Assembly (NCBI RefSeq): GCF_004634385.1
Contig: NZ_CP037895.1
Span: 2,021,245-2,085,244, forward strand
Direction: 5' to 3'
DNA length: 64,000 nt
Source: Thermaerobacter sp. FW80
GTDB taxonomy: Bacteria > Bacillota > Sulfobacillia > Thermaerobacterales > Thermaerobacteraceae
The translations under genes and the position numbers were made by a program. The notes under the pieces are model-generated. The model was not told the origin of the DNA. It ran no database searches and saw only the letters and a program-made list of their open reading frames with translations. This document shows, piece by piece, positions 1-64,000 of the stretch. Every line of letters starts with the position of its first letter. The stretch's first letter is position 1.

Positions 1-414
1 ATCACCGGCGCGGTGGAGACGGCCGAACGGGGGGGCGTCACGGCGCTCTACGGGACGGTGCGGTTCTTCGGGGCCGCCCTGGGGCCGCCGGCCTTCGGGC
101 TCCTGCTGGGCGCGGGGCGCGGTGTCGTCTACCTGGGCAGCGCCGCAGCCGTGGCGGGGGTCTTGGCCCTGGTGGTCGCCCTCCTGCGCCAGGACGTGCT
201 CCTCCCATCCCTTCGCCGCCCCGGAGCCGACGCCCGAGCGGCCCGGCCCCACCTGGGCGCGGTCGCGCCGGGGCCGGGATCCCAGCCGCAGGCCCCGGGG
301 CGGCGGGCCGGTGCGGCGGCGAAAGGAGGTGGGAGCGGGCCGATCCCCCTGGGACCGTGGAGCCGGGTGCGCAGCACCCTCTCCCGACGCGAGGGGACGA
401 GCCCGGCGCCCTGA
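1..414 (+). CDS. MFS-type transporter, C-terminal fragment
   Basis: The gene enters from the left edge, already open at base 1, and ends at TGA 412-414. The visible part holds the last two membrane helices: a Gly/Ala-rich one containing FFGAALGPPAFG, and one ending VAGVLALVVALL. A hydrophilic tail of about 70 residues rich in Ala, Gly, Pro and Arg follows. The segment ERGGVTALYGTVRF resembles the cytoplasmic loop before helix 11 in drug/metabolite MFS permeases. Substrate cannot be inferred. The start lies outside the window. The tail overlaps nothing conserved and is probably disordered. Confidence 0.6.
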   Translation: MTGAVETAERGGVTALYGTVRFFGAALGPPAFGLLLGAGRGVVYLGSAAAVAGVLALVVALLRQDVLLPSLRRPGADARAARPHLGAVAPGPGSQPQAPGRRAGAAAKGGGSGPIPLGPWSRVRSTLSRREGTSPAP

Positions 415-515
415 AGCGGGTTCGCCCCCGGTCTTCACGTCGTGACGGCGACCGACCTCGGGCCCCTTCCCGCCCTGGACGGGCGGAGGGCCTTTCCGAA
501 TTGGAGGGGAAAGCC

Positions 516-1148
516 TTGCTGAGCCAGAAGGAGCTCCTCAACCTGCCGGAACTGCTCAATGCCCACGCCGCCCTGATCGAGCGAGCCGAGGCCGAGCAGG
601 CCATGGCCCAGGACGACCGCCTCCGCCAGATCCTCGAGCGGCACGGCCAGGTGTACCGGCGCCACTACGGCCAGCTCCAGTGGCTGCTGGACCGGGCCCG
701 GGGCCAGGGATCCCCGCAGCTCCCGCAAGGCGACTACCGCGCCAGCGGGGACGGTCGAACCGGCGGCGCGCCGGCGGCCCCGGACCTCACCCAGGGCTTC
801 CAGGCCTTCGAGCCCTACCGCCCGGCGCCGGCCCCGGGGCGCCGGGTCGGCGACCGCGCCCTGGCCCTCGGGTGCCTGGAGATGAACAAGCACGCCTGCC
901 TCACCGCCACGTGGACGGCGCTGGAGGCGGCCCACCCCGAGGTCCGGCGCACGCTGCTGGACATCGCACGGGATCACGCCGAGATGGCCTTCGAGCTGTT
1001 CCAGTACCTGCAGGAGCGGAACTGGTACGCCGTGCCCGCGGCCCCGGCCGCGATGGCGCGACAGGTCGCCCAGGGCTTCCCGGGCGGGTACGCGGGGGCC
1101 CCCGCACCGGGCGGGACCGTTCCTGCCGTGCCCGGCGGCGGGCGCTGA
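516..1148 (+). CDS. CotF-like spore coat protein
   Basis: A 210-residue protein from TTG 516, chosen because GGAGG at 503-507 sits at good spacing while upstream in-frame codons are low-complexity. Two helical segments are visible: an N-terminal one beginning LLSQKELLNLPELLNAHAAL, and a C-terminal one with CLEMNKHACLTATWTALEAA and a Tyr-containing end (QERNWYAVP). The C-terminal block matches the CotF/coat-associated ferritin-like family pattern: 'EVRRTLLDIARDHAEMAFELF' corresponds to the paired-helix repeat ending near a Tyr-Tyr/Trp-Tyr. The linker between them is Gly/Pro-rich. This suggests a spore coat or sporulation role, consistent with spoVS and ylbJ nearby. Family assignment is by pattern only. 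Confidence 0.55.
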   Translation: MLSQKELLNLPELLNAHAALIERAEAEQAMAQDDRLRQILERHGQVYRRHYGQLQWLLDRARGQGSPQLPQGDYRASGDGRTGGAPAAPDLTQGFQAFEPYRPAPAPGRRVGDRALALGCLEMNKHACLTATWTALEAAHPEVRRTLLDIARDHAEMAFELFQYLQERNWYAVPAAPAAMARQVAQGFPGGYAGAPAPGGTVPAVPGGGR

Positions 1149-1399
1149 CGCCCGCCGCCGCTCTGGCGTCGCCGCCACCGACGACGCCGGCGCCCGCCGC
1201 CGCCCACAAAGCAGGCGGCGGGGCGCTGGCGCGTCCCCGCCGCCTGCCGGGAGAGGAGAAACCGGAGGAAGAGCCTTGGGGAGGATCCGTGACGGATTGG
1301 CCTCCGCAGCTCTTGCAGTCGATAATATGGGGGAGCCGGACCGGCGGTATGCACGCCACCGACGGGATCCCCTGTGGAAATTCCAGGGAGGCCTGGTGT

Positions 1400-1981
1400 A
1401 TGCGGGTAACCGGCGGCCGCTGGCGAGGGCGGGTCCTGCGGGTGCCCCCCGGTCGGCAGGTTCGTCCGACGACGGACCGGGTGCGCCAGGCGCTGTTCAA
1501 CATCCTGGGGGCGTCGGTGGAGGGGGCACGGGTGCTCGACCTCTTCGCCGGGACCGGCAGCCTCGCCATCGAGGCGCTCAGCCGCGGGGCGCGCGAGGCC
1601 CTGCTGGTGGAGGCCGACCCGCGGGTCGCCAGGGTGCTTGCGCAGAACCTGCGGGACCTCGGGCTCGCCCCGGGGGGGAGCGCCGTCGTCTGGCGGCAGG
1701 ATGCCCTGGCCGCCGTTGCGAAACTTGCGGGCGGCTCGCGGACCTTCGACCTGGTCGTGGCCGACCCGCCGTACCGCCAGGGGCTGGCCCCGCGGGTCGT
1801 GGCGGCGGTGGGCCAGCGGGGGCTGGTCACCGCCGGCGGCTGGATGGTGGTGGAGCACGACCCGCGGGAGTCGCTGCCCGACCGCGCGGGCGGCCTGGTG
1901 AAGGTCGACGCTCGGCGCTACGGCGACACGGCGCTGAGCTTCTACCGCCCCGTCGTGGAGGGGAAGGGAGAGACCCCATGA
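1400..1981 (+). CDS. rsmD: 16S rRNA (guanine966-N2)-methyltransferase RsmD
   Basis: A 193-residue SAM-dependent methyltransferase that modifies G966 of 16S rRNA during 30S assembly. Family hallmarks are visible: N-terminal RVTGGRWRGR, the PTTDRVRQALFNIL segment, the SAM loop DLFAGTGSLAIEALSRGA, and the catalytic motif DPPY in VVADPPYRQG. ATG 1400 is preceded by GGGAGG at 1386-1391. Its stop overlaps the coaD start by four bases (ATGA), so the two are probably translationally coupled, as in the ylbH-coaD pair of B. subtilis. Length is normal for the family. Confidence 0.93.
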   Translation: MRVTGGRWRGRVLRVPPGRQVRPTTDRVRQALFNILGASVEGARVLDLFAGTGSLAIEALSRGAREALLVEADPRVARVLAQNLRDLGLAPGGSAVVWRQDALAAVAKLAGGSRTFDLVVADPPYRQGLAPRVVAAVGQRGLVTAGGWMVVEHDPRESLPDRAGGLVKVDARRYGDTALSFYRPVVEGKGETP

Positions 1982-2469
1982 CCGTCGCCCTGTGCCCCGG
2001 CAGCTTCGACCCCATCACCAACGGTCACCTGGACATCATCGAGCGCGCCAGCCGACTCTTCGACAAGGTCCTGGTGACGGTCTTCGTCAACTCCGCGAAG
2101 CAGCCCTGGTTCACGCCCGAGGAACGGGTGGAGCTGGCCCGTCAGGCCACGGCGCACCTGCCCAACGTGACCGTCGACGCCTACGACGGCCTGCTGGTGG
2201 AATACGCCCGGCGCCACGGGGCGCGGGTGATCGTCAAGGGTCTGCGCGCCGTCTCCGACTTCGAGTACGAGTTCCAGATGGCCCAGATCAACAAGCACCT
2301 GGTGGGCGAGCTGGAGACCCTGTTCATGATGACGCGGCCGGAGAACGCCTACCTGAGTTCCAGCATCGTCAAGGAGCTGGCCCGTTACGGGGTCGATCCC
2401 GCCGGCCTGGTGCCCGACGTGGTGCGGCCGGCCCTCGCCGCCCGGGCCGCCGAGCGGAGGAGGCGATGA
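1978..2469 (+). CDS. coaD: phosphopantetheine adenylyltransferase
   Basis: A 163-residue enzyme for the penultimate step of coenzyme A synthesis (4'-phosphopantetheine + ATP to dephospho-CoA). The nucleotidyltransferase motif FDPITNGHLDII (T/HxGH) is at residues 9-20, and the second signature, SSSIVKELARYG, is near residue 125. The start ATG 1978 overlaps the rsmD stop and the stop overlaps the next start (ATGA), so three genes form one compact operon. Product feeds acyl carrier protein and CoA pools used by the fab operon downstream. Confidence 0.95.
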   Translation: MTVALCPGSFDPITNGHLDIIERASRLFDKVLVTVFVNSAKQPWFTPEERVELARQATAHLPNVTVDAYDGLLVEYARRHGARVIVKGLRAVSDFEYEFQMAQINKHLVGELETLFMMTRPENAYLSSSIVKELARYGVDPAGLVPDVVRPALAARAAERRRR

Positions 2470-3065
2470 CGGTGGCCGGCAACGAGCCCGCCCCGGAACG
2501 GGATCTGTACGTGCTGATCCGCGACTTCGAGCAGTTCGTCCACCAGGCCAGCCGCCTCCCCCTGACCAGCAAGGTCATCCTGGACGAGGACGACGTCTAC
2601 TCGTTCCTCGATCACCTGCGGCGGCTGGTCCCGGAGGAGGTGGAGCGGGCGCGCCGGCTCCTGGCCGACCGGGAGCGGCTGCTGCAGCAGGCCCGGGCGG
2701 AGGCCGAGTCCATGGTGCGCCAGACGGAGACCTACGTGGAGCGCCTGGCGCGGGAGTCGGAGATCACCCGCAAGGCCGAGGAGCAGGCTCGCCGCATCGT
2801 GGCGCAGGCGGAGGCGCGGGCCCGGGAGCTGCGGGCGTCCGCCAACGCCTATGCGGCCGACGTGCTGGATCGGCTGGAGGGCATCCTGCGCAAGGCGCTG
2901 GACACCGTGGCCGAGGGCCGTCAGGAGCTGGAGGCGACCCTGCGAGCGGCCGGTCGCGTCCGGGGGGACGGGGCCGGCCAGGAGGCGGCGCCCGCCCGCG
3001 AGGCGGAGGAGCCGGCCGCCGAGGGGCGCGAGGATCCGCGGTGGGACGAACCGGCCCGCGGTTGA
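2466..3065 (+). CDS. coiled-coil protein, ATP synthase b/H-subunit-like, function unknown
   Basis: A 199-residue soluble protein overlapping coaD by four bases. After a short N-terminal block (DLYVLIRDFEQFVHQASRLP), residues about 45-170 form a long charged heptad-like helix rich in Ala, Glu and Arg. It resembles the V-ATPase H/F-ATPase b/DivIVA-like stalk proteins often annotated as 'ATPase' beside coaD in clostridia. No membrane anchor or P-loop is present, so it is not itself an ATPase. The last 35 residues are Ala/Glu/Arg-rich and contain a copy of the dispersed GGACGAACCGGCC motif (3044-3056). Function is not inferable. Confidence 0.75.
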   Translation: MTVAGNEPAPERDLYVLIRDFEQFVHQASRLPLTSKVILDEDDVYSFLDHLRRLVPEEVERARRLLADRERLLQQARAEAESMVRQTETYVERLARESEITRKAEEQARRIVAQAEARARELRASANAYAADVLDRLEGILRKALDTVAEGRQELEATLRAAGRVRGDGAGQEAAPAREAEEPAAEGREDPRWDEPARG

Positions 3066-3089
3066 ACGGGCTGGGGGCGAGGCCGGCGG

Positions 3090-3127
3090 CGGGGGGTGGC
3101 CGGCGTGCGGCCTCAGGCCGCCCCCCG
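3090..3127. terminator. GC-rich hairpin between convergent genes
   Basis: A stem pairs GGGGGGTGGCC (3091-3101) with GGCCGCCCCCC (3116-3126) through one G-T pair, between the converging ends of the coiled-coil gene and ylbJ. It lacks a clear T tract on either strand, so a bidirectional terminator role is only plausible. Confidence 0.35.
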
Positions 3128-3163
3128 GCGGAGCAGGGGCGGGGCGACGCCGGGGCCGCGAGC

Positions 3164-4375
3164 TCAGCGGGAGCCGGCGGGCGGGCGGGAGCGCACCAGG
3201 TGGACCAGGGCGGCCAGCACGGCCAGCCCGCCGACGGCACCGAGGAACTGGACCATCGCCGCGCCAAGGCGCCCCAGCCAGGCGGTGGGGCCCGGGGCGG
3301 CCCAGGCCAGGGCCGGGACGAGGGTCGGCATCGCCGGGGGGAACCAGGCGAGCCAGAGGGCGGTGGCGGCGCCGGCGGCCACGGCGTGGAGGAGCCGTGC
3401 CGCGATGTACGGCCCGATGTGCAGGTCCGTCCCCTGGATGATGGCGGCCACCTGGGCGTGGACCGACAGGCCGCTCCAGGCGATGACGGCGCCCGCCACG
3501 ATCAGGCGGTCCGTCAGCGGCGCGAGCGCCTGAGCGGCGGCCTGGGTCCCCAGGGTCAGCTCGAAGAGCCCGCTGATCAGCGACCGGGTCAGCGAGGGAT
3601 CGAGGCCCAGGGGGTGGAGGACCAGCAGGAAGAGACCGCCCAGGGCGGGGAGGACGCCGGCCCGGTCCAGCACCTGGATGACCACGGACATCAAGATGAT
3701 CAGGCCGCCCACCAGCAGCAGGGTGTTGATGGAGTCGCGAACGGCGTCGCCCAGGACCTGGCCGAAGGGTCGGGCGTCAGCCCGGCGGGCCGCCACCATG
3801 GCGTGCCACGCCCGGGCGAGGATCCAGCCCTCGGGCCCGCCCAGCGCCTCGCTGCGATCCTGCCCCGCCCGCCAGAAGCGCAGGGCGAGACCCGTCAGCA
3901 GCGCCCCGACGTAGTGGGCCGCCATGATGGGGCCGGCCACCGCGGCGGTGCCGAACATGCCCACGGCGACGGCGCCCGCCATGAAGAGCGGGTCCGCGGT
4001 GTTGCTGAAGCTCATGAGGCGCTCGGCCTCGGTCTTGCTCAGCAGGCCGTCCTTGCGCATGCGGCTGGTGATCACGGCGCCCAGGGGATAGCCGCTGGCC
4101 AGCCCTACCGCGACCACGAAGGCGCCGGCGCCGGGGACGTTGAAGAGCGGCCGCATGAAGGGCTCCATCAGCACGCCCATGAAGTGGACGACGCCGAGGG
4201 CCATCAGGATCTGGGCGCCGATGAAGAAGGGCAGCAGGGCGGGGAAGACCACGTCCCACCACACCTTCAGGCCGGCCACGGCGGCGGAGAAGGCGGTCTC
4301 GGGGTAGACCACCATGGCGACCACCAGGACCACCACGGCTGCCACCAGCAGGTGGGTCAAGGGCGACTCGCGCAC
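3164..4375 (-). CDS. ylbJ: sporulation integral membrane protein YlbJ
   Basis: A 403-residue polytopic membrane protein of the nucleoside-recognition/gate family. In B. subtilis YlbJ is needed for spore cortex formation and is sigma-E controlled. Visible features are an N-terminal helix (LLVAAVVVLVVAMVVY), the FPALLPFFIGAQILM helix, the conserved GLASGYPLGAVITSRM segment, and SFSNTADPLFMAGAVAVGMFG. GTG 4375 is chosen because GGGGGAG lies just upstream on the minus strand. A longer in-frame extension to 4483 is low-complexity. The rsmD-coaD-ylbJ neighbourhood is the B. subtilis arrangement, but here ylbJ is inverted relative to coaD. Confidence 0.9.
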   Translation of the reverse strand: MRESPLTHLLVAAVVVLVVAMVVYPETAFSAAVAGLKVWWDVVFPALLPFFIGAQILMALGVVHFMGVLMEPFMRPLFNVPGAGAFVVAVGLASGYPLGAVITSRMRKDGLLSKTEAERLMSFSNTADPLFMAGAVAVGMFGTAAVAGPIMAAHYVGALLTGLALRFWRAGQDRSEALGGPEGWILARAWHAMVAARRADARPFGQVLGDAVRDSINTLLLVGGLIILMSVVIQVLDRAGVLPALGGLFLLVLHPLGLDPSLTRSLISGLFELTLGTQAAAQALAPLTDRLIVAGAVIAWSGLSVHAQVAAIIQGTDLHIGPYIAARLLHAVAAGAATALWLAWFPPAMPTLVPALAWAAPGPTAWLGRLGAAMVQFLGAVGGLAVLAALVHLVRSRPPAGSR

Positions 4376-4760
4376 GGGCACTCCCCCGCGCCGATCCTGG
4401 GGCGGGCCCGCCGGGAAGCCGCCCCAGGATCGGCCACCGCGCCGCGCGCCCGGCCCCGGGACGGCCGCCGGCTCTGGCGGCATGGTTCGGGGCGGGACGC
4501 ACCAGCATGTATATGGACGCGGTGGGGGCGGTAGACCCGGCCGTCGGGTCGGCGCCGGAGGCGGTGCCGTGCGCCCGCGATAGGCGGGGCCTGCGGCGGG
4601 CGGGGGCGGCGGGCCCCGTGGCGGCGCGGGACCGGATCGGCCGGGCCGGTGGGGGCGGCGCGGCGAGCCGATGCGCGCAGCGGGACGCGCCGAGGAGGAG
4701 GCGGGGCGCGATGCGGGTGGACGGGCCTGACCGCCGGCCAGCGGGTCACGCCCGGCGCCG
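4376..4760. other. intergenic region between divergent ylbJ and the ylbL-like gene
   Basis: 385 bases without a supported gene. The only AT-rich spot is GCATGTATATGG near 4505-4516. Read on the minus strand it gives TATACAT, which could be part of a promoter for ylbJ, but I cannot identify a matching -35 element. A weak duplication of ATGCGGGTGG occurs near 4711 and 4779. The rest is featureless GC-rich sequence. Confidence 0.4.
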
Positions 4761-5711
4761 ATGACGCGACGGGGCGTGATGCGGGTGGGCCTGCTTCACC
4801 GCCAGGCGAGGGGCCACGCGGCGGCGCGCCCGCGGGGCGGCGCGGGGGAGGCGGGACGGCCCGCCCGGCCGAGCGGCGCCGTAGGGCCACCGGGCGAGGC
4901 GGCGAGGTCCCCTCGGCGGAGCGGCCCCGCACGGCCAGCGGGCGATGCGGGGCGGCGAGACCTGCGTCGGGCCCGCGGGCTGGCCCCGGTGGTCGCGGCG
5001 GTGGCGTTGGGGGCGCTGGCGGCGCGGCTTCCCGTTCCCTGGCTGCTGATCGAGCCGGGCCGCGCCATCCCGGTGCGGGTCGCGGTCGCACCGGGTCGCT
5101 CGCCCACGGCCACATCCTATTGGATGGTCACCGTGGCGGCACGCCCGGCCCGATTGGGAGACGCCTGGTCGGTGCTGACGAACCGGCACCAGGCCCTGGT
5201 CCCCGCCGGCGCCCTGGGCGGGCGGACGCAGGCGGAGGTGAAGGCCGTCCAGCGGCGCGCCCTGGCCGCCAGCCAGGAGGCCGCCGTGCGGGCTGCGGCG
5301 TCCCTGCTGGGCATCCGGCCCCCGCCGGCGCTGCGCTTCGGGTTGCCGCGGGATGTGGCGGGTCCCTCGGGGGGCCTCGCCCTGGGCCTGGCCGCCGTGG
5401 ACGCCCTGACCCCGGGCCGGCTGGCCGGCGGCTGGCGGGTGGGCGCCACCGGGACGATCTCCGCCGCGGGGCGGGTGGGACCCGTCGAGGGCCTCGCCCA
5501 GAAGCGGGCGGCGGCCGCCGCGGCCGGCCTGGACGTCCTGTTCGTCCCTGCGGAGGCCGACGCGGACGAGCAGGCCTCGCCGCCGCCCCGTCGGTCGGCG
5601 GGGCCGGGGCCGGCCGGATCCCCCGGTCTCCGGGTGGTGCCGGTGGCCAGCCTGGCGGAGGCGGTGGCGTGGCTGTGTCGCCATGGGGGGCAGGGGCCGC
5701 CCTGCGGGTAG
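4761..5711 (+). CDS. YlbL-like membrane-anchored Lon-family (S16) protease lacking a PDZ domain
   Basis: A protein of up to 316 residues. A basic, disordered stretch (1-73) precedes one membrane helix (LAPVVAAVALGALAARL), a YlbL-like extracellular region (WMVTVAARPARLGDAWSVL), and a C-terminal S16 protease domain. The catalytic dyad is intact: Ser in AGPSGGLALGLA and Lys in VEGLAQKR. In B. subtilis YlbL a PDZ domain lies between the helical region and the protease. Here RAAASLLG runs straight into the protease (IRPPPALRFG), with no room for one. The start is uncertain: ATG 4761 and ATG 4779 both lack a good ribosome-binding site. The position after ylbJ supports YlbL identity. Confidence 0.72.
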   Translation: MTRRGVMRVGLLHRQARGHAAARPRGGAGEAGRPARPSGAVGPPGEAARSPRRSGPARPAGDAGRRDLRRARGLAPVVAAVALGALAARLPVPWLLIEPGRAIPVRVAVAPGRSPTATSYWMVTVAARPARLGDAWSVLTNRHQALVPAGALGGRTQAEVKAVQRRALAASQEAAVRAAASLLGIRPPPALRFGLPRDVAGPSGGLALGLAAVDALTPGRLAGGWRVGATGTISAAGRVGPVEGLAQKRAAAAAAGLDVLFVPAEADADEQASPPPRRSAGPGPAGSPGLRVVPVASLAEAVAWLCRHGGQGPPCG

Positions 5712-5743
5712 GGCCGGACGGCGCGGGGTGCGGGCGGGCCTTT

Positions 5744-5773
5744 TTGACACGGCCGCCGCGGCCTCCCTATAAT
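5744..5773 (+). promoter_or_regulatory. sigma-A promoter of yceD-rpmF
   Basis: Perfect TTGACA (5744-5749), 18-base spacer, and perfect TATAAT (5768-5773). It lies about 93 bases before the yceD start in an otherwise GC-rich gap and is the best consensus promoter in the window. Confidence 0.9.
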
Positions 5774-5865
5774 GATCGCGTTGCGTAGCGAACCATCGCG
5801 TGGCCGGTCGCGTCGCGCACCCTCATGGTGCGCGCGTCGCCTGGTGCGGCGAGGGAAGGGAGACC

Positions 5866-6450
5866 ATGGACGACCCGTTGGTCATCGACGTCGAGCCGTT
5901 GACCCGGCAGCGCGGGCTTCAGGCCCGGGGCACGGTGGTGACCGCCATCGAGCCGATCCCGGTGCCCGGCGGCGACATCGGGGCGCGGGGCCCGGTGCGC
6001 CTGCAGTACCGCCTGACCCACACCGGCGAGGGGCGGATCTGGCTGGAGGCCGATCTGGCCGCGCGGGCGCGGCTGACCTGCGACCGGTGCCTGGAGCCCT
6101 TCGAGACCGATCTGCGGACCCGGTACGAGGAGGAGTACCGACCGCGTCCGGTCGACGCCGACCCCGACGCCGAGCCCGACGACGCGGGGGAGACGCGGGT
6201 CGCCTACTACGACGAGCACCGCGTGGACCTGCGGGAGGGGATCCGCCAGAGCCTGTTGCTGGCGATGCCCTGGAAGCAGCTGTGTCGGCTGGGATGCCGC
6301 GGGCTGTGCCCCCGGTGCGGCAAGAACTTAAACGAAGGGCCGTGCGACTGCGCCGACGACGAGGTGGATCCGCGGCTGGCGGTCCTGGACCTGTGGCTGC
6401 GCCAGCACGGCAGGGGAGAGGAGGCCGACCATGGCGGTTCCCAAGCATAA
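5866..6450 (+). CDS. yceD: DUF177/YceD family protein (large-subunit rRNA accumulation)
   Basis: A 194-residue protein of the YceD/DUF177 family, which sits next to rpmF in most bacteria and is linked to 23S rRNA accumulation. A first Cys pair, [10 protein letters not shown], is near residue 80. A second Cys-rich block, [16 protein letters not shown] followed by CDC, is near the C-terminus and probably binds zinc. ATG 5866 follows GGGAAGGGAG; a longer form from 5800 has no such site. It overlaps rpmF by 20 bases, implying coupled translation. Confidence 0.88.
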
Positions 6451-6610
6451 GACGTCCAAGTCCCGCCGGGACAAGCGGCGGACCCACTGGAAGCTGACGG
6501 CCCCGGCGCTGGTGGAGTGCCCGCAGTGCCACCAGCCCAAGCGGCCGCACCGCGTCTGCCCGAACTGCGGCTACTACCGCGGACGGGTGGCGGTGAAGCA
6601 GGAGGATTGA
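6431..6610 (+). CDS. rpmF: 50S ribosomal protein L32
   Basis: A 59-residue ribosomal protein starting [17 protein letters not shown], the hallmark L32 N-terminus. It has a zinc ribbon CPQC...CPNC (residues 30-33 and 43-46), so this is the zinc-binding (C+) form. It starts inside yceD and ends before a strong terminator. The L32 gene next to fatty-acid genes is a widely conserved arrangement. Confidence 0.95.
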
Positions 6611-6677
6611 CCGCGGAGCGCCCGTGCCATGGGGGGCCCCGGCGGCGAGGGCGGGGCCCCGGCGACGACGAGGAGGC

Positions 6678-6710
6678 GAGGCCCGGCCTGCGGCCGGGCC
6701 TCGTTCGTTC
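6678..6710 (+). terminator. rho-independent terminator after rpmF
   Basis: An 11-bp perfect stem, GAGGCCCGGCC (6678-6688) with GGCCGGGCCTC (6692-6702), has a three-base loop and is followed by GTTCGTTCT. The U-rich tail is moderate. It separates yceD-rpmF from the FapR operon. Confidence 0.8.
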
Positions 6711-6830
6711 TGGGGCGGCCGACCCGGTGCCGGATCGGCTCCGCCGCGGGCTTGTCCCCTCCGGTCGCCTCGAGGAGCACCGGGCGGCGCCGACGGCGGG
6801 GGGCGAGGGGGCTGGCAGGGATTTCCCGCC

Positions 6831-6859
6831 TTGGCACCGTCCCCGGCCTCCCGTATACT
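6831..6859 (+). promoter_or_regulatory. sigma-A promoter of the fapR-plsX-fab operon
   Basis: TTGGCA (6831-6836), 17-base spacer, TATACT (6854-6859). It drives the fatty-acid operon, with an expected start near 6866, immediately ahead of the putative FapR operator. Confidence 0.85.
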
Positions 6860-6885
6860 GGCCTTAGTTTGGGTCCGGTCATAGG

Positions 6886-6910
6886 GCTAACTCCTAGTAC
6901 CGGAGGTTAT
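6886..6910 (+). promoter_or_regulatory. putative FapR operator overlapping the fapR ribosome-binding site
   Basis: A near-palindrome TAACTCC (6888-6894), TAGTACC, GGAGGTTA (6902-6909) lies downstream of the promoter. Its core CCTAGTACC resembles the TTAGTACC-type half-sites bound by FapR in Bacillus. The right arm supplies the GGAGG ribosome-binding site of fapR. Binding here would block early elongation and fits FapR autoregulation. Assignment is by resemblance and position. Confidence 0.55.
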
Positions 6911-6916
6911 CACCTG

Positions 6917-7807
6917 GTGCGAAATCACGGCCCGACGGCGCCGGCTCCCGATCCGGCGGAGGCGCCACCGCCGTCGCATCCGGTCCCGCAGCCTCCCGGA
7001 CCCCGCTCCGAGGGCGCGGACCGCGCCGGCGGCGGGGCGGATGCCCGCGGCGGCACCGGCGGCCGCGATCCGCGGCCGAGGGGTCGGGACTCCCGGGCCA
7101 TTCGCCAGGCGCGGTTGGTGCAGGTGCTGCAGGAGAACCCCTTCCTCACGGACGAGGAGCTGGCCGACCGGTTTCGGGTCAGCGTCGCCACGATCCGGCT
7201 GGACCGCATGCGCCTCGGCATCCCCGCCGTCCGGGAGCGGGTCCGCGCCGTGGCCGAGCGCGTCCACGGCCGGGTGCGGGCCCTGCCGCTGCGCGAGATC
7301 GTGGGTGAGCTGGTCGACCTGGAGCTCGGCCGCTTCGGCATCTCCATCCTCCAGACCACCCCCGAGATGGCCTTCGCCCGGACCCGCATGGTGCGCAGCC
7401 AGTACATCCTCGCGCAGGCCGACTCCCTGGCGCTGGCGGTGGTCGACGCCGAGCTGGCCTTCACCTCGGTGGCCAACGTCAAGTACAAGCGGCCCGTCCA
7501 GGTCGGCCAGCGCCTGGTGGCCAAGGCCGTGGTCCTGCGGCATCGCCGCGCCGACGGCGCGCCGGTCGTCCTGGTGCAGACCCGGGCCGGGGACGACGTG
7601 GTGTTCCGCGGCAAGTTCGTCGTCCAGGCGCTGGAGGCGGCCCCTCCCGCCTGCGCCACGCCGCCGGGCGGAGGAGGCGCATGGGGGGTCCGGGGCTCCG
7701 CCGACGCCGACCCGGCTCGGGACCGTCCGGAGGAACCGGCCTCGCCCCGGCGGGCCCTGCCGTCAGGGCGAGCGGCGGACCCGGGCGGGGGAGGCGGGCG
7801 GCCGTGA
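6917..7807 (+). CDS. fapR: FapR, malonyl-CoA-responsive repressor of lipid synthesis
   Basis: A 296-residue protein (family usually about 190). Residues about 1-60 are Pro/Gly-rich and extra. The DNA-binding helix-turn-helix is in FLTDEELADRFRVSVATIRLDR. A hot-dog effector domain follows, with GELVDLELGRFGISIL and KRPVQVGQRLVAKAVV, where malonyl-CoA binds. A non-conserved tail of about 55 residues follows VVQALEAA and carries a GGAGGAACCGGCC motif copy (7729-7741). GTG 6917 has GGAGG at 6902-6906. The stop overlaps the plsX start (GTGA). Confidence 0.88.
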   Translation: MRNHGPTAPAPDPAEAPPPSHPVPQPPGPRSEGADRAGGGADARGGTGGRDPRPRGRDSRAIRQARLVQVLQENPFLTDEELADRFRVSVATIRLDRMRLGIPAVRERVRAVAERVHGRVRALPLREIVGELVDLELGRFGISILQTTPEMAFARTRMVRSQYILAQADSLALAVVDAELAFTSVANVKYKRPVQVGQRLVAKAVVLRHRRADGAPVVLVQTRAGDDVVFRGKFVVQALEAAPPACATPPGGGGAWGVRGSADADPARDRPEEPASPRRALPSGRAADPGGGGGRP

Positions 7808-8847
7808 GCGGGCGGGCCGGCCGCTGGCGGGTGGCGGTGGACGTCATGGGCGGCGATCGGGCCCCGGAGGCGCCGGTGGCCGGCGGGCTCGAGGCGATGC
7901 GCCGGTGGCCGGTGGAGATCCTCTGGGTCGGGCCGGAGGCGCAGGTGGCGGCCGAGCTTCGTCGGCAGGTCCGGGGCTCCCGCGTCCCCGGCCGGATCGT
8001 CCCCGCCTCGCAGGTGATCGAGCCGGGCGACCCGCCCGTGGCGGCGCTGCGGCGCAAGCCGGACTCCTCCATCACCGTGGGCATCCGCCTCGTGCGCGAC
8101 GGGGAGGCCGACGCCTTCGTCTCCGCCGGCAGCACCGGGGCCCTGATGGCGGCTGGCAAGCTGCTCTTGGGCACCCTTCCGGGCATCGCGCGCCCCGCCC
8201 TGGCCGCCGTGTTGCCGACCCTGGACGGCCGAGGGTTCCTGATGCTGGATCTGGGCGCCAGCGCCGAGGCCGATGCCGAACAGCTGGTCCACTACGCGGT
8301 GATGGGGGTCGTCTATGCCCGGGAGGTGCTGGGTCGACCGGCGCCGCGGGTGGCCCTGCTCAACATCGGCAGCGAGGCGGGGAAGGGGAATCGGCTCTAC
8401 CGCGAGGCCCACGAGCGCCTGGCCCGCAGCGGCCTGGACTTCGCCGGCAACGTGGAGGCCCGCGAGCTCTTCGCGGGGCCGGCGGACGTGGTGGTCTGCG
8501 ACGGCTTCACCGGCAACGTCGCCCTCAAGGCCATGGAGGGGGTCGGGGAAGCCTGCTGGAAGCTGCTCAAGGCCGAGGTGGCGCGCCGCCCCCTGGCGCG
8601 GCTGGCCGCGGGGCTCCTGCGCCCCGTGCTGCGGCGCGTGCGGCGGCAGCTGGACTACGGGGAGTACGGGGCGGCGCTCTTCCTGGGCCTTGACGGCCTG
8701 GTGTTCAAGTGCCACGGCTCGTCGGACCCGCGGGCCATCGCCAACGGCATCGGGGCGGCGGTGCGGGCGTGCCAGGGACGCCTCCTGCACCGCATCGGCG
8801 AGTCCATCGGCAAGGAGGACGGTGAGGCCCTTGGTCGCGGCCGGTAG
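7804..8847 (+). CDS. plsX: phosphate acyltransferase PlsX
   Basis: A 347-residue enzyme making acyl-phosphate from acyl-ACP for phospholipid synthesis. Family signatures: DVMGGDRAPEAPV at residues 11-23, SAGSTGALMAAGK, LDLGASAEADAEQL, and CDGFTGNVALKAMEG. GTG 7804 overlaps the fapR stop and follows GGGGGAGG. An upstream ATG (7681) would add 41 residues of low complexity overlapping the fapR tail. Gene order fapR-plsX-fab is the Bacillus arrangement. Confidence 0.94.
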   Translation: MSGRAGRWRVAVDVMGGDRAPEAPVAGGLEAMRRWPVEILWVGPEAQVAAELRRQVRGSRVPGRIVPASQVIEPGDPPVAALRRKPDSSITVGIRLVRDGEADAFVSAGSTGALMAAGKLLLGTLPGIARPALAAVLPTLDGRGFLMLDLGASAEADAEQLVHYAVMGVVYAREVLGRPAPRVALLNIGSEAGKGNRLYREAHERLARSGLDFAGNVEARELFAGPADVVVCDGFTGNVALKAMEGVGEACWKLLKAEVARRPLARLAAGLLRPVLRRVRRQLDYGEYGAALFLGLDGLVFKCHGSSDPRAIANGIGAAVRACQGRLLHRIGESIGKEDGEALGRGR

Positions 8848-10108
8848 AGGGGTGACCATCGCCGGCATCGGCGGCTGCGTGCCGCCTTCGGTGGTCACCA
8901 ACGACGACCTGGCGCAGGTGGTCGAGACCGACGACGAGTGGATCCGCACCCGCACGGGGATCCGCGAGCGGCGGGTCGCCGACCCGGAGATCGCCACCTC
9001 CGACCTGGCCGAGGTGGCGGCCCGCCGGGCCCTGGAGGAGGCGGGGGTGCGCCCCGACCAGGTGGACCTGATCATCGTCGCCACCGTGACGCCGGACATG
9101 CCCTTCCCCTCGACGGCTTGCCTGCTGCAGGACCGGCTGGGGGCGGTGCGGGCGGCCGGATTCGACCTGGAGGCCGCCTGCTCCGGCTTCGTGTACGCGC
9201 TGGCGGCGGGCGCCCAGTTCATCGCCGCCGGCCTGTACGACACGGTGCTGGTCGTCGGCGCCGAGACCCTGTCCAAGATCCTGGACTGGAGCGACCGGCG
9301 CACCTGCGTGTTGCTGGGCGACGGTGCCGGGGCCGCGGTGCTGCGGCCGGCGCCGCCCGGGGAGGGGATCCTGGGGCTGTACCTCGGCGCCGACGGCTCC
9401 GGCGGCGACCTGCTCAAGCAGCCCGCCGGCGGCTCCCGCCTGCCCCCCTCGGCGGAGACGGTGGCCCGGGGGCTCCACTACGTCCAGATGAACGGGCGCG
9501 AGGTCTTCAAGTTCGCCGTCAAGACCATGGGGGACGCCGCCCAGGCGGCCCTGGCCCAGGCGGGCCTCGGCTTCGACGACGTCGACCTCTACGTGCCCCA
9601 CCAGGCCAACTACCGGATCATCGAGTCGTCGGCCCGCCGCTTCGACCTGCCGCTGGAGCGGGTGGTGGTGAACATCGACCGCTACGGGAACACCTCCGCC
9701 GCCTCCATCCCGGTGGCCCTGGACGAGGCGCTCTCCACCGGGCGCATCCGCGCCGGCCAGACGGTGCTCTTGGTCGCCTTCGGCGGCGGCCTGACCTGGG
9801 GTGCGGCGGTGGTCCGCTGGGGCTACGACCGGCAGGCCCCGCGGCCGCTGGAGATGCCGGGCCAGCGGCCGCGCTACGGGCTGCCGGAGTGGATCCGCCG
9901 CCAGGCGGCGGAAGGGCGGGCGCGCCGGGACGGACGGGCGCGGCTGGCGGCCGCGGCGGCCGACCCGGCGGCCGCCGCGGCCGACCCGGCGGCGTCGGCG
10001 GCCGGGGCCGCGACGCCGCCGGCGGGCCCCGGCGAGCCGGGGGCGCTCCCCGGCCCGCCGGGCCGGGGAGCGCCCCCGCGGGCGGCGGGAGGGGGCGACG
10101 CCCGGTGA
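8822..10108 (+). CDS. fabH: beta-ketoacyl-ACP synthase III (FabH)
   Basis: A condensing enzyme that starts fatty-acid elongation from acyl-CoA and malonyl-ACP. The catalytic triad is visible: Cys in EAACSGFVYAL, His in PHQANYRI and Asn in YGNTSAASIP. GTG 8822 overlaps plsX; AAGGAGG (8812-8818) is very close, so TTG 8831 or GTG 8852 are alternatives. At 428 residues it is about 95 longer than usual. The extra C-terminus has repeats of AAADPAA and then Gly/Pro, probably disordered. B. subtilis has no fabH inside its fapR-plsX-fabD cluster, so this is a local difference. Confidence 0.93.
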   Translation: MRPLVAAGRGVTIAGIGGCVPPSVVTNDDLAQVVETDDEWIRTRTGIRERRVADPEIATSDLAEVAARRALEEAGVRPDQVDLIIVATVTPDMPFPSTACLLQDRLGAVRAAGFDLEAACSGFVYALAAGAQFIAAGLYDTVLVVGAETLSKILDWSDRRTCVLLGDGAGAAVLRPAPPGEGILGLYLGADGSGGDLLKQPAGGSRLPPSAETVARGLHYVQMNGREVFKFAVKTMGDAAQAALAQAGLGFDDVDLYVPHQANYRIIESSARRFDLPLERVVVNIDRYGNTSAASIPVALDEALSTGRIRAGQTVLLVAFGGGLTWGAAVVRWGYDRQAPRPLEMPGQRPRYGLPEWIRRQAAEGRARRDGRARLAAAAADPAAAAADPAASAAGAATPPAGPGEPGALPGPPGRGAPPRAAGGGDAR

Positions 10109-11058
10109 GCAAGACGGCCGTGGTCTTCCCCGGCCAGGGCGCCCAGTACGTGGGGATGGGCCGGGACCTGTACGAGCGCTTCCCGGAGGCGCGCCGGGTG
10201 TTCGAGGAGGCGTCGGCGGCGGCCGGCTTCGACGTGGCCCGGCTGTGCTTCGAGGGGCCGGAGGAGCGCCTGCAGCTGACCGAGTTCCAGCAGCCCGCCC
10301 TGCTGGCCGTCGGGGTCGCCTGCTGGCGGGTGCTGGCGGCGCGGGGCCTGGAGCCCGCCGCGGCGGCGGGGCTGTCCCTGGGCGAGTACGGCGCCCTGGT
10401 GGTGGCGGGCGTGCTGGAGCTGGGCGATGCCGCGCGGGTGGTGCGGCTGCGAGGGCGGTTCATGCAGGAGGCCGTCCCCCCGGGGGAGGGCGCCATGGCG
10501 GCCATCCTGGGCCTGGAGGCGCGGGCGGTGGAAGACCTCTGCCGCCAGGTGGTGGCGGAGGGCGCCGGGGTGGTGGAGCCGGCCAACTACAATTGCCCCG
10601 GCCAGATCGTGGTGGCGGGCCATCGCGCCGCGGTGGAGGCCGCCATCGTGCGGGCCCGGACCGCAGGCGCCCGCAAGGCGGTGCTGCTTCCCGTCAGCGC
10701 CCCCTTCCACTGCCGCCTGATGGAGCCGGCGGCCGAGCGGCTGGCCGAGGTGCTGGCCCAGGTGCCCCTGCGCCCGGCCCGGATCCCGGTGGTCGCCAAC
10801 GTGACCGCCGAGCCGGTGACGGATCCCGAGCGCATCCGGGAGCTCTTGGTGCAGCAGGTCCACCGGCCGGTGCGCTGGGAGCAGTCGGTGCGGCGCATGC
10901 AGGCCGAGGGCATCACCCGCCTGGTGGAGATGGGGCCGGGCAAGACCCTGACGGGCTTCGCCCGCCGCATCGACCGGTCCCTCGAGGCGGTGCCCGCCGG
11001 CACCGTGGAGGAGATCCTGGCGCTGGTTGCCCGGCCGGAAGGGGGTCTGCTAGCATGA
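10105..11058 (+). CDS. fabD: malonyl-CoA:ACP transacylase
   Basis: A 317-residue transacylase loading malonate onto ACP. Visible motifs: VFPGQGAQYVGMG near the N-terminus (oxyanion-hole Gln), the nucleophile elbow GLSLGEYGAL with catalytic Ser, and His in VSAPFHCRLM. GTG 10105 overlaps the fabH stop. The stop overlaps the ATG of fabG, so the four genes from plsX to fabG are fused by overlaps into one operon. Confidence 0.95.
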   Translation: MSKTAVVFPGQGAQYVGMGRDLYERFPEARRVFEEASAAAGFDVARLCFEGPEERLQLTEFQQPALLAVGVACWRVLAARGLEPAAAAGLSLGEYGALVVAGVLELGDAARVVRLRGRFMQEAVPPGEGAMAAILGLEARAVEDLCRQVVAEGAGVVEPANYNCPGQIVVAGHRAAVEAAIVRARTAGARKAVLLPVSAPFHCRLMEPAAERLAEVLAQVPLRPARIPVVANVTAEPVTDPERIRELLVQQVHRPVRWEQSVRRMQAEGITRLVEMGPGKTLTGFARRIDRSLEAVPAGTVEEILALVARPEGGLLA

Positions 11059-11804
11059 TCCTTGATCGCCGGGTGGCGCTGGTCACCGGCGGCTCCCGCG
11101 GCATCGGCCGGGCCATCGCGGAGGCCCTGGCCGCGGCGGGGGCGCGGGTGGCCGTCAACTACCGCTCCTCGGCGGCCGCCGCCGAGGAGGTGGTGGCCGG
11201 GATCCGCGACCGCGGGGGCGAGGCCGTGGCCATCCAGGCCGACGTGGCCGACGGTGAGCAGGCCACGCGCCTGGTGGAGCAGGCCGCCGAGGCCTTCGGC
11301 GGGCGCCTGGACATCCTGGTCAACAACGCCGGCATCACGCGGGACAGCCTGATCCTGCGGATGCGGCCGGAGCAGTGGGACGAGGTGCTGGACACCAACC
11401 TGCGCAGCCTGTTCTTCACCTGCAAGGCGGCGGCGCGGGTGATGTTGCGACAGCGCTCGGGGCGGATCATCAACATCGCGTCGGTGGTGGGCCTGACCGG
11501 CAACGCCGGCCAGGCCAATTACGTGGCGGCCAAGGCGGGGGTCGTGGGGCTGACCAAGGCCCTGGCCCGGGAGCTGGGGTCCCGCGGCATCACCGTCAAC
11601 GCCATCGCCCCGGGCCTGATCGCCACCGACATGACGGGCGAGCTGGCGCCGGAGCACCGGGACGCCCTCGCCCGCCGCATCGCCCTGGGGCGGCTGGGCA
11701 CGCCGGAAGACGTGGCTCACGCCGCCGTTTTTCTGGCCTCCGACGGGGCCGCCTACATCACCGGCCAGGTGCTGGTGGTCGACGGCGGCCTGTCCCTGGG
11801 GTGA
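11055..11804 (+). CDS. fabG: 3-oxoacyl-ACP reductase FabG
   Basis: A 249-residue NADPH-dependent short-chain dehydrogenase. The cofactor loop TGGSRGIGRAIA is at residues 11-22, NNAG follows near 88, and the active-site Ser-Tyr-Lys are in INIASVVGLTGNAGQANYVAAKAG. The C-terminal VLVVDGGLSL is typical. The ATG overlaps the fabD stop. Confidence 0.95.
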   Translation: MILDRRVALVTGGSRGIGRAIAEALAAAGARVAVNYRSSAAAAEEVVAGIRDRGGEAVAIQADVADGEQATRLVEQAAEAFGGRLDILVNNAGITRDSLILRMRPEQWDEVLDTNLRSLFFTCKAAARVMLRQRSGRIINIASVVGLTGNAGQANYVAAKAGVVGLTKALARELGSRGITVNAIAPGLIATDMTGELAPEHRDALARRIALGRLGTPEDVAHAAVFLASDGAAYITGQVLVVDGGLSLG

Positions 11805-11891
11805 GGCGGCCGGGCGTCCCCGGCCGTCGGCCCCGAGCGGATGCGCCCCCGGCGCGGCCGGTCGCCGCGGCGAGGGAAAGGAGGTGGCACC

Positions 11892-12131
11892 ATGGCGGAC
11901 GAGGCCCTTTTCCAGCGGGTCAAGGCGATCATCGTGGAGCAGCTGGGGGTGGATGAGGCCAGCGTCACCCCTGAGGCGCGCTTCATCGAGGACCTGGGGG
12001 CCGACTCCCTGGACATCGTCGAGCTGATCATGGCGCTGGAGGAGGAGTTCGACCTCGAGATCCCCGACGAGGACGCGGAAAAGATCGCCACCGTGGGGGA
12101 CGCGGTCCAGTACATCGAGTCCCACAAGTGA
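11892..12131 (+). CDS. acpP: acyl carrier protein
   Basis: A 79-residue acidic protein. The 4'-phosphopantetheine attachment Ser is in [18 protein letters not shown] (DSL motif). ATG 11892 follows a strong AAAGGAGGTGG. A gap of 87 bases separates it from fabG, the usual spacing for a gene needing high independent translation. The start is unambiguous. Confidence 0.96.
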
Positions 12132-12217
12132 CCGCGCCGGCGACCGCCCCCGCGGCGGCCGGGGCGCCCCGCCCCCGGCGGGGCGCCCGCCGGCCGGAAA
12201 GGAGTGGAGCACCCTCC

Positions 12218-13480
12218 ATGCGGCACCGCGTGGTGATCACCGGTGTCGGGGCCGTCACGCCCCTGGGCGTCGGCGCCGACGCCCTCTGGGAAGGGATCCT
12301 GGCAGGCCGCTCGGGGATCCGGCGCATCAGCCGGTTCGACCCCTCGCCCTTCCCGTCCCAGATTGCCGGCGAGGTGCCCGGCTTCGACCCCACCGCCTTC
12401 ATCGACCGCAAGGAAGCGCGGCGCATGGACCGCTTCACCCAGTTCGCCATGGCGACCGTGGCCATGGCCCTCCGGGACGCCGGCCTGGACCCGGCGTCCC
12501 TGGACGGCGACCGCCTCGGCGTGGTCATGGGCACGGGCATCGGCGGCATCGAGACCTTCGTCGAGCAGGCGGCCGTCATGGCAGAGCGCGGTCCCGACCG
12601 CGTCAGCCCCTTCTTCATCCCGATGATGATCGCCAACATGGCCGCCGGCCAGGTGGCCATCCGCTACGGTGCCCGGGGTCCGAACACCACCGTGGTCACG
12701 GCGTGCGCCGCGTCGGCCCACGCCATCGGCGAGGCCTTCCGGATCCTGCAGCGGGGCCAGGCCGACGTGATGATCACCGGCGGCTCCGAGGCGGCCATCG
12801 TCCCGCTGGGGCTGGCGGGCTTCTGCGCCATGAAGGCGCTGTCGACGCGCAACGACCGGCCGGAGGCGGCCTCGCGACCCTTCGACCGGGGACGGGACGG
12901 GTTCGTCATGGCCGAGGGCGCCGGGGCGCTGATCCTGGAGACCCTGGAGCACGCCCGGCGGCGGGGCGCGCGGATCTATGCCGAGATCATCGGCTACGGC
13001 AGCACCGCCGACGCCCACCACATCACCCAGCCCGCCCCGGGGGGCGAGGGGGGCGCCCGGGCCATGGAGGCCGCCCTGGCCGATGCCGGGATCGACCCCA
13101 CGGACGTGGACTACATCAACGCCCACGGGACCTCGACGCCCCAGGGCGACGTGGCGGAGACCCTGGCGATCAAGCGGGTCTTCGGCGATCACGCCTACCG
13201 GCTGGCGGTCAGCTCGACCAAGTCGATGACCGGCCACCTGCTGGGCGCCGCCGGGGCCGTGGAGGCCATCCTGACGGTGCTGGCGCTGCGCGACGGCGTG
13301 CTGCCCCCCACCATCAACCTGGACGACCCCGACCCCGAGTGCGACCTGGACTACGTGCCCCATCGGGCGCGCCCCCGGGCCATCCGCGTGGCCCTGTCCA
13401 ACTCCTTCGGCTTCGGCGGCCAGAACGCGTGCCTGGCCTTCCGGCGCTACGACGCGGGGGCGGAGGACCGTGGCGCGTGA
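12218..13480 (+). CDS. fabF: beta-ketoacyl-ACP synthase II (FabF)
   Basis: A 420-residue elongating condensing enzyme. The catalytic Cys is in [15 protein letters not shown] (usually TACATG), with His in [11 protein letters not shown] and His in [19 protein letters not shown] 12218 is chosen because [17 protein letters not shown] is the canonical N-terminus. A longer in-frame form from 12128 adds Arg/Pro-rich residues. AAAGGAG lies about 13 bases upstream. It overlaps the rnc start by 11 bases. Confidence 0.95.
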
Positions 13481-14489
13481 GGGGCGGTGGGCGGACGGGC
13501 CGGAGCCGGCAGGGCCCGACGAGGGGGAAGGCCGGAGCGGGACGAACCCGGCCGGTGGCCTGCCGGCGGGGCCGGACCGGCCGCTGCCGGCAGGCGGCGA
13601 GAGCGACCCGCGGCCACCCCGGGCCGGCGAGCCCGGCTGGCTGCAGCGGGTGGCGGCGCTGACGGGGGTCGTCCCCGCCGACCCCGCGCTGTTCCTGGAG
13701 GCCCTGACCCATGCCTCCTACCGGGCGGAGCACCCGGACACCGCCGGCGCCGACAACGAGCGCCTGGAGTTCCTGGGGGACGCCGTCCTCAACCTCTGCG
13801 TCACCGACCACATCTTCCGCAGCTACCCGGAGCGGCCCGAGGGGGAGCTGAGCAAGCTGCGCGCCGCCACGGTGCGGGCCGAGACCCTGGCGGAGGCGGC
13901 GCGCCGGCTGGGCCTGGGGGAGCTCTTGCGCCTGGGACGGGGCGAGGAGGCCACCGGCGGGCGGCAGCGGCCGTCGATCCTGGCCGACGCCTTCGAGGCG
14001 ATGGTAGCGGCGGTGTACCTCCAGGAGGGGCTGGAGGGTGCGCGGGCCTTCGTCCTGCGCACCTTGGGCGACGACATCCGCCGCCTGGCGGCCCGGTCCG
14101 GCGCCTGCGACGATCCGAAGACGGCGCTGCAAGAGCTTTCCCGCCGCCTCGGCCTGGGCGAGCCGAGCTACCGGGTGATCGACACCGCCGGTCCGGAGCA
14201 CGACCCGCGCTACACCGTGGAGGTGCGGGTCGGTGGCCGCCCGCTGGGCCAGGCCGTCGGCCGCAGCAAGAAGGTGGCGGAGCGGGAGGCGGCTCGCATC
14301 GCCCTGGCGGGGCTCGGCGAACCGGCGGCGACGAGCGCCGGGCCGGCGGGAGCCCCCGAAGGCGGAGGCGCGGGGGGCTCGGGCGCCCCGGCGCCGGACG
14401 GATCCGCCCACGCCGCGCCGAAGGGCTCGCATGGCACGCCGCCGGACGGGGCGGCACCGCCCGACGGGGCGAGGGCCGGCAAGGCCTAG
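13470..14489 (+). CDS. rnc: ribonuclease III
   Basis: A 339-residue double-strand RNA endonuclease for rRNA processing. The signature NERLEFLGDAVLNL and the second acidic site (DAFEAMVAAVYL) are present. A dsRNA-binding domain follows, beginning DPKTALQELSRRLGLGEPSY and ending KVAEREAARIALAGL. Typical length is about 230. Here about 55 N-terminal and 65 C-terminal residues are low-complexity additions. The N-terminal addition carries GGACGAACCCGGCC at 13540-13553. GTG 13470 starts inside fabF. The acpP-rnc-smc order is that of Bacillus. Confidence 0.93.
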   Translation: MAREGRWADGPEPAGPDEGEGRSGTNPAGGLPAGPDRPLPAGGESDPRPPRAGEPGWLQRVAALTGVVPADPALFLEALTHASYRAEHPDTAGADNERLEFLGDAVLNLCVTDHIFRSYPERPEGELSKLRAATVRAETLAEAARRLGLGELLRLGRGEEATGGRQRPSILADAFEAMVAAVYLQEGLEGARAFVLRTLGDDIRRLAARSGACDDPKTALQELSRRLGLGEPSYRVIDTAGPEHDPRYTVEVRVGGRPLGQAVGRSKKVAEREAARIALAGLGEPAATSAGPAGAPEGGGAGGSGAPAPDGSAHAAPKGSHGTPPDGAAPPDGARAGKA

Positions 14490-14700
14490 GGGCCGGCGGC
14501 GGCACCGCGGTCCGCGGCGCCGGGGCCGGCGACGGCGGCCCCAGGACCGCGGGGACCGTCCGGCCGGGCGGGAGGAACCGCGCCGCCCGCCGCCGAAACA
14601 TCCCGGCAAAGCTCGCCCGCCCGCGCGGCGGGTCGAGGGCGTCGCCACCGCTGCGGACGCGACCGTCGGATCCATGGCTCTCGCTGGGGGAGGAGTCGCC

Positions 14701-14964
14701 GTGGTGCAGGTGCTCAGGGTCTCGGCCAACTCGCGCCCCAAGGCGGTGGCCGGGGCGCTGGCGGCGGTCCTGCGCGAGGACGGTGCCGCCGAGGTCCAGG
14801 CCATCGGGGCCGGCGCCGTCAACCAGGCGGTGAAGGCCATCGCCATCACCCGAGGCTACGTGGCGCCCAACGGGATCGACCTGGTGGTGATCCCCGCCTT
14901 CACCGACATCGAGATCGACGGCCAGCAGCGCACGGCCATCAAGTTCATCGTCGAGCCCCGTTGA
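14701..14964 (+). CDS. spoVS: stage V sporulation protein S
   Basis: An 87-residue Alba-like small protein. VQVLRVSANSRPKAVAGALA and the end QRTAIKFIVEPR match B. subtilis SpoVS nearly residue for residue. SpoVS acts in late sporulation and septation. Two tandem GTG codons (14701, 14704) follow GGGGGAGGAG (14686-14695); the second gives 86 residues like the Bacillus protein. It stands alone, before a terminator, in a position (between rnc and smc) not used for spoVS in B. subtilis. Confidence 0.93.
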   Translation: MVQVLRVSANSRPKAVAGALAAVLREDGAAEVQAIGAGAVNQAVKAIAITRGYVAPNGIDLVVIPAFTDIEIDGQQRTAIKFIVEPR

Positions 14965-15009
14965 CCGCGCCCGGCGCCCCGGGCCCAGGGGGCCGGGTTC
15001 GTCCCCGTG

Positions 15010-15047
15010 ACCTGCCCGTTGGACCTGGTGCCACGGCAGGTTTTTTT
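15010..15047 (+). terminator. rho-independent terminator between spoVS and smc
   Basis: ACCTGCC (15010-15016) pairs with GGCAGGT (15035-15041), with extra internal pairing (GTTGG with CCAC), followed by seven T residues (15041-15047). It ends only 36 bases before the smc start codon. Confidence 0.82.
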
Positions 15048-15083
15048 CTGTCGTCCCGCGGCGGGCCGGACGGGGAGGCGACC

Positions 15084-18000
15084 ATGTACCTCAAGCGGCT
15101 GGAGCTCTACGGGTTCAAGTCCTTCGCGGACCGCACCCGGCTGGAGTTCGCACCGGGCATCACCGCCATCGTCGGACCGAACGGCAGCGGCAAGAGCAAC
15201 CTGGTCGACGCCGTCCGCTGGGTGCTGGGCGAGCAGAGCGCCCGCCAGCTGCGGGGCAGCAAGATGGAGGACGTGATCTTCGCCGGCACCGCCACCCGCA
15301 AGGGCGTCGGCCTGGCGGAGGTGGTGCTGGTCCTGGACAACGAGGACGGCGCGCTGCCCATCGACTACAGCGAGGTGACGGTGGCGCGACGGGTCGACCG
15401 GGCGGGGGGCAGCGACTACCTGCTCAACGGCCAGCGGGTGCGCCTGCGGGACGTCCAGGAACTGTTCTACGACACCGCCATCGGCCGGGAAGCCTACTCC
15501 GTGGTGGGCCAGGGTAAGATCGACGAGATCCTCAGCGCCCGGGACGAGGACCGGCGCGGCCTCCTGGAGGAGGCGGCGGGCATCGTCCGGTTCAAGGTGC
15601 GGAAGAGGGAGGCCCTGCGGCGGCTGGAGGAGGCCGAGCGGCGGCTGGAGCGACTGGGCGACATCCTCCGCGAGCTGGAGGACCGGCTGGAGGGCCTGAC
15701 CGAACAGGCCAAGCGGGCCCACCTCTACCGGCAGTGGCGGGACGAGCTGGTGCAGCTGGAGGCCCGCATGCTCACCGCCCAGGCGGTGGCGGTGCAGCGG
15801 CGGCTGGACGACCACGCCCGGCGCGTGGAGGCGGTGCGGGCCCAGGTGGCGGCGGCCCGCCGTCGGCTGGAGGGGGCCGAGGCGCGGCGGGAAGGGCTGC
15901 GGGCGGAGGCGCGGGCCCGCGAGGAGCGGCTCGAGGCGGCGCGGGCGGCGCTGGCCGACGCCGAGCGCGGCCTGGAGAGCGTGCGCACGCGTCTCGCCGT
16001 ACTGGAGGAGCGGGCGGCGCACCTGGAGGCGCAGGCGGAGCAGCTGGCCCGCCAGCGGGAGGAACGGGCCGCCCAGCGGCGGGCCCAGGCGGCCGCGGCG
16101 GAGCAGGCCGTGCGCCGCCACCAGGCGCTGGCGGCCGAGCTGGCCGCCGCCCGCCGGGCGGAGGAGGCCGCCCGAGCGGCCCTGGAGGCCGCGTCCCGCG
16201 AGGTGGAGGACGCCGAGGCCAGGCTGCTGGACGCCCGGCAGGCCCATCTCGACGCCCTGCAGGAGCTGAGCCGGCTGCGCAACGAGCAGCTGGCGCGGCA
16301 GCGGGAGCGGGCGCAGGCGGCCGCCCGGGCCGAGCGGCTCCGGGAGCGGCTGGCGGCCCTCGAGGCCGAGGCGCGGCGCCTCGCGGAGGAGGAGGCGTCC
16401 GCCGCCGCCGCGCTGGACCGGCTCGCCGGGGAGGCGGCCGCGGCGGCCCACGAGGAGGAGAGCGCCCGGCGCGCCCTGGCCGCCGCCCAGGAGGAGGGCA
16501 GGGAGGCGGCCCGGGAGGTGCAGCGGCTGCGCCAGCAGCTGGGCGAGGCCGCCTCGCGCCTGCAGGTCCTCGAGGAGATGGAGCGGGACCACGAGGGCTT
16601 CTTCGCCGGCGTCCGCGCCGTGCTGGCCGGGCGGGACGTGGGCGATCCGACCTACGCCGGCGTGATCGGTGCCGTCGCGGAGCTGATCCAGGTGGAGCCG
16701 CGGCTGGAGCGGGCCATCGAGGTGGCCCTGGGGCCGGCGCTGCAGCACCTGATCACCCGCACCGCCGCCGAGGCCGAGGCGGCCATCGAGGCGCTGAAGC
16801 GGGCCCGGGCCGGCCGGGCCACCTTCCTGCCGCTGGACACCATCCGACCGGCGGCGCCCGCCGAGCGGGACCGCCACCTGGACCGCCAGCCCGGCGCCGT
16901 GGCCTGGGCCATCGACGCCGTGCGCTGCGATCCGGCGTTGCGCCCCGCCCTGGCCAACCTGCTGGGTCGGATCCTCATCGCCGACGACCTGCCGGCGGCC
17001 CGGCGCCTGGCGGCGGCCAGCGGCTACCGATACCGGATCGTCACCCTGGACGGCGACGTCGTCCACCCCGGCGGCGCGATGACCGGCGGCCGGGAGGGGC
17101 GGCGAGGGGAGGCGGCCGGGTTGCTGGCGCGGCGGCGCCAGGTGGAGGCCCTGCGGGAGCGGGTGCGGGCGCTGCGCACCGCCGTGGCCCGGGCCGAGGA
17201 CCGCCGCCGTGCGGCGGACCAGGCGGCGGCCCGGGCGGCCGCGGCGGTGGAGGAGGCCCGGCAGCGCCGGCACCGGTGCGCCGTGGCCCGGGCCCGCGCC
17301 GAGCAGCAGCGCCAGGCGGCGGCCCAGCAGCGCCAGCGCGTGGCCGCGTCGGCGGCCGACGTGCAGGCGGAGCTGGAGGAGCTGGCCCTGGCGGCGACGG
17401 CGGACGAGGGGCCGGCGGGAGAGGGGGTGGAGGCCGCCGAGGCCCGGGTGCGCGCGGCGGCCGAGGCCGTCGCCAAGGCGGAGGAAGCGGTGCGGGCCGC
17501 CCGGGCCCGGCGGGACGCGGCCGCCGCGGAACGGGCCCAGGCGGCGGCCCGCTGCGAGAGCCTCGGCCGGGAGGGCCGGCTGCTGGCCGAACAGGCCCAG
17601 CGGGCGCGGGAGACCCTGGCCCACCTGGAGGCGGACGCGGACCGGCTCGAGGCGGAGGCCCAGCGGCTCGCCGAGGAACGAGCCCGGCTCGCGGCCGAGC
17701 GGAGGCGCCTCGAGGCCGCGGCCGACCAGGCCACCGCCCGGGTGACCGCCTGCCGCGAGGCGCTGGCGCGGCTGCAAGGCGAGCGCGGCCGGCTGGCGGC
17801 GGAGCTCGACGCCGTCGAGGACGAGGCGGCGTCCGCCCGCGCCGAGCTGGACCGGCTGGTCGACGGGTTGCGTCAGCTGGAGGTCGAGGCGGCGCGGCTG
17901 GAGAGCGAGCGGGACCGCCTGGTGGCGCGGCTGGCGGAGGACTACGGCATCGCCGAGCTCCCCGCGGAGGCGCCCCCGGGTTGGGAGGAGGGCCAGCGCC

Positions 18001-18641
18001 GCGTCCAGGAGCTGCGCCGGCGCATGGCGGCCCTGGGCGAGGTCAACCTGGCCGCGGTGGAGGAGCACGAGCGGCTCTGCCAGCGCTACGCCTTCCTGGA
18101 GCGCCAGTACGACGACCTGCGGCGGGCCCGGGAGGCCCTGCAGGCCGTCCTGGCGGAGATGGACCGGGAGATGGAGCGGCTCTTCCGCGTCACCTACGAG
18201 CGCCTGCGGGTCGAGTTCCGCCAGGTGTTCCGCGACCTGTTCGGCGGCGGCCACGCCGACCTGGTCCTGGGCGACGGCGACGTCCTGGAGGCGGGGGTGC
18301 AGGTGGTGGCCCAGCCGCCGGGCAAGCGGCTGCAGCACCTGTCCCTGCTCTCCGGCGGCGAGCGGGCGCTGACGGCCATCGCCCTGCTCTTCGCCCTGCT
18401 GCGCGTCAAGCCGACGCCCTTCGTGCTGCTGGACGAGATCGACGCCGCCCTGGACGACCGCAACGTGGAGCGGTTCGCCCGCTACCTGCGCCGGTTCCGC
18501 GGTACCCAGTTCATCGTCATCACGCACCAGAAGGGCACGATGGCCGTGGCGGACGCCCTCTACGGGGTGACCATGCCGGAGTCCGGCGTCTCCCGGGTGG
18601 TGTCGGTACGCCTGGCGGAGGTGGCGGCCGCGGGCGCCTGA
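15084..18641 (+). CDS. smc: chromosome segregation ATPase SMC
   Basis: A 1185-residue condensin ATPase. Order: N-terminal ATPase half with Walker A GPNGSGKSN at residues 31-39; coiled coil about 170-510; hinge about 520-660 (GVIGAVAELIQVEPRLERAI); return coil to about 1000; C-terminal half with signature LSLLSGGERALTAIALLFAL near 1085 and Walker B PFVLLDEIDAALDD near 1112. ATG 15084 follows GGGGAGG. The coils are strongly biased to Ala, Arg and Glu, as expected from the base composition. The smc-ftsY-ffh order is conserved with Bacillus. Confidence 0.97.
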   Translation: MYLKRLELYGFKSFADRTRLEFAPGITAIVGPNGSGKSNLVDAVRWVLGEQSARQLRGSKMEDVIFAGTATRKGVGLAEVVLVLDNEDGALPIDYSEVTVARRVDRAGGSDYLLNGQRVRLRDVQELFYDTAIGREAYSVVGQGKIDEILSARDEDRRGLLEEAAGIVRFKVRKREALRRLEEAERRLERLGDILRELEDRLEGLTEQAKRAHLYRQWRDELVQLEARMLTAQAVAVQRRLDDHARRVEAVRAQVAAARRRLEGAEARREGLRAEARAREERLEAARAALADAERGLESVRTRLAVLEERAAHLEAQAEQLARQREERAAQRRAQAAAAEQAVRRHQALAAELAAARRAEEAARAALEAASREVEDAEARLLDARQAHLDALQELSRLRNEQLARQRERAQAAARAERLRERLAALEAEARRLAEEEASAAAALDRLAGEAAAAAHEEESARRALAAAQEEGREAAREVQRLRQQLGEAASRLQVLEEMERDHEGFFAGVRAVLAGRDVGDPTYAGVIGAVAELIQVEPRLERAIEVALGPALQHLITRTAAEAEAAIEALKRARAGRATFLPLDTIRPAAPAERDRHLDRQPGAVAWAIDAVRCDPALRPALANLLGRILIADDLPAARRLAAASGYRYRIVTLDGDVVHPGGAMTGGREGRRGEAAGLLARRRQVEALRERVRALRTAVARAEDRRRAADQAAARAAAAVEEARQRRHRCAVARARAEQQRQAAAQQRQRVAASAADVQAELEELALAATADEGPAGEGVEAAEARVRAAAEAVAKAEEAVRAARARRDAAAAERAQAAARCESLGREGRLLAEQAQRARETLAHLEADADRLEAEAQRLAEERARLAAERRRLEAAADQATARVTACREALARLQGERGRLAAELDAVEDEAASARAELDRLVDGLRQLEVEAARLESERDRLVARLAEDYGIAELPAEAPPGWEEGQRRVQELRRRMAALGEVNLAAVEEHERLCQRYAFLERQYDDLRRAREALQAVLAEMDREMERLFRVTYERLRVEFRQVFRDLFGGGHADLVLGDGDVLEAGVQVVAQPPGKRLQHLSLLSGGERALTAIALLFALLRVKPTPFVLLDEIDAALDDRNVERFARYLRRFRGTQFIVITHQKGTMAVADALYGVTMPESGVSRVVSVRLAEVAAAGA

Positions 18642-18750
18642 CCGGCGGCCGCGGCCGCCACCGGGACGGGCGCAGCGCCGGGGGCGGGCGGACCCGGGGC
18701 CGCCCGCCCCCGGTGCGGGAGCGCCGGAGGCCTGGAGAGGACGAGGATCG

Positions 18751-19686
18751 ATGATCTGGAGCAGGCTCAAGGCGGGCCTCGCCCGGACCCGGGAGCAGCT
18801 GGCCGGCCGCATCCGGGCCGTGGTGCAGGGCGCCGCCGTGGACGAGTCCCTCTTCGAAGAGCTGGAGGCCGCGTTGATCACCGCCGACGTGGGCGTGGCC
18901 ACCACCCAGCGGCTGCTGGAGCGGCTGCGGGAGCGCATCCGGGCCGAGGGGGTGCGCGACGCCGAGGCCGTGCCGCGCCTCCTGGCGGAGGAGATGCGGG
19001 CCCTGCTGGAGGGGGTGGCGGCACCGCCCGCCTCGCCGGCAGGCCGCAAGGGACCGCTGGTGGTCCTGGTGGTGGGCGTCAACGGCAGCGGGAAGACCAC
19101 CACCGTCGGCAAGCTGGCCGCCCGCTATCGCCAGGAGGGACGGCGGGTGGTGGTGGGGGCGGCCGACACCTTCCGCGCCGCCGCCATCGAGCAGCTGGAA
19201 CGCTGGTGCCGCCGGGTGGGTGCCGAGCTGGTGCGCCAGCACCCGGGCGCAGACCCGGCGGCGGTGGCCTTCGACGCCCTGCAGGCCGCCCGAGCCCGGG
19301 GAGCCGACGTGCTGCTGATCGACACGGCGGGGCGCCTGCACACGCGGGTCAACCTGATGGAGGAGCTCCGCAAGACGGTGCGGGTGCTCAGGCGGCTGGA
19401 TCCCACCGCCCCCCACGAGGTGCTGCTGGTCCTGGACGCCACCACCGGGCAGAACGCCCTGGCCCAGGCCCGGCACTTCACCGAGGCGGTGGGCGTCACC
19501 GGCATCGTGTTGACGAAGCTGGATGGCACGGCCCGCGGCGGCATGGTGGTGGCCATCGCCGACCAGCTGGGGCTGCCCGTCAAGTGGGTGGGGACCGGGG
19601 AGGACGCCGACGACCTGGCTCCCTTTGACGCCGCCGAGTTCACCCAGGCGCTGTTCGAGCCCGGTCCCGGCGGGTCCGGCGCCTGA
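18751..19686 (+). CDS. ftsY: signal recognition particle receptor FtsY
   Basis: A 311-residue SRP receptor GTPase with a short N-terminal A region, as in Gram-positive FtsY. N domain about 20-95; P-loop VVGVNGSGKTTTVGKLA near 105; GAADTFRAAAIEQL; G3 LLIDTAGRLHTRVNLMEEL; G4 LTKLDGTARGG; C-terminal GTGEDADDLAPFDAAEF. ATG 18751 lies 10 bases after GGAGAGGA. It docks the Ffh-ribosome complex at the membrane. Confidence 0.96.
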   Translation: MIWSRLKAGLARTREQLAGRIRAVVQGAAVDESLFEELEAALITADVGVATTQRLLERLRERIRAEGVRDAEAVPRLLAEEMRALLEGVAAPPASPAGRKGPLVVLVVGVNGSGKTTTVGKLAARYRQEGRRVVVGAADTFRAAAIEQLERWCRRVGAELVRQHPGADPAAVAFDALQAARARGADVLLIDTAGRLHTRVNLMEELRKTVRVLRRLDPTAPHEVLLVLDATTGQNALAQARHFTEAVGVTGIVLTKLDGTARGGMVVAIADQLGLPVKWVGTGEDADDLAPFDAAEFTQALFEPGPGGSGA

Positions 19687-19754
19687 CGGGACGGGCGGCG
19701 GAGGCGGGCCGGCGCGACGGGACCCCCGTCGGCGGACGGCGCGCCGCGGTCGGC

Positions 19755-19776
19755 TGTCAAGCTGCTTTGCTTGACA
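19755..19776. promoter_or_regulatory. perfect 8-bp inverted repeat over the ylxM-ffh -35 element
   Basis: TGTCAAGC (19755-19762), six bases, GCTTGACA (19769-19776). The right arm contains the TTGACA -35 hexamer, so a dimeric regulator bound here would block or contact RNA polymerase. No T tract follows, which argues against a terminator for ftsY. A second palindrome of the same design lies at 40045-40066. Confidence 0.5.
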
Positions 19777-19799
19777 TGGGGCACCCCGTGACGTACCAT
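19771..19799 (+). promoter_or_regulatory. sigma-A promoter of ylxM-ffh
   Basis: TTGACA (19771-19776), 17-base spacer, TACCAT (19794-19799). Transcription would begin near 19806, which limits the ylxM start codon to positions downstream of that point. Confidence 0.75.
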
Positions 19800-19907
19800 G
19801 GGCGCCGGCCGACGCCGGTCAAAGATGGCCGGGCTTCGGCGCGGGGGCGTGGCACCGTGGAGCGAGGTCCAGGGCATGGAGGGGACGCCGGTTCCTCCGG
19901 CGCGGCC

Positions 19908-20492
19908 ATGGACCCGGGGGAGCGGCTCGCGCCCGGTGAAGGGGGCGCACGCCGCGGGGGCGGGCGGCGGGACCGGGGCGGGCGGCGCGACCGTTCGCGG
20001 GCGCGCCGCGGGCAGCGGGCTGCCGAGGCCGGCGCCGCCTCCCGCCGGGGGGTCCGGGCCGCGCCGCGCCGGGACGCCGACGTCAGCCCCCTGGAGCGGA
20101 CCGTGCGGCTCCACCGCCTCTACGACCTCTACCGGGGACTCTTGACGGCGCGGCAGCAGGACGCCTTCGAGCTCTACCACTGGCAGGACCTGTCCCTGGG
20201 CGAGGTGGCGGAGCACCTGGGCATCTCCCGCCAGGCGGTCCACGACCTGTTGCGTCGCGGGGAGGCCGTGCTCGAGCAGGCGGAGGGGGCCCTGGGGCTG
20301 GGGGCGTGGCGCAAGCGTGCCGCGCGGCGGCTCGACCGGCTGGAGGGCCTGCTGGCCGCGGCGGCCCAGCGGCTCGCCCAGGTCGCCCACGAACCCGGCC
20401 CCACGGCCCTCGTCGAGGCGGGCGCCCTGCTGGAACAAGCCCGACGGGTGGTGGCGGCCCTGCGCGACGACCTGCCGGCAGGTGGGGTGTGA
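19908..20492 (+). CDS. ylxM: YlxM-like SRP-associated helix-turn-helix protein
   Basis: The conserved core, [18 protein letters not shown] to [16 protein letters not shown], matches the YlxM/UPF0122 sigma-region-4-like fold, with the helix-turn-helix in [20 protein letters not shown]. The family accompanies ffh in Firmicutes and can stimulate SRP GTPase activity. A helical C-terminal extension (about 60 residues) and an Arg-rich N-terminus (about 60) are unusual. The start is uncertain: ATG 19908 and GTG 19857 are both possible and neither has a clear ribosome-binding site. It ends two bases before the ffh ATG. Confidence 0.75.
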
Positions 20493-20494
20493 GC

Positions 20495-21832
20495 ATGGCC
20501 TTCGAAGGGCTGGCGGAGAAGCTGCAGGCGGTGTTCCGGCGGCTGCGCGGCAAGGGCAGGCTCTCGGAGGCCGATGTGGAGGCGGCGCTCCGGGAGGTCC
20601 GCCTCGCCCTGCTGGAGGCCGACGTCCACTACAGGGTGGTCAAGGACTTCATCGGCCGGGTACGGGAGCGCGCCGTGGGCCAGGAGGTCCTGGAGAGCCT
20701 CACGCCGGCCCAGCAGGTGATCAAGATCGTCCACGAGGAGCTGACCCGCCTCATGGGCGGTCAGCACACCCGGCTGGACCTGGGCGGCGAGCCGCCGGTG
20801 CGGGTGATGCTCGTCGGGCTGCAGGGCTCCGGCAAGACGACCACGGCCGCCAAGCTGGCCCGCCTGCTGGTTCGTCAGGGGCGTCAGCCGCTGCTGGTGG
20901 CCGCCGACGTCTACCGGCCCGCCGCCGTGGAGCAGCTGGTCACCCTGGGACAGCAGATCCAGGTGCCGGTCTACGCGCCGGGCACCGACCGCGACCCGGT
21001 GGCGATCGCCCGCGAGGGCGTGGCCGAGGGCCGCCGCCGCGGCCGCGACGTGGTCATCCTCGACACCGCGGGGCGGCTCCACGTGGACGACGCGCTGATG
21101 GCCGAGCTGGAGCGCATCCGTCAGGCGGTGGCGCCCCGGGAGACGCTGCTGGTGGTCGACGCGATGACGGGGCAGGACGCCGTCAACGTGGCGACCGCCT
21201 TCCACCAGCGCCTGGGCATCGACGGGGTGATCCTCACCAAGCTGGACGGCGACGCCCGCGGCGGGGCCGCGCTGTCCGTGCGGGCGGTGACCGGTCGGCC
21301 CATCAAGTTCGTCGGGCTCGGCGAGCGGGTGGACCAGCTGGAGCCCTTCCACCCCGAGCGGATGGCCTCCCGCATCCTGGGCATGGGCGACGTGCTGTCG
21401 CTGATCGAGAAGGCCCAGGCGGCCTTCGACGCCCAGCAGGCCCAGCGCCTGGAGCGCAAGCTGCGGGAGCAGACCTTCGACCTGGAGGACTTCCTCGAGC
21501 AGCTGCGCCAGGTGCGCAAGATGGGGCCGCTGGACCAGCTGCTGGCCATGATCCCGGGCCTGGCGGGACGGCTCCAGGGCGTCAGGGTGGACGAGGACGA
21601 GCTGCGCCGCATCGAGGCGATCATCCAGTCCATGACGCCGGAGGAACGCCGCCACCCGGAGATCATCAACGCCAGCCGGCGGCGGCGCATCGCCCGGGGC
21701 AGCGGCACGCGGGTGCAGGACGTGAACCGGCTGCTCAAGCAGTTCGCGGAGACCCAGCGGCTGATGAAGCAGATGGCCGGGGCCGCCCGCCGGGGCCGGC
21801 GGGGGCTGGGCAACCTCCCCTTCCTCCGCTAG
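20495..21832 (+). CDS. ffh: signal recognition particle protein Ffh
   Basis: A 445-residue SRP54 homologue. N domain ([20 protein letters not shown]); P-loop [20 protein letters not shown] near 108; [45 protein letters not shown]. The M domain from about 300 carries [20 protein letters not shown] and a Met/Arg-rich RNA-binding end. GTG 20489 in frame is an alternative start; both follow AGGTGGGG. Length matches the family. The 4.5S RNA partner is not in this window. Confidence 0.96.
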
Positions 21833-21971
21833 GGGGTCGAACCCGGTCCGGCGGCGGGCGGGACGCCGGGCCGGGTCGGCGCGGTCCCGGGTCGCGGTGG
21901 GCCGCCGGCGACCGGGGCCGGGCGGGATGCCGGTGCCGGCGTCAATCCACGGGATGGCGAGGTGAGGAGCG

Positions 21972-22244
21972 GTGGCGCTGCGCATGCGGCTGCGCCGGAT
22001 GGGTGCGAAGAACAACCCGTTCTACCGGGTGGTGGTGGCGGACGCCCGCTCCCCGCGGGACGGCCGGTTCGTCGACGAAATCGGATACTACAATCCCACC
22101 ACCGACCCGGCGACCATCAAGATCGACGAGGAGAAGGCCATCGAGTGGCTGCGAAAGGGCGCCCAGCCCACGGACATCGTGCGGGTGCTGCTCCAGCGGA
22201 CCGGCGTGCTGGAGAAGTGGCAGAAGCAGCGCGCGGGCGCCTGA
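21972..22244 (+). CDS. rpsP: 30S ribosomal protein S16
   Basis: A 90-residue protein with the canonical N-terminus [20 protein letters not shown] and [20 protein letters not shown] 21972 follows GAGGTGAGGAG. It begins the conserved rpsP-khpA-rimM-trmD-rplS ribosome maturation cluster. Confidence 0.96.
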
Positions 22245-22345
22245 GCGCCGGGGGCGACGGGTGGGTGCGGCGGCCAGGGCGGGGCCGAGCCGTGGGGGTG
22301 GGGGCGGTGCGGGCTCGACCCGGGAGGCGATCGAGGTGACGCAGG

Positions 22346-22603
22346 ATGAAGGAGCTGGTGGAGTTCCTCGCCCGCTCGCTGGTGGACCACCCGGATCAGG
22401 TCCGGGTCAACGAGGTGGCGGGAGAGCAGACGGTGATCCTCGAGGTGCGGGTCGCGCCGGAGGACGTGGGCAAGATCATCGGCAAGCAGGGGCGCATCGC
22501 CCGCGCCATCCGCACCGTGGCCCGGGCCGTGGGCGCCCGCATGGGCAAGCGGGTCGAGGTGGAGATCCTGGACGGGGGCGGGCGGGCGACGGCCGACCGG
22601 TGA
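22346..22603 (+). CDS. khpA: KH-domain RNA-binding protein KhpA (YlqC)
   Basis: An 85-residue single KH domain. The RNA-binding GxxG loop is [20 protein letters not shown] near residue 45. In Firmicutes KhpA pairs with KhpB/Jag and affects division and small-RNA function. The stop overlaps the rimM start (GTGA). Confidence 0.93.
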
Positions 22604-23103
22604 CCCTGGCGGCCATCCTGGCGCCGTGGGGCATCCGGGGCGAGGTCAAGGTCGACCTGCTGAGCGACGACCCCGAGCGCCTGCGGCCGGGCCTGGAGGT
22701 GTGGGTGGCGCCGCCCGGCGGCGGTCCCGCCCGGCCGGACACCGTGGAGTGGGCCCGCCCCCATGGGCGGTTCTGGCGGGTCAAGCTGGCCGGCTGTCCC
22801 GATCGGACCGCGGCCGAGGCCCTGCGGGGCGGTCGGCTCCAGGTCCCCGAAGACCGGGTACCCCCGCTGCCCGAGGGCCGGTACTACGTGTTCCAGCTGG
22901 TGGGGCTGCGGGTGCTCGACCCGGCGGGCCGTCCCGTCGGCCGGGTGCGCGACGTGCTGCGCTACCCGGCCAACGACGTCATCGTGGTGGACGCCGACGA
23001 CGGCCGGGAGGTCCTGGTCCCGGCGATCCGGCAGGCCGTGGCCGAGATTGACCTAGCGGCGGGCCGGCTGGTGCTGGGCGAGCTGCCGGGGTTGCTGGAC
23101 TAG
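22600..23103 (+). CDS. rimM: 16S rRNA processing protein RimM
   Basis: A 167-residue 30S maturation factor that binds S19. The N-terminal RimM domain contains [21 protein letters not shown] and the C-terminal PRC-barrel contains [20 protein letters not shown] and YPANDVIVV. The start [11 protein letters not shown] is a few residues shorter than usual (the family often begins with Lys/Tyr-containing residues before VG). GTG 22600 overlaps khpA. It is translationally coupled and directly followed by trmD. Confidence 0.93.
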
Positions 23104-23113
23104 GAGGGACGGC

Positions 23114-23896
23114 GTGCGCATCGACGTGCTCACCCTGTTCCCGGAGATGGTCCGCGCCCCGCTGGAGACCAGCATGATGCGCAAGGCCCGGGAGCGGGGC
23201 GTGGTGCGCCTGTTCGTCCACAACCTGCGGGACTGGGCGGAGGGCCGGCACCACGTCGCCGACGACCGGCCCTTCGGCGGCGGGCCGGGCATGGTCCTCA
23301 AGCCGGAGCCCATCTTCCGGGCGGTGGACGACCTGTTGGGACCCGGGGGGGCGCGCAGCCGCGGTCCCGGTGTGGAGTTCATCCTGCTGGCGCCGCAGGG
23401 GCGGACCCTGACCCAAGCGGTGGCGGCCGACCTGGCGCGGCGCCACTGGCTGGTGCTGCTGTGCGGCCACTACGAGGGCGTCGACGAGCGGGTGCGGCAG
23501 GCGCTGGTCACCGACGAGATCTCCATCGGCGACTACGTCCTCACGGGCGGCGAGCTGGCCGCGCTGGTGCTGATCGACGCGGTGGTGCGGCTGCTGCCCG
23601 GGGTGCTGGCGGAGGGGGCGGCCGAGCAGGACTCCTTCACCAGCGGGCTGTTGGAGGGTCCGCACTACACCCGGCCCCGGGTCTACCGGGGGATGGCGGT
23701 GCCGGAGATCCTGCTCAGCGGCGACCACGGCGCCATCGCCCGCTGGCGGCGGCAGCAGGCCCTGCTGCGGACCCTGGAGCGACGGCCGGACCTGCTGGAG
23801 CGGGCGCCCCTGACCCCCGAGGACCGGCGCTTCCTCGAGCAGGTGCGGGCGCGGCGGGGGTCGGTGCGGTCCGGCGCCCCCGACGGGTCGGCCTAG
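23114..23896 (+). CDS. trmD: tRNA (guanine37-N1)-methyltransferase
   Basis: A 260-residue SPOUT methyltransferase making m1G37. [51 protein letters not shown], and the knot segment [20 protein letters not shown] are all present. GTG 23114 follows TAGGAGGG. The C-terminal 25 residues are a short variable tail. Confidence 0.96.
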
Positions 23897-24055
23897 GTCG
23901 GCGGTGGGTGCCGAGGGGACGCGGGACCGGTCGCCGCCCGTCCCGATCCCCGCGCTCGACGCCGAGCCCGGCCCGGCGCCACCGGGGCGGAGGCCGCCGG
24001 CCGCAGCCCCGCGGCCTCGGCGTCCCACGGCCGGGCGTCCCACCGCCCGGCGCTG

Positions 24056-24064
24056 TGGTATAAT
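24056..24064 (+). promoter_or_regulatory. extended -10 promoter ahead of rplS
   Basis: TGG followed by a perfect TATAAT (24059-24064) has no recognisable -35 hexamer 17 bases upstream, consistent with an extended -10 (TGnTATAAT) promoter. It gives rplS transcription independent of trmD, with a leader of about 43 bases. Confidence 0.65.
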
Positions 24065-24113
24065 CCCGCCGTGTGAGCGGCGGCATCCCGCGGCGCAGAA
24101 GGAGCGGAAGGGC

Positions 24114-24455
24114 ATGGACCTCTTGAAGAGCATCCAGCAGGAGTACATGAAGACCGACGTGCCGGACTTCGGCCCCGGCGACACGGTCCGCGTCCACCTG
24201 AAGGTCAAGGAGGGCGGCCGGGAGCGCATCCAGGTCTTCGAGGGGACGGTGATCGCCCGTCGCGGAGGGGGGCTGGACGAGACCTTCACCGTGCGGCGCA
24301 TCGCCTCCGGCGTCGGGGTCGAGCGGGTGTTCCCCTTGCACTCGCCGGCCATCGCGCGCATCGAGGTCACCCGGCGCGGCAAGGTGCGGCGGGCCCGGCT
24401 GAACTACCTGCGCCAGCGGCGGGGCAAGGCGGCGCGCATCAAGGAGAAGCGGTGA
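24114..24455 (+). CDS. rplS: 50S ribosomal protein L19
   Basis: A 113-residue protein with [30 protein letters not shown] near the N-terminus and the typical C-terminus [29 protein letters not shown] 24114 lies in GAAGGAGCGGAAGGGC context. It has its own promoter and a terminator 35 bases past its stop. Confidence 0.96.
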
Positions 24456-24490
24456 CGCGTGGGCGGTCGCCACGGCGGCCGGTTCGTCCG

Positions 24491-24518
24491 AGGACTGGGT
24501 CCCCAGTCCTCTTTCTTT
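24491..24518 (+). terminator. rho-independent terminator after rplS
   Basis: AGGACTGGG (24491-24499) pairs with CCCAGTCCT (24502-24510), followed by CTTTCTTT. It separates the ribosomal cluster from lepB. Confidence 0.8.
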
Positions 24519-24555
24519 ATGGGGACGTTCTTTCTTTGATGGGGACGTATGGGGA
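24512..24555 (+). repeat. spaced direct repeats TTTCTTT(G)ATGGGGACGT
   Basis: TTTCTTTATGGGGACGT (24512-24528) and TTTCTTTGATGGGGACGT (24531-24548), then a third ATGGGGA (24549-24555), immediately after the terminator stem. The AT content is unlike the surroundings. The design resembles small REP-type repeats, but only this locus is visible in the window. Confidence 0.6.
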
Positions 24556-24610
24556 GGGCGACGCCCCGCGACGCCTTCATGGCGCAGGGAGGAGAGGAGG
24601 GACCGCGGCG

Positions 24611-25141
24611 GTGGCGGCTCGGGGGAGCGCCGCCCGGGAGGTCCTGCAGACCTTGCTGGTGGCGCTGGTGCTGGCCTTGGCCATCCGGGCCTTCGTGGTC
24701 GAGTCCTTCGTGGTCGACGGCGTCTCCATGGAACCCGTCCTCCACGACGGCGAGCGGCTGCTGGTGGACAAGTTGACCTACCGCTGGCGCGCGCCCCGGC
24801 GCTTCGACGTCGTGGTCTTCCGCTACCCCCTCGACCCCAGCCGGGACTTCGTCAAGCGCGTCATCGGCCTGCCGGGCGAGACCGTCGAGATCCGCGAGGG
24901 TCGGGTCTACGTGGACGGGCGGCCGCTGGCGGAACCCTACGTGGCGGAGCGGGCGCCGGACTTCTACCCGCCCGTGACGGTGCCGCCGGGACACGTGTTC
25001 GTCCTGGGTGACAACCGGCCCCACTCCGACGACAGCCGCAGCGGCTGGACGGTGCCGATCCGCGACATCATCGGCCGGGCGTGGTTCGTCTACTGGCCGC
25101 CGGCGGAGATCGGGCTGGTGCCGCATCCGCAAGGCCCCTGA
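24611..25141 (+). CDS. lepB: signal peptidase I
   Basis: A 176-residue membrane-anchored Ser/Lys protease that removes signal peptides. The N-terminal helix is VLQTLLVALVLALAIRAFVV. The catalytic Ser is in DGVSMEPVLHDGERLLVDK and the catalytic Lys in SRDFVKRVIGLPGETVEI; the box GHVFVLGDNRPHSDDSRSG is present. GTG 24611 follows GGAGGAGAGGAGG. An upstream ATG (24539) would start inside the direct repeats. Length equals Gram-positive SipS-type enzymes. Confidence 0.92.
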   Translation: MAARGSAAREVLQTLLVALVLALAIRAFVVESFVVDGVSMEPVLHDGERLLVDKLTYRWRAPRRFDVVVFRYPLDPSRDFVKRVIGLPGETVEIREGRVYVDGRPLAEPYVAERAPDFYPPVTVPPGHVFVLGDNRPHSDDSRSGWTVPIRDIIGRAWFVYWPPAEIGLVPHPQGP

Positions 25142-25166
25142 TGGCCGCCGCGGGGAGGGAGGCGCA

Positions 25167-26150
25167 GTGGGCGAGGGCGGGGCGCTCAAGGGGCACATGG
25201 CCCGGGCGCTGCGCCAGGTGCGGCGGTATCTGGCGCAGGTCGACGCCGTGGTCGAGGTGGCCGACGCGCGGGCCCCCTTCACCTCGCGATCCCCCCAGCT
25301 GGCGGAGCTGGTGGGCGACCGCCTGCACCTGCTGGTGCTGTCGCGGGGCGACCTGGCGGACCCCCAGGTCACCCGGGCGTGGATGGACTGGTGGCGCGGG
25401 CGGGGTCTCGAGCCCCTGGTCGGCGAGGGGCCCGCCGACCCGCGCCTGGTGAGCCGGCTGCGACGGCGGCTGGCCCAGGCGCCGGCGGCCTTCAAACCGC
25501 GGGTCATCGTGGTCGGCCTGCCCAACGTGGGCAAGTCGACCCTGCTCAACGGCCTGGCCGGCCGCCGGCGAGCCCGGGTCGGGGCCCAGCCCGGGGTGAC
25601 GCGGGGCCGGCAGTGGGTGGACGTGGGCGCGTTCTGGCTGCTGGACACGCCCGGGGTGCTGCCGCCGCGCCTGGGTGGGACCCGCCGCCTGGTGTTGGGC
25701 GCCCTGGGCCTGGTCGGACCCGAGGTGGCGGGGGCCGAGGAGGTGGCCGCGTTCCTCATCGAGCGCCTCGGCGACCACCCCGCCTTCCAGACGGCCCTCG
25801 ACCGCTGGGCCACCGCCGCGCGCGCGGCGGTGCGCCCGGCCGACGACGACCCCGACCGGTCCGCGGGCGCGGTCCCGGCGGCGGGAGCGGCGGCAGGGCG
25901 CCGCGGGACCGCCCGCCCGCGGGGACGGCCTGCGGTGGAGGCGGTGCTGGAGCAGCTGGCGCGGCGCCGCGGTCTGTTGGGGCCGGGCGGCCGCCCCGAC
26001 CTGCACCGGGCCGCGGCGGTCTTCGTGGCAGCCTTCCGCGCCGGGGAGCTGGGCCGGTTCTCCCTCGAGCGCCCCGACGCCGTGGCGGGGCCGTCGCCGG
26101 CGGACGAACCCGGCTCCGGGGCAGGAGATCCAGTTTCATCCAGCGAATAG
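25167..26150 (+). CDS. rbgA: ribosome biogenesis GTPase RbgA (YlqF)
   Basis: A 327-residue circularly permuted GTPase for 50S assembly. GHMARALRQVRRYL and VDAVVEVADARAPFTSR open the protein. The G4 position reads LSRGDLAD rather than NKxD. G1 VVGLPNVGKSTLLNGLAG is near 115 and G3 LLDTPGVLPP near 155. A Pro/Arg-rich insert of about 50 residues lies before the C-terminal RNA-binding region (LHRAAAVFVAAFRAGELGRF). GTG 25167 follows GGGGAGGGAGG. The rbgA-rnhB pair is conserved with Bacillus. Confidence 0.9.
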   Translation: MGEGGALKGHMARALRQVRRYLAQVDAVVEVADARAPFTSRSPQLAELVGDRLHLLVLSRGDLADPQVTRAWMDWWRGRGLEPLVGEGPADPRLVSRLRRRLAQAPAAFKPRVIVVGLPNVGKSTLLNGLAGRRRARVGAQPGVTRGRQWVDVGAFWLLDTPGVLPPRLGGTRRLVLGALGLVGPEVAGAEEVAAFLIERLGDHPAFQTALDRWATAARAAVRPADDDPDRSAGAVPAAGAAAGRRGTARPRGRPAVEAVLEQLARRRGLLGPGGRPDLHRAAAVFVAAFRAGELGRFSLERPDAVAGPSPADEPGSGAGDPVSSSE

Positions 26151-26383
26151 CCCTGCGGGACGTCGCCGGTAGGCTCGCGGTCGGGGCTCGCTACGCCGGC
26201 CCGCGGCTCCGGCTGCCGCTTCCCGGGAGCCGGGGGTGGGGAGGGTCCGGTGGCGTCGACAGCCCGCCGGCGTGTGCACCGGCGCATGGCCCCGTGGGGT
26301 ATCGGGGCACGCATCGGGCCGGACGCTGGGGATCGTCGGTCGGCCTCGGAACGGGACGGGGCACGCGGAGGGAGGCAGCCGTC

Positions 26384-27349
26384 ATGGCGGGTCGGGCACC
26401 CCTGCCGCCCGGGGGCGGGGCGCATGGCCGGGCGGATCCGGCGGACCGGCCCTGCCCGGCGGGGCGGGCGGTCGGCGTGGGCGCGGGGGACGGGCGGGGG
26501 TTGCCGCTGGCGGCGCGGCCGCTGGCGGAGCTGGAGGAGGCGGTGACGGCCGTCGCCCCGGATCAGCTGCCCGCGTGGATCCAGGCCCTGGAGGCCGATC
26601 GCCGGGTCGGGGCCCGGCGGCTCGCGGCCCGGGCCCGGCGCCGCTGGGAGCGGTGGCAGGCGGCCCGGTCGCGGTGGGCGCAGCTGGCCGAGGCGCAGCG
26701 GCAGCGAGCGGGCGGCGTGCCGGTGGCCGGCGTGGACGAGGTGGGGCGGGGCTGCCTGGCCGGGCCCGTGGTGGCGGCGGCGGTCATCCTTCCCGATGGC
26801 GCCTTCCTGCCCGGCCTCGACGACTCCAAGCGGCTCACCCCCGCGGCCAGGGAAGCGCTGGCCGCCGCCGTCCGCGAGCAGGCCGTGGACTGGGCGGTGG
26901 GCGTGGCGACCCCGGCGGAGGTCGATGCGCTCAACGTCGCGGCCGCCACCCGCCTGGCCATGCGGCGCGCCCTGGACCGCCTGCGGGTCGTCCCCCAGCG
27001 GGTGCTGGTCGACGGGCGCCCGCCCGGGGACCTGGGGTACCCGGTGGAGGCCGTGGTGGACGGCGATGCGCGGCTGGCCGCCATCGCCGCCGCCTCGGTG
27101 CTGGCCAAGGTGTTCCGGGACGCGTGGATGCGGCGGCTGGATCCCCTCTATCCCTGGTACGGCTTCGCGCGCAACAAGGGCTACGCCACCGGCGAGCACC
27201 GTCGGGCCTTGCTCCGGCACGGTCCGTGCCCGGAGCACCGGCGCCGCTTCCTGGCGGGCCTGGACCCGGCGCAGCGGCCCGGGCGGGACGGCGAGGCTGG
27301 TGGGAGCCCGGGTCCCGGCCCGCGGCAGGGGGAGGGGCGGGTCCCATGA
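26384..27349 (+). CDS. rnhB: ribonuclease HII
   Basis: A 321-residue enzyme removing RNA from RNA-DNA hybrids. Catalytic acids are in VAGVDEVGRGCLAGPVVAAA (Asp-Glu), DGRPP (Asp) and VVDGDARLAAIAAASVLAKV. The end WYGFARNKGYATGEHRRALL is canonical. The N-terminal 60 residues are Gly/Ala/Pro-rich; a helical segment of about 60 residues then precedes the nuclease domain. ATG 26384 follows GGAGGGAGG. The 233 bases before it hold nothing recognisable. The stop overlaps yraN. Confidence 0.94.
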   Translation: MAGRAPLPPGGGAHGRADPADRPCPAGRAVGVGAGDGRGLPLAARPLAELEEAVTAVAPDQLPAWIQALEADRRVGARRLAARARRRWERWQAARSRWAQLAEAQRQRAGGVPVAGVDEVGRGCLAGPVVAAAVILPDGAFLPGLDDSKRLTPAAREALAAAVREQAVDWAVGVATPAEVDALNVAAATRLAMRRALDRLRVVPQRVLVDGRPPGDLGYPVEAVVDGDARLAAIAAASVLAKVFRDAWMRRLDPLYPWYGFARNKGYATGEHRRALLRHGPCPEHRRRFLAGLDPAQRPGRDGEAGGSPGPGPRQGEGRVP

Positions 27350-27768
27350 GGGACAGGCCGCCGCGCCGCTGGGAACGGGACGGCCGGTGGGAGCTGGGCC
27401 GCCGGTCGGAAGAGCTGGCCGCCCGTCACCTGGAGGCGCTGGGCTATCGCGTGGTGGCCCGCAACGTCCGCTGCCCGGGGGGCGAGGCCGACTTGATCTG
27501 CCGGCAGGGGGGCGAGTGGGTGGTCGTGGAGGTGCGCGGGAGGCGGAGTGACCGCTTCGGCCCCGCCGCCCAGTCCGTCGACGCCCGCAAGTTCCGCCGC
27601 CTGGTGCGGGTGGGGCAGTGGTTCCTGGCGCAGGCCGGCCTGCCGGACGCGCCGTGGCGGATCGACCTGGTGACGGTGACCTGGCCCGCGACCGCCGACG
27701 AGCCGGCAGGGGCGGTCGCGCCGAGGGTGGCCGTGTACCGCCGGCTGGAGGGCGGGGCCCAGCGCTAG
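27346..27768 (+). CDS. yraN: YraN/UPF0102 family nuclease-like protein
   Basis: A 140-residue PD-(D/E)xK-fold protein. LGRRSEELAARHLEALGYRVVARNVRCPGGEADLI opens the fold and WVVVEVRGRRSDRFG holds the catalytic core. The usual Lys of the ExK motif is Arg here (EVRGR), so nuclease activity is uncertain. The ATG overlaps the rnhB stop, the conserved rnhB-yraN arrangement. Confidence 0.85.
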   Translation: MRDRPPRRWERDGRWELGRRSEELAARHLEALGYRVVARNVRCPGGEADLICRQGGEWVVVEVRGRRSDRFGPAAQSVDARKFRRLVRVGQWFLAQAGLPDAPWRIDLVTVTWPATADEPAGAVAPRVAVYRRLEGGAQR

Positions 27769-27893
27769 CCGGGGCGAGGCAGCCGGCGGGGAACGCCGCG
27801 CCCCGGGCCCCGTCGTCGGCACCGGCCCCACGCCAGCGATCGCCGGGACGGGGAGGCCTCGGGGGCCGGACGCCGGGCGCCGGCGCAGCCCCG

Positions 27894-28000
27894 GGCGGTC
27901 GCCACTCCGGCCTGAAGCGAAACCGGGCACCTTCAGACTCGGCGACAACCCGCGAGACCAGCCCTGGCGGTCACCACTCCGGCCCGAAGCGAAACTGGGC
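27894..28000. repeat. duplicated 3' end of comM
   Basis: Two 35-base copies (27894-27928 and 27966-28000) differ at three positions and start 72 bases apart. The right copy encodes the real comM C-terminus (FRFGPEW, then TGA). The left copy lies past that stop in the same frame and encodes FRFRPEW with CGA in place of TGA. This is a small tandem duplication of the end of the gene. Confidence 0.75.
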
Positions 28001-29731
28001 CGCCAGCTCCACGTCGTCCACCGTGATGGCGTCGCGGCCCGCCAGGTCCGCCGCCGTCCGTGCCACCCGCAGCAGCTTGATCACGCCACGGCCGCTGAGG
28101 CCCACCTCGCCGTCGCGGTAGAGGGCCTCGAGCAGCCGCCGGGCCGGCGCCGTCAGCGGTGCCCAGCGCTGCGCGTCGCCGGGTTGCAGCCACCGGTTCA
28201 CCGGGCCCACCCCGTCCGGGCGGGTCAGGTCGAGGCGGGCGAACCGCTCCGCCTGCATGCGGCGGGCCGCGGTCACCCGCTGGCGGACTGCCGCGGAGGT
28301 CTCCTGACGGCCGGGTGCCATGGGTGGGATCGCGGCCCGCTCCACCCGCACCTGCAGGTCGATGCGATCCAGGAGCGGCCCCGAGAGGGCCTGCCGGTAG
28401 CGCGCCACCTGCCGGTCCGAGCAGCGGCAGCGGCCGCCGGGGCGACCGCAGGGGCAGGGGTTGGCGCTGGCCACCAGCTGGAAGGCGGCGGGGAAGCGCT
28501 CCACGCCGGCGAGGCGGGCCACGGTCACCGAGCCCGTCTCCAGGGGCTCCCGGAGCGCCTCCAGGGTCTCCCTCCGGAACTCGGCCAGTTCGTCCAGCAG
28601 CAGGACGCCCCGATGGGCCAGGCTGACCTCGCCCGGCCGCGGTACCTTGCCGCCCCCCACCAGGGCGGCCACGGGGGTGGCGTGATGGGGCGCCCGCAAG
28701 GGCGGCCAGGTGATGAGCCCCGCCCCCGCAGGAAGCTGTCCCGCCAGGGAGTGCAGCGCCGTCACCTCCAGGGCCTCGTCGGGATCCAGGGGGGGCAGCA
28801 GGCCCGGGAGGCACGAGGCCAGCAGGGTCTTGCCCGCGCCGGGCGGTCCCATCAGCAGGATGTGATGCCCGCCGGCGGCCGCCAGCTCCAGGGCCTTGCG
28901 GGCCCAGGGCTGACCCTGGACGGTGGCCAGGTCCGGCGCTGCCGGCGGACGAACCGGTGCCGCGTCGCCCGCGGTCGCGGGCGGCGGATCCCAGGGATCG
29001 TCGCGCGCGAGGCGATCCAGGAGCTCGGCGAGCCGCCGCACCGGCAGCGGGCGGATGCCGGGCAGCAGGGCCACCTCGCGGGCGTTGCCGGCCGGGCAGA
29101 CCAGGTGGGCCACCCCAGCCTGACGGGCGGCCACGGCCATGGGGAGCGCGCCGCGGACGGGGCGCACCGACCCGTCGAGCCCCAGTTCGCCGAAGGCCGC
29201 CCAGCCCGGGGGCAGGTGCGGCGCCTGGCCGCTGGCCGCCAGCAACCCCAGGGCGACGGGCAGGTCGAGGGACGTGCCCTCCTTGGGCAGGTCGGCCGGG
29301 CTCAGGCTGACGGTGATCCGCTGCAGGGGGAAGGTGCGCCCGGCGGCCCGGATGGCGGCCCGCACCCGCTCTCGCGCCTCCCGGACGGCCGTCGACGCCA
29401 GCCCGACCACCACGAAGAGGGGCAGGCCGCGGTCGACCACGGTCTCCACCAACACGGCGACGCCGCGGGGACCCGAGCAGGCCAGGCCGACCACGGCCGA
29501 GCCGGTCCCCGCCACCGACCGCCACGGGGCCGTGGGCAGCACGGCCTCGGGCCGCCGCTCGGCGACCTGCCCGGAATCCGACCGCCCACCGCCCGGGGAC
29601 GGGGTGGGGCGGCCGGCGGGGGATGCGCCGGACGCCGGCCAGCCCCCCGGCTCGCCCCGTGGGCTCCGGGGCGGGGATCCGTTGCGGCATGGCATGGGTC
29701 CCCGAGGCTTGCCGTTCTCCGGTGGTGTCAC
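27971..29731 (-). CDS. comM: ComM/YifB family Mg-chelatase-like AAA+ ATPase
   Basis: A 586-residue protein of the ComM family, a helicase that aids branch migration during natural transformation. The N-terminal Lon-S5-like domain contains LPLFVVVGLASTAVREARER and PADLPKEGTSLDLPVALGLL. Walker A is GPPGAGKTLLASCLPGL, Walker B VLLLDELAEF, and a Cys-rich loop CPCGRPGGRCRC follows. GTG 29731 is supported by AGGAGG nine bases upstream on the minus strand, although it adds about 70 low-complexity residues to the family's usual start. Natural competence is suggested together with dprA, but is inference. Confidence 0.9.
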   Translation of the reverse strand: MTPPENGKPRGPMPCRNGSPPRSPRGEPGGWPASGASPAGRPTPSPGGGRSDSGQVAERRPEAVLPTAPWRSVAGTGSAVVGLACSGPRGVAVLVETVVDRGLPLFVVVGLASTAVREARERVRAAIRAAGRTFPLQRITVSLSPADLPKEGTSLDLPVALGLLAASGQAPHLPPGWAAFGELGLDGSVRPVRGALPMAVAARQAGVAHLVCPAGNAREVALLPGIRPLPVRRLAELLDRLARDDPWDPPPATAGDAAPVRPPAAPDLATVQGQPWARKALELAAAGGHHILLMGPPGAGKTLLASCLPGLLPPLDPDEALEVTALHSLAGQLPAGAGLITWPPLRAPHHATPVAALVGGGKVPRPGEVSLAHRGVLLLDELAEFRRETLEALREPLETGSVTVARLAGVERFPAAFQLVASANPCPCGRPGGRCRCSDRQVARYRQALSGPLLDRIDLQVRVERAAIPPMAPGRQETSAAVRQRVTAARRMQAERFARLDLTRPDGVGPVNRWLQPGDAQRWAPLTAPARRLLEALYRDGEVGLSGRGVIKLLRVARTAADLAGRDAITVDDVELAAQFRFGPEW

Positions 29732-30307
29732 GATGCCTCGCCTCCTGCCGCGCGAGCCGGGCCCGGACCGGGAGCCCGCCTGGGGCGGAGCCGGCGGCGG
29801 GACGCCCTCGCTGTCCGGGCCTGGCTGTGAGGCCTGGGACGGCGCCGACGCGCCGAGGCGGCGATGGCGCCCTCGGTCGGCCGCCAGGGCGGTCCCCGCG
29901 GCGGCGTGGTGCCCACCGGGCAGGCCGGACGTGCCGGGGACGTCCCGCGTCGGAGGAACCGGCCCGCCCGCGGTCCGGGTTCAGGGGCTTGACATGCGCT
30001 GCTGTATGGTAATATATGGATTATAGGATATCGTTGTCAACCCGGGCGGCGGCCGCGCCGCGGGACACAGGGCCGGCCCCGTCGGGGCCGTGTCCTGGGC
30101 CCGTGGGCTTGCGGGGCGGGCCGGCCACCGGGACGCGGCGGGACCAGGGGGGCCAGCCGGGCTCGTGGGGCCCCAGGGCTCCAAAGTCCGCGATCCGTCC
30201 GCCGCGGCACGGGCCGCGACGGTGCGCCGGCCGGCCGGCGGGCTGGGGCTCGGGCATGGACCGCGGGGACGCCACGTATACATCCCCCGGCGGCGGAGGT
30301 GACGGCC
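29732..30307. other. intergenic region and long leader of the solute-binding protein gene
   Basis: 576 bases without a supported gene. From 29732 to 29988 I see only GC-rich DNA and a GGAGGAACCGGCC motif copy (29952-29964). An AT-rich promoter island occupies 29989-30040. The remaining 270 bases to 30307 would be 5' leader. They contain potential hairpins, for example GGACAC near 30060 with GTGTCC near 30088 enclosing GGCCCC and GGGGCC. No known riboswitch or T-box motif was recognised. Confidence 0.5.
29989..30018 (+). promoter_or_regulatory. AT-rich promoter of the solute-binding protein gene
   Basis: Perfect TTGACA (29989-29994) is followed by the TAATATATG stretch (30010-30018), giving -10 choices such as TATATG at 18-base spacing. 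TGTCAA at 30035-30040 is an inverted match of the -35 hexamer on the far side. The island is strikingly AT-rich for this chromosome. Confidence 0.65.
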
Positions 30308-31942
30308 ATGGCGCCGGGGCGGTGGCGGATCACGCTGGCGGCGGCGCTCGTCGGTGCCGTCGTCCTCGGCTGGTGGGCCGTGGGAGCCCCGGAGGCGACG
30401 GAGCGGCGGCCGCCCGGCCGCCCCGGCGGCACATGGGTCGAGCCGATCCCCGTGCCCCCGGCGTCCCTGGATCCGGCCCGGGCCAGCAGCGAGGCCGAGG
30501 TGCGCATCGCCGCCCTGCTCTACGACGGCCTGGTGCGCCTCGGGCCCGACGGTCGTCTCGGCCCGGGGCTGGCACGCCGCTGGGAGGTCCGCGACGGCGG
30601 CACGCGCTACGTGTTCTGGCTGCGGCCGGGCGTGCGGTTCCACAACGGTCGACCGCTGACCGCCGCGGACGTCGTCTTCAGCCTCCAGCGCCTGGCCGAC
30701 CCCCGAAAGCCCGCGCCGCGCCAATGGGTGTTGGAGGGCGTGGTGGGCGCCGAGGCCTACCGGCAGGGGCGGGCATCCGCCATCACCGGGCTGCGGGCCC
30801 TCGGTGCCGACCGGGTGGAGATCCGCCTGGTGGGTCCGCGGCCGGCGCTCCTGTATCGGCTGGCGACGCCCGGTGCGGCCATCGTCGATGCCGAGACCGT
30901 GGCAGGCAGCGGGAGCGGGGCGTTCCCGGCGGTGGGCACCGGGCCCTTCCGGCTGGCGGCGCGGACCGAGGCGGCGATCCGGCTGGAGGCGTACGCCGGC
31001 CACTATCGCGGCCGGCCCTACCTGGACGCCGTGGAGCTGGTGGTCGGGGGATCCCGCCGACAGACCCTGGCCGCCTTCGCGGCCGGGCGGCTGACCGCGG
31101 TGCGCCTGCTGCCCCACGAGGTTCGCGAGCTGGCCGCCCTCGGGTGGGCCGGACCCCAGTGGCGCCTGGAGCTGCCCGCCACGGTCTGGATCGAGCTCAA
31201 CGCCGGCCGGCCGCCGCTGACCCACCCGGCGGTGCGCCGGGCGCTGGCATATGCCGTCGACCGGGAGACCCTGGTGGCGGGCCTCGCCCCCGGCGGCTAC
31301 CGGCTGGCCGAGGGGTGGATCCCGCCCGGCATGGCGGGAGCCCGGCCCGCCGCCCACCTGCCCGCCTACCGCGCGCAGCAGGCGCGGGCGCTGCTGCACG
31401 CGGCCGGTGTCCAGCCCGGGGCCGAACTCCGCTGGCTGCAACCGGGCGATCTCTTCTGGTCGGCCGTGGCCGGTCGCCTCGACTACCTGTTGGGGCGGGT
31501 CGGCCTGGAGCTGGACGTCACCACCGTCGCCCAGGCCGACTTCCCGCCGCTGGACGGCAGGGACGCCCCGTACCACCTGGCGCCCCGGGCGACGTGGGCG
31601 GAGTATCCCGACGCCGAGGCCCTCCTGCTGCCCTGGATCGAGGCGGCCGCGGATCGGGCGATGGGCGCCGGCGGGCAGCGAGGAGCCGTCCTCCGAGGAC
31701 GGGACCGCCCGGTGCACCAGGCGCTGGCCGCCTTCCTCCCCGCCCGGGGCCGGGAGCGGGCGGAGGCCGCCGCGCGCCTCGAGGCCCGGTTGCTGGATGC
31801 CGGCTTCGGCCTGCCGCTCTACCACCCCGTGGTGGTGTGGGCGGTGCAGCCCCAGGTGCGCGGCTTCGTCCCGTCCCCCTTCCCCCAGGGGGCCGATCTG
31901 TGGGCCGTCTCCTTCGCACCCGCGGCCGACGACGCCCGCTGA
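30308..31942 (+). CDS. ABC transporter solute-binding protein, peptide/nickel (SBP_bac_5) family
   Basis: A 544-residue extracellular binding protein. Residues 1-30 are a signal or anchor helix (ITLAAALVGAVVLGWWAVG) without a lipobox Cys. The family pattern is clear: SLDPARASSEAEVRIAALLY, LARRWEVRDGGTRYVFWLRP, VRFHNGRPLTAADVVFSLQR, and THPAVRRALAYAVDRETLV. ATG 30308 has an ideal GGAGGTGA (30295-30302). No permease or ATPase gene is nearby, so it is an orphan, inserted between comM and dprA. Ligand is unknown. Confidence 0.85.
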   Translation: MAPGRWRITLAAALVGAVVLGWWAVGAPEATERRPPGRPGGTWVEPIPVPPASLDPARASSEAEVRIAALLYDGLVRLGPDGRLGPGLARRWEVRDGGTRYVFWLRPGVRFHNGRPLTAADVVFSLQRLADPRKPAPRQWVLEGVVGAEAYRQGRASAITGLRALGADRVEIRLVGPRPALLYRLATPGAAIVDAETVAGSGSGAFPAVGTGPFRLAARTEAAIRLEAYAGHYRGRPYLDAVELVVGGSRRQTLAAFAAGRLTAVRLLPHEVRELAALGWAGPQWRLELPATVWIELNAGRPPLTHPAVRRALAYAVDRETLVAGLAPGGYRLAEGWIPPGMAGARPAAHLPAYRAQQARALLHAAGVQPGAELRWLQPGDLFWSAVAGRLDYLLGRVGLELDVTTVAQADFPPLDGRDAPYHLAPRATWAEYPDAEALLLPWIEAAADRAMGAGGQRGAVLRGRDRPVHQALAAFLPARGRERAEAAARLEARLLDAGFGLPLYHPVVVWAVQPQVRGFVPSPFPQGADLWAVSFAPAADDAR

Positions 31943-32010
31943 GGGGGCACCGCTTGGGGCGTCGCACCCCGCAGGACAAGCTCGTGCCTGGACGAGGGGG
32001 GATCCCCAGC

Positions 32011-32898
32011 ATGGACGCCGGCCGGGCGTGGATGGCCCTGCTCGCCTTGCCCGGTTTGGGGCGCCAGCGCGCGCGGCGGCTGGCCGCGGCCCTGGGCGGG
32101 CCGGCGGCGGCCTGGCGGGCGCCGGCGGAGGACTGGCTGGCTGCCGCCGTGGCGCCGCGGGAGGTCCTGCTCCGCGCCGCCGCGGCCCGGGACCGGATCG
32201 ACCCGGAGCGGCTGGCCCGCCGCGTGGCGGCGGCGGGGGTGGACTGGGTCGCCTGGGACGAACCGGCCTACCCGCGGCGCCTGCGCACCATCCCGGATCC
32301 GCCGCTCATCCTCTACTACCGGGGTCGGGCCCCCGCCGAGGGCGTGCCCTGGGTGGCGGTGGTGGGGTCCCGCCGCGCCTCTCCGTACGGGGTCCAGCTC
32401 GCCCATCGGCTGGCCGGCGACATGGCGGCGGCCGGCTGGGTGGTGGTGTCGGGCCTCGCCGTCGGCATCGACGCCGCGGCCCACCGCGCTGCCCTGGCCG
32501 CCGGCGGGCGGTCGGTGGCCGTCCTCGGCCACGGCCCGGATCGGGTCTATCCGGAGGAGCACCGCGCGCTGGCGGAGCGGCTGGCGGCGACGGGGTGGCT
32601 CGTCGCCGAGTATCCGCCCGGCACCCCGGCCGAGGCCTTCCGCTTCCCGGAGCGCAATCGGATCCTGGCGGGCCTGGTCGACGGGGTGGTGGTCGTCGAG
32701 GCGGCGCCCAGGAGCGGCGCGCTGGTGACCGCCGATCTGGCGCTGGCGGCGGGGCGCGCGGTCATGGCGGTGCCGGGACCGGTGACCCGGCGGCAGGGGG
32801 AGGGCATCATGGAGCTCTTGCGGGCCGGGGCTCCGCCCGTGGCCACGTGGGCCGACGTGGCCGCGGTGCTGGGGGACCACGGGCTGGGCGGGGTCTAG
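32011..32898 (+). CDS. dprA: DNA processing protein DprA
   Basis: A 295-residue single-strand DNA-binding protein that loads RecA during transformation. The Rossmann-like core carries [56 protein letters not shown] and [22 protein letters not shown] 32011 follows GAGGGGGG. Length is like B. subtilis DprA, without the extra C-terminal winged helix of some species. It contains a GGACGAACCGGCC motif copy (32256-32268) encoding WDEPA. Confidence 0.93.
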
Positions 32899-32917
32899 CA
32901 GGATCTTCCACCCCGCG

Positions 32918-32947
32918 TTGCCCGGCGGCGGCCGGCAGTGCTACACT
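32918..32947 (+). promoter_or_regulatory. promoter of topA
   Basis: TTGCCC (32918-32923), 18-base spacer, TACACT (32942-32947), 31 bases before the topA start codon. Confidence 0.65.
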
Positions 32948-32978
32948 AGGGTGCAACGCGCCGAGGCGCCGGAGCGTG

Positions 32979-35117
<2,139 letters not shown>

Positions 35118-35119
35118 GG

Positions 35120-36586
35120 ATGGCGAACCGCGTGACGGTGATCGGCGGTGGGCTGGCGGGAAGCGAGGCGGCCTGGCAGGTGGCTCGCCGGGGCATTCCC
35201 GTCCGCCTCTACGAGATGCGGCCGGTGAAGTCGACGCCGGTCCACCACACGGGGAACCTGGCCGAGCTGGTGTGCAGCAACTCCCTGCGCGGCGCCCAGC
35301 TGGACCAGGCGCCCGGACTATTAAAGGAAGAGATGCGCCGCCTCGGCAGCCTGATCATGCAGGCGGCCGATGCCAGCGCGATCCCGGCGGGAAGCGCCCT
35401 GGCCGTCGACCGGGAGGAGTTCTCCCGGCGCGTGACGGAGGCGATCCTGAACCATCCGCTGATCGAGGTGATCCGGGAAGAGGTGACGGAGCCGCCCGCG
35501 GACGGGCCGGTGATCATCGCCACCGGGCCGCTGACGTCCGACGCGCTGTCCCGGTGGATCCGCGCCTTCACCGGGGAGGAGTACCTGGCCTTCTTCGACG
35601 CGGCGGCGCCGATCGTCACCTACGAGTCCCTGGACCTGTCGAAGCTCTTCCGGGCCTCGCGCTACGGCAAGGGCAGCGGCGACGACTACCTCAACAGCCC
35701 GATGACCCGGGAGCAATACGAGGCGTTCTGGCAGGCCCTGGTCGAGGCGGAGCGGCACGTGCCCCACGACTTCGAGCAGGGCCTGTTCTTCGAGGGCTGC
35801 CTGCCCATCGAGGAGATGGCCCGGCGCGGCCCGGACACCCTGCGTTACGGCCCGCTGAAGCCGGTAGGCCTGGTCGACCCGCGCACGGGCAAGGAGCCCT
35901 ACGCGGTGGTCCAACTGCGGCGGGACAACCGCTACGGGACGCTGTACAACCTGGTGGGATTCCAGACCAGCCTCAAGTGGGGCGAGCAGAAGCGGGTCTT
36001 CCGCATGATCCCCGGGCTGGAGAACGCGGAGTTCGCCCGCTACGGCGTCATGCACCGCAACACCTTCATCTGCTCGCCCAAGATCCTCAAGCCGACCATG
36101 CAGACGCGCAAGCGGCCGGACCTTTTCTTCGCCGGGCAGATCACGGGCGTCGAGGGCTACATCGAGTCGGCGGCCACCGGCATCGTGGCGGGCATCAACG
36201 CCGCCCGGCTCGTCCGGGGGGAGGAGCCCGTGGCCTTCCCGCCGGAGACGGCCCACGGTGCGCTGACGCGCTACATCACCGAGGCGCACCCCGACCACTT
36301 CCAGCCGATGAACATCGCCTTCGGGCTGTTGCCGCCCCTCCAGCGGCGGGTCCGCGACCCGCGGCGGCGCAGGTTGCTCATGGCCGAGCGGGCGCTGAAG
36401 GCGCTGGAGGGATTCGCCCCCGCCCGTCTGCCGGAGACGGCGCCGGTGGTCGCCGGCGGTGGGCCTGCGGGTTCCGCGGCGGGCGCCCGGGCGCCCGCGA
36501 CGCCCGCGGCGAGGGAGGCGCCGGCGGCCCCAGGGCGGGCGTCGACCCGGCCCGCGGAGACGCCGACGCCCGTGCCGGGGCGGTGA
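35120..36586 (+). CDS. trmFO: methylenetetrahydrofolate-tRNA-(uracil54-C5)-methyltransferase TrmFO
   Basis: A 488-residue FAD enzyme forming m5U54 in tRNA. The FAD loop is [18 protein letters not shown] and the catalytic Cys regions are LVCSNSLRG and [34 protein letters not shown] is the C-terminal FAD signature. The last 45 residues are an Ala/Pro-rich tail. ATG 35120 follows GGGGAGG, two bases after the topA stop. Confidence 0.95.
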
Positions 36587-36590
36587 GGCC

Positions 36591-37597
36591 GTGAGCGGCG
36601 CCGGGGGCCGGCCGCCGGCCGGAGCCGGCGGGTGCCCGGCCGACGTCGTCGCCGCCTATCTCGACCACCTGCGCCTGGAGCGGGGTCTGGCGGTGCGGAC
36701 CCTGGAGGCCTACGCCGCGGACCTGGCCGGGTGGCTCGACTTCCTGGGCCTGGCGCCGCCGGTGGACGCCGCGTCCCTGTCCCGCGTCACCAGCCGCGAC
36801 CTGCGCCGCTGGCTCGTCCACCTGGAGGAACGCGGCCTGGCGCGCTCCTCCGTGGCGCGCAAGCTGGCGGCGGTGCGGGGGTTGTTTCGGTACGCCGTGC
36901 GGGAGGGGTGGGTCGCCGCGAGCCCCGCGGCGCGCCTGGGCACGCCGCGGGTGCGCCGGCGACTGCCGCGGGTCTACACCCCCGAGGAGGTCCGGGCCCT
37001 GCTGGCAGCTGCAGGGGGCGGCAGCGGGCCGGCCGCCCTGCGCGATCGGGCGCTCCTCGAGCTGCTCTACGGGTGCGGTCTCCGCGTCGGAGAGCTGAGC
37101 GGGCTCGATCTGGACGACGTGGACTGGGACGGCGGCTGGCTTCGGGTGTACGGCAAGGGGGGCAAGGAGCGGATCGTCCCCCTGGTGGGACCCGTGGCCG
37201 CGGCCTTGCGGGCGTACGTCGAGGAGGGGCGACCGCAGCTGGAGGCGGCCCGTCGCCGACGACCGTGTCCTCCCCAGGACCGGCGGGCGGTGTTCCTCAA
37301 CCGCTGGGGCGGGCGGCTGTCCCCCCGGGGCATCCAGGCCGTGGTGCGCAAGGCCGGCGCGGCGGTGGCGCGGCTGCGCGCCCATCCCCACCTGCTGCGC
37401 CATACCTTCGCCACCCACCTGCTCGACGGGGGGCGGGGCTGCGCACCGTCCAGGAGCTCCTGGGCCACGCCAGCCTGGCGGCGACCCAGGTCTACACCCA
37501 CGTCTCGCGCGCGCGCCTGTGGGCCGTCTACCAGCAGGCCCACCCCCGGGCGCGGCGGCGGGAGCCGCCAGGGGCCGGTCACCGTCCGCCGCCGTGA
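36591..37597 (+). pseudogene. xerC: tyrosine recombinase XerC, interrupted by a one-base frameshift
   Basis: The first frame (GTG 36591 to about 37433) encodes the SAM-like core-binding domain ([19 protein letters not shown]) and the first catalytic residues: Arg in [11 protein letters not shown], Lys in [11 protein letters not shown], and [15 protein letters not shown]. The rest, [23 protein letters not shown] with the last His and the nucleophile Tyr, lies in another frame ending at 37597. Adding one G to the G6 run at 37428-37433 gives one continuous protein ([10 protein letters not shown]). It may be a sequencing slip, a true mutation or slippage. Without correction the product lacks its nucleophile. 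XerC normally resolves chromosome dimers. Confidence 0.85.
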
Positions 37598-37669
37598 GAC
37601 GGCGCGGTCCCAGAGAGGGCGGCGGAGGCCCTGTCGGCCGGACCTGTCGGCCGGGGAGGAGTCGGTGGC

Positions 37670-38218
37670 ATGGCGGCACGCTCCGGGTCGTTCCACGGCA
37701 CCACCATCCTGGCGGTGCGCCGCGATGGCAAGGTGGCCATGGCCGGCGACGGCCAGGTCACCCTGGAACAGCACATGGTGATGAAGCATCGGGCCCGCAA
37801 GGTCCGTCGGCTCTACCACGGCCGGGTGCTGGCGGGGTTCGCCGGCAGCGTGGCCGACGCCGTGGCCCTGCTGGAACGGTTCGAGGGCAAGCTGGAGGAG
37901 CACGCCGGGCAGCTGGTGCGCGCGGCGGTGGAGCTGGCCAAGGACTGGCGCACCGACCGGATGTTGCGACGACTCGAGGCGCTCATGGTGGTGGCCGACG
38001 CCGAGCACCTCCTGCTGGTCTCCGGCTCGGGCGAGGTGCTCGAGCCCGACGACGGCATCGTCGCGGTGGGCTCGGGCGCGGGCTTCGCCCTGGCGGCCGC
38101 CCGGGCGCTGGCCCGGCACACCGCCCTCGACGCTCCGTCCATCTGCCGCGAGGCGATGCGCATCGCCGCCGAGCTCTGCGTGTACACCAACGACCAGCTG
38201 ATCGTGGAGGAGCTCTAG
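37670..38218 (+). CDS. hslV: ATP-dependent protease subunit HslV (ClpQ)
   Basis: A 182-residue proteasome-like peptidase. [25 protein letters not shown] matches the ClpQ/CodW N-terminus and [28 protein letters not shown] follows. The end [15 protein letters not shown] is typical. The N-terminus has a few extra residues (MAARSG) before SFHGTT. Whether Ser or Thr becomes the nucleophile cannot be told from sequence alone. ATG 37670 follows GGGGAGGAG. Confidence 0.94.
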
Positions 38219-38450
38219 GCCCCGCGCCCCTCCTCCCGACGGCGGGAGGCCGCGTCCGCGGGGAGGTCCGCGAGGCGGATGGAGCGGGGCGCGGGGTCCA
38301 AGGAGGCCGCCCCGTTCTGGGGTCGGCCGTTCCCGAGGCCCCACGGCGCGGCATCGGGGAGCGCTCCGGCGCCGCGGGGCGCCAGGGGCAGGGCGCGGCG
38401 GCCGCCAGGGGTCGGGACCGGCCATCGGCACCGGAGGAGGGACGCCCGCC

Positions 38451-39890
38451 GTGGATCAGGCGGCCGCACCGGGTGCGGCATGGGAGCCCGATCGGTTGAC
38501 GCCGCGCCAGATCGTGGCGGAGCTCGACCGGTACATCGTGGGTCAGGCCGCGGCCAAGCGCGCCGTGGCCATCGCGCTGCGCAACCGCTGGCGCCGCCAG
38601 CAGCTCCCGCCCCACCTGCGGGACGAGGTGGCGCCGAAGAACATCCTGATGATCGGCCCGACGGGGGTGGGCAAGACCGAGATCGCCCGCCGCCTGGCGC
38701 GTCTGACGGGTGCCCCCTTCATCAAGGTCGAGGCGACGAAGTTCACCGAGGTGGGCTACGTCGGGCGCGACGTGGAGTCCATCATCCGCGACCTGGTGGA
38801 GACGGCCATCCGCATGGTGAAGGCGGAGCGGATGGCCACCGTCCAGGACCGGGCGCGGGCGGCCGCCGACGAGCGGTTGCTGGACGTGCTGGTGCCGCCG
38901 CCCCGCCGGCGGCACCCGCGCTTCTCCTCGCCGTGGGAGATGCTGCTGGGGCCCCTCGGGGGCACGCCCCAGCCCAGCGAGCCGCCGCGCCCGGAAGAGG
39001 AGGAGGACTGGCGCCGGCGCCGGCAGGAGGTGGCGGCGCGGCTGCGCGACGGCCAGCTGGAGGACCAGGTGGTGGAGATCGAGGTCGAGGACCAGACGCC
39101 GCCGATGGTGGACATCCTGGGCGGGCCCGGCCTGGAAGAGGTGACCCTCAACGTCCAGGACCTGCTCAAGGACTGGCTCCCCCGGCGCAAGCGGCGGCGC
39201 CGGCTGCCGGTGCGGGAGGCCCGGGAGGTGCTGGCCCAGGAGGAGGCCCAGAAGCTGATCGACATGGACCAGGTGGTGGCCGAGGCCGTCCGCCGCACCG
39301 AGCAGGCGGGCATCGTGTTCATCGACGAGATCGACAAGATCGCCGGCCGGGAACGGGGCCACGGGCCCGACGTCTCCCGGGAGGGCGTCCAGCGCGACAT
39401 CCTGCCCATCGTCGAGGGCTCGACGGTGATGACCCGCCACGGCCCGGTGCGGACGGACCACATCCTCTTCATCGCTGCGGGCGCGTTCCACGTCGCCAAG
39501 CCCTCGGACCTGATCCCGGAGCTGCAGGGCCGGTTTCCCATCCGGGTGGAGCTGCAGCCCCTGACCCGCGAGGACTTCAAGCGCATCCTCACGGAACCCG
39601 ACAACGCCCTGCTGCGCCAGTACCAGGCGCTGCTGGCGACCGACGGCGTGGAGCTGGAGTTCACGCCGGACGCGGTGGACGAACTGGCGGCCATGGCCGC
39701 CCGCGCCAACGAGCAGGCGGAGAACATCGGCGCCCGTCGCCTGCACACGCTGCTGGAGCGCGTCCTGGAGCCCCTGGCCTTCGACGCGCCCGACGCCCTC
39801 CAGGGCAAGGTGGTGGTCGACGGCGCCTTCGTCCGGCAGCGGTTGGAGGGGGTGCTGCAGGACCAGGACCTGAGCCGGTACATCCTCTGA
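38451..39890 (+). CDS. hslU: ATP-dependent protease ATPase subunit HslU (ClpY)
   Basis: A 479-residue AAA+ unfoldase for Hsl[35 protein letters not shown] opens the protein. Walker A is [15 protein letters not shown]; the pore loop and [14 protein letters not shown] follow. Walker [13 protein letters not shown] is near 285 and [14 protein letters not shown] near 360. The C-terminus DLSRYIL is the canonical tail that docks into HslV. GTG 38451 follows GGAGGAGGG. 232 bases separate it from hslV. codY does not follow, unlike Bacillus. Confidence 0.95.
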
Positions 39891-39969
39891 CCCGCGGACC
39901 GCCGCGGCCCGCCGGGCGGCCGCCCGCACCAAGGAGACCGCGGCTGGAAAGGCGAACCGTGTCGAGAGA

Positions 39970-40005
39970 GGGACCCAAATCCAGGACCGGGGTCCCAAAT
40001 TTTTT
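39970..40005 (+). terminator. rho-independent terminator after hslU
   Basis: GGGACCC (39970-39976) pairs with GGGTCCC (39990-39996), followed by AAA and six T residues (40000-40005). An alternative inner stem GGACC/GGTCC is also possible. Confidence 0.7.
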
Positions 40006-40044
40006 GTCGCCGATAGCAGGAATGACCAGCGGCGTGGAGAATCA

Positions 40045-40066
40045 TGTCGACCAGCTCGGGTCGACA
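40045..40066. promoter_or_regulatory. perfect 8-bp inverted repeat upstream of the flagellar operon
   Basis: TGTCGACC (40045-40052), six bases, GGTCGACA (40059-40066). Same 8-6-8 design and TGTC...GACA ends as the palindrome at 19755-19776. It lies just before the presumed flagellar promoter, a position fit for an operator. Confidence 0.5.
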
Positions 40067-40086
40067 GGGATAGACAAATCTATAAA
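40061..40086 (+). promoter_or_regulatory. possible promoter of the flagellar operon
   Basis: TATAAA (40081-40086) is the best -10-like sequence upstream of the riboswitch. The nearest -35-like hexamer, TCGACA (40061-40066), is only 14 bases away, so the call is weak. A transcript starting near 40093 would include the whole riboswitch. Confidence 0.35.
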
Positions 40087-40159
40087 CTTCGGGGGCGGGC
40101 GAGGCCTTGTGCCCCCGCCGGGCTCCAGGAGCGGTCGGAGCCTGGCGACGGCCCGCCCC

Positions 40160-40258
40160 CCGCGGCAGCGACAAAGGCACCCCTGCCGAAAGGCAGGCTC
40201 GCAAAGTCACGGGTCTACGGTCCCGCCCCGGCGGGACTATGACGGCCGGACTGCCGAA
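40160..40258 (+). promoter_or_regulatory. cyclic-di-GMP-I (GEMM) riboswitch
   Basis: P1 pairs CGGCAG (40163-40168) with CTGCCG (40251-40256). P2 is CCTGCC-GAAA-GGCAGG (40182-40197), carrying the conserved GNRA tetraloop. The junction reads CGCAAAGTCACGGGTCTACGG, close to the GEMM consensus. P3 is GTCCCGC (40220-40226) with GCGGGAC (40231-40237), followed by TATGACGGCCGGACTGCCG, which matches the conserved 3' half with the tetraloop receptor. GEMM-I aptamers bind c-di-GMP and often control flagellar genes. A terminator follows as expression platform and flgB is the next gene. Confidence 0.92.
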
Positions 40259-40291
40259 CGCCGCGTGGTGGTTCTGTCCCCGCCGTCGTGG

Positions 40292-40334
40292 GCCGCCCGT
40301 GGTGCCGGTTGCGCCGCGGGCGGCTCGTCTTTTC
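40292..40334 (+). terminator. terminator hairpin acting as riboswitch expression platform
   Basis: GCCGCCCG (40292-40299) pairs with CGGGCGGC (40317-40324), with further inner GC pairing, followed by TCGTCTTTT. It lies 34 bases past the aptamer. An antiterminator partner was not identified, so whether c-di-GMP turns the operon on or off is unresolved. Confidence 0.7.
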
Positions 40335-40463
40335 GGATCCCAAGCCGCGGCCGGTCCATCGCTCGGGCCGGCGGCGACCCGGGCCGGCGCGGGCGCCCGG
40401 TGCCCGGCGCAGGCGCCCGGTGCTCCCGGACCGGGCGGTGTTCGCAGCGGAGGGGGTGGGCCC

Positions 40464-40910
40464 ATGTGGGGCGCCATCGACGACCGGCTGGCGGCGGCGC
40501 TGGAGGTGCTGGCCCTCCGTCAGCGGCTGCTGGCCCAGAACGTGGCCAATGCCGAGACCCCTGGCTACAAGCGCTACGACGTGGATTTCGACCGGGCGCT
40601 GGCGCTGGCCTTGGAGGCGTCGGGGAGGGGCGCCGGCAGGGCGGACGGCTTGCAGGCGGCGGGCCGAGGCCCGTTGCCCCTGGCCGCCACCCACCCCGCG
40701 CACCAGCCGGGCCGGGGACCCGCCGGCGCGGTCTGGCAGGCGGTGTACCGCGAGACGGGGACGGCCCTGCGCAACGACGGCAACAACGTCGACCTCGACG
40801 CCGAGATGGCGCGCCTCGCGGAGACCGGTCTGCACTACCAGGCGCTGATCCGGCAGCTCTCCGATCGCATCGCCTTGTTGCGCACGGTCATCGCCGAGGG
40901 GAGGCGGTAG
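40464..40910 (+). CDS. flgB: flagellar basal-body rod protein FlgB
   Basis: A 148-residue proximal rod protein and first gene of the flagellar operon. The N-terminal helix with LLAQNVANAETPGYKRYDVDF is the rod/hook family signature (NxANxxTPGYK). The C-terminal helix has NNVDLDAEMARLAETGLHYQALI. A Gly/Pro-rich loop lies between. ATG 40464 follows GGAGGGGG. Confidence 0.94.
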   Translation: MWGAIDDRLAAALEVLALRQRLLAQNVANAETPGYKRYDVDFDRALALALEASGRGAGRADGLQAAGRGPLPLAATHPAHQPGRGPAGAVWQAVYRETGTALRNDGNNVDLDAEMARLAETGLHYQALIRQLSDRIALLRTVIAEGRR

Positions 40911-40914
40911 CGCC

Positions 40915-41430
40915 ATGGGCGGCGGCCTCTTCGGCACCCTCGCCATCGCGGCTAGCGGCATGACGGCCCAGCGGCTGCGGCTGGACCTGATCGCCAGCAA
41001 CCTGGCCAACGTGGACACCACCCGGGCCCCCGGCGGCGGGCCGTACCGGCGCCTGGTGCCGGTCTTCCAGGAGCGGGTGCGGCCCTTCGCCGAGGTGCTG
41101 CGGGAGCGGGTCGCGGCCGGCCCCCTGGCCCGGGGCGCCGCCGGCGTCGCGCCGCGGGGGACGGGAGGAACCGGCCCGTGGGGCGGCGGCCTCGGCCCGG
41201 CGGGCGTGCAGGTGGCGGCGGTGGTCGCCGATCCCTCCCCGCCGCGGCTGGTGTTCGACCCGGGGCATCCCGACGCCGGGCCCGACGGGTACGTCGCCTA
41301 CCCCAACGTGGATCCGCTGATGGAGATGGTGAATTTACTGGCGGCCACCCGGGCCTACGAAGCGAACGTGGCCGTCTTCAGCGCGGCTCGCACCCTGGCC
41401 CTGCGGGCCCTGGAGCTGGGCCGGGGCTAG
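40915..41430 (+). CDS. flgC: flagellar basal-body rod protein FlgC
   Basis: A 171-residue proximal rod protein. ASGMTAQRLRLDLIASNLANVDTT is the N-terminal rod signature; YVAYPNVDPLMEMVNLLAATRAYEANV and LALRALELGRG form the C-terminal one. The central variable region is Gly/Ala-rich and carries a GGAGGAACCGGCC motif copy (41164-41176). It starts four bases after flgB. Confidence 0.95.
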   Translation: MGGGLFGTLAIAASGMTAQRLRLDLIASNLANVDTTRAPGGGPYRRLVPVFQERVRPFAEVLRERVAAGPLARGAAGVAPRGTGGTGPWGGGLGPAGVQVAAVVADPSPPRLVFDPGHPDAGPDGYVAYPNVDPLMEMVNLLAATRAYEANVAVFSAARTLALRALELGRG

Positions 41431-41471
41431 GCGGGACGCGGGCGCTGGCTGCAGGGCAGGAGGGATGATCC

Positions 41472-41816
41472 ATGAGCCCATGGGGCGTGGGATGGGCGGG
41501 CGGCGTGGGGGCGCCGTCCGTCGCGCAGGGCCTGGCGCCGGCCGCCGGTGCCCCGCGGACGCCGGTGGGCGGCGCCGAGACGGCCGCCGGCGACGGTCCC
41601 CGCTTCTTGCGGGAGCTGGCGCGGGCCCTGGCCCAACTGGAGGGGACGGTGGCCGAAGCCGACGCCATGGCCCAGCGGCTGGTGACGGGCCAGGTCGACG
41701 ACCTGTCTGCGGTCATGGTGGCCAGCGAGAAGGCGCGGCTGGCCGTCGAGCTCGCCGTGCAGCTGCGCAACAAGGCGCTGGAGGCGTACCAGGAGATCAT
41801 GCGGATGCCCATCTGA
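41472..41816 (+). CDS. fliE: flagellar hook-basal body complex protein FliE
   Basis: A 114-residue junction protein linking MS ring and rod. The conserved C-terminal part runs from FLRELARALAQLEGTVAEAD through KARLAVELAVQLRNKALEAYQEIMRMPI, the typical FliE ending. The N-terminus is low-complexity. ATG 41472 follows AGGAGGG. Confidence 0.93.
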   Translation: MSPWGVGWAGGVGAPSVAQGLAPAAGAPRTPVGGAETAAGDGPRFLRELARALAQLEGTVAEADAMAQRLVTGQVDDLSAVMVASEKARLAVELAVQLRNKALEAYQEIMRMPI

Positions 41817-41986
41817 CGGCGGCCCGCGACCCTGGCCGGTGGCGACCGGCGGCGAGACGGCCGCATCGCCCAGATGCCCACCTGCAGCAGGTCCGCCGTG
41901 CCCGCCGCCGACGGCGAGCGGCGGCGAGGGCGGCCGCATAGCCCGCGCGCGGCGAGGGCGACGGGAAGGAGGCGGCGGAGGGCCCG

Positions 41987-43609
41987 ATGCCGGTGACGCA
42001 ACTGCGGCAGCTTCCCCAACAGTTCCTGGGCTGGTTCCGGCAGCTGCGGCCCGCGGCTCGTTGGACCGTGGTGGCGGCGGCGGGGTTGGCGCTGGCGGGC
42101 CTGCTGGCGCTGGCCCTGGCGGGCCGCGGTCAACCGCGATGGGAGCCGCTCTTCACCCGGCTCGATCCCTCCGACGCGGCCGCCATCGTCGGCCAGCTGG
42201 AGGAGCAGGGGGTGCCCTACCAGCTCGCGGAGGGCGGCCGGGCCGTGCTGGTGCCCGCCACCGAGGTGGACCGGCTGCGCCTGGAGCTGGCCGCCCAGGG
42301 CCTGCCGCGTGAGGGCACGGTGGGCCTGGAGTTGATGGAGCGGATGCCCATGGGGGCCACGGAGTTCGAGCGGCAGGTGCAGTACCTGCGGGGCCTCCAG
42401 GGCGAGCTGGCGCGGACCATCGGCCGGCTGGAGGGCGTCGAGGCCGCGCGGGTCCACCTGGTCCTGCCGGACGACACCCCCTTCGTCGCCGAGCGTCGGC
42501 CGCCCAGCGCCGCGGTCCTGGTGCAGCTCAAGCCCGGCGCCGACCTCGGGCCCGAGCAGGTGCGCTCCATCATGCACCTGGTGGCCTCGGCGGTGGAGGG
42601 CTTGAAGCCCGAGGACGTGACCGTCGTCGACGCGACCGGCCGCCTGCTCTCGGCCGAGGTCGGTGCGGCGGAGGGAACCGACACCGCCCGCGCCGACGAC
42701 CGCCTGGAGGTCGAGCGCCAGTTCGAGGCGGACCTGCAACACCGGCTCCAGACCCTGCTGGAACAGGTGCTGGGACCGGGCAACGTGGTGGCCCGGGTGA
42801 ACGCCGAGCTGAACTTCGACCAGCAGGTGATCGAGCGGCACCTGTTCGAGCCGCCGGCCGACGGCGGCGAGGGCCTGCTGCGGTCCATCCAGGAACTGGA
42901 GGAGACCTTCACCGGGCAGGGGGTCCCGGGCGGCGTGCCCGGCGACGCCAACATCCCCACCTATCCCCAGCTGGTCGGGGGCGAGGGCGAGTATCAGCGC
43001 ACGGAGCGGACGGCCAACTACGAGGTCAACGAGGTGATCGACCGGCTCCAGGTGGCGCCGGGGGCGGTGCGGCGCCTCTCGGTGGCGGTGGTGGTCAACG
43101 GGCAGCTGACGCCGGAGCGGCAGGCCGCCCTCCGGCAGGTGGTGGCGGCCGCCATCGGCAGCGACCCGCAGCGGCAGGACCAGGTGGAGGTCGTCGGGAT
43201 GCCCTTCGACACGACGGTGGCCGACCGGCTGCAGCAGTCGCTGGAGGCGGAGCGGCAGGCCCGCGAGGCGGCGCGACGGTGGGCCCTCTGGGCGGGCGCC
43301 GGCCTGTTGGCGGCCCTGGCGGTGGCGGCCCTGGTCGTGGCCTGGCGCCGGCGGGCCGTCCGCCGCGCCCGCGAGGAGGCCGAGGACCTGGTGGAGGGGG
43401 CCGGCACGGCGGTCCCCGGACAGGACGGGCTGCCGTTCCACGGGTTGCCGGCGGCGCGGGCCGGCGGCGCCGATGGGGTCCCGGCCTGGGCCGACGGGCG
43501 CACGGCGGACGCCGCGGTCTACGAGCAGGTCAGCGAGCTGGTGAAGAACCAGCCGGAGCACGTCGCCCAGGTGATCCGCAGCTGGCTGGCGGAGCGGTCG
43601 GCCAATTAG
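41987..43609 (+). CDS. fliF: flagellar MS-ring protein FliF
   Basis: A 540-residue ring protein with two membrane helices: residues about 25-45 (WTVVAAAGLALAGLLALALAG) and about 430-450 (WALWAGAGLLAALAVAALVVAW). Between them are the ring-building motifs (EPLFTRLDPSDAAAIVGQL, RVHLVLPDDTPFVAERRPPS, ASVxVxLKPG-type) and NYEVNEVIDRLQVAPGAVRRLSVAVVV. The C-terminal YEQVSELVKNQPEHVAQVIRSWL binds FliG. The 170 bases upstream hold a GGCGACGGGAAGGAGG ribosome-binding site and nothing else. Confidence 0.96.
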   Translation: MPVTQLRQLPQQFLGWFRQLRPAARWTVVAAAGLALAGLLALALAGRGQPRWEPLFTRLDPSDAAAIVGQLEEQGVPYQLAEGGRAVLVPATEVDRLRLELAAQGLPREGTVGLELMERMPMGATEFERQVQYLRGLQGELARTIGRLEGVEAARVHLVLPDDTPFVAERRPPSAAVLVQLKPGADLGPEQVRSIMHLVASAVEGLKPEDVTVVDATGRLLSAEVGAAEGTDTARADDRLEVERQFEADLQHRLQTLLEQVLGPGNVVARVNAELNFDQQVIERHLFEPPADGGEGLLRSIQELEETFTGQGVPGGVPGDANIPTYPQLVGGEGEYQRTERTANYEVNEVIDRLQVAPGAVRRLSVAVVVNGQLTPERQAALRQVVAAAIGSDPQRQDQVEVVGMPFDTTVADRLQQSLEAERQAREAARRWALWAGAGLLAALAVAALVVAWRRRAVRRAREEAEDLVEGAGTAVPGQDGLPFHGLPAARAGGADGVPAWADGRTADAAVYEQVSELVKNQPEHVAQVIRSWLAERSAN

Positions 43610-43692
43610 CCGGGCCGCCGACGGGTGCCGCGGGCCGGTGGGCACCGGCCGCGACCCGGGTGGCGGGGTAGGGACGGGGGAGGCGAGGGGCC

Positions 43693-45003
43693 TTGGCGCT
43701 TCCACAGGAGACGGTGCCACGGGAGATGGGCAGCGGAGCGACGGGTACGGCGGCTGGGCCGGCGCCGGGCCGCAGGGGGGCGCTGGGCTCGGCGTCCGGG
43801 GCCGAGGGCAGCGGTCGCCTTGGGGCCGGAGGGCGTCGCCCGGCCGGGCCCCCGGCGGGGGGCCCGGCCGGGCGACGCGGCAGCGCCCCCGCCGGGGCCG
43901 GGGCGGCGCCCGCCGCCCCGGCCCCGGCGCAGCCCGCCGCCGGCGGGGTCGCGCCCGCGGCGGCCGGTTCGTCCGCCGCATCCGCTCCGCGCCCGCCAGG
44001 GGCCGACATCCCGCCTCGCCGCAAGGCGGCGATCCTGATGATCTCCCTGGGGCCGGAGCTGGCCGCCCGCGTGTTCCGGTACCTGCGGGAAGACGAGATC
44101 GAGCAGCTGACCCTGGAGATCGCCAACACGGACCGGGTCTCGCCGGAGCAGCGGCAGGCGGTGCTGGAGGAGTGCCGTGACCTCGCCCTGGCCCACGCCT
44201 ACGTCGCCCAGGGCGGCATCGACTACGCCCGCCAGCTCCTGGTGCAGGCGCTGGGCCACCAGCGGGCGGCGGAGGTGCTCAACCGGCTGACCGCCACGCT
44301 CCAGGTGCGCCCCTTCGAGTTCGTGCGGCGCGCCGACCCGATGCAGATCCTCAACTTCATCCAGCAGGAGCACCCGCAGACCATCGCCCTGATCCTCGCC
44401 TACCTGCACCCCGAGCAGGCGGCCGTGGTCTTGAGCGGCCTGCCGCCGGAGCGCCGGGCCGACGTGGCGCGCCGCCTGGCCCTGATGGAGCGCACCTCGC
44501 CCGAGCTGATCCGCGAGGTGGAGCGGGTGCTGGAGCGCAAGCTCTCGTCGGTCCTGGGGGACGAGGGCACCGCCGCCGGCGGGCTGCAGGCGGTGGTCCA
44601 GGTGCTCAACAACGTGGACCGCGGCACCGAGCGGAGCATCATGGAGGTCCTGGAGGTCACCGATCCCGAGCTGGCCGAGGAGATCAAGAAGCGCATGTTC
44701 GTCTTCGAGGACATCGTCCTCCTGGACGACCGCTCGCTCCAGCGGGTGCTGCGTGAGGTGGACCTCAACGAGGACCTGCCGCTGGCCCTCAAGGCCGTCA
44801 GCGAGGAGGTCAAGCAGAAGATCTTCCGCAACCTGTCGCAGCGGGCCGTGGAGATCCTCCAGGAGAACCTGTCCTATCTCGGGCCCGTGCGCCTCCGCGA
44901 CGTGGAAGAGGCCCAGCAGAAGATCGTCAACATCATCCGGCGCCTGGAGGAAGAGGGCGAGATCGTCATCGCGCGGGGTGGCCAGGATGAGGTCGTGGTC
45001 TGA
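43693..45003 (+). CDS. fliG: flagellar motor switch protein FliG
   Basis: A 436-residue C-ring protein. RRKAAILMISLGPELAARVFRYL begins the N domain near residue 108. The middle domain carries the EHPQ motif (FIQQEHPQTIALILAYL), and the C domain has FVFEDIVLLDDRSLQRVLREV with the charged torque helix. The first 105 residues are an Ala/Gly/Pro extension absent from typical FliG and containing GGCCGGTTCGTCC (43962-43974). TTG 43693 follows GGGGGAGGCGAGG; ATG 43726 is an alternative. Confidence 0.94.
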   Translation: MALPQETVPREMGSGATGTAAGPAPGRRGALGSASGAEGSGRLGAGGRRPAGPPAGGPAGRRGSAPAGAGAAPAAPAPAQPAAGGVAPAAAGSSAASAPRPPGADIPPRRKAAILMISLGPELAARVFRYLREDEIEQLTLEIANTDRVSPEQRQAVLEECRDLALAHAYVAQGGIDYARQLLVQALGHQRAAEVLNRLTATLQVRPFEFVRRADPMQILNFIQQEHPQTIALILAYLHPEQAAVVLSGLPPERRADVARRLALMERTSPELIREVERVLERKLSSVLGDEGTAAGGLQAVVQVLNNVDRGTERSIMEVLEVTDPELAEEIKKRMFVFEDIVLLDDRSLQRVLREVDLNEDLPLALKAVSEEVKQKIFRNLSQRAVEILQENLSYLGPVRLRDVEEAQQKIVNIIRRLEEEGEIVIARGGQDEVVV

Positions 45004-46270
45004 GGTGGAACGCGGCGCCGCCGCCGCGACCGCCCTGCGCCGGCCCGCGGCGCCAGGGGCTGCGGGCGGCGGGGATGGAGGCGAGGGGACGGCCGTAGGC
45101 GGCCGCGGGCCGGCCGGATCGTCCCGGGTGGAGGTCGCCCGGCCGTGGACGCCCGGTGTTCTGGCCGCCGGCGGCGGCCGTCGCTCCCCCTCGAGGCGCC
45201 GGGCCGCGGCCGGGACGGTCGCGGCGGGTGGGGGCGACGGCCGGGGCGCGGAGGCGCCGGGCGCGGGGACCCGGGGGCGGGCCCGGCCCTGGACGCCAGC
45301 GCCGGTGGCCGCCGAAGACGGGGTCGGGGACCGGAGGGCGGACCTCGCGCCCGTCGGGGACGCCGCTCCACGGGGGCAAGGCCCGTCCCCTGGCGGGCGC
45401 GGATGGGACAGCCCGGCGGCGCCCGTCGCGCGCGGGGCGGAGGTGGCGGGGTGGGCCGCGGCGGTGCCTGCGGGGGACGGGGCGCGGGCCCGACGGCGGG
45501 CGCGCCGGTGGCTTGAGCGGGCCCGCCGGGCGGCGACGGCCCACCTGGAACGGGCCCGCCGGGAGGCGGACGATCTGCGCCGGCGGGCCTGGCAGGAGGG
45601 CTTTGCCCGCGGCGAGGCCGAGGGCCGGGCCCGGTGGGAGGCGGCCCAACGCCGGCTGGAGGAACAGGTCGCCTCGCAGCGCCGCGAACTCGAGGCCCGG
45701 TACCGGCGGCTGCTGGCCGCCTCGGCGGAGCCCCTGCTGGAGCTGGCGCTGGCCATCGCGCGGCGGGTGGCGGGCCAGCAGCTGGCGGCGGATCCGACCG
45801 CCCTGCGGGCCCAGGTGGAGGAGGCCCTCGCCCGCCTGGGTGCCGAGGGAGCCCGGGTGCTGCTCCACCCCGAGAGCCTGGCGCAACTGGAGGGCACGGC
45901 GCCGCTGGCGCCCGGGGTGGAGCTGGTGGGCGATCTCACCCTGGCCCCGGGGGACTTCCGCGTCGAGAGCCCCCGCGGGCAGGTCGACGGGCGGGTGGCG
46001 GCCCAGGTGGACCGATTGGGTCGGGTGCTGCGGGAGCAGGGGCTGGGTGCGGTCCCCCCGGTGGAGGGGGACGGCCTGACGGGGCCGGGCGCGGGCGGCG
46101 AGGCGCAGGAGCCGGGATCCGGTGCGGCCTCCCCGCATGAGGCAGCGGCCCCTGGGGGCGGTCCCGGGCCCGTGGGGGCGAGTGCCCCGGGAGCGGACCT
46201 CCGGCCCGCCGCGGTGCCGCCAGCCGCGGCCCGGACCCCCGGTGGGGCGGAGGGGAGGGATCCGGCGTGA
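44987..46270 (+). CDS. fliH: flagellar assembly protein FliH
   Basis: A 427-residue stator-like regulator of FliI. The C-terminal half has the family pattern: WQEGFARGEAEGRARWEAAQRRL (Gly-spaced helix), then LELALAIARRVAGQQL, and VLLHPESLAQL through GDLTLAPGDFRVESPRGQVDGRVAAQVDRL. The N-terminal 170 residues are Arg/Gly/Ala-rich and not conserved. ATG 44987 overlaps fliG by 17 bases; GTG 45005 is an alternative. It overlaps fliI (GTGA). Confidence 0.87.
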   Translation: MRSWSEVERGAAAATALRRPAAPGAAGGGDGGEGTAVGGRGPAGSSRVEVARPWTPGVLAAGGGRRSPSRRRAAAGTVAAGGGDGRGAEAPGAGTRGRARPWTPAPVAAEDGVGDRRADLAPVGDAAPRGQGPSPGGRGWDSPAAPVARGAEVAGWAAAVPAGDGARARRRARRWLERARRAATAHLERARREADDLRRRAWQEGFARGEAEGRARWEAAQRRLEEQVASQRRELEARYRRLLAASAEPLLELALAIARRVAGQQLAADPTALRAQVEEALARLGAEGARVLLHPESLAQLEGTAPLAPGVELVGDLTLAPGDFRVESPRGQVDGRVAAQVDRLGRVLREQGLGAVPPVEGDGLTGPGAGGEAQEPGSGAASPHEAAAPGGGPGPVGASAPGADLRPAAVPPAAARTPGGAEGRDPA

Positions 46271-47853
46271 AGGCCGCGGCGACGGCGGAGCCCGCCGCCC
46301 CCCGAGGGGCCAGCCCCGCGGACCGGACCGAGCCCGCTGCCCCCCGGGTGGCCAGCCCCGCGGGCCGGACCGAGCCCGCCGCCCCCCGAGGGGCCAGCCC
46401 CGCGGACCGGACCGGGCCCGCCGCCCCCCGGGCGAGCGGTCCCGCGGACCGGACCGAGCCCGCCACCGTCCCCGGCGGCGGCCACCCGTCGGCGCTGCTG
46501 GACTGGGGGCGGCTCCAGGCCCTGGTGGCCGCCAGCGAGCCGCGGCCGTCCCAGGGGTGGGTGGAAGAGGTGGTGGGCCTGGCGGTGGAGGCGCGGGGAC
46601 CGGTGAGCTCCCTGGGCGAGCTCTGCTGGATCCACCGGCAGGGGTTGTCGCCGGTGCCCGCCGAGGTGGTGGGGTTCCGGGGTCCCCGGACCCTGCTGAT
46701 GCCCCTGGGCGACGCCCGCGCCATCCGGCCGGGCAACCGGGTCGAGGCCACGGGGCGCGGCTTCGTGGTGGGCGTCGGCGAGGGGCTGCTGGGGCGGGTG
46801 CTGGACGGGTTGGGCCGCCCGTTGGACGGCCTGGGGCCGGTGGCCGCCGAGGCGTGGTATCCCGCCGAGGCCGATCCGCCGCCGCCCCTGAGTCGGCGCC
46901 CCATTCGGGAGCCGCTCCCGGTGGGCGTGCGGGCCATCGACGCCCTGCTCACCTGCGGGCGCGGCCAGCGGGTGGGCATCTTCGCCGGCAGCGGCGTCGG
47001 CAAGAGCACGCTGCTGGCGATGATGACCCGCCACACCGCCGCCGACGTGGTGGTGGTCGCCCTGATCGGGGAGCGCAACCGCGAGGTGCGGGACTTCGTC
47101 GACCACCACCTGGCCGGCGCCCGCCGGCGCACGGTGGTGGTGGCGGCCACCGCCGACCGGCCCGCGCTGGTGCGGATCAAGGCGGCCCAGGTGGCCACCG
47201 CCATCGCCGAGTTCTTCCGCGACCGAGGCCGCCACGTGCTGCTGGTGATGGACTCCGTCACGCGGTACGCCATGGCGCTGCGGGAGGTGGGCCTGGCGGT
47301 GGGCGAGCCGCCGGCGACCCGCGGCTACCCGCCGTCGGTGTTCGCCGCCCTGCCGCGCCTGTTGGAGCGGGCCGGCACGGGGCCGCGCGGCAGCATCACC
47401 GGCTTCTACACCGTGCTGGTGGACGGCGACGACTTCACCGAGCCCATCGCCGACGCCGTGCGCGGCACCTTGGACGGCCACATCGTGCTCTCGCGCCAGC
47501 TGGCCGAGGAGGGGCAGTTCCCGGCGGTGGACGTGCTGGCCAGCGTCAGCCGGCTGATGCCGGAGCTGGTCGAACCGGCCCACTGGGCCGCCGCCCAGCG
47601 CCTGCGGCGATGGCTCGGCGCCTACCGCGAGGCCCGCGATCTGGTGGAGATCGGCGCCTACCAGCGGGGCAGCAACCCCGACGTCGACCGGGCCCTGGAG
47701 CGCATGGCGGCCATCCGCGCCTTCCTGAGCCAGGGGCGCGACGAGGCGTCAGACTTCCCAGAGGCGGTGGCGCGGCTGCACCAGGTGGCGGGCGGTGCAC
47801 CCGAGGGCGAGGACGAGGCGAGGGCCGACCCGCGGGCACGGGCGACGGCGTGA
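46267..47853 (+). CDS. fliI: flagellar export ATPase FliI
   Basis: A 528-residue F1-beta-like ATPase of the type III export system. P-loop VGIFAGSGVGKSTLLAMM is near residue 237. IGERNREVRDFV, VMDSVTRYAMALREVGLAVGEPPATRGYPPSVFA and ISRQLAEEGQFPAVDVLASVSR-type segments confirm the family. The N-terminal 65 residues are four tandem copies of a 14-residue Pro/Ala repeat. GTG 46267 overlaps fliH. Confidence 0.95.
   Translation: MKAAATAEPAAPRGASPADRTEPAAPRVASPAGRTEPAAPRGASPADRTGPAAPRASGPADRTEPATVPGGGHPSALLDWGRLQALVAASEPRPSQGWVEEVVGLAVEARGPVSSLGELCWIHRQGLSPVPAEVVGFRGPRTLLMPLGDARAIRPGNRVEATGRGFVVGVGEGLLGRVLDGLGRPLDGLGPVAAEAWYPAEADPPPPLSRRPIREPLPVGVRAIDALLTCGRGQRVGIFAGSGVGKSTLLAMMTRHTAADVVVVALIGERNREVRDFVDHHLAGARRRTVVVAATADRPALVRIKAAQVATAIAEFFRDRGRHVLLVMDSVTRYAMALREVGLAVGEPPATRGYPPSVFAALPRLLERAGTGPRGSITGFYTVLVDGDDFTEPIADAVRGTLDGHIVLSRQLAEEGQFPAVDVLASVSRLMPELVEPAHWAAAQRLRRWLGAYREARDLVEIGAYQRGSNPDVDRALERMAAIRAFLSQGRDEASDFPEAVARLHQVAGGAPEGEDEARADPRARATA
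46288..46455 (+). repeat. four tandem 42-bp repeats in the start of fliI
   Basis: Four in-frame 42-base units encode EPAAPRGASPADRT, EPAAPRVASPAGRT, EPAAPRGASPADRT and GPAAPRASGPADRT. Units one and three differ by at most a base or two. This is a coding minisatellite ahead of the conserved ATPase. Confidence 0.93.
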
Positions 47854-47978
47854 GGAGCGGAGCGGCGCGGCGCGGGCGGCTGGGGTGCGGGTGCGTTCGC
47901 CGCTCCGTCCCGCATGGGCGACGGGGCCAGGGGGATGGCCCTGGCGCCGGATCGGGGAGACGGGGGGAGGGGATGGCG

Positions 47979-48443
47979 ATGGCCGAGCGCGAGCCCTTTC
48001 GCTTGCGACGGGTGTGGGACGTCCGGCGGCTGCAGGCGCTGGCGCGGCTCGCCGAGTGGAGCCGGTGGCAGGCGCGGGCGGAGGAGGCGCGCCGGGAGGC
48101 GAGCCGGATGGAGGCCGAGCGCCGGCGGGCGGCGGGCGCCCTGGCGACGGTGGGGGCCTCCCTCCCGGCGGTGGAGATGGCCGCCCGGTGGCGAGAGGTC
48201 GAGGCGCTGGGTCGGCGCACCGAGGCGGCCCACGGCCGGGCCCGGGTGCTAGCCCAGGAGGCGGCCACCCGCCAGCGCGAGGCGCTGAACGCCCGGCAGG
48301 AAGAACAGGCCTATCAGCGGCTCTACTGGCGCCACCGCGAGCGGCAACGCCTGGAGGCGCTGCGGCGGGAACAGGCCCGGGTCGACGAGGTCGCCGGGCG
48401 GGTGGCCGGGGGGAGGGGTCCGCATGGCGGCGGCTGGCGCTGA
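47979..48443 (+). CDS. fliJ: flagellar export chaperone FliJ
   Basis: A 154-residue coiled-coil protein with the FliJ pattern: FRLRRVWDVRRLQALARLAEWSRWQARAEE at the N-terminus, a long Arg/Ala/Glu helix, and RQEEQAYQRLYWRHRERQRLEALRREQARVDEVA at the C-terminus. It follows fliI, as in other flagellar operons. ATG 47979 is preferred to ATG 47973 because GGGGGGAGG (47962-47970) then has normal spacing. It overlaps fliK by 20 bases. Confidence 0.85.
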   Translation: MAEREPFRLRRVWDVRRLQALARLAEWSRWQARAEEARREASRMEAERRRAAGALATVGASLPAVEMAARWREVEALGRRTEAAHGRARVLAQEAATRQREALNARQEEQAYQRLYWRHRERQRLEALRREQARVDEVAGRVAGGRGPHGGGWR

Positions 48444-50376
48444 GGGGATCGGTGCCGCGAGCGGTCCGATCCTGGGGCCCGCCGCGGCGAGGGCCGTGAC
48501 GCGGCGGGGGGCACCCGATCCCGCCCCTGGGCGGGCGGCGGGTCTCGGCGCCCGCGGTGAAGGGGGGGCGTTCCTCGATCTCCTGCGCGCCCGGACGCGG
48601 CGGGCCGAGGATGCGGCGGAGCCGACCAGTGCCGCGGGACCGCCGGATCGCCGGCGCAAGGGGTTGGACCCGGACGACCGCGAGGCTGGCTCCGGCCCGT
48701 CCCGGGCCGCGGCCGCCGGATCGCGGGCGGCGGACGGCTGGGTCGGCTGGGCCGCCGCGCCGGGCGGGGCGACCGCCCCCGGGACGGGGCCGGCGACGGG
48801 CCCCGGCCAGGAGGGGCGCCCGGCGTCGGCGGTCGACGGGCGTGCGGCGGCCCCGTCGAACCCTCCGGTCGACCGAGCCCCCGGGCCGGGCGGCGAGGAT
48901 GGGGCTGCGCCTGGGGGCGGACCCGGGAGGCCGGGCGCGGTGTCGCCGGACGAGCGACGACCGGCGGGCTCGACCCCGACCGGCGGCGAGGACGGCGCCG
49001 TCGGCGGCCCCTCCGCGCCGGGCGGGGCGCCGCCCGCGCCGGGGGCTGGCGCCGCGGGTGGGGAGGGGACGCCGGGGAGGGCGGGTGCCGGCGGGTCGGG
49101 GCGCGAGGGCCTGGGGACCTCCGGCGGGCCGCTGCCCCCGGTCCCGGAGGCGGGCGGGAGCCCGGCGGTCGCCGCCGGCCCGGGGGGCGGTGGTGCGCCG
49201 GCCTCCGCCGGAGCCGGTGCCGGCCGCCCGATCCCGGGTGCGGCGGGGGACGCCGCCGTCGGCGCCGGCAGCCCGTCGTCGGGTGCTGGGCAGGACCCGG
49301 GCGCCCCTGGCGTCGCCGACCGCGCGGGCGGCACGGCCCCGGGGCGGGTCGAGGCCGACCGCGCGATGCCGGCGGTCGGAGCGCCTGGGGCGGGCGGGGA
49401 GGCGACCGGCGGCCCGGCCGGGGCCGCTGCCGGGGCCGGATCGCCCGAGGATGCCGCCGGCGAAGCCGCTGCAGGCGGCCCGGGCGACGGCGGGCGTCCG
49501 CCCGCCGGGGAGGGCTCCCTGCCCTCCGAGCCCGCCGTGGATGGGAGGTCCTCCGCCCGGGAGGGCGCCGGCCCCGCCGGCCCTGCGGGGGGCGATGCCG
49601 GCGGACCGAAGGCGGTCGGGAGGAAGGGCATGCCGGGGTCCTTGCCTGGCGGAGGAGGGGACCCGGCTCGCGGGGCGGGCGGGGCGGGACCCTCGCCATC
49701 CCAGGGCCATGGCGGCGTCCCGGCCGGCGGCGATCCGGGGGGCGGGTCCGTGGCGCCGGCGCCGGCCGGCACCCACCCGGCGGAGGCCGCGCAGGACGCG
49801 GCCGGGTTCCTCCGATCGGGGGGCGACGGTCCCTCCGCGGCCGCCCCGACCGGCGGGGTCCCGAGCCTGGCGCCCGGCGCGGACGCGGGGGGGATGCCGG
49901 GCCCCGGTGCCGCCGTCGACGCCGGCCGGTGGGCGCAGGCCGTGGCCCGCTGGATCGAGGGGCTGGAGTGGCACCGGAGCGGGGAGCGGCAGGTGCTCCG
50001 ACTCCACCTGACGCCCGCCCACCTGGGGCCGCTGCACGTGGAGGTGGCCGGCGACGCCGGCGGGCTGGCCGCCCGCATCACCGTCTTCAACCCCGACGCC
50101 CTGGTGCTGGTCAACCGGCATGCGGACGAGCTGCGGCAGGCCTTGGCGGCCCGCGGCTACCCGCTGGCCAGCCTGGACGTGGGCCTCGGCGCGGCGGGTG
50201 ACGAGGCGGGGCGGACCGGCGCGGGAAGGACGGGTGGCCAGGGCGGATGGCACCAGGACGGCGTGCCGTCGATCGGCCGGGCGGACCCCCTCATCGGGGC
50301 GAGCGCCCGCCGGGCGCTCCCCCGCGAAGCGCTGGGCGGCGTCGCCGGATCCGTCCGCCTGGACGTGCGGATCTGA
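48424..50376 (+). CDS. fliK: flagellar hook-length control protein FliK
   Basis: A 650-residue protein, about 500 residues of which are Gly/Pro/Ala-rich and without repeats of a fixed length. The conserved FliK C-domain is near residues 500-590: WHRSGERQVLRLHLTPAHLGPLHVEV, GGLAARITVFNPDALVLVNRHADELRQALAARGYPLASLDVGL. FliK measures hook length and switches export specificity, so a long disordered N-terminal ruler is expected. ATG 48424 lies inside fliJ. Confidence 0.85.
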   Translation: MAAAGAEGIGAASGPILGPAAARAVTRRGAPDPAPGRAAGLGARGEGGAFLDLLRARTRRAEDAAEPTSAAGPPDRRRKGLDPDDREAGSGPSRAAAAGSRAADGWVGWAAAPGGATAPGTGPATGPGQEGRPASAVDGRAAAPSNPPVDRAPGPGGEDGAAPGGGPGRPGAVSPDERRPAGSTPTGGEDGAVGGPSAPGGAPPAPGAGAAGGEGTPGRAGAGGSGREGLGTSGGPLPPVPEAGGSPAVAAGPGGGGAPASAGAGAGRPIPGAAGDAAVGAGSPSSGAGQDPGAPGVADRAGGTAPGRVEADRAMPAVGAPGAGGEATGGPAGAAAGAGSPEDAAGEAAAGGPGDGGRPPAGEGSLPSEPAVDGRSSAREGAGPAGPAGGDAGGPKAVGRKGMPGSLPGGGGDPARGAGGAGPSPSQGHGGVPAGGDPGGGSVAPAPAGTHPAEAAQDAAGFLRSGGDGPSAAAPTGGVPSLAPGADAGGMPGPGAAVDAGRWAQAVARWIEGLEWHRSGERQVLRLHLTPAHLGPLHVEVAGDAGGLAARITVFNPDALVLVNRHADELRQALAARGYPLASLDVGLGAAGDEAGRTGAGRTGGQGGWHQDGVPSIGRADPLIGASARRALPREALGGVAGSVRLDVRI

Positions 50377-50460
50377 ACGCACCTGAGCGCGGGCCGGCTA
50401 CGGCGGAGGCCTTGCCGGACCCGGCGTCGACGACGACGCGGACGACGAGAGGAGGTGGCG

Positions 50461-50961
50461 ATGGTGTCGACCCTGGCCGCCAGCTGGGCCGCCGCCCCCG
50501 CTGCGGCACGGACCGGCGAGGGGTCCTCCGGATCCCCCGTCCGCACCGCTGCGGCGACGACGGACTTGCGCTCCGGCGACGCGGCGAGACGGGCGGCCGG
50601 TCCCGGTGGTCTCGATCCCGACGCCTTCTTCCGGCTCCTGGCCGCGCAGCTGCGCTATCAGGATCCGCTCCAGCCCATGCAGGACACGGCCTTCGTGGCC
50701 CAGCTGGCCCAGCTCACCCAGCTGGAGGAGACCCGCGCCCTGCGGGCGGCGGTCTCCGGCCTGGCCGCGCTGCCGCTGCTCGGCCGGGCGGTGGCGGTGA
50801 CCACCGCCGACGGCGAGCGGACCGGGACGGTCACGGGGGTCCGCCTCGACCCCGCCGCGCCGGGGCTGCTGCTGGACGGCGAGCCGCTGGCCTGGGCCGA
50901 CGTGCTGGCACTGCGCCTGGTCCCCCAGGCCGACCCCACGAAGGAGGGTGAGGCGCCATGA
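50461..50961 (+). CDS. flgD: flagellar hook capping protein FlgD
   Basis: A 166-residue hook cap scaffold. LDPDAFFRLLAAQLRYQDPLQPMQDTAFVAQLAQLTQLEE is the diagnostic FlgD N-terminal motif. A short C-terminal beta region follows (GRAVAVTTADGERTGTVTGV). ATG 50461 has GGAGG five bases upstream; GTG 50455 is an alternative. The stop overlaps the next start. Confidence 0.94.
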   Translation: MVSTLAASWAAAPAAARTGEGSSGSPVRTAAATTDLRSGDAARRAAGPGGLDPDAFFRLLAAQLRYQDPLQPMQDTAFVAQLAQLTQLEETRALRAAVSGLAALPLLGRAVAVTTADGERTGTVTGVRLDPAAPGLLLDGEPLAWADVLALRLVPQADPTKEGEAP

Positions 50962-51824
50962 TGCGCTCGCTGTACGCCGCCATCTCGGGGCTGCAGAACC
51001 ACCAGCTCCGGATGGACGTCATCGGCAACAACATCGCCAACGTGAACACCGTGGGCTTCAAGGCCTCCCGCGTGACCTTCAAGGAGCTCTTCAGCCAGAC
51101 CTTGCGCGGGGCGGCGGCCCCCACCCCTCCCGTGCGCGGCGGGACCAACCCGATCCAGATCGGGCTGGGCACCACCCTGAGCGGCATCGACGTGGTGCAC
51201 CAGCCGGGCAACCCGCAGGTCACGGGGGTCAACACCGACCTGGCCATCCAGGGGGACGGGTTCTTCGTCCTCCGGGATGCCACCGGCGCCGAGGTCTACA
51301 CCCGGGCGGGCGACTTCCGCCTGGACGCCCAGGGGTACCTGGTCAGCGGCGACGGCCTCTTGGTGCTGGGGTGGCAGGCCGATGACGGCGTCCTCCCAGA
51401 TCCGGATCCCACGGCTGCCGGTCCCATCCGGGTCCTCGACCCCGATGCGGACCCCGCGACGGAGCCCGAGAACGTCGTGGTCTCCTTCAGCATCGACACC
51501 GCGGGCGTCATCACCGGCACCTTCGCCGACGGCAGCACCCGACCCATCGCCCAGATCGCCCTGGCCACCTTCGCCAACCCCAGCGGCCTGCTGCGCGACG
51601 GTCACCTCTACCGCCAGTCCAACAACTCGGGGGTGCCCGACGTGGGGGCACCAGGCACCGGCGGCCGGGGCACCGTCCAGGCGGGGGCCCTGGAGATGTC
51701 CAACGTCGACCTCTCCCGGGAGTTCGTCGACATGATCGTCACCCAGCGCGGCTTCCAGGCCAACTCGCGGGTGATCACCACCTCCGACGAGATGCTGCAG
51801 GAGCTGGTCAACCTCAAGCGGTGA
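50958..51824 (+). CDS. flgE: flagellar hook protein FlgE (FlgE/FlgG family)
   Basis: A 288-residue hook/rod protein. MMRSLYAAISGLQNHQLRMDVIGNNIANVNTVGFK is the N-terminal signature. DLAIQGDGFFVLRD and YTRAGDFRLDAQGYLV follow, and the C-terminus is MSNVDLSREFVDMIVTQRGFQANSRVITTSDEMLQELVNL. Position after flgD argues for hook protein FlgE, but the size is nearer FlgG, so a FlgG-like role is possible. ATG overlaps flgD. Confidence 0.88.
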   Translation: MMRSLYAAISGLQNHQLRMDVIGNNIANVNTVGFKASRVTFKELFSQTLRGAAAPTPPVRGGTNPIQIGLGTTLSGIDVVHQPGNPQVTGVNTDLAIQGDGFFVLRDATGAEVYTRAGDFRLDAQGYLVSGDGLLVLGWQADDGVLPDPDPTAAGPIRVLDPDADPATEPENVVVSFSIDTAGVITGTFADGSTRPIAQIALATFANPSGLLRDGHLYRQSNNSGVPDVGAPGTGGRGTVQAGALEMSNVDLSREFVDMIVTQRGFQANSRVITTSDEMLQELVNLKR

Positions 51825-51906
51825 TCCCCACCGCGGGCCCCGGTGGGCTCGGGCGCCCCGCTGCCCGGAGCGGGGGCCGCCGCGGACGGGCCCGCCGGCC
51901 CCCGGC

Positions 51907-51950
51907 GGACGAACCCGGCCGGGCGGCGCAGCCGGCCGGCCGGGTTCGCC
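51907..51950 (+). repeat. hairpin of inverted GGACGAACCCGGCCGG copies
   Basis: The left arm GGACGAACCCGGCCGG (51907-51922) pairs with CCGGCCGGGTTCGCC (51936-51950) over 15 base pairs with a single bulged A and a 13-base loop. No T tract follows, so it is not a standard terminator. Confidence 0.8.
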
Positions 51951-52074
51951 GACGCGGTGGATGCCGCATCCGCTGCGGGTGGAGGCATCGCGGACCCGTC
52001 CCAGCCGGCGGGCGGCGCGGGGGAGCAGGAGGGAGGAGCCCGGCCCTCTGGGTGGGGCGGGGGCCCCGTCGTCG

Positions 52075-52225
52075 GGTGCGGCCGGCGAAATCCGGTGGCC
52101 TGGTGCAGCCGGCGGAACCCCGTCCGCCGGTGGGGGTGGCGGAGCTGCGTCCCCGGTGCGCGTGGCGAAACCCCGTCCCCCGGTGCGGGTGGCGGAATCT
52201 CGTCCCCCGGTGCGGTTGGCCGGCG
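52075..52225 (+). repeat. 26-27 bp tandem repeat array
   Basis: Units begin at 52075, 52102, 52129, 52155, 52182 and (partial) 52209. Each opens GGTGCGGGTGGCGGAA or a close variant and ends CGTCCCC. Because one unit is 26 bases, the array does not keep a reading frame. There are no unique spacers, so it is not a CRISPR. Confidence 0.85.
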
Positions 52226-52312
52226 AGGCCGCCGGCGGCCGGCCCGCGGCGCCGCGGTGCACGCCCGGTACGGGCAGCGCCGCGGCACGGATCGGGGAGG
52301 AGGGGCGGTCCG

Positions 52313-52699
52313 GTGGTCCGGGTGACCCGTCTCGACGGACGGGAGCTGGTGGTCAACGCCGAGCTCATCGAGCTCTTGGAGGCGACGCCCGACACCGTCA
52401 TCACCCTGTCCACCGGCCGGCGGCTGGTGGTGCGGGAGTCGGTGGCGGAGGTGGTGCGGCGGGTGGTCGCGTATCGCCGGCGGGTGGCCGTCGGCGGGGG
52501 ACGGTTCGTGGCCGCCGCCCGTCTCCGCCGGGCGGGGTCGGGGCTCGGCGGGGCGGGGCGCCGTGGCGGCGCGGAGGGTGCCAACGGCCCGCCATCCCCC
52601 GAGCCGGTGGAGGGTTCCCCGCTCGCGCCGAAGGCGGCCCGGGGCCCGGGCGGGGCGGAGCGGTGCACCCGTGGGTGCGAGGACGGTGACGGTGCGTGA
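52313..52699 (+). CDS. flbD: FlbD family flagellar protein
   Basis: A 128-residue protein. The first 50 residues, VRVTRLDGRELVVNAELIELLEATPDTVITL to VVRESVAEVVRRVV, match the FlbD/YlzI family found between flgE and fliL in Firmicutes and spirochaetes. Biochemical role is unknown. The other 70 residues are a variable Gly/Arg/Pro tail; the family is usually about 70 long. GTG 52313 follows GGGGAGGAGGGG. The stop overlaps fliL. Confidence 0.88.
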   Translation: MVRVTRLDGRELVVNAELIELLEATPDTVITLSTGRRLVVRESVAEVVRRVVAYRRRVAVGGGRFVAAARLRRAGSGLGGAGRRGGAEGANGPPSPEPVEGSPLAPKAARGPGGAERCTRGCEDGDGA

Positions 52700-53253
52700 G
52701 AGGCAGGATCAGGACGGCGCTGGTGGTCGTCGTCGCCGCCGCCGTGGCGGCGGCGGGGACGTGGTGGGCCATGGCCCGGCAGGGCGCGGCGAAGCCCGCG
52801 GAGCCCGCCCCCGTGGACGTCTCCCTGGAGCCCTTCACCACCAATCTGCGGGACGGGCGGGTGGTCCAGGTGACCCTGGTGCTCCGCGTGGCCGGACCGG
52901 AGGCGGCGGACGAGCTGGAGCACGGCCGGATGGCCGACGTCCGGCACCAGGTGTATCGGGTCCTGCGGGGGATGACCGCCGCCGACCTGGCGGGGACGGC
53001 CGGCATGGACCGCCTGCGGCAGGCCGTCTGGCACGCCCTGGCGGATCCGGCGGACGGGGCCGTGCCCGGCCACGGTCAGGCCCCGGCGTCCGACGGGACG
53101 TCGGCCGCGGCGTCCCCTGCCGGCGGCCGTGGGGCGGCCGCGGCCGGATCCCCGGGGGCCGAGGCCGGGGCGGCGGCCGGCCCGGGCGCCGGCGTGGGAG
53201 GGCTGGGCCTGCCGATCCGTGAGGTCCTGATCACCGATCTCATCGTCCAGTGA
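52696..53253 (+). CDS. fliL: flagellar basal body-associated protein FliL
   Basis: A 185-residue single-pass membrane protein. The membrane helix is TALVVVVAAAVAAAGTWWAM. SLEPFTTNLRDGRVVQVTLVLRV and the C-terminal IREVLITDLIVQ are the conserved FliL ends. About 50 Ala/Gly-rich residues are inserted just before the last motif. It stabilises stators around the motor. GTG 52696 overlaps flbD. Confidence 0.88.
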   Translation: MRGRIRTALVVVVAAAVAAAGTWWAMARQGAAKPAEPAPVDVSLEPFTTNLRDGRVVQVTLVLRVAGPEAADELEHGRMADVRHQVYRVLRGMTAADLAGTAGMDRLRQAVWHALADPADGAVPGHGQAPASDGTSAAASPAGGRGAAAAGSPGAEAGAAAGPGAGVGGLGLPIREVLITDLIVQ

Positions 53254-53273
53254 GGCGGGGAGGAGGGCCAGCG

Positions 53274-54245
53274 GTGACCCAGGGGACGGGGCGGAGGGCC
53301 GGGCGGCGGTCGCCGGTGATCCGGATCTACGACTTCCGCCGTCCCGACAAGTTCTCCAAGGAACAGCTGCGCACCCTGGCCATGGTCCACGAGAACGTGG
53401 CGCGCCTGGCCACGGGCTTCCTCTCGGGCCAGCTGCGCACGGTGGTCGAGGTGCGCGTGCTGGAGGTCGAGGAGACCACCTACGGCGAGTTCATCGCGGA
53501 CCTCCCCAACCCCACGGTGCTGGCGGTGTTCAGCCTGCCGCCCCTGGAGAGCAGCGCCGTGATGGACATCGAGCCGTCCATCGCCTTCCCCATGGTCGAC
53601 CGGCTCTTCGGCGGACCCGGCACCGGCACCGCGACGGGCCGCGGCCTGACGGAGATCGAGACGGTGGTCATGCGGATGATCCTGCAGGGGCTGCTGGAGG
53701 CGGTGGCCGAGGGGTGGGCGCAGCTGGCCCAGGTCCAGGGCGAGCTGGTGACGGTGGCGGCCAACCCGCTGTTCGTCCAGATCCAGGCACCCAACGAGAT
53801 CGCCGTGCGGGTGGTGATGGCCGTCCGCTTCGGCCAGCAGGAGGGCGCCTGGCGCCTGTGCCTGCCCTATCCGCTGCTGGAGCCGGTGCTGCCGCGGTTG
53901 GCGGTCCACCAGTACTACGCCAGGGGCACGCGCAGCCACGCCGCCTCCCGGGACCGGTGGGCCGAGGGGCTCCGGCAGGTGCCGCTGCCGGTCAGCGTGG
54001 TGCTGGGGCGGACCCGGTTGACGGTGCGGGAGCTGCTCGCCCTGGAGCCGGGGCACGTGCTCCGGTTGGACACACCGGCCGACGGGCTCGTCGACGTGGT
54101 CGTCGCCGGCCGGCCCAAGTTCCGCGGCCTGCCGGGCCGGGCCGGCCCGAGGCTGGCCGTCCGGGTGGTGGAACGGGTGGCAGAGGAGGCGCAACAGGGC
54201 GATGGGCACGGGCGAGTGGGAGATGTTGTCGCAGGAGGAGATTGA
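53274..54245 (+). CDS. fliM: flagellar motor switch protein FliM lacking the CheY-binding N-terminus
   Basis: A 323-residue C-ring protein. [30 protein letters not shown] starts the CheC-like middle domain, with [26 protein letters not shown], and [11 protein letters not shown] and [20 protein letters not shown]. The C-terminal SpoA domain has [29 protein letters not shown]. The usual N-terminal LSQxEIDALL peptide is absent, even from the longest possible start (53250). GTG 53274 follows GGGGAGGAGGG. It overlaps fliN by 44 bases. Confidence 0.94.
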
Positions 54246-55095
54246 CGCCTTGCTCCGCAGCCTGGCCGAGGAGGGCGGCCCGGAGGCCGCGACGACGGCT
54301 GCGAGCGGACCGGCCGGCGGGACCGACCCCGGGCCCGGCCAGCAGGCGCCGCGCCCGGGAGCGGGCAGTGCAGCCGAGGGTGCGCCGGCCGCAGGGGCTC
54401 CAGCCCCGTCTGGGCCGGGCGCCGGGGCCCTTGTCGAGGCGGGGACCGGGGACGCCGACCCTTCGCCGGGGACCGCCGCGGGCGGCGCAGCGTCGGGGGG
54501 TGACGACGCCCCAACCGGCGAGGAGGCGGGCTCCGGCGGCGGCGCCGGCCGAGCCGGCGCCGCCGCCGGGGGGGCTGAGGCCCGGGCATCCCAGGGCCCG
54601 CCGGCCGACGCCGGCGGGCCGGGCGGGGGTCCGGCAGGAGGGACGGGGACCGCCGCCGGGCCCGGTGCCGGTCGCCCGTCCCACGCCGCGGCCGCGGCCG
54701 CGGAGCCAGCGGCGACCTCCTGGGAGGCGGGCGCGGGCGAGGCGGCGGAGGCGGCCTTCGAACCCTTCTCGCCGGCCGCCGGCCCCGGCGAGGCGGCTGC
54801 GGGGCTCGGTGGCGCGGGGCGTTCGGCCGCGCCGCGGGGGACGCTGGACCTCCTGCTGGACGTGCCCCTGCAGATCACGGTGGAGCTCGGCCAGACCCAG
54901 CGGACCGTGCGGGAACTGTTGGAGATGGCCCCCGGGACCGTGGTCGAGCTGGATCGCCTGGCCGGCGAGCCCGTGGATCTCCTGGTCAACGGCCGGCTGA
55001 TCGCCCGGGGCGAGGTGGTGGTGATCGATGAGAACTTCGGCATCCGCATCACCGACATCGTCAGCCCCGGGGAGCGCCTGCGCCGGCTGCGGTGA
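54202..55095 (+). CDS. fliN: flagellar motor switch protein FliN with FliM-type N-terminal peptide
   Basis: A 297-residue protein. Residues 7-18 read [12 protein letters not shown], the CheY-P docking peptide normally at the start of FliM or FliY. About 190 Gly/Ala/Pro residues follow. The C-terminal SpoA domain ([36 protein letters not shown] to [20 protein letters not shown]) is a complete FliN domain. Unlike FliY of B. subtilis there is no CheC phosphatase domain in between. ATG 54202 overlaps fliM; ATG 54223 is an alternative that would still include the peptide. Confidence 0.92.
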
Positions 55096-55144
55096 CCGCC
55101 GCCCCTCGCCGCCGGCCGCGGCCGCCGGGCCGCCGCGCCGGCCG

Positions 55145-55702
55145 GTGGTGGTCGTCATCGATCCCGCGGCCTACGCGCGACGTCAGGTCCGGGACCAGCT
55201 GGCCCCGCTGGGGTGCGCGGTGGTCGAGCTCACCGGCGAGGAGGACCCGGAAGCGCTTTCCGAGGCGCTGGCCCGGGCCCGGGTCGTGGTGGTCGAACCG
55301 GCGCCCCACGGGTCACGGGCGGGGGCCTGGCTGCGGCGGCTACGGGCGATCCATCCCGGGGCGGCGCTGGTGGTCTGCAGCGCCCTGACCACCCGTGCCG
55401 CGGTCCTCACCTACAGGGGGGCGGGGGCGGTCGACGTGGTGGCGAAGCCCTGGCGCCCAGAGCGGTTGCAGGCGGCCGTGGCGGCCGCCCTGGGGCAGGC
55501 GGGCGCCACGGGGCGGCCGACGCCCACCTGCGGCGGCGGGTCGGGGCCTGGGCCGGCCGTCGGCCGCGGGCGGCGGCCCGCGGCCGAGGGCGAAGGGACG
55601 GGGACGGCGGGGAGACCGGGGGGACGGGGGAGCCTTGTGGACCAGTCTGATCCAGTTCCTTCTCGCCTCGCTGCTGGTCATCGCGGTGGCCGCCTGGGGT
55701 AG
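55145..55702 (+). CDS. degenerate CheY-like receiver protein
   Basis: It lies exactly where B. subtilis has cheY (between fliY and fliZ/O). The receiver fold is recognisable over about 115 residues: VVVVIDPAAYARRQVRDQL, ARVVVVEPAPHG, ALVVCSAL, GAVDVVAKPWRPERLQAAV. The phospho-acceptor Asp is Glu (VVVEPAP) and one of the two metal-binding acids is lost (VIDP). The Ser/Thr switch residue and Lys are kept. The 60-residue Gly/Arg tail overlaps fliO. GTG 55145 is chosen for fold; the only other in-frame start (55028) lies inside fliN. Neither has a clear ribosome-binding site. Confidence 0.72.
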   Translation: MVVVIDPAAYARRQVRDQLAPLGCAVVELTGEEDPEALSEALARARVVVVEPAPHGSRAGAWLRRLRAIHPGAALVVCSALTTRAAVLTYRGAGAVDVVAKPWRPERLQAAVAAALGQAGATGRPTPTCGGGSGPGPAVGRGRRPAAEGEGTGTAGRPGGRGSLVDQSDPVPSRLAAGHRGGRLG

Positions 55703-55895
55703 TCGCGCCCTGGGCCGCTGGCTGCGGCCGCGGCCGGGCCCGGACGGCCTGGAGATCCGGGCGGTGGTGCCGCTAGGCGGGCGTCGGCTCCTGTGCGTGG
55801 TGCGCTGGCGCGGGGACGACCTGCTGCTGGGGGTCACCGATCGGGGCGTGAGCCTGCTGGACCGGCGCCCGGCCGGGGGGGACGAGCCGGCATGA
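55635..55895 (+). CDS. fliO: flagellar biosynthesis protein FliO
   Basis: An 86-residue protein with one N-terminal membrane helix (SLIQFLLASLLVIAVAAWG) and a cytoplasmic part with LEIRAVVPLGGRRLLCVVRWRGDDLLLGVTDRGVSLL, the FliO/FliZ pattern. TTG 55635 follows GGGGGAG. It helps FliP assembly. It overlaps the receiver gene by 68 bases and fliP by four. Confidence 0.85.
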   Translation: MWTSLIQFLLASLLVIAVAAWGSRALGRWLRPRPGPDGLEIRAVVPLGGRRLLCVVRWRGDDLLLGVTDRGVSLLDRRPAGGDEPA

Positions 55896-56575
55896 TCCCC
55901 CGGATCGACGTCACGCTGCAGCCGGCGGCCGGACCCGAGGGGCTGGGGGTCGCCCTCCAGATCCTGCTGCTGCTGACCGTGCTGTCCCTGGCCCCGGCGA
56001 TCCTGGTCCTGATGACGGGCTTCACCCGCATCGTGGTCGCCCTCTCCTTCCTCCGCAGCGCGCTGGGCACCCCCCAGGCGCCGCCCAACCAGGTGCTGGT
56101 GGGGCTGGCGTTGTTCCTGACGGTGTTCATCATGGCCCCGGTGTGGCAGGAGGTCTACCAGCAGGCCTGGATCCCCTACCGGGACGGGCAGATCGGCCAG
56201 GTGGAGGCGCTGCAGCGAGCGCAGCAGCCGGTGCGGGAGTTCATGTTCCGCTACACCCGGGAGCGGGACCTGGCCCTGTTCCTCGAGCTCTCGGGCCAGG
56301 GGCCGGTGGCCTCCCGCGACCAGGTGCCGACGTACGTGTTGATCCCGGCCTTCGCCATCAGCGAGCTGAAGACGGCCTTTCAGATCGGGTTCATGCTGTA
56401 CGTGCCGTTCCTGGTCATCGACATGGTGGTCGCCAGCACCCTGATGTCCATGGGCATGCTGATGGTCCCGCCCATGCTGGTCTCCCTGCCGTTCAAGATC
56501 CTGCTCTTCGTCCTGGTGGACGGGTGGAACCTGGTGGTCCGCTCGCTGCTGGCCTCCTTCGGCGCGGGCGGCTAG
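55892..56575 (+). CDS. fliP: flagellar export gate protein FliP
   Basis: A 227-residue gate protein with four membrane helices. LSLAPAILVLMTGFTRIVVALSFLRSALGT and VLIPAFAISELKTAFQIGFMLYVPFLVIDMVVASTLMSMGMLMV are diagnostic. ATG 55892 overlaps the fliO stop. Confidence 0.96.
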   Translation: MIPRIDVTLQPAAGPEGLGVALQILLLLTVLSLAPAILVLMTGFTRIVVALSFLRSALGTPQAPPNQVLVGLALFLTVFIMAPVWQEVYQQAWIPYRDGQIGQVEALQRAQQPVREFMFRYTRERDLALFLELSGQGPVASRDQVPTYVLIPAFAISELKTAFQIGFMLYVPFLVIDMVVASTLMSMGMLMVPPMLVSLPFKILLFVLVDGWNLVVRSLLASFGAGG

Positions 56576-56633
56576 GGGCCGCGGGGCGGGGCGGAGCCCG
56601 GTGGGCCCCGGTGCGGACGGGAGGCGGTGTTCG

Positions 56634-56903
56634 ATGACGGACGCGACGGTGCTGACGGTGGGACGGGAAGCGCTGTGGACCGGCCTTCTGGTGGCGGCTC
56701 CCGTGCTCGGGCTGACGGTCCTGGTCGGCGTCGCCATCAGCATCCTCCAGGCGGCGACCCAGGTGACCGAGCAGACCCTGGTCTTCGTCCCCAAGATCCT
56801 GGCGGCGGCCGCAGCGCTGCTGCTGTTCGGGCCGTGGATGCTGACCACCCTGGTGCGGTACACGGTCCAGCTCTACCAGTCCATCCCCGGGGTGCTGGGA
56901 TAG
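56634..56903 (+). CDS. fliQ: flagellar export gate protein FliQ
   Basis: An 89-residue protein with two membrane helices. ALWTGLLVAAPVLGLTVLVGVAISILQAATQVTEQTLVFVPKI is the FliQ signature. ATG 56634 follows GGGAGG. Confidence 0.95.
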   Translation: MTDATVLTVGREALWTGLLVAAPVLGLTVLVGVAISILQAATQVTEQTLVFVPKILAAAAALLLFGPWMLTTLVRYTVQLYQSIPGVLG

Positions 56904-57075
56904 CGCCCCTCGCCCCGGCGTCCCCGACGGGTCGCCCCGCCCCGGCCGACGGGGTGGGTCGGCTCCAACGGGGGTCGATCTCGACGCGGACGACGCCCTG
57001 GGGACGGGCGCGCGCAGGACCCTGGCGTCGGCCGGGCCGGCCGCCCGCCCGGGGCGGCCGCCCGCGGGTCGGAGG

Positions 57076-57873
57076 ATGCTCGGCGTGGAGGTGGCCCAGG
57101 TGGACCTGGCCAGCATCGCCACCAACGAGCTCCATCGGTTCCTCCTCTGCCTGGGGCGGACCAGCGCCCTGGTGGTGGCCTCCCCCGCCTTCGGCGGCGG
57201 GCTCGTCCCCGCGCCGGCCCGGGCGCTGCTGGCGGTGCTGCTGGCCCTGGTGGTGTACCCCGTCATGCCGCCGGCCGAGCCGCCCGCCTCGGTGCTCGGC
57301 TACGCCGGCGCCCTGCTGGCCGAGGTGGCGGTCGGCCTCGCCCTGGGGCTGGTGACGGCGCTGGTCTTCGCCGCCGTCCAGCTGGCCGGTCAGCTGCTGG
57401 ACCTGGTCACCGGCTTCGGCGTTTCCGGCGTGTTCGACCCCGTCTCCAGCCAGTCCCTGCCGATCCTGGGTCACTTCCTCTACCTGCTGATGTGGGTGTT
57501 GCTCCTCGCCACCGAGGGGCACCACGTGGTGATCCGCGCCCTGGCCGAGAGCTATCGGCACGTGCCCCCCGGCGGGGTGGGGCTGGCCGGCGGGGCGCCG
57601 GTGCTGATCGGGATGGCGGGGTGGATGTTCGCCACGGGCCTGGCCCTCAGCCTGCCCCTGCTGGCGGTGCTGGTGGCGGTGATGGTGGCCCTGGGCCTGG
57701 TGTCCCGGGCGGTGCCGCAGCTGAACGTGTTCATCACCGGGTTGCCGGTCCAGGTGGCGGTGGCGCTGGTCGCCCTGCTGGTGGGCCTGCCGGCGCTGGG
57801 CGGGGCGATGGCGGACCTGGTGCACCCCATGGCCGACGCCCTGGCACGGCTGTTGGAGGCGATGGGCCCGTGA
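57076..57873 (+). CDS. fliR: flagellar export gate protein FliR
   Basis: A 265-residue gate protein with about six membrane helices. RTSALVVASPAFGGGLVPAPARALLAVLLAL and LLDLVTGFGVSGVFDPVSSQSLPILGHFLYLL are typical. GGAGG directly abuts ATG 57076 with no spacer, so translation may really begin at GTG 57085, nine bases past that site. The stop overlaps flhB. Confidence 0.94.
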   Translation: MLGVEVAQVDLASIATNELHRFLLCLGRTSALVVASPAFGGGLVPAPARALLAVLLALVVYPVMPPAEPPASVLGYAGALLAEVAVGLALGLVTALVFAAVQLAGQLLDLVTGFGVSGVFDPVSSQSLPILGHFLYLLMWVLLLATEGHHVVIRALAESYRHVPPGGVGLAGGAPVLIGMAGWMFATGLALSLPLLAVLVAVMVALGLVSRAVPQLNVFITGLPVQVAVALVALLVGLPALGGAMADLVHPMADALARLLEAMGP

Positions 57874-59261
57874 CGGCGACACAGGGCTCGCGGCCGATGC
57901 GCGCGACGGACCGCCGGCCGGTCGCCGGCGTGCGGCCCGGGAGGTCAGGACGGCCGCCGGCGGCTTCGCCGCGGCGGGCGATGGATCTCCAGCTGTTCGC
58001 CGGAGAGCGGGTGCTGCCCCCCTCACCCCGGCGGCTGCGGGAGGCGCGACGGCGGGGCGAGGGCGCCCGCAGCACCGACCTGACGGCGGCGCTGCTGCTG
58101 GTGGCGGTGGCGGCCCTAACCGGTGTCCTGGTGCCCGCATCGTCGCGGTCCGTGGCCGCCCTCGCCCGGCAGCTGTGGGGCGCGCCGCCGGTGGGCGCCG
58201 CCGAGGCCTGGACGGTGGCCGACGCCGTGGCCCTGGGGCGGACGGCGCTGGTGGCGACGGTGGGCGCCGCGGCCCCCCTGCTGCTGGTCGCCTGGGTGGC
58301 GGCCGCAGCGGCCGGGCTCCTCCAAGCCCAGGGCCTCTTCCAGCCGGCGCTGGTGGCGCCGCGGTGGGAGCGCCTGAGCCCGTGGGCCGGCCTCGGGCGG
58401 ATGTTCTCCCGGCGGGCGCTGGTGGAGCTGGCCAAGGCGCCCCTGAAGCTGGTGGTCCTCGCGGCGGTCCTGGGCCCGGCCCTCGCCCGGACCGCGGGCT
58501 CGCTGCTGGTGGCCACCGGTGCCCCCGCCGAGACCCTGGTTCCCGCCGCCGCCCGGGCGATCCACGACCTGCTGTGGCGGGGGAGCCTGGCCTACCTGGT
58601 GGTGGCCCTGGCCGACTACGCCTACCAGTGGTGGGAGCACCAGCGCTCCCTGCGGATGACGGTCCAGGAGTGGAAGCAGGACCAGAAGGAGGCCGAGGGC
58701 GATCCGGTGGTGCGCCAGCGGATCCGGCAGCGGCAGCGCCAGCTGGCGCGGCGGCGGATGCTGCAAGAGGTTCCCCGGGCGGACGTGGTGGTGACCAACC
58801 CGACCCACGTGGCCGTGGCGCTGCGATACGACCCGGCCCGCATGGGGGCGCCGGTGGTGGTGGCCAAGGGCCTGGGCGTCCTGGCCCTGCGCATCCGGGC
58901 GGTGGCGGAGGCCCACGACGTGCCCGTGATGGAAGAACCGGCCCTGGCCCGGGCCCTGTACCGGTCCGTCGACGTCGGCCGGGAGATCCCCCCGGCGCTC
59001 TACGTAGCGGTGGCCGAGGTGCTGGCCTTCGTGTGGCGGCTCAAGGGCCGTTCCGCCGCGGACCTGGCGCCGGCCCATGGCCCCGGCCCCCGGGCCGAAG
59101 CCCCCCGCGCGGCCCGCGGCGCCGGGGGAGACGGGGGACGGCCCGGCACCCCCGGCGGTGGTGGCCGCGCCGGGGCCCGGGGCCGCGGGACCCCCGCGGG
59201 GCCGGGGCGTCCCGGCGCCCCGGCGGGGCCGGTTCGTCCCGGTACGGGGGAGGTGACGTAG
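57870..59261 (+). CDS. flhB: flagellar export switch protein FlhB
   Basis: A 463-residue export protein. The N-terminal membrane half has GERVLPPSPRRLREARRRGEGARS, the cytoplasmic start motif. The autocleavage site NPTH is in DVVVTNPTHVAVALRYDP, and the C-domain has APVVVAKGLGVLALRIRAVAEAHDVPVMEEPALARALY. The last 80 residues are Gly/Arg/Pro-rich and include GGCCGGTTCGTCC (59227-59239). GTG 57870 overlaps fliR; ATG 57981 would remove a 37-residue leader. Confidence 0.95.
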   Translation: MTATQGSRPMRATDRRPVAGVRPGRSGRPPAASPRRAMDLQLFAGERVLPPSPRRLREARRRGEGARSTDLTAALLLVAVAALTGVLVPASSRSVAALARQLWGAPPVGAAEAWTVADAVALGRTALVATVGAAAPLLLVAWVAAAAAGLLQAQGLFQPALVAPRWERLSPWAGLGRMFSRRALVELAKAPLKLVVLAAVLGPALARTAGSLLVATGAPAETLVPAAARAIHDLLWRGSLAYLVVALADYAYQWWEHQRSLRMTVQEWKQDQKEAEGDPVVRQRIRQRQRQLARRRMLQEVPRADVVVTNPTHVAVALRYDPARMGAPVVVAKGLGVLALRIRAVAEAHDVPVMEEPALARALYRSVDVGREIPPALYVAVAEVLAFVWRLKGRSAADLAPAHGPGPRAEAPRAARGAGGDGGRPGTPGGGGRAGARGRGTPAGPGRPGAPAGPVRPGTGEVT

Positions 59262-59262
59262 C

Positions 59263-61350
59263 ATGGCGCGTCCCCTGACGGGGGGGAGGGCGTCGGGCCT
59301 GGCGACGGCGGGCCGCTGGCTGGCCGGGTCGGCCGACGCGGTGGTGGCGGCATTCGTGGTGATCATCGTGGTGATGATGGTCGTCCCGCTGCCCACCGCC
59401 CTGCTGGACGTGCTGATCGCCGCCAACCTGACCTTCGCCCTGGTCGTGCTCCTGATGACCATGTACACCCAGGAGCCGCTGGAGATCGCCGTCTTCCCCT
59501 CGCTCCTGCTGCTGGCCACCCTGTTCCGGCTGGCGCTCAACGTCTCCTCCACCCGGCTCATCCTGCTCCAGGGCGACGCGGGGGCGATCATCCGGCAGTT
59601 CGGCCACTTCGTGGTCGGCGGCGACCTGGTGGTCGGCCTGGTGGTGTTCCTGATCCTCGTGGTGATCCAGTTCGTCGTCATCACCCGCGGCGCGGAGCGG
59701 GTGGCGGAGGTGGCGGCCCGCTTCACCCTGGACGCGCTGCCCGGCAAGCAGATGAGCATCGACGCCGACCTGTCGGCCGGGCTGATCGACGAGCAGGAGG
59801 CCCGCGCCCGCAGGCAGCGGGTGGCCCGCGAGGCGGACTTCTACGGCGCCATGGACGGCGCCAGCAAGTTCGTCAAGGGGGACGCCATCGCGGGCCTGGT
59901 CATCACCGCCATCAACCTGATCGGCGGGGTGCTGATCGGGGTGCTGCGGGACGGGAGGCCGGCGGCCGAGGCCCTCCAGACCTACGCGCTGCTCACCGTC
60001 GGCGACGGGCTGGTCTCCCAGATCCCCGCCCTGCTCCTCGCCACCGCCACGGGCATCGTGGTGACGCGGGCGGCCGGCGAGGACCACCTGGGCGGCGACC
60101 TGCGCCGGCAGGTGTTCTCCAACCCGCGGGTGCTGGGGGTCGCCGCGATCTTCTTGGTGCTCCTCGCCCTGGTGCCGGGCCTGCCCAAGGTGCCCTTCTT
60201 CGTCCTGGCCGCGGTGGCGGCGGCGGGAGCCCGGGGCCTGCAGCTTCAGGCGCGACGCCGGGCCGAGGAGGAGGCCGCGCGCGCCCGCCAGGAGGCGGCC
60301 GCGGCCCGCAGCGAGCCGGAGCCGGTGACCGCCGCGCCTGTCGACCCCATCGAGATCGAGCTGGGCTACGGGTTGCTGGGGCTGGCCGACGAGTCGCGGG
60401 GCGGCGATCTGCTGGCGCGCATCGCCGCCATCCGGCGGCAGATGGCGCAGGACCTGGGGGTGGTGATCCCGCTGGTCCGGGTGCGGGACAACGTGATGCT
60501 GGACAGCCACACCTACGTGATCCGCCTGCGCGGTGCCGAGGCGGGGCGCGGCCGGCTGCTCCCCGACCACTACCTGGCCATGGCCACGGGCGTGGAGACG
60601 GAGACCGTGGAGGGGATCGAGACGACGGAACCGGCCTTCGGCCTGCCGGCCCTGTGGATCCCCGCCGACAGCCGGGAGCGGGCCGAGCTGGCGGGCTACA
60701 CCGTGGTCGACCCGGCCTCGGTGCTGGCGACCCACCTGTCCGAGTTGCTGCGCCAGAACGCCCACCGGCTGCTGACCCGTCAGGACGTGCGCCAGCTCCT
60801 GGACGGGCTGCGCCAGGTGGCGCCGGCCCTGGTGGACGAGCTGCAGCAGCACCTGGGCCTGAGCGAGATCCAGAAGGTGCTGCAGAACCTGCTGCGGGAG
60901 GGCGTGGCCATCCGCGACCTGGTGACCATCGGCGAGGCCTTGGCGGACCAGGCCCCCGTCACCCGCGACACCGACCTCTTGACCGAGTTCGTCCGGCACC
61001 GGCTGGCGGCCCAGATCTCCGAGTCGCTGCCCGTGCGGGACGGCCGGCTGCGGGTGCTGGCCCTGGACCCCGCGGCCGAGCAGGTGATCCGCGACGCCCT
61101 GCAGCAGACCCCCGCCGGCGGCCCGCCGGCCGTGCCCGCCGACTGGCTCGGCCGCCTGCTGCGGGCCGCCCAGGCGGAGGTCCGGCGGGTGGCCGCGCAG
61201 GGGGTCGAGCCGGTGGTGCTCTGTGCCCCGGTGATCCGGCTCCACCTCTACCGGCTGCTGGAGGCGGCGGTGCCGCAGCTGGTGGTCGTCTCCTATAACG
61301 AGCTGGTGCCCCACCTCCAGGTGGAGACCGTGGGGGTGATCCGCCCGTGA
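59263..61350 (+). CDS. flhA: flagellar export gate protein FlhA
   Basis: A 695-residue export protein. The eight-helix membrane half includes VVPLPTALLDVLIAANLTFALVVLL, FPSLLLLATLFRLALNVSSTRLIL, and the FHIPEP-like loop region RFTLDALPGKQMSIDADL with FVKGDAIAGLVI. The cytoplasmic half begins near 345 (IEIELGYGLLGLAD) and includes LTRQDVRQLLDGL. ATG 59263 is one base past the flhB stop. Confidence 0.96.
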   Translation: MARPLTGGRASGLATAGRWLAGSADAVVAAFVVIIVVMMVVPLPTALLDVLIAANLTFALVVLLMTMYTQEPLEIAVFPSLLLLATLFRLALNVSSTRLILLQGDAGAIIRQFGHFVVGGDLVVGLVVFLILVVIQFVVITRGAERVAEVAARFTLDALPGKQMSIDADLSAGLIDEQEARARRQRVAREADFYGAMDGASKFVKGDAIAGLVITAINLIGGVLIGVLRDGRPAAEALQTYALLTVGDGLVSQIPALLLATATGIVVTRAAGEDHLGGDLRRQVFSNPRVLGVAAIFLVLLALVPGLPKVPFFVLAAVAAAGARGLQLQARRRAEEEAARARQEAAAARSEPEPVTAAPVDPIEIELGYGLLGLADESRGGDLLARIAAIRRQMAQDLGVVIPLVRVRDNVMLDSHTYVIRLRGAEAGRGRLLPDHYLAMATGVETETVEGIETTEPAFGLPALWIPADSRERAELAGYTVVDPASVLATHLSELLRQNAHRLLTRQDVRQLLDGLRQVAPALVDELQQHLGLSEIQKVLQNLLREGVAIRDLVTIGEALADQAPVTRDTDLLTEFVRHRLAAQISESLPVRDGRLRVLALDPAAEQVIRDALQQTPAGGPPAVPADWLGRLLRAAQAEVRRVAAQGVEPVVLCAPVIRLHLYRLLEAAVPQLVVVSYNELVPHLQVETVGVIRP

Positions 61351-62660
61351 GGATCAAGCGCTTCCGGGCGCCGGACATGCGCACGGCCCTCGAACTGGTA
61401 CGGGCGGAGATGGGGCGCGACGCGGTGATCCTGCAGTCCCGGGCGGTGCGCGGTCGGGGGCTCCTGGGATGGCTGGGGCGCGGCCGCCGGTGGGTCGAGG
61501 TGACGGCGGCCTGGGACGGGGACGGGCCCCGGGCCGGACTCTCCGCCGGGTGGGATCGGGCTGCCGCCGCCGGGTTCGGTGCGGGCCGTCCGGCCGCCGG
61601 TGGGGTGGGGCGGCCGCCCAACGTCGCCGCCGGCGGGGACGCCGGCGGTTGGGACGAACCGGCCGCGGCGGTGCCGTCCGGCGAAGGGGGAGACCGAGGG
61701 CGCGGAGGGGCGGCGGGGGCGCCACCGGCCCGGCCGGCGGCGGCCGGGGCCCGAGCGGCGGTCCCGGCCTCGTCGCCGCAGGGTTCCCTGCCTACTGCGC
61801 TGCCGGACGGCCGGGCGCGGCGGCTGGATGTGACGGTGGGCGACGGTCCCCTGCTCCCGTCGCCGGCGGCCGCGGGGCGAGCCGCCGGCCCTCACGGGCA
61901 GGCCCCGGCCCCGGCAGGGACGAGGGCCGCGTCGCCGGTCCTGCCGCCGCCCGCCCCGCCGCTGGCCGGGACGGTGGTGGTGGTCGGGCCCACGGGCGCG
62001 GGCAAGACCACGGTGGTGGCGAACCTGGCGGCCCGGGCGGTGCTGGACGAGGGGCGCGAGGTCGCCCTGCTGGCGGCGGACACCTATCGGCTGGGCGCCA
62101 CCCGGGCGCTGGCGTCCTACGCCGAGCTGCTCGGCCTGCCGCTGGAGGTGGCGTACGCCCCCGGCGAGGTGGCCGCCTGGGCGAACCGGCAAGGCGAGCA
62201 CGGCGGTGCCGCGGAGGGCGCGCAGGACGACGCCCAGGTGGCGGGGGGCGAGGGCGGGGTGCGCGCCCTGGTGGACACCGCGGGCCGCAACCTGCTGCTG
62301 CCGGAGGTGGCCGCCGAGCTGGCCGCCGTGGTCGCCGCGGCCCGGCCCGACCGGGTGCTGCTGGTGGTCCCGGCGACCCTGGCGCCGGCGGAGGCGGCGG
62401 CGGTGATCGCCGCCGGGCGCCGGCTGGGGGCGACGGACCTGGTGCTCACCAAGCTGGACGAGTGCCTGGATCCCGCGGCCGCCCTGGCCCGAGCCGCGGG
62501 GTGGGGATTGCCCCTGGCCCGGGTGGGACTGGGCCAGCGCGTGCCCGAGGACCTGGTGCCGGGCACCCCAGAGGCGCTGGGGCCGTGGCTGGCCCACGCC
62601 CGGCGCCGGCACCGAGGAGGAGGGGGCCTGCATGGTCACGACGCCGACCGGGTTGGCTGA
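61347..62660 (+). CDS. flhF: flagellar placement SRP-like GTPase FlhF
   Basis: A 437-residue GTPase. RIKRFRAPDMRTALELVRAEMGRDAVILQSRAVRGRG is the B-domain start. About 140 Pro/Gly/Ala residues follow, holding GGACGAACCGGCC (61652-61664). The NG domain has VVVVGPTGAGKTTVVANLAARAVL, LLAADTYRLGATRAL, ALVDTAGRN and LVLTKLDECLDPAAAL. GTG 61347 overlaps flhA and the end overlaps flhG by 29 bases. Confidence 0.93.
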   Translation: MRIKRFRAPDMRTALELVRAEMGRDAVILQSRAVRGRGLLGWLGRGRRWVEVTAAWDGDGPRAGLSAGWDRAAAAGFGAGRPAAGGVGRPPNVAAGGDAGGWDEPAAAVPSGEGGDRGRGGAAGAPPARPAAAGARAAVPASSPQGSLPTALPDGRARRLDVTVGDGPLLPSPAAAGRAAGPHGQAPAPAGTRAASPVLPPPAPPLAGTVVVVGPTGAGKTTVVANLAARAVLDEGREVALLAADTYRLGATRALASYAELLGLPLEVAYAPGEVAAWANRQGEHGGAAEGAQDDAQVAGGEGGVRALVDTAGRNLLLPEVAAELAAVVAAARPDRVLLVVPATLAPAEAAAVIAAGRRLGATDLVLTKLDECLDPAAALARAAGWGLPLARVGLGQRVPEDLVPGTPEALGPWLAHARRRHRGGGGLHGHDADRVG

Positions 62661-63486
62661 GCGATCGCGCACGCTCCTGGTGGCCAGCGGCAAGGGCGGG
62701 GTCGGGAAGAGCAACCTGAGCCTGAACCTGGCCATCGCCGCCCGGCAGCTGGAGCGGCGGGTGCTGCTGCTGGACGCCGACGTGGGGCTGGGGAACGCCG
62801 AGATCCTGGCCGGTGTCAGCGCCCCCCGGCACCTGGGCGACGTCCTGGCGGGTCGGGCGAGCCTGGCCGAGGCGGTGGTGCCCGGCCCGGGCGGCGTCGA
62901 CCTGCTCGCCGGCGGCCACGGCATGCTCGAACTGCCCCCCATCGACGGCCTGCGCTGGCGTCACGTGCTTGCCCAGGTGGCCCGCTACGGGTGGGATCTG
63001 GTGGTGATCGACGGCGGGGCGGGCGTGGGGGGCGCGGTGCGGCCCCAGCTGCTGGCGGCGCGGGAGGTGCTGGTGGTCACCACGCCCGAGCCCACGGCCC
63101 TGGCCGACGCCTATGCGGTGATCAAGCTGGTGGCGGGCCGGGACCCGGCCCAGGCTCCCCAGGTGTGGGTGGCGGTCAACCAGGTGCAGGGGGCCGCCGA
63201 GGGCGAGCGGGCCTTCGCGCGGCTGGCCGCGGTCTGCCGACGGTTCCTGGGGGTCGAGCCCCGGTGCCTGGGCACGGTGCCCTTCGATCCCCAGTTGCGC
63301 CGGGCGGTCCAGCGGCAGGTCCCGCTGCTGCTGGCCGCACCCCACAGCCCGGCCGCCCGGGCCGTCGCCGCCATGGCGCGGCGCCTCCTGGGGGCCCCGG
63401 CGCCGGCGACGGGCGGCCTCTTGGCGTACCTGACCCGCCTGTGGCCCCGGCGCCCGCTGCGGGCGGCCTCGGCGCCGGGCGAGTAG
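62632..63486 (+). CDS. flhG: flagellar number regulator FlhG (MinD-like ATPase)
   Basis: A 284-residue ParA/MinD-type ATPase. The deviant Walker A is VASGKGGVGKSNLSLNLAIA, then LLLDADVGLGNAEILAGV, and WDLVVIDGGAGVGGAVRPQLLAA (usually DTGAG). It lacks an obvious MinD-type amphipathic C-terminus but ends in a basic segment. ATG 62632 follows GGAGGAGGGGG. In B. subtilis the cognate gene (ylxH) precedes cheB; here a PilZ gene follows. Confidence 0.93.
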   Translation: MVTTPTGLAERSRTLLVASGKGGVGKSNLSLNLAIAARQLERRVLLLDADVGLGNAEILAGVSAPRHLGDVLAGRASLAEAVVPGPGGVDLLAGGHGMLELPPIDGLRWRHVLAQVARYGWDLVVIDGGAGVGGAVRPQLLAAREVLVVTTPEPTALADAYAVIKLVAGRDPAQAPQVWVAVNQVQGAAEGERAFARLAAVCRRFLGVEPRCLGTVPFDPQLRRAVQRQVPLLLAAPHSPAARAVAAMARRLLGAPAPATGGLLAYLTRLWPRRPLRAASAPGE

Positions 63487-63531
63487 CGCCGACCGCCGTC
63501 GGCGCCGCGCGGCCGGGAGGGGGACGGGGGG

Positions 63532-64000
63532 ATGGGGGACGTGGAGCCGTTGCCCTTGGAGGTCAACCAGCCGGTGGAGATCGCCTTCGTGGACGAGCCG
63601 CCTGCGGGCGTCGGGGCGGGTCCCTACCGGACCCACGTGCTGGCGTCGGGGCCCAGCGGGATCGTCCTGGCGCTGCCCATGGCCCGCCATCGCTGGGTGG
63701 TCCCGCGGCCGGGCCAGGCGGTGAAGGTGGTCTACCGGGATCCGCGGGATCGCGGGTCGGATCGCGGGGTGTACGGGTTCGTCACCGTGGTGGTGGAGGC
63801 TCGCGTGGAGCCCGAGCCCGAGCTGCACCTGGCCCCGCCAGCGCGGGTCGAACGGGTGCAACGTCGCCACTGGGTGCGTCTCGACGTGCGCCTGCCGGTG
63901 CGCCTGGAGCGGGAGGGCGACCCGCCGGAGGTCCTGAGCGGGCACACCCTGGACGTCAGCGGCGGCGGCGCGCGGGTGGCGGTGCCCAAGGCCCCGGCGG
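63532..64000 (+). CDS. PilZ-domain c-di-GMP receptor, YcgR/YpfA-like (3' end outside window)
   Basis: The gene is open from ATG 63532 (after GGGAGGGGGACGGGGGG) to the right edge, 156 codons visible. An N-terminal YcgR-like barrel (LPLEVNQPVEIAFVDE, then YRTHVLASGPSGIVLALPMARHRWVVPRPGQAVKVVY) leads into a PilZ domain. Both c-di-GMP-binding motifs are present: QRRHWVRLDVRLPVRL (RxxxR) and DVSGGGARVAVPK (D/NxSxxG). YcgR-type proteins brake or redirect the flagellar motor when c-di-GMP rises. Confidence 0.88.
   Translation, partial: MGDVEPLPLEVNQPVEIAFVDEPPAGVGAGPYRTHVLASGPSGIVLALPMARHRWVVPRPGQAVKVVYRDPRDRGSDRGVYGFVTVVVEARVEPEPELHLAPPARVERVQRRHWVRLDVRLPVRLEREGDPPEVLSGHTLDVSGGGARVAVPKAPA

Follow-up and report, generated by a model that had tools for sequence, protein, structure and literature searches.

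A c-di-GMP-I riboswitch predicted to act as a transcriptional OFF switch ahead of the flagellar operon of Thermaerobacter

The c-di-GMP-I riboswitch Cd1 (Cdi-1-3) of C. difficile lies on the 23-kb flgB operon and has been proven experimentally to be an OFF switch (PMC6366702; PMC5386303), and its leader begins with a SigA promoter followed by an invertible flagellar switch (PMC5386303). In the c-di-GMP-I aptamer Vc2, the bases G20, A47, and C92 contact the ligand (PMC4744006). SigH promoters mapped in C. difficile, such as those of spoIIAA and cwp27, follow the pattern AGGAWW-N15-GAAT (PMC7438776, Table 3). Flagellar genes have been found in T. marianensis, but motility and flagella have never been observed and the species is described as non-motile (PMC3035304).

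The initial annotation of the 64-kb stretch of DNA from the heat-loving bacterium Thermaerobacter analysed in the present study (the window) proposed a c-di-GMP-I riboswitch with a terminator before a flagellar operon and referred to a precedent in clostridia, which Cd1 provides. The sequence supports this proposal, and we assign a probability of roughly 85% to the reading that the window contains a canonical c-di-GMP-I riboswitch functioning as a transcriptional OFF switch for the Thermaerobacter flagellar operon, with transcription likely started by SigH (Table 1). By analogy, the device would be of the Cd1 type, a kind already known. It shares with Cd1 the aptamer class, the position before flgB, a terminator in the leader, and an operon including sigD. 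It differs from Cd1 in its promoter, which is likely of the SigH type, in the second riboswitch present at flgF/flgG, and in that no invertible element was noted. Compared with Cd1, what is new is how deeply the system is conserved, the presence of a second operon, the SigH-type promoters, and a connection to silent flagella that lack an explanation.

Table 1. Features of the flagellar leader and operon, in window coordinates
Feature	Position	Strand	Support or remark
Putative SigH-type promoter, GCAGGAATG-N11-GGAGAAT (AGGAAT-N15-GAAT)	40016..40042	+	pattern match
SigA-like match TCGACA-N16-TAAACT, possible second promoter	40061..40088	+	9/12 consensus; 0.0 expected in shuffles
P1 extension, 5' strand CGCGGC	40161..40166	+	complementary to 40260-40265
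c-di-GMP-I aptamer with contacts G40176, A40203, C40254	40167..40259	+	RF01051 and RF03167 scores
P1 3' strand = antiterminator strand, CGCCGCGTGGTGG (= CGCCGCGUGGUGG)	40259..40271	+	two alternative partners
Intrinsic terminator, stem-loop 40292-40324, tail TCGTCTTTTC	40292..40334	+	conserved in five genomes
Terminator 5' arm, partner of antiterminator strand, CCGCCCGTGGTG (= CCGCCCGUGGUG)	40293..40304	+	
flgB, first operon gene	40464..40910	+	TIGR01396 91.4 bits, cut-off 59
flgC, fliE, fliF, fliG, fliH, fliI, fliJ, fliK, flgD, flgE, flbD, fliL (operon, first part)	from 40915	+	translations
fliM, fliN, cheY-like, fliO, fliP, fliQ, fliR, flhB, flhA, flhF, flhG (operon, second part)	to 63486	+	
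YcgR-like PilZ protein	63532..64194 (window part 63532..64000)	+	PF07238 54.8 bits, PF12945 38.6 bits
sigD	64267-65052, beyond window end	+	TIGR02479 271.7 bits, sigma-70 domains

The c-di-GMP-I type aptamer was the sole Rfam match in the window, and its presence and position are certain. The covariance-model check suggested beforehand gave an RF01051 score of 70.6 bits (cut-off 35), and the GAAA tetraloop, the CGCAAAG junction, and the tetraloop receptor that had been read from the letters are all legible, along with an extended P1. All ligand-contact bases, placed via the consensus lines, are canonical: G40176 (G20), A40203 (A47), and C40254 (C92). The aptamer shares consensus, contact bases, tetraloop, and receptor with RF01051 (GEMM-I) and its type example Vc2 and differs from them in a longer, G+C-rich P3 tip and the P1 extension. 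The Rfam clan filter, however, labels it RF03167 (c-di-GMP-I-GGC) instead of RF01051, with an E-value of 2.2e-12 over the 64-kb window, better than that of RF01051, and a score of 62.5 bits that barely exceeds the cut-off of 59. The GGC family reportedly originates from Weinberg 2017. It is nevertheless very improbable that the aptamer belongs to the c-di-GMP-I-GGC variant or is a cGAMP (GEMM-Ib) sensor, with a ligand other than c-di-GMP. RF01051 yields a higher bit score than RF03167, and comparison of the consensus lines showed that the junction CGCAAAG is that of RF01051, not the CGCGAAG of RF03167. In addition, cGAMP-class aptamers have A at the G20 position, where the window has G. The roles of the residues in the GHxxGD motif are established, and both GGDEF proteins of the genome retain its canonical Asp. 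Furthermore, the best model for the flgB aptamers within a single class is sometimes RF01051 and sometimes RF03167. The assignment to the GGC variant was rejected, as the window does not have G in place of A47, the RF03167 consensus base to which the name 'GGC' presumably refers. Because of the higher RF01051 score, the CGCAAAG junction, and the three intact contact bases, the element was filed as a canonical c-di-GMP-I aptamer, predicted to bind c-di-GMP.

The 3' strand of P1 can form two alternative pairings. CGCGGC at 40161-40166 pairs with GCCGCG at 40260-40265 in the P1 extension (P1 duplex approximately −13 kcal/mol), and the strand 40259-40271 pairs alternatively with 40293-40304, at −22.9 kcal/mol with one bulge. 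This antiterminator pairing ranked in the top 1.1% of 18,282 background 19-mers from the same sequence, whose G+C content of 76.6% makes many other strong pairings possible. The pairing was present in all five Thermaerobacteraceae leaders, with energies from −12.5 to −22.9 kcal/mol, and was strong in four of them and weakest in G003 (−12.5 kcal/mol). Among 23 leaders of the class, own pairs tended to be more stable than cross-leader pairs (Wilcoxon p 0.003). The terminator hairpin with its flanking pairs had an energy of −34.7 kcal/mol, compared to −3.9 ± 7.4 kcal/mol for shuffles, the best of which reached −22.8 kcal/mol. A U-tailed hairpin had been annotated 34 bases past the aptamer; the hairpin is present, its core (40292-40324) beginning at 33 nt, but the U-tract that follows, UCGUCUUUUC, is imperfect in the window, with 6 U in 10. 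Some congeners have better U-tracts, for example CUUUCUUUUCC in G001. Separately, a G/C-rich hairpin lies directly 5' of P1 at 40091-40160, with the arms GGGGGCGGGC (40091-40100) and GCCCGCCCCC (40151-40160), and the arms in congeners are similar, with changed bases.

The initial annotation gave no direction of control. Since P1, antiterminator, and terminator are arranged in this order and are mutually exclusive, the geometry predicts that the ligand turns transcription OFF, as in Cd1, and the riboswitch is very likely a transcriptional OFF switch on the flagellar operon. Four Thermaerobacter species and one sister genus retain this wiring. In some other c-di-GMP-I riboswitches, the ligand disrupts the terminator, and in Bc1 of B. 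thuringiensis the terminator unfolds with ligand (PMC11218506). In some species, the folds computed as most stable likewise have a broken terminator although parts of the aptamer are present, as an ON switch would. However, the minimum-energy folds disagree among the five species, and unconstrained folds were thus left out as evidence on direction. The terminator is opened by the 3' strand of P1 itself, which a ligand-bound aptamer would hold in P1, and Cd1, a flagellar c-di-GMP-I switch with an experimental test, is OFF (PMC6366702). We consider an ON switch very improbable.

Considering OFF control as the preferred reading, the following course of events is proposed. RNA polymerase, most likely with SigH, would start near 40050, the predicted start site. 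At a low c-di-GMP content, 40259-40271 would pair with 40293-40304, no terminator would form, and the genes from flgB through sigD would be transcribed. At a high c-di-GMP content, the ligand would hold the aptamer and P1 in place, leaving the terminator arm free, and transcription would end near 40334. The genes flgF/flgG would be under a further aptamer of this type. The genome encodes two GGDEF proteins for c-di-GMP synthesis and has four HD_5/HD-GYP matches, and the domain search detected no EAL phosphodiesterases in it. The bacterium can thus make c-di-GMP and probably degrade it.

The gene following the leader is flgB, as initially annotated, and the genes hslV and hslU lie upstream of the leader. 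The run of mostly overlapping genes from flgB to flhG spans 23 kb. NCBIfam models support FlgC, FliF, a FliI-type ATPase, a hook/rod protein, FliM, FliR, FlhA, and FlhF-like and MinD-like proteins, and the remaining operon genes were named by inspection of the sequence. Simple scans found neither a terminator-like site nor a SigA-like promoter on the + strand inside the operon; with no internal promoter of this kind, nothing there complicates the reading as a single operon. The operon of approximately 23 kb from flgB to flhG that had been annotated is thus a continuous gene run, but the regulated unit is probably larger. A YcgR-like PilZ gene starts 45 bp past flhG and sigD follows; because these genes stand directly past flhG, the regulated unit is put at approximately 25 kb. 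The operon probably extends to the PilZ protein and sigD, so that both the flagellar sigma factor and what is likely a motor brake that binds c-di-GMP would be among the genes under the switch. The earlier description of the locus as Bacillus-like holds for the gene order (hslV-hslU-flgB...) and for nothing else, the host being Thermaerobacter.

The promoter candidate farthest upstream in the leader resembles the SigH promoters of C. difficile and Bacillus in having AGGAWW-N15-GAAT, with a spacing identical to that of mapped C. difficile SigH promoters such as spoIIAA. SigH itself is encoded in the genome (381.8 bits; cut-off 294.8), and four Thermaerobacter species as well as G004 have kept the SigH-type site upstream of flgB. 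Such a site precedes the aptamer in 16 of 24 testable flgB leaders, compared to approximately 0.01 per leader expected from shuffles, in 10 of 16 flgF/flgG aptamer leaders, and in one of 16 aptamer leaders not beside flgB or flgF/flgG genes. The difference between flagellar aptamer leaders (26/40) and the others (1/16) has a Fisher p of 5e-5, which is optimistic because the genomes are related. The whole 3.04-Mb genome contains 23 SigH-type sites, compared to five in a reversed-pattern control, and both of its aptamer leaders have one upstream. The order SigH-type site, aptamer, flgB recurs in Moorella and in a Fermentithermobacillaceae MAG. A SigH-type site is also present in two leaders of the class that precede flgB but have no aptamer.

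The SigA-like site downstream (Table 1) and the SigA promoter of C. difficile flgB (PMC5386303) would fit a SigA promoter in the window as well, in which case AGGAAT-N15-GAAT would be coincidental and the riboswitch unaffected. However, SigH-type sites are rare in the genome and yet precede both aptamer leaders, they are far more frequent in flagellar aptamer leaders than in others, they recur in the flgB leaders of Moorella and Fermentithermobacillaceae, and the SigA-like patch is, by eye, not clearly retained in congeners. We thus regard a SigA promoter as unlikely and the use of SigH at the flgB leader as likely. In the literature searched, no flagellar operon with both a SigH promoter and a c-di-GMP riboswitch was found.

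The second controlled operon and the SigH-type promoter were missed in the initial annotation. The second c-di-GMP-I aptamer of the genome, at C1:1020834-1021001, lies 460 bp before flgF-like and flgG-like genes. A SigH-type promoter precedes it, and a clean terminator, CCCCCGGCAGCCGCCGGGGGTTTTC, follows it ahead of these genes. This aptamer has a long P3 insert, and Rfam reports only a short 57-nt match, the end of which was rejected as wrong; the true 3' half is located approximately 100 nt on, after the insert. One of the two GGDEF proteins, a GAF-GGDEF protein of 556 aa, is encoded approximately 15 kb from this leader. A SigH-type site precedes its gene start by approximately 40 bp (C1:1035925) and is kept in all four Thermaerobacter species, while the G004 variant has GAAC and one extra base; such a site stands before only this one of the two diguanylate cyclases of the genome. 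Should this site be genuine, SigH would increase flagellar transcription and, at the same time, the signal that halts it.

SigH is a transition-phase and sporulation sigma factor. The combination of a SigH-type promoter with a riboswitch suggests that the flagella of the class belong to the transition from growth to sporulation. It is possible, though we hold it as a tentative proposal with rather less than even chances, that throughout the class SigH starts transcription of the two flagellar operons, each by way of a c-di-GMP OFF riboswitch, and that in Thermaerobacteraceae it also drives a membrane diguanylate cyclase, forming an incoherent feed-forward loop. If so, SigH would turn flagella on and then off via c-di-GMP, making the cells motile for a brief period between growth and sporulation, and such a loop would explain complete flagellar operons in bacteria described as non-motile.

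At least one c-di-GMP-I aptamer was found in 39 of the 41 genomes of the class sample. In 29 of 37 flgB loci of relatives, an aptamer lies within 1 kb before the FlgB match, the nearest copy being 92-306 bp away and mostly approximately 100-200 bp, and automatic matching placed an aptamer upstream of flgF/flgG-type rod genes in 14 genomes. Elsewhere, an aptamer at flgB was found in Moorella sulfitireducens and an Eubacteriales MAG. The flgB-linked switch is thus the rule in the class and not an oddity of the window locus. The flagellar riboswitch of C. difficile is no special case either, as an entire class of Bacillota has c-di-GMP-I leaders on flgB and often also on flgF/flgG.

The riboswitch circuit could explain why motility has not been observed in T. 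marianensis. The whole locus might instead be decaying, with the riboswitch a relic in a genus described as non-motile, in line with the motility and flagella never seen in T. marianensis (PMC3035304). However, the operon consists of long intact frames, the flagellin, sigD, and rod genes are present, and five genomes conserve aptamer, terminator, and promoter, so that decay appears highly improbable. The riboswitch circuit, which we prefer, offers a direct test of why Thermaerobacter with flagellar genes has never been seen swimming.

Two genomes have tandem c-di-GMP-I aptamers before flgB (G007; G023:C69:52907-53158). Inspection by eye indicated that, in the class, genes for Flp pilin or TadE-like pilus proteins follow several of the non-flagellar c-di-GMP-I leaders, which suggests that flagella and Tad pili are under opposite control.
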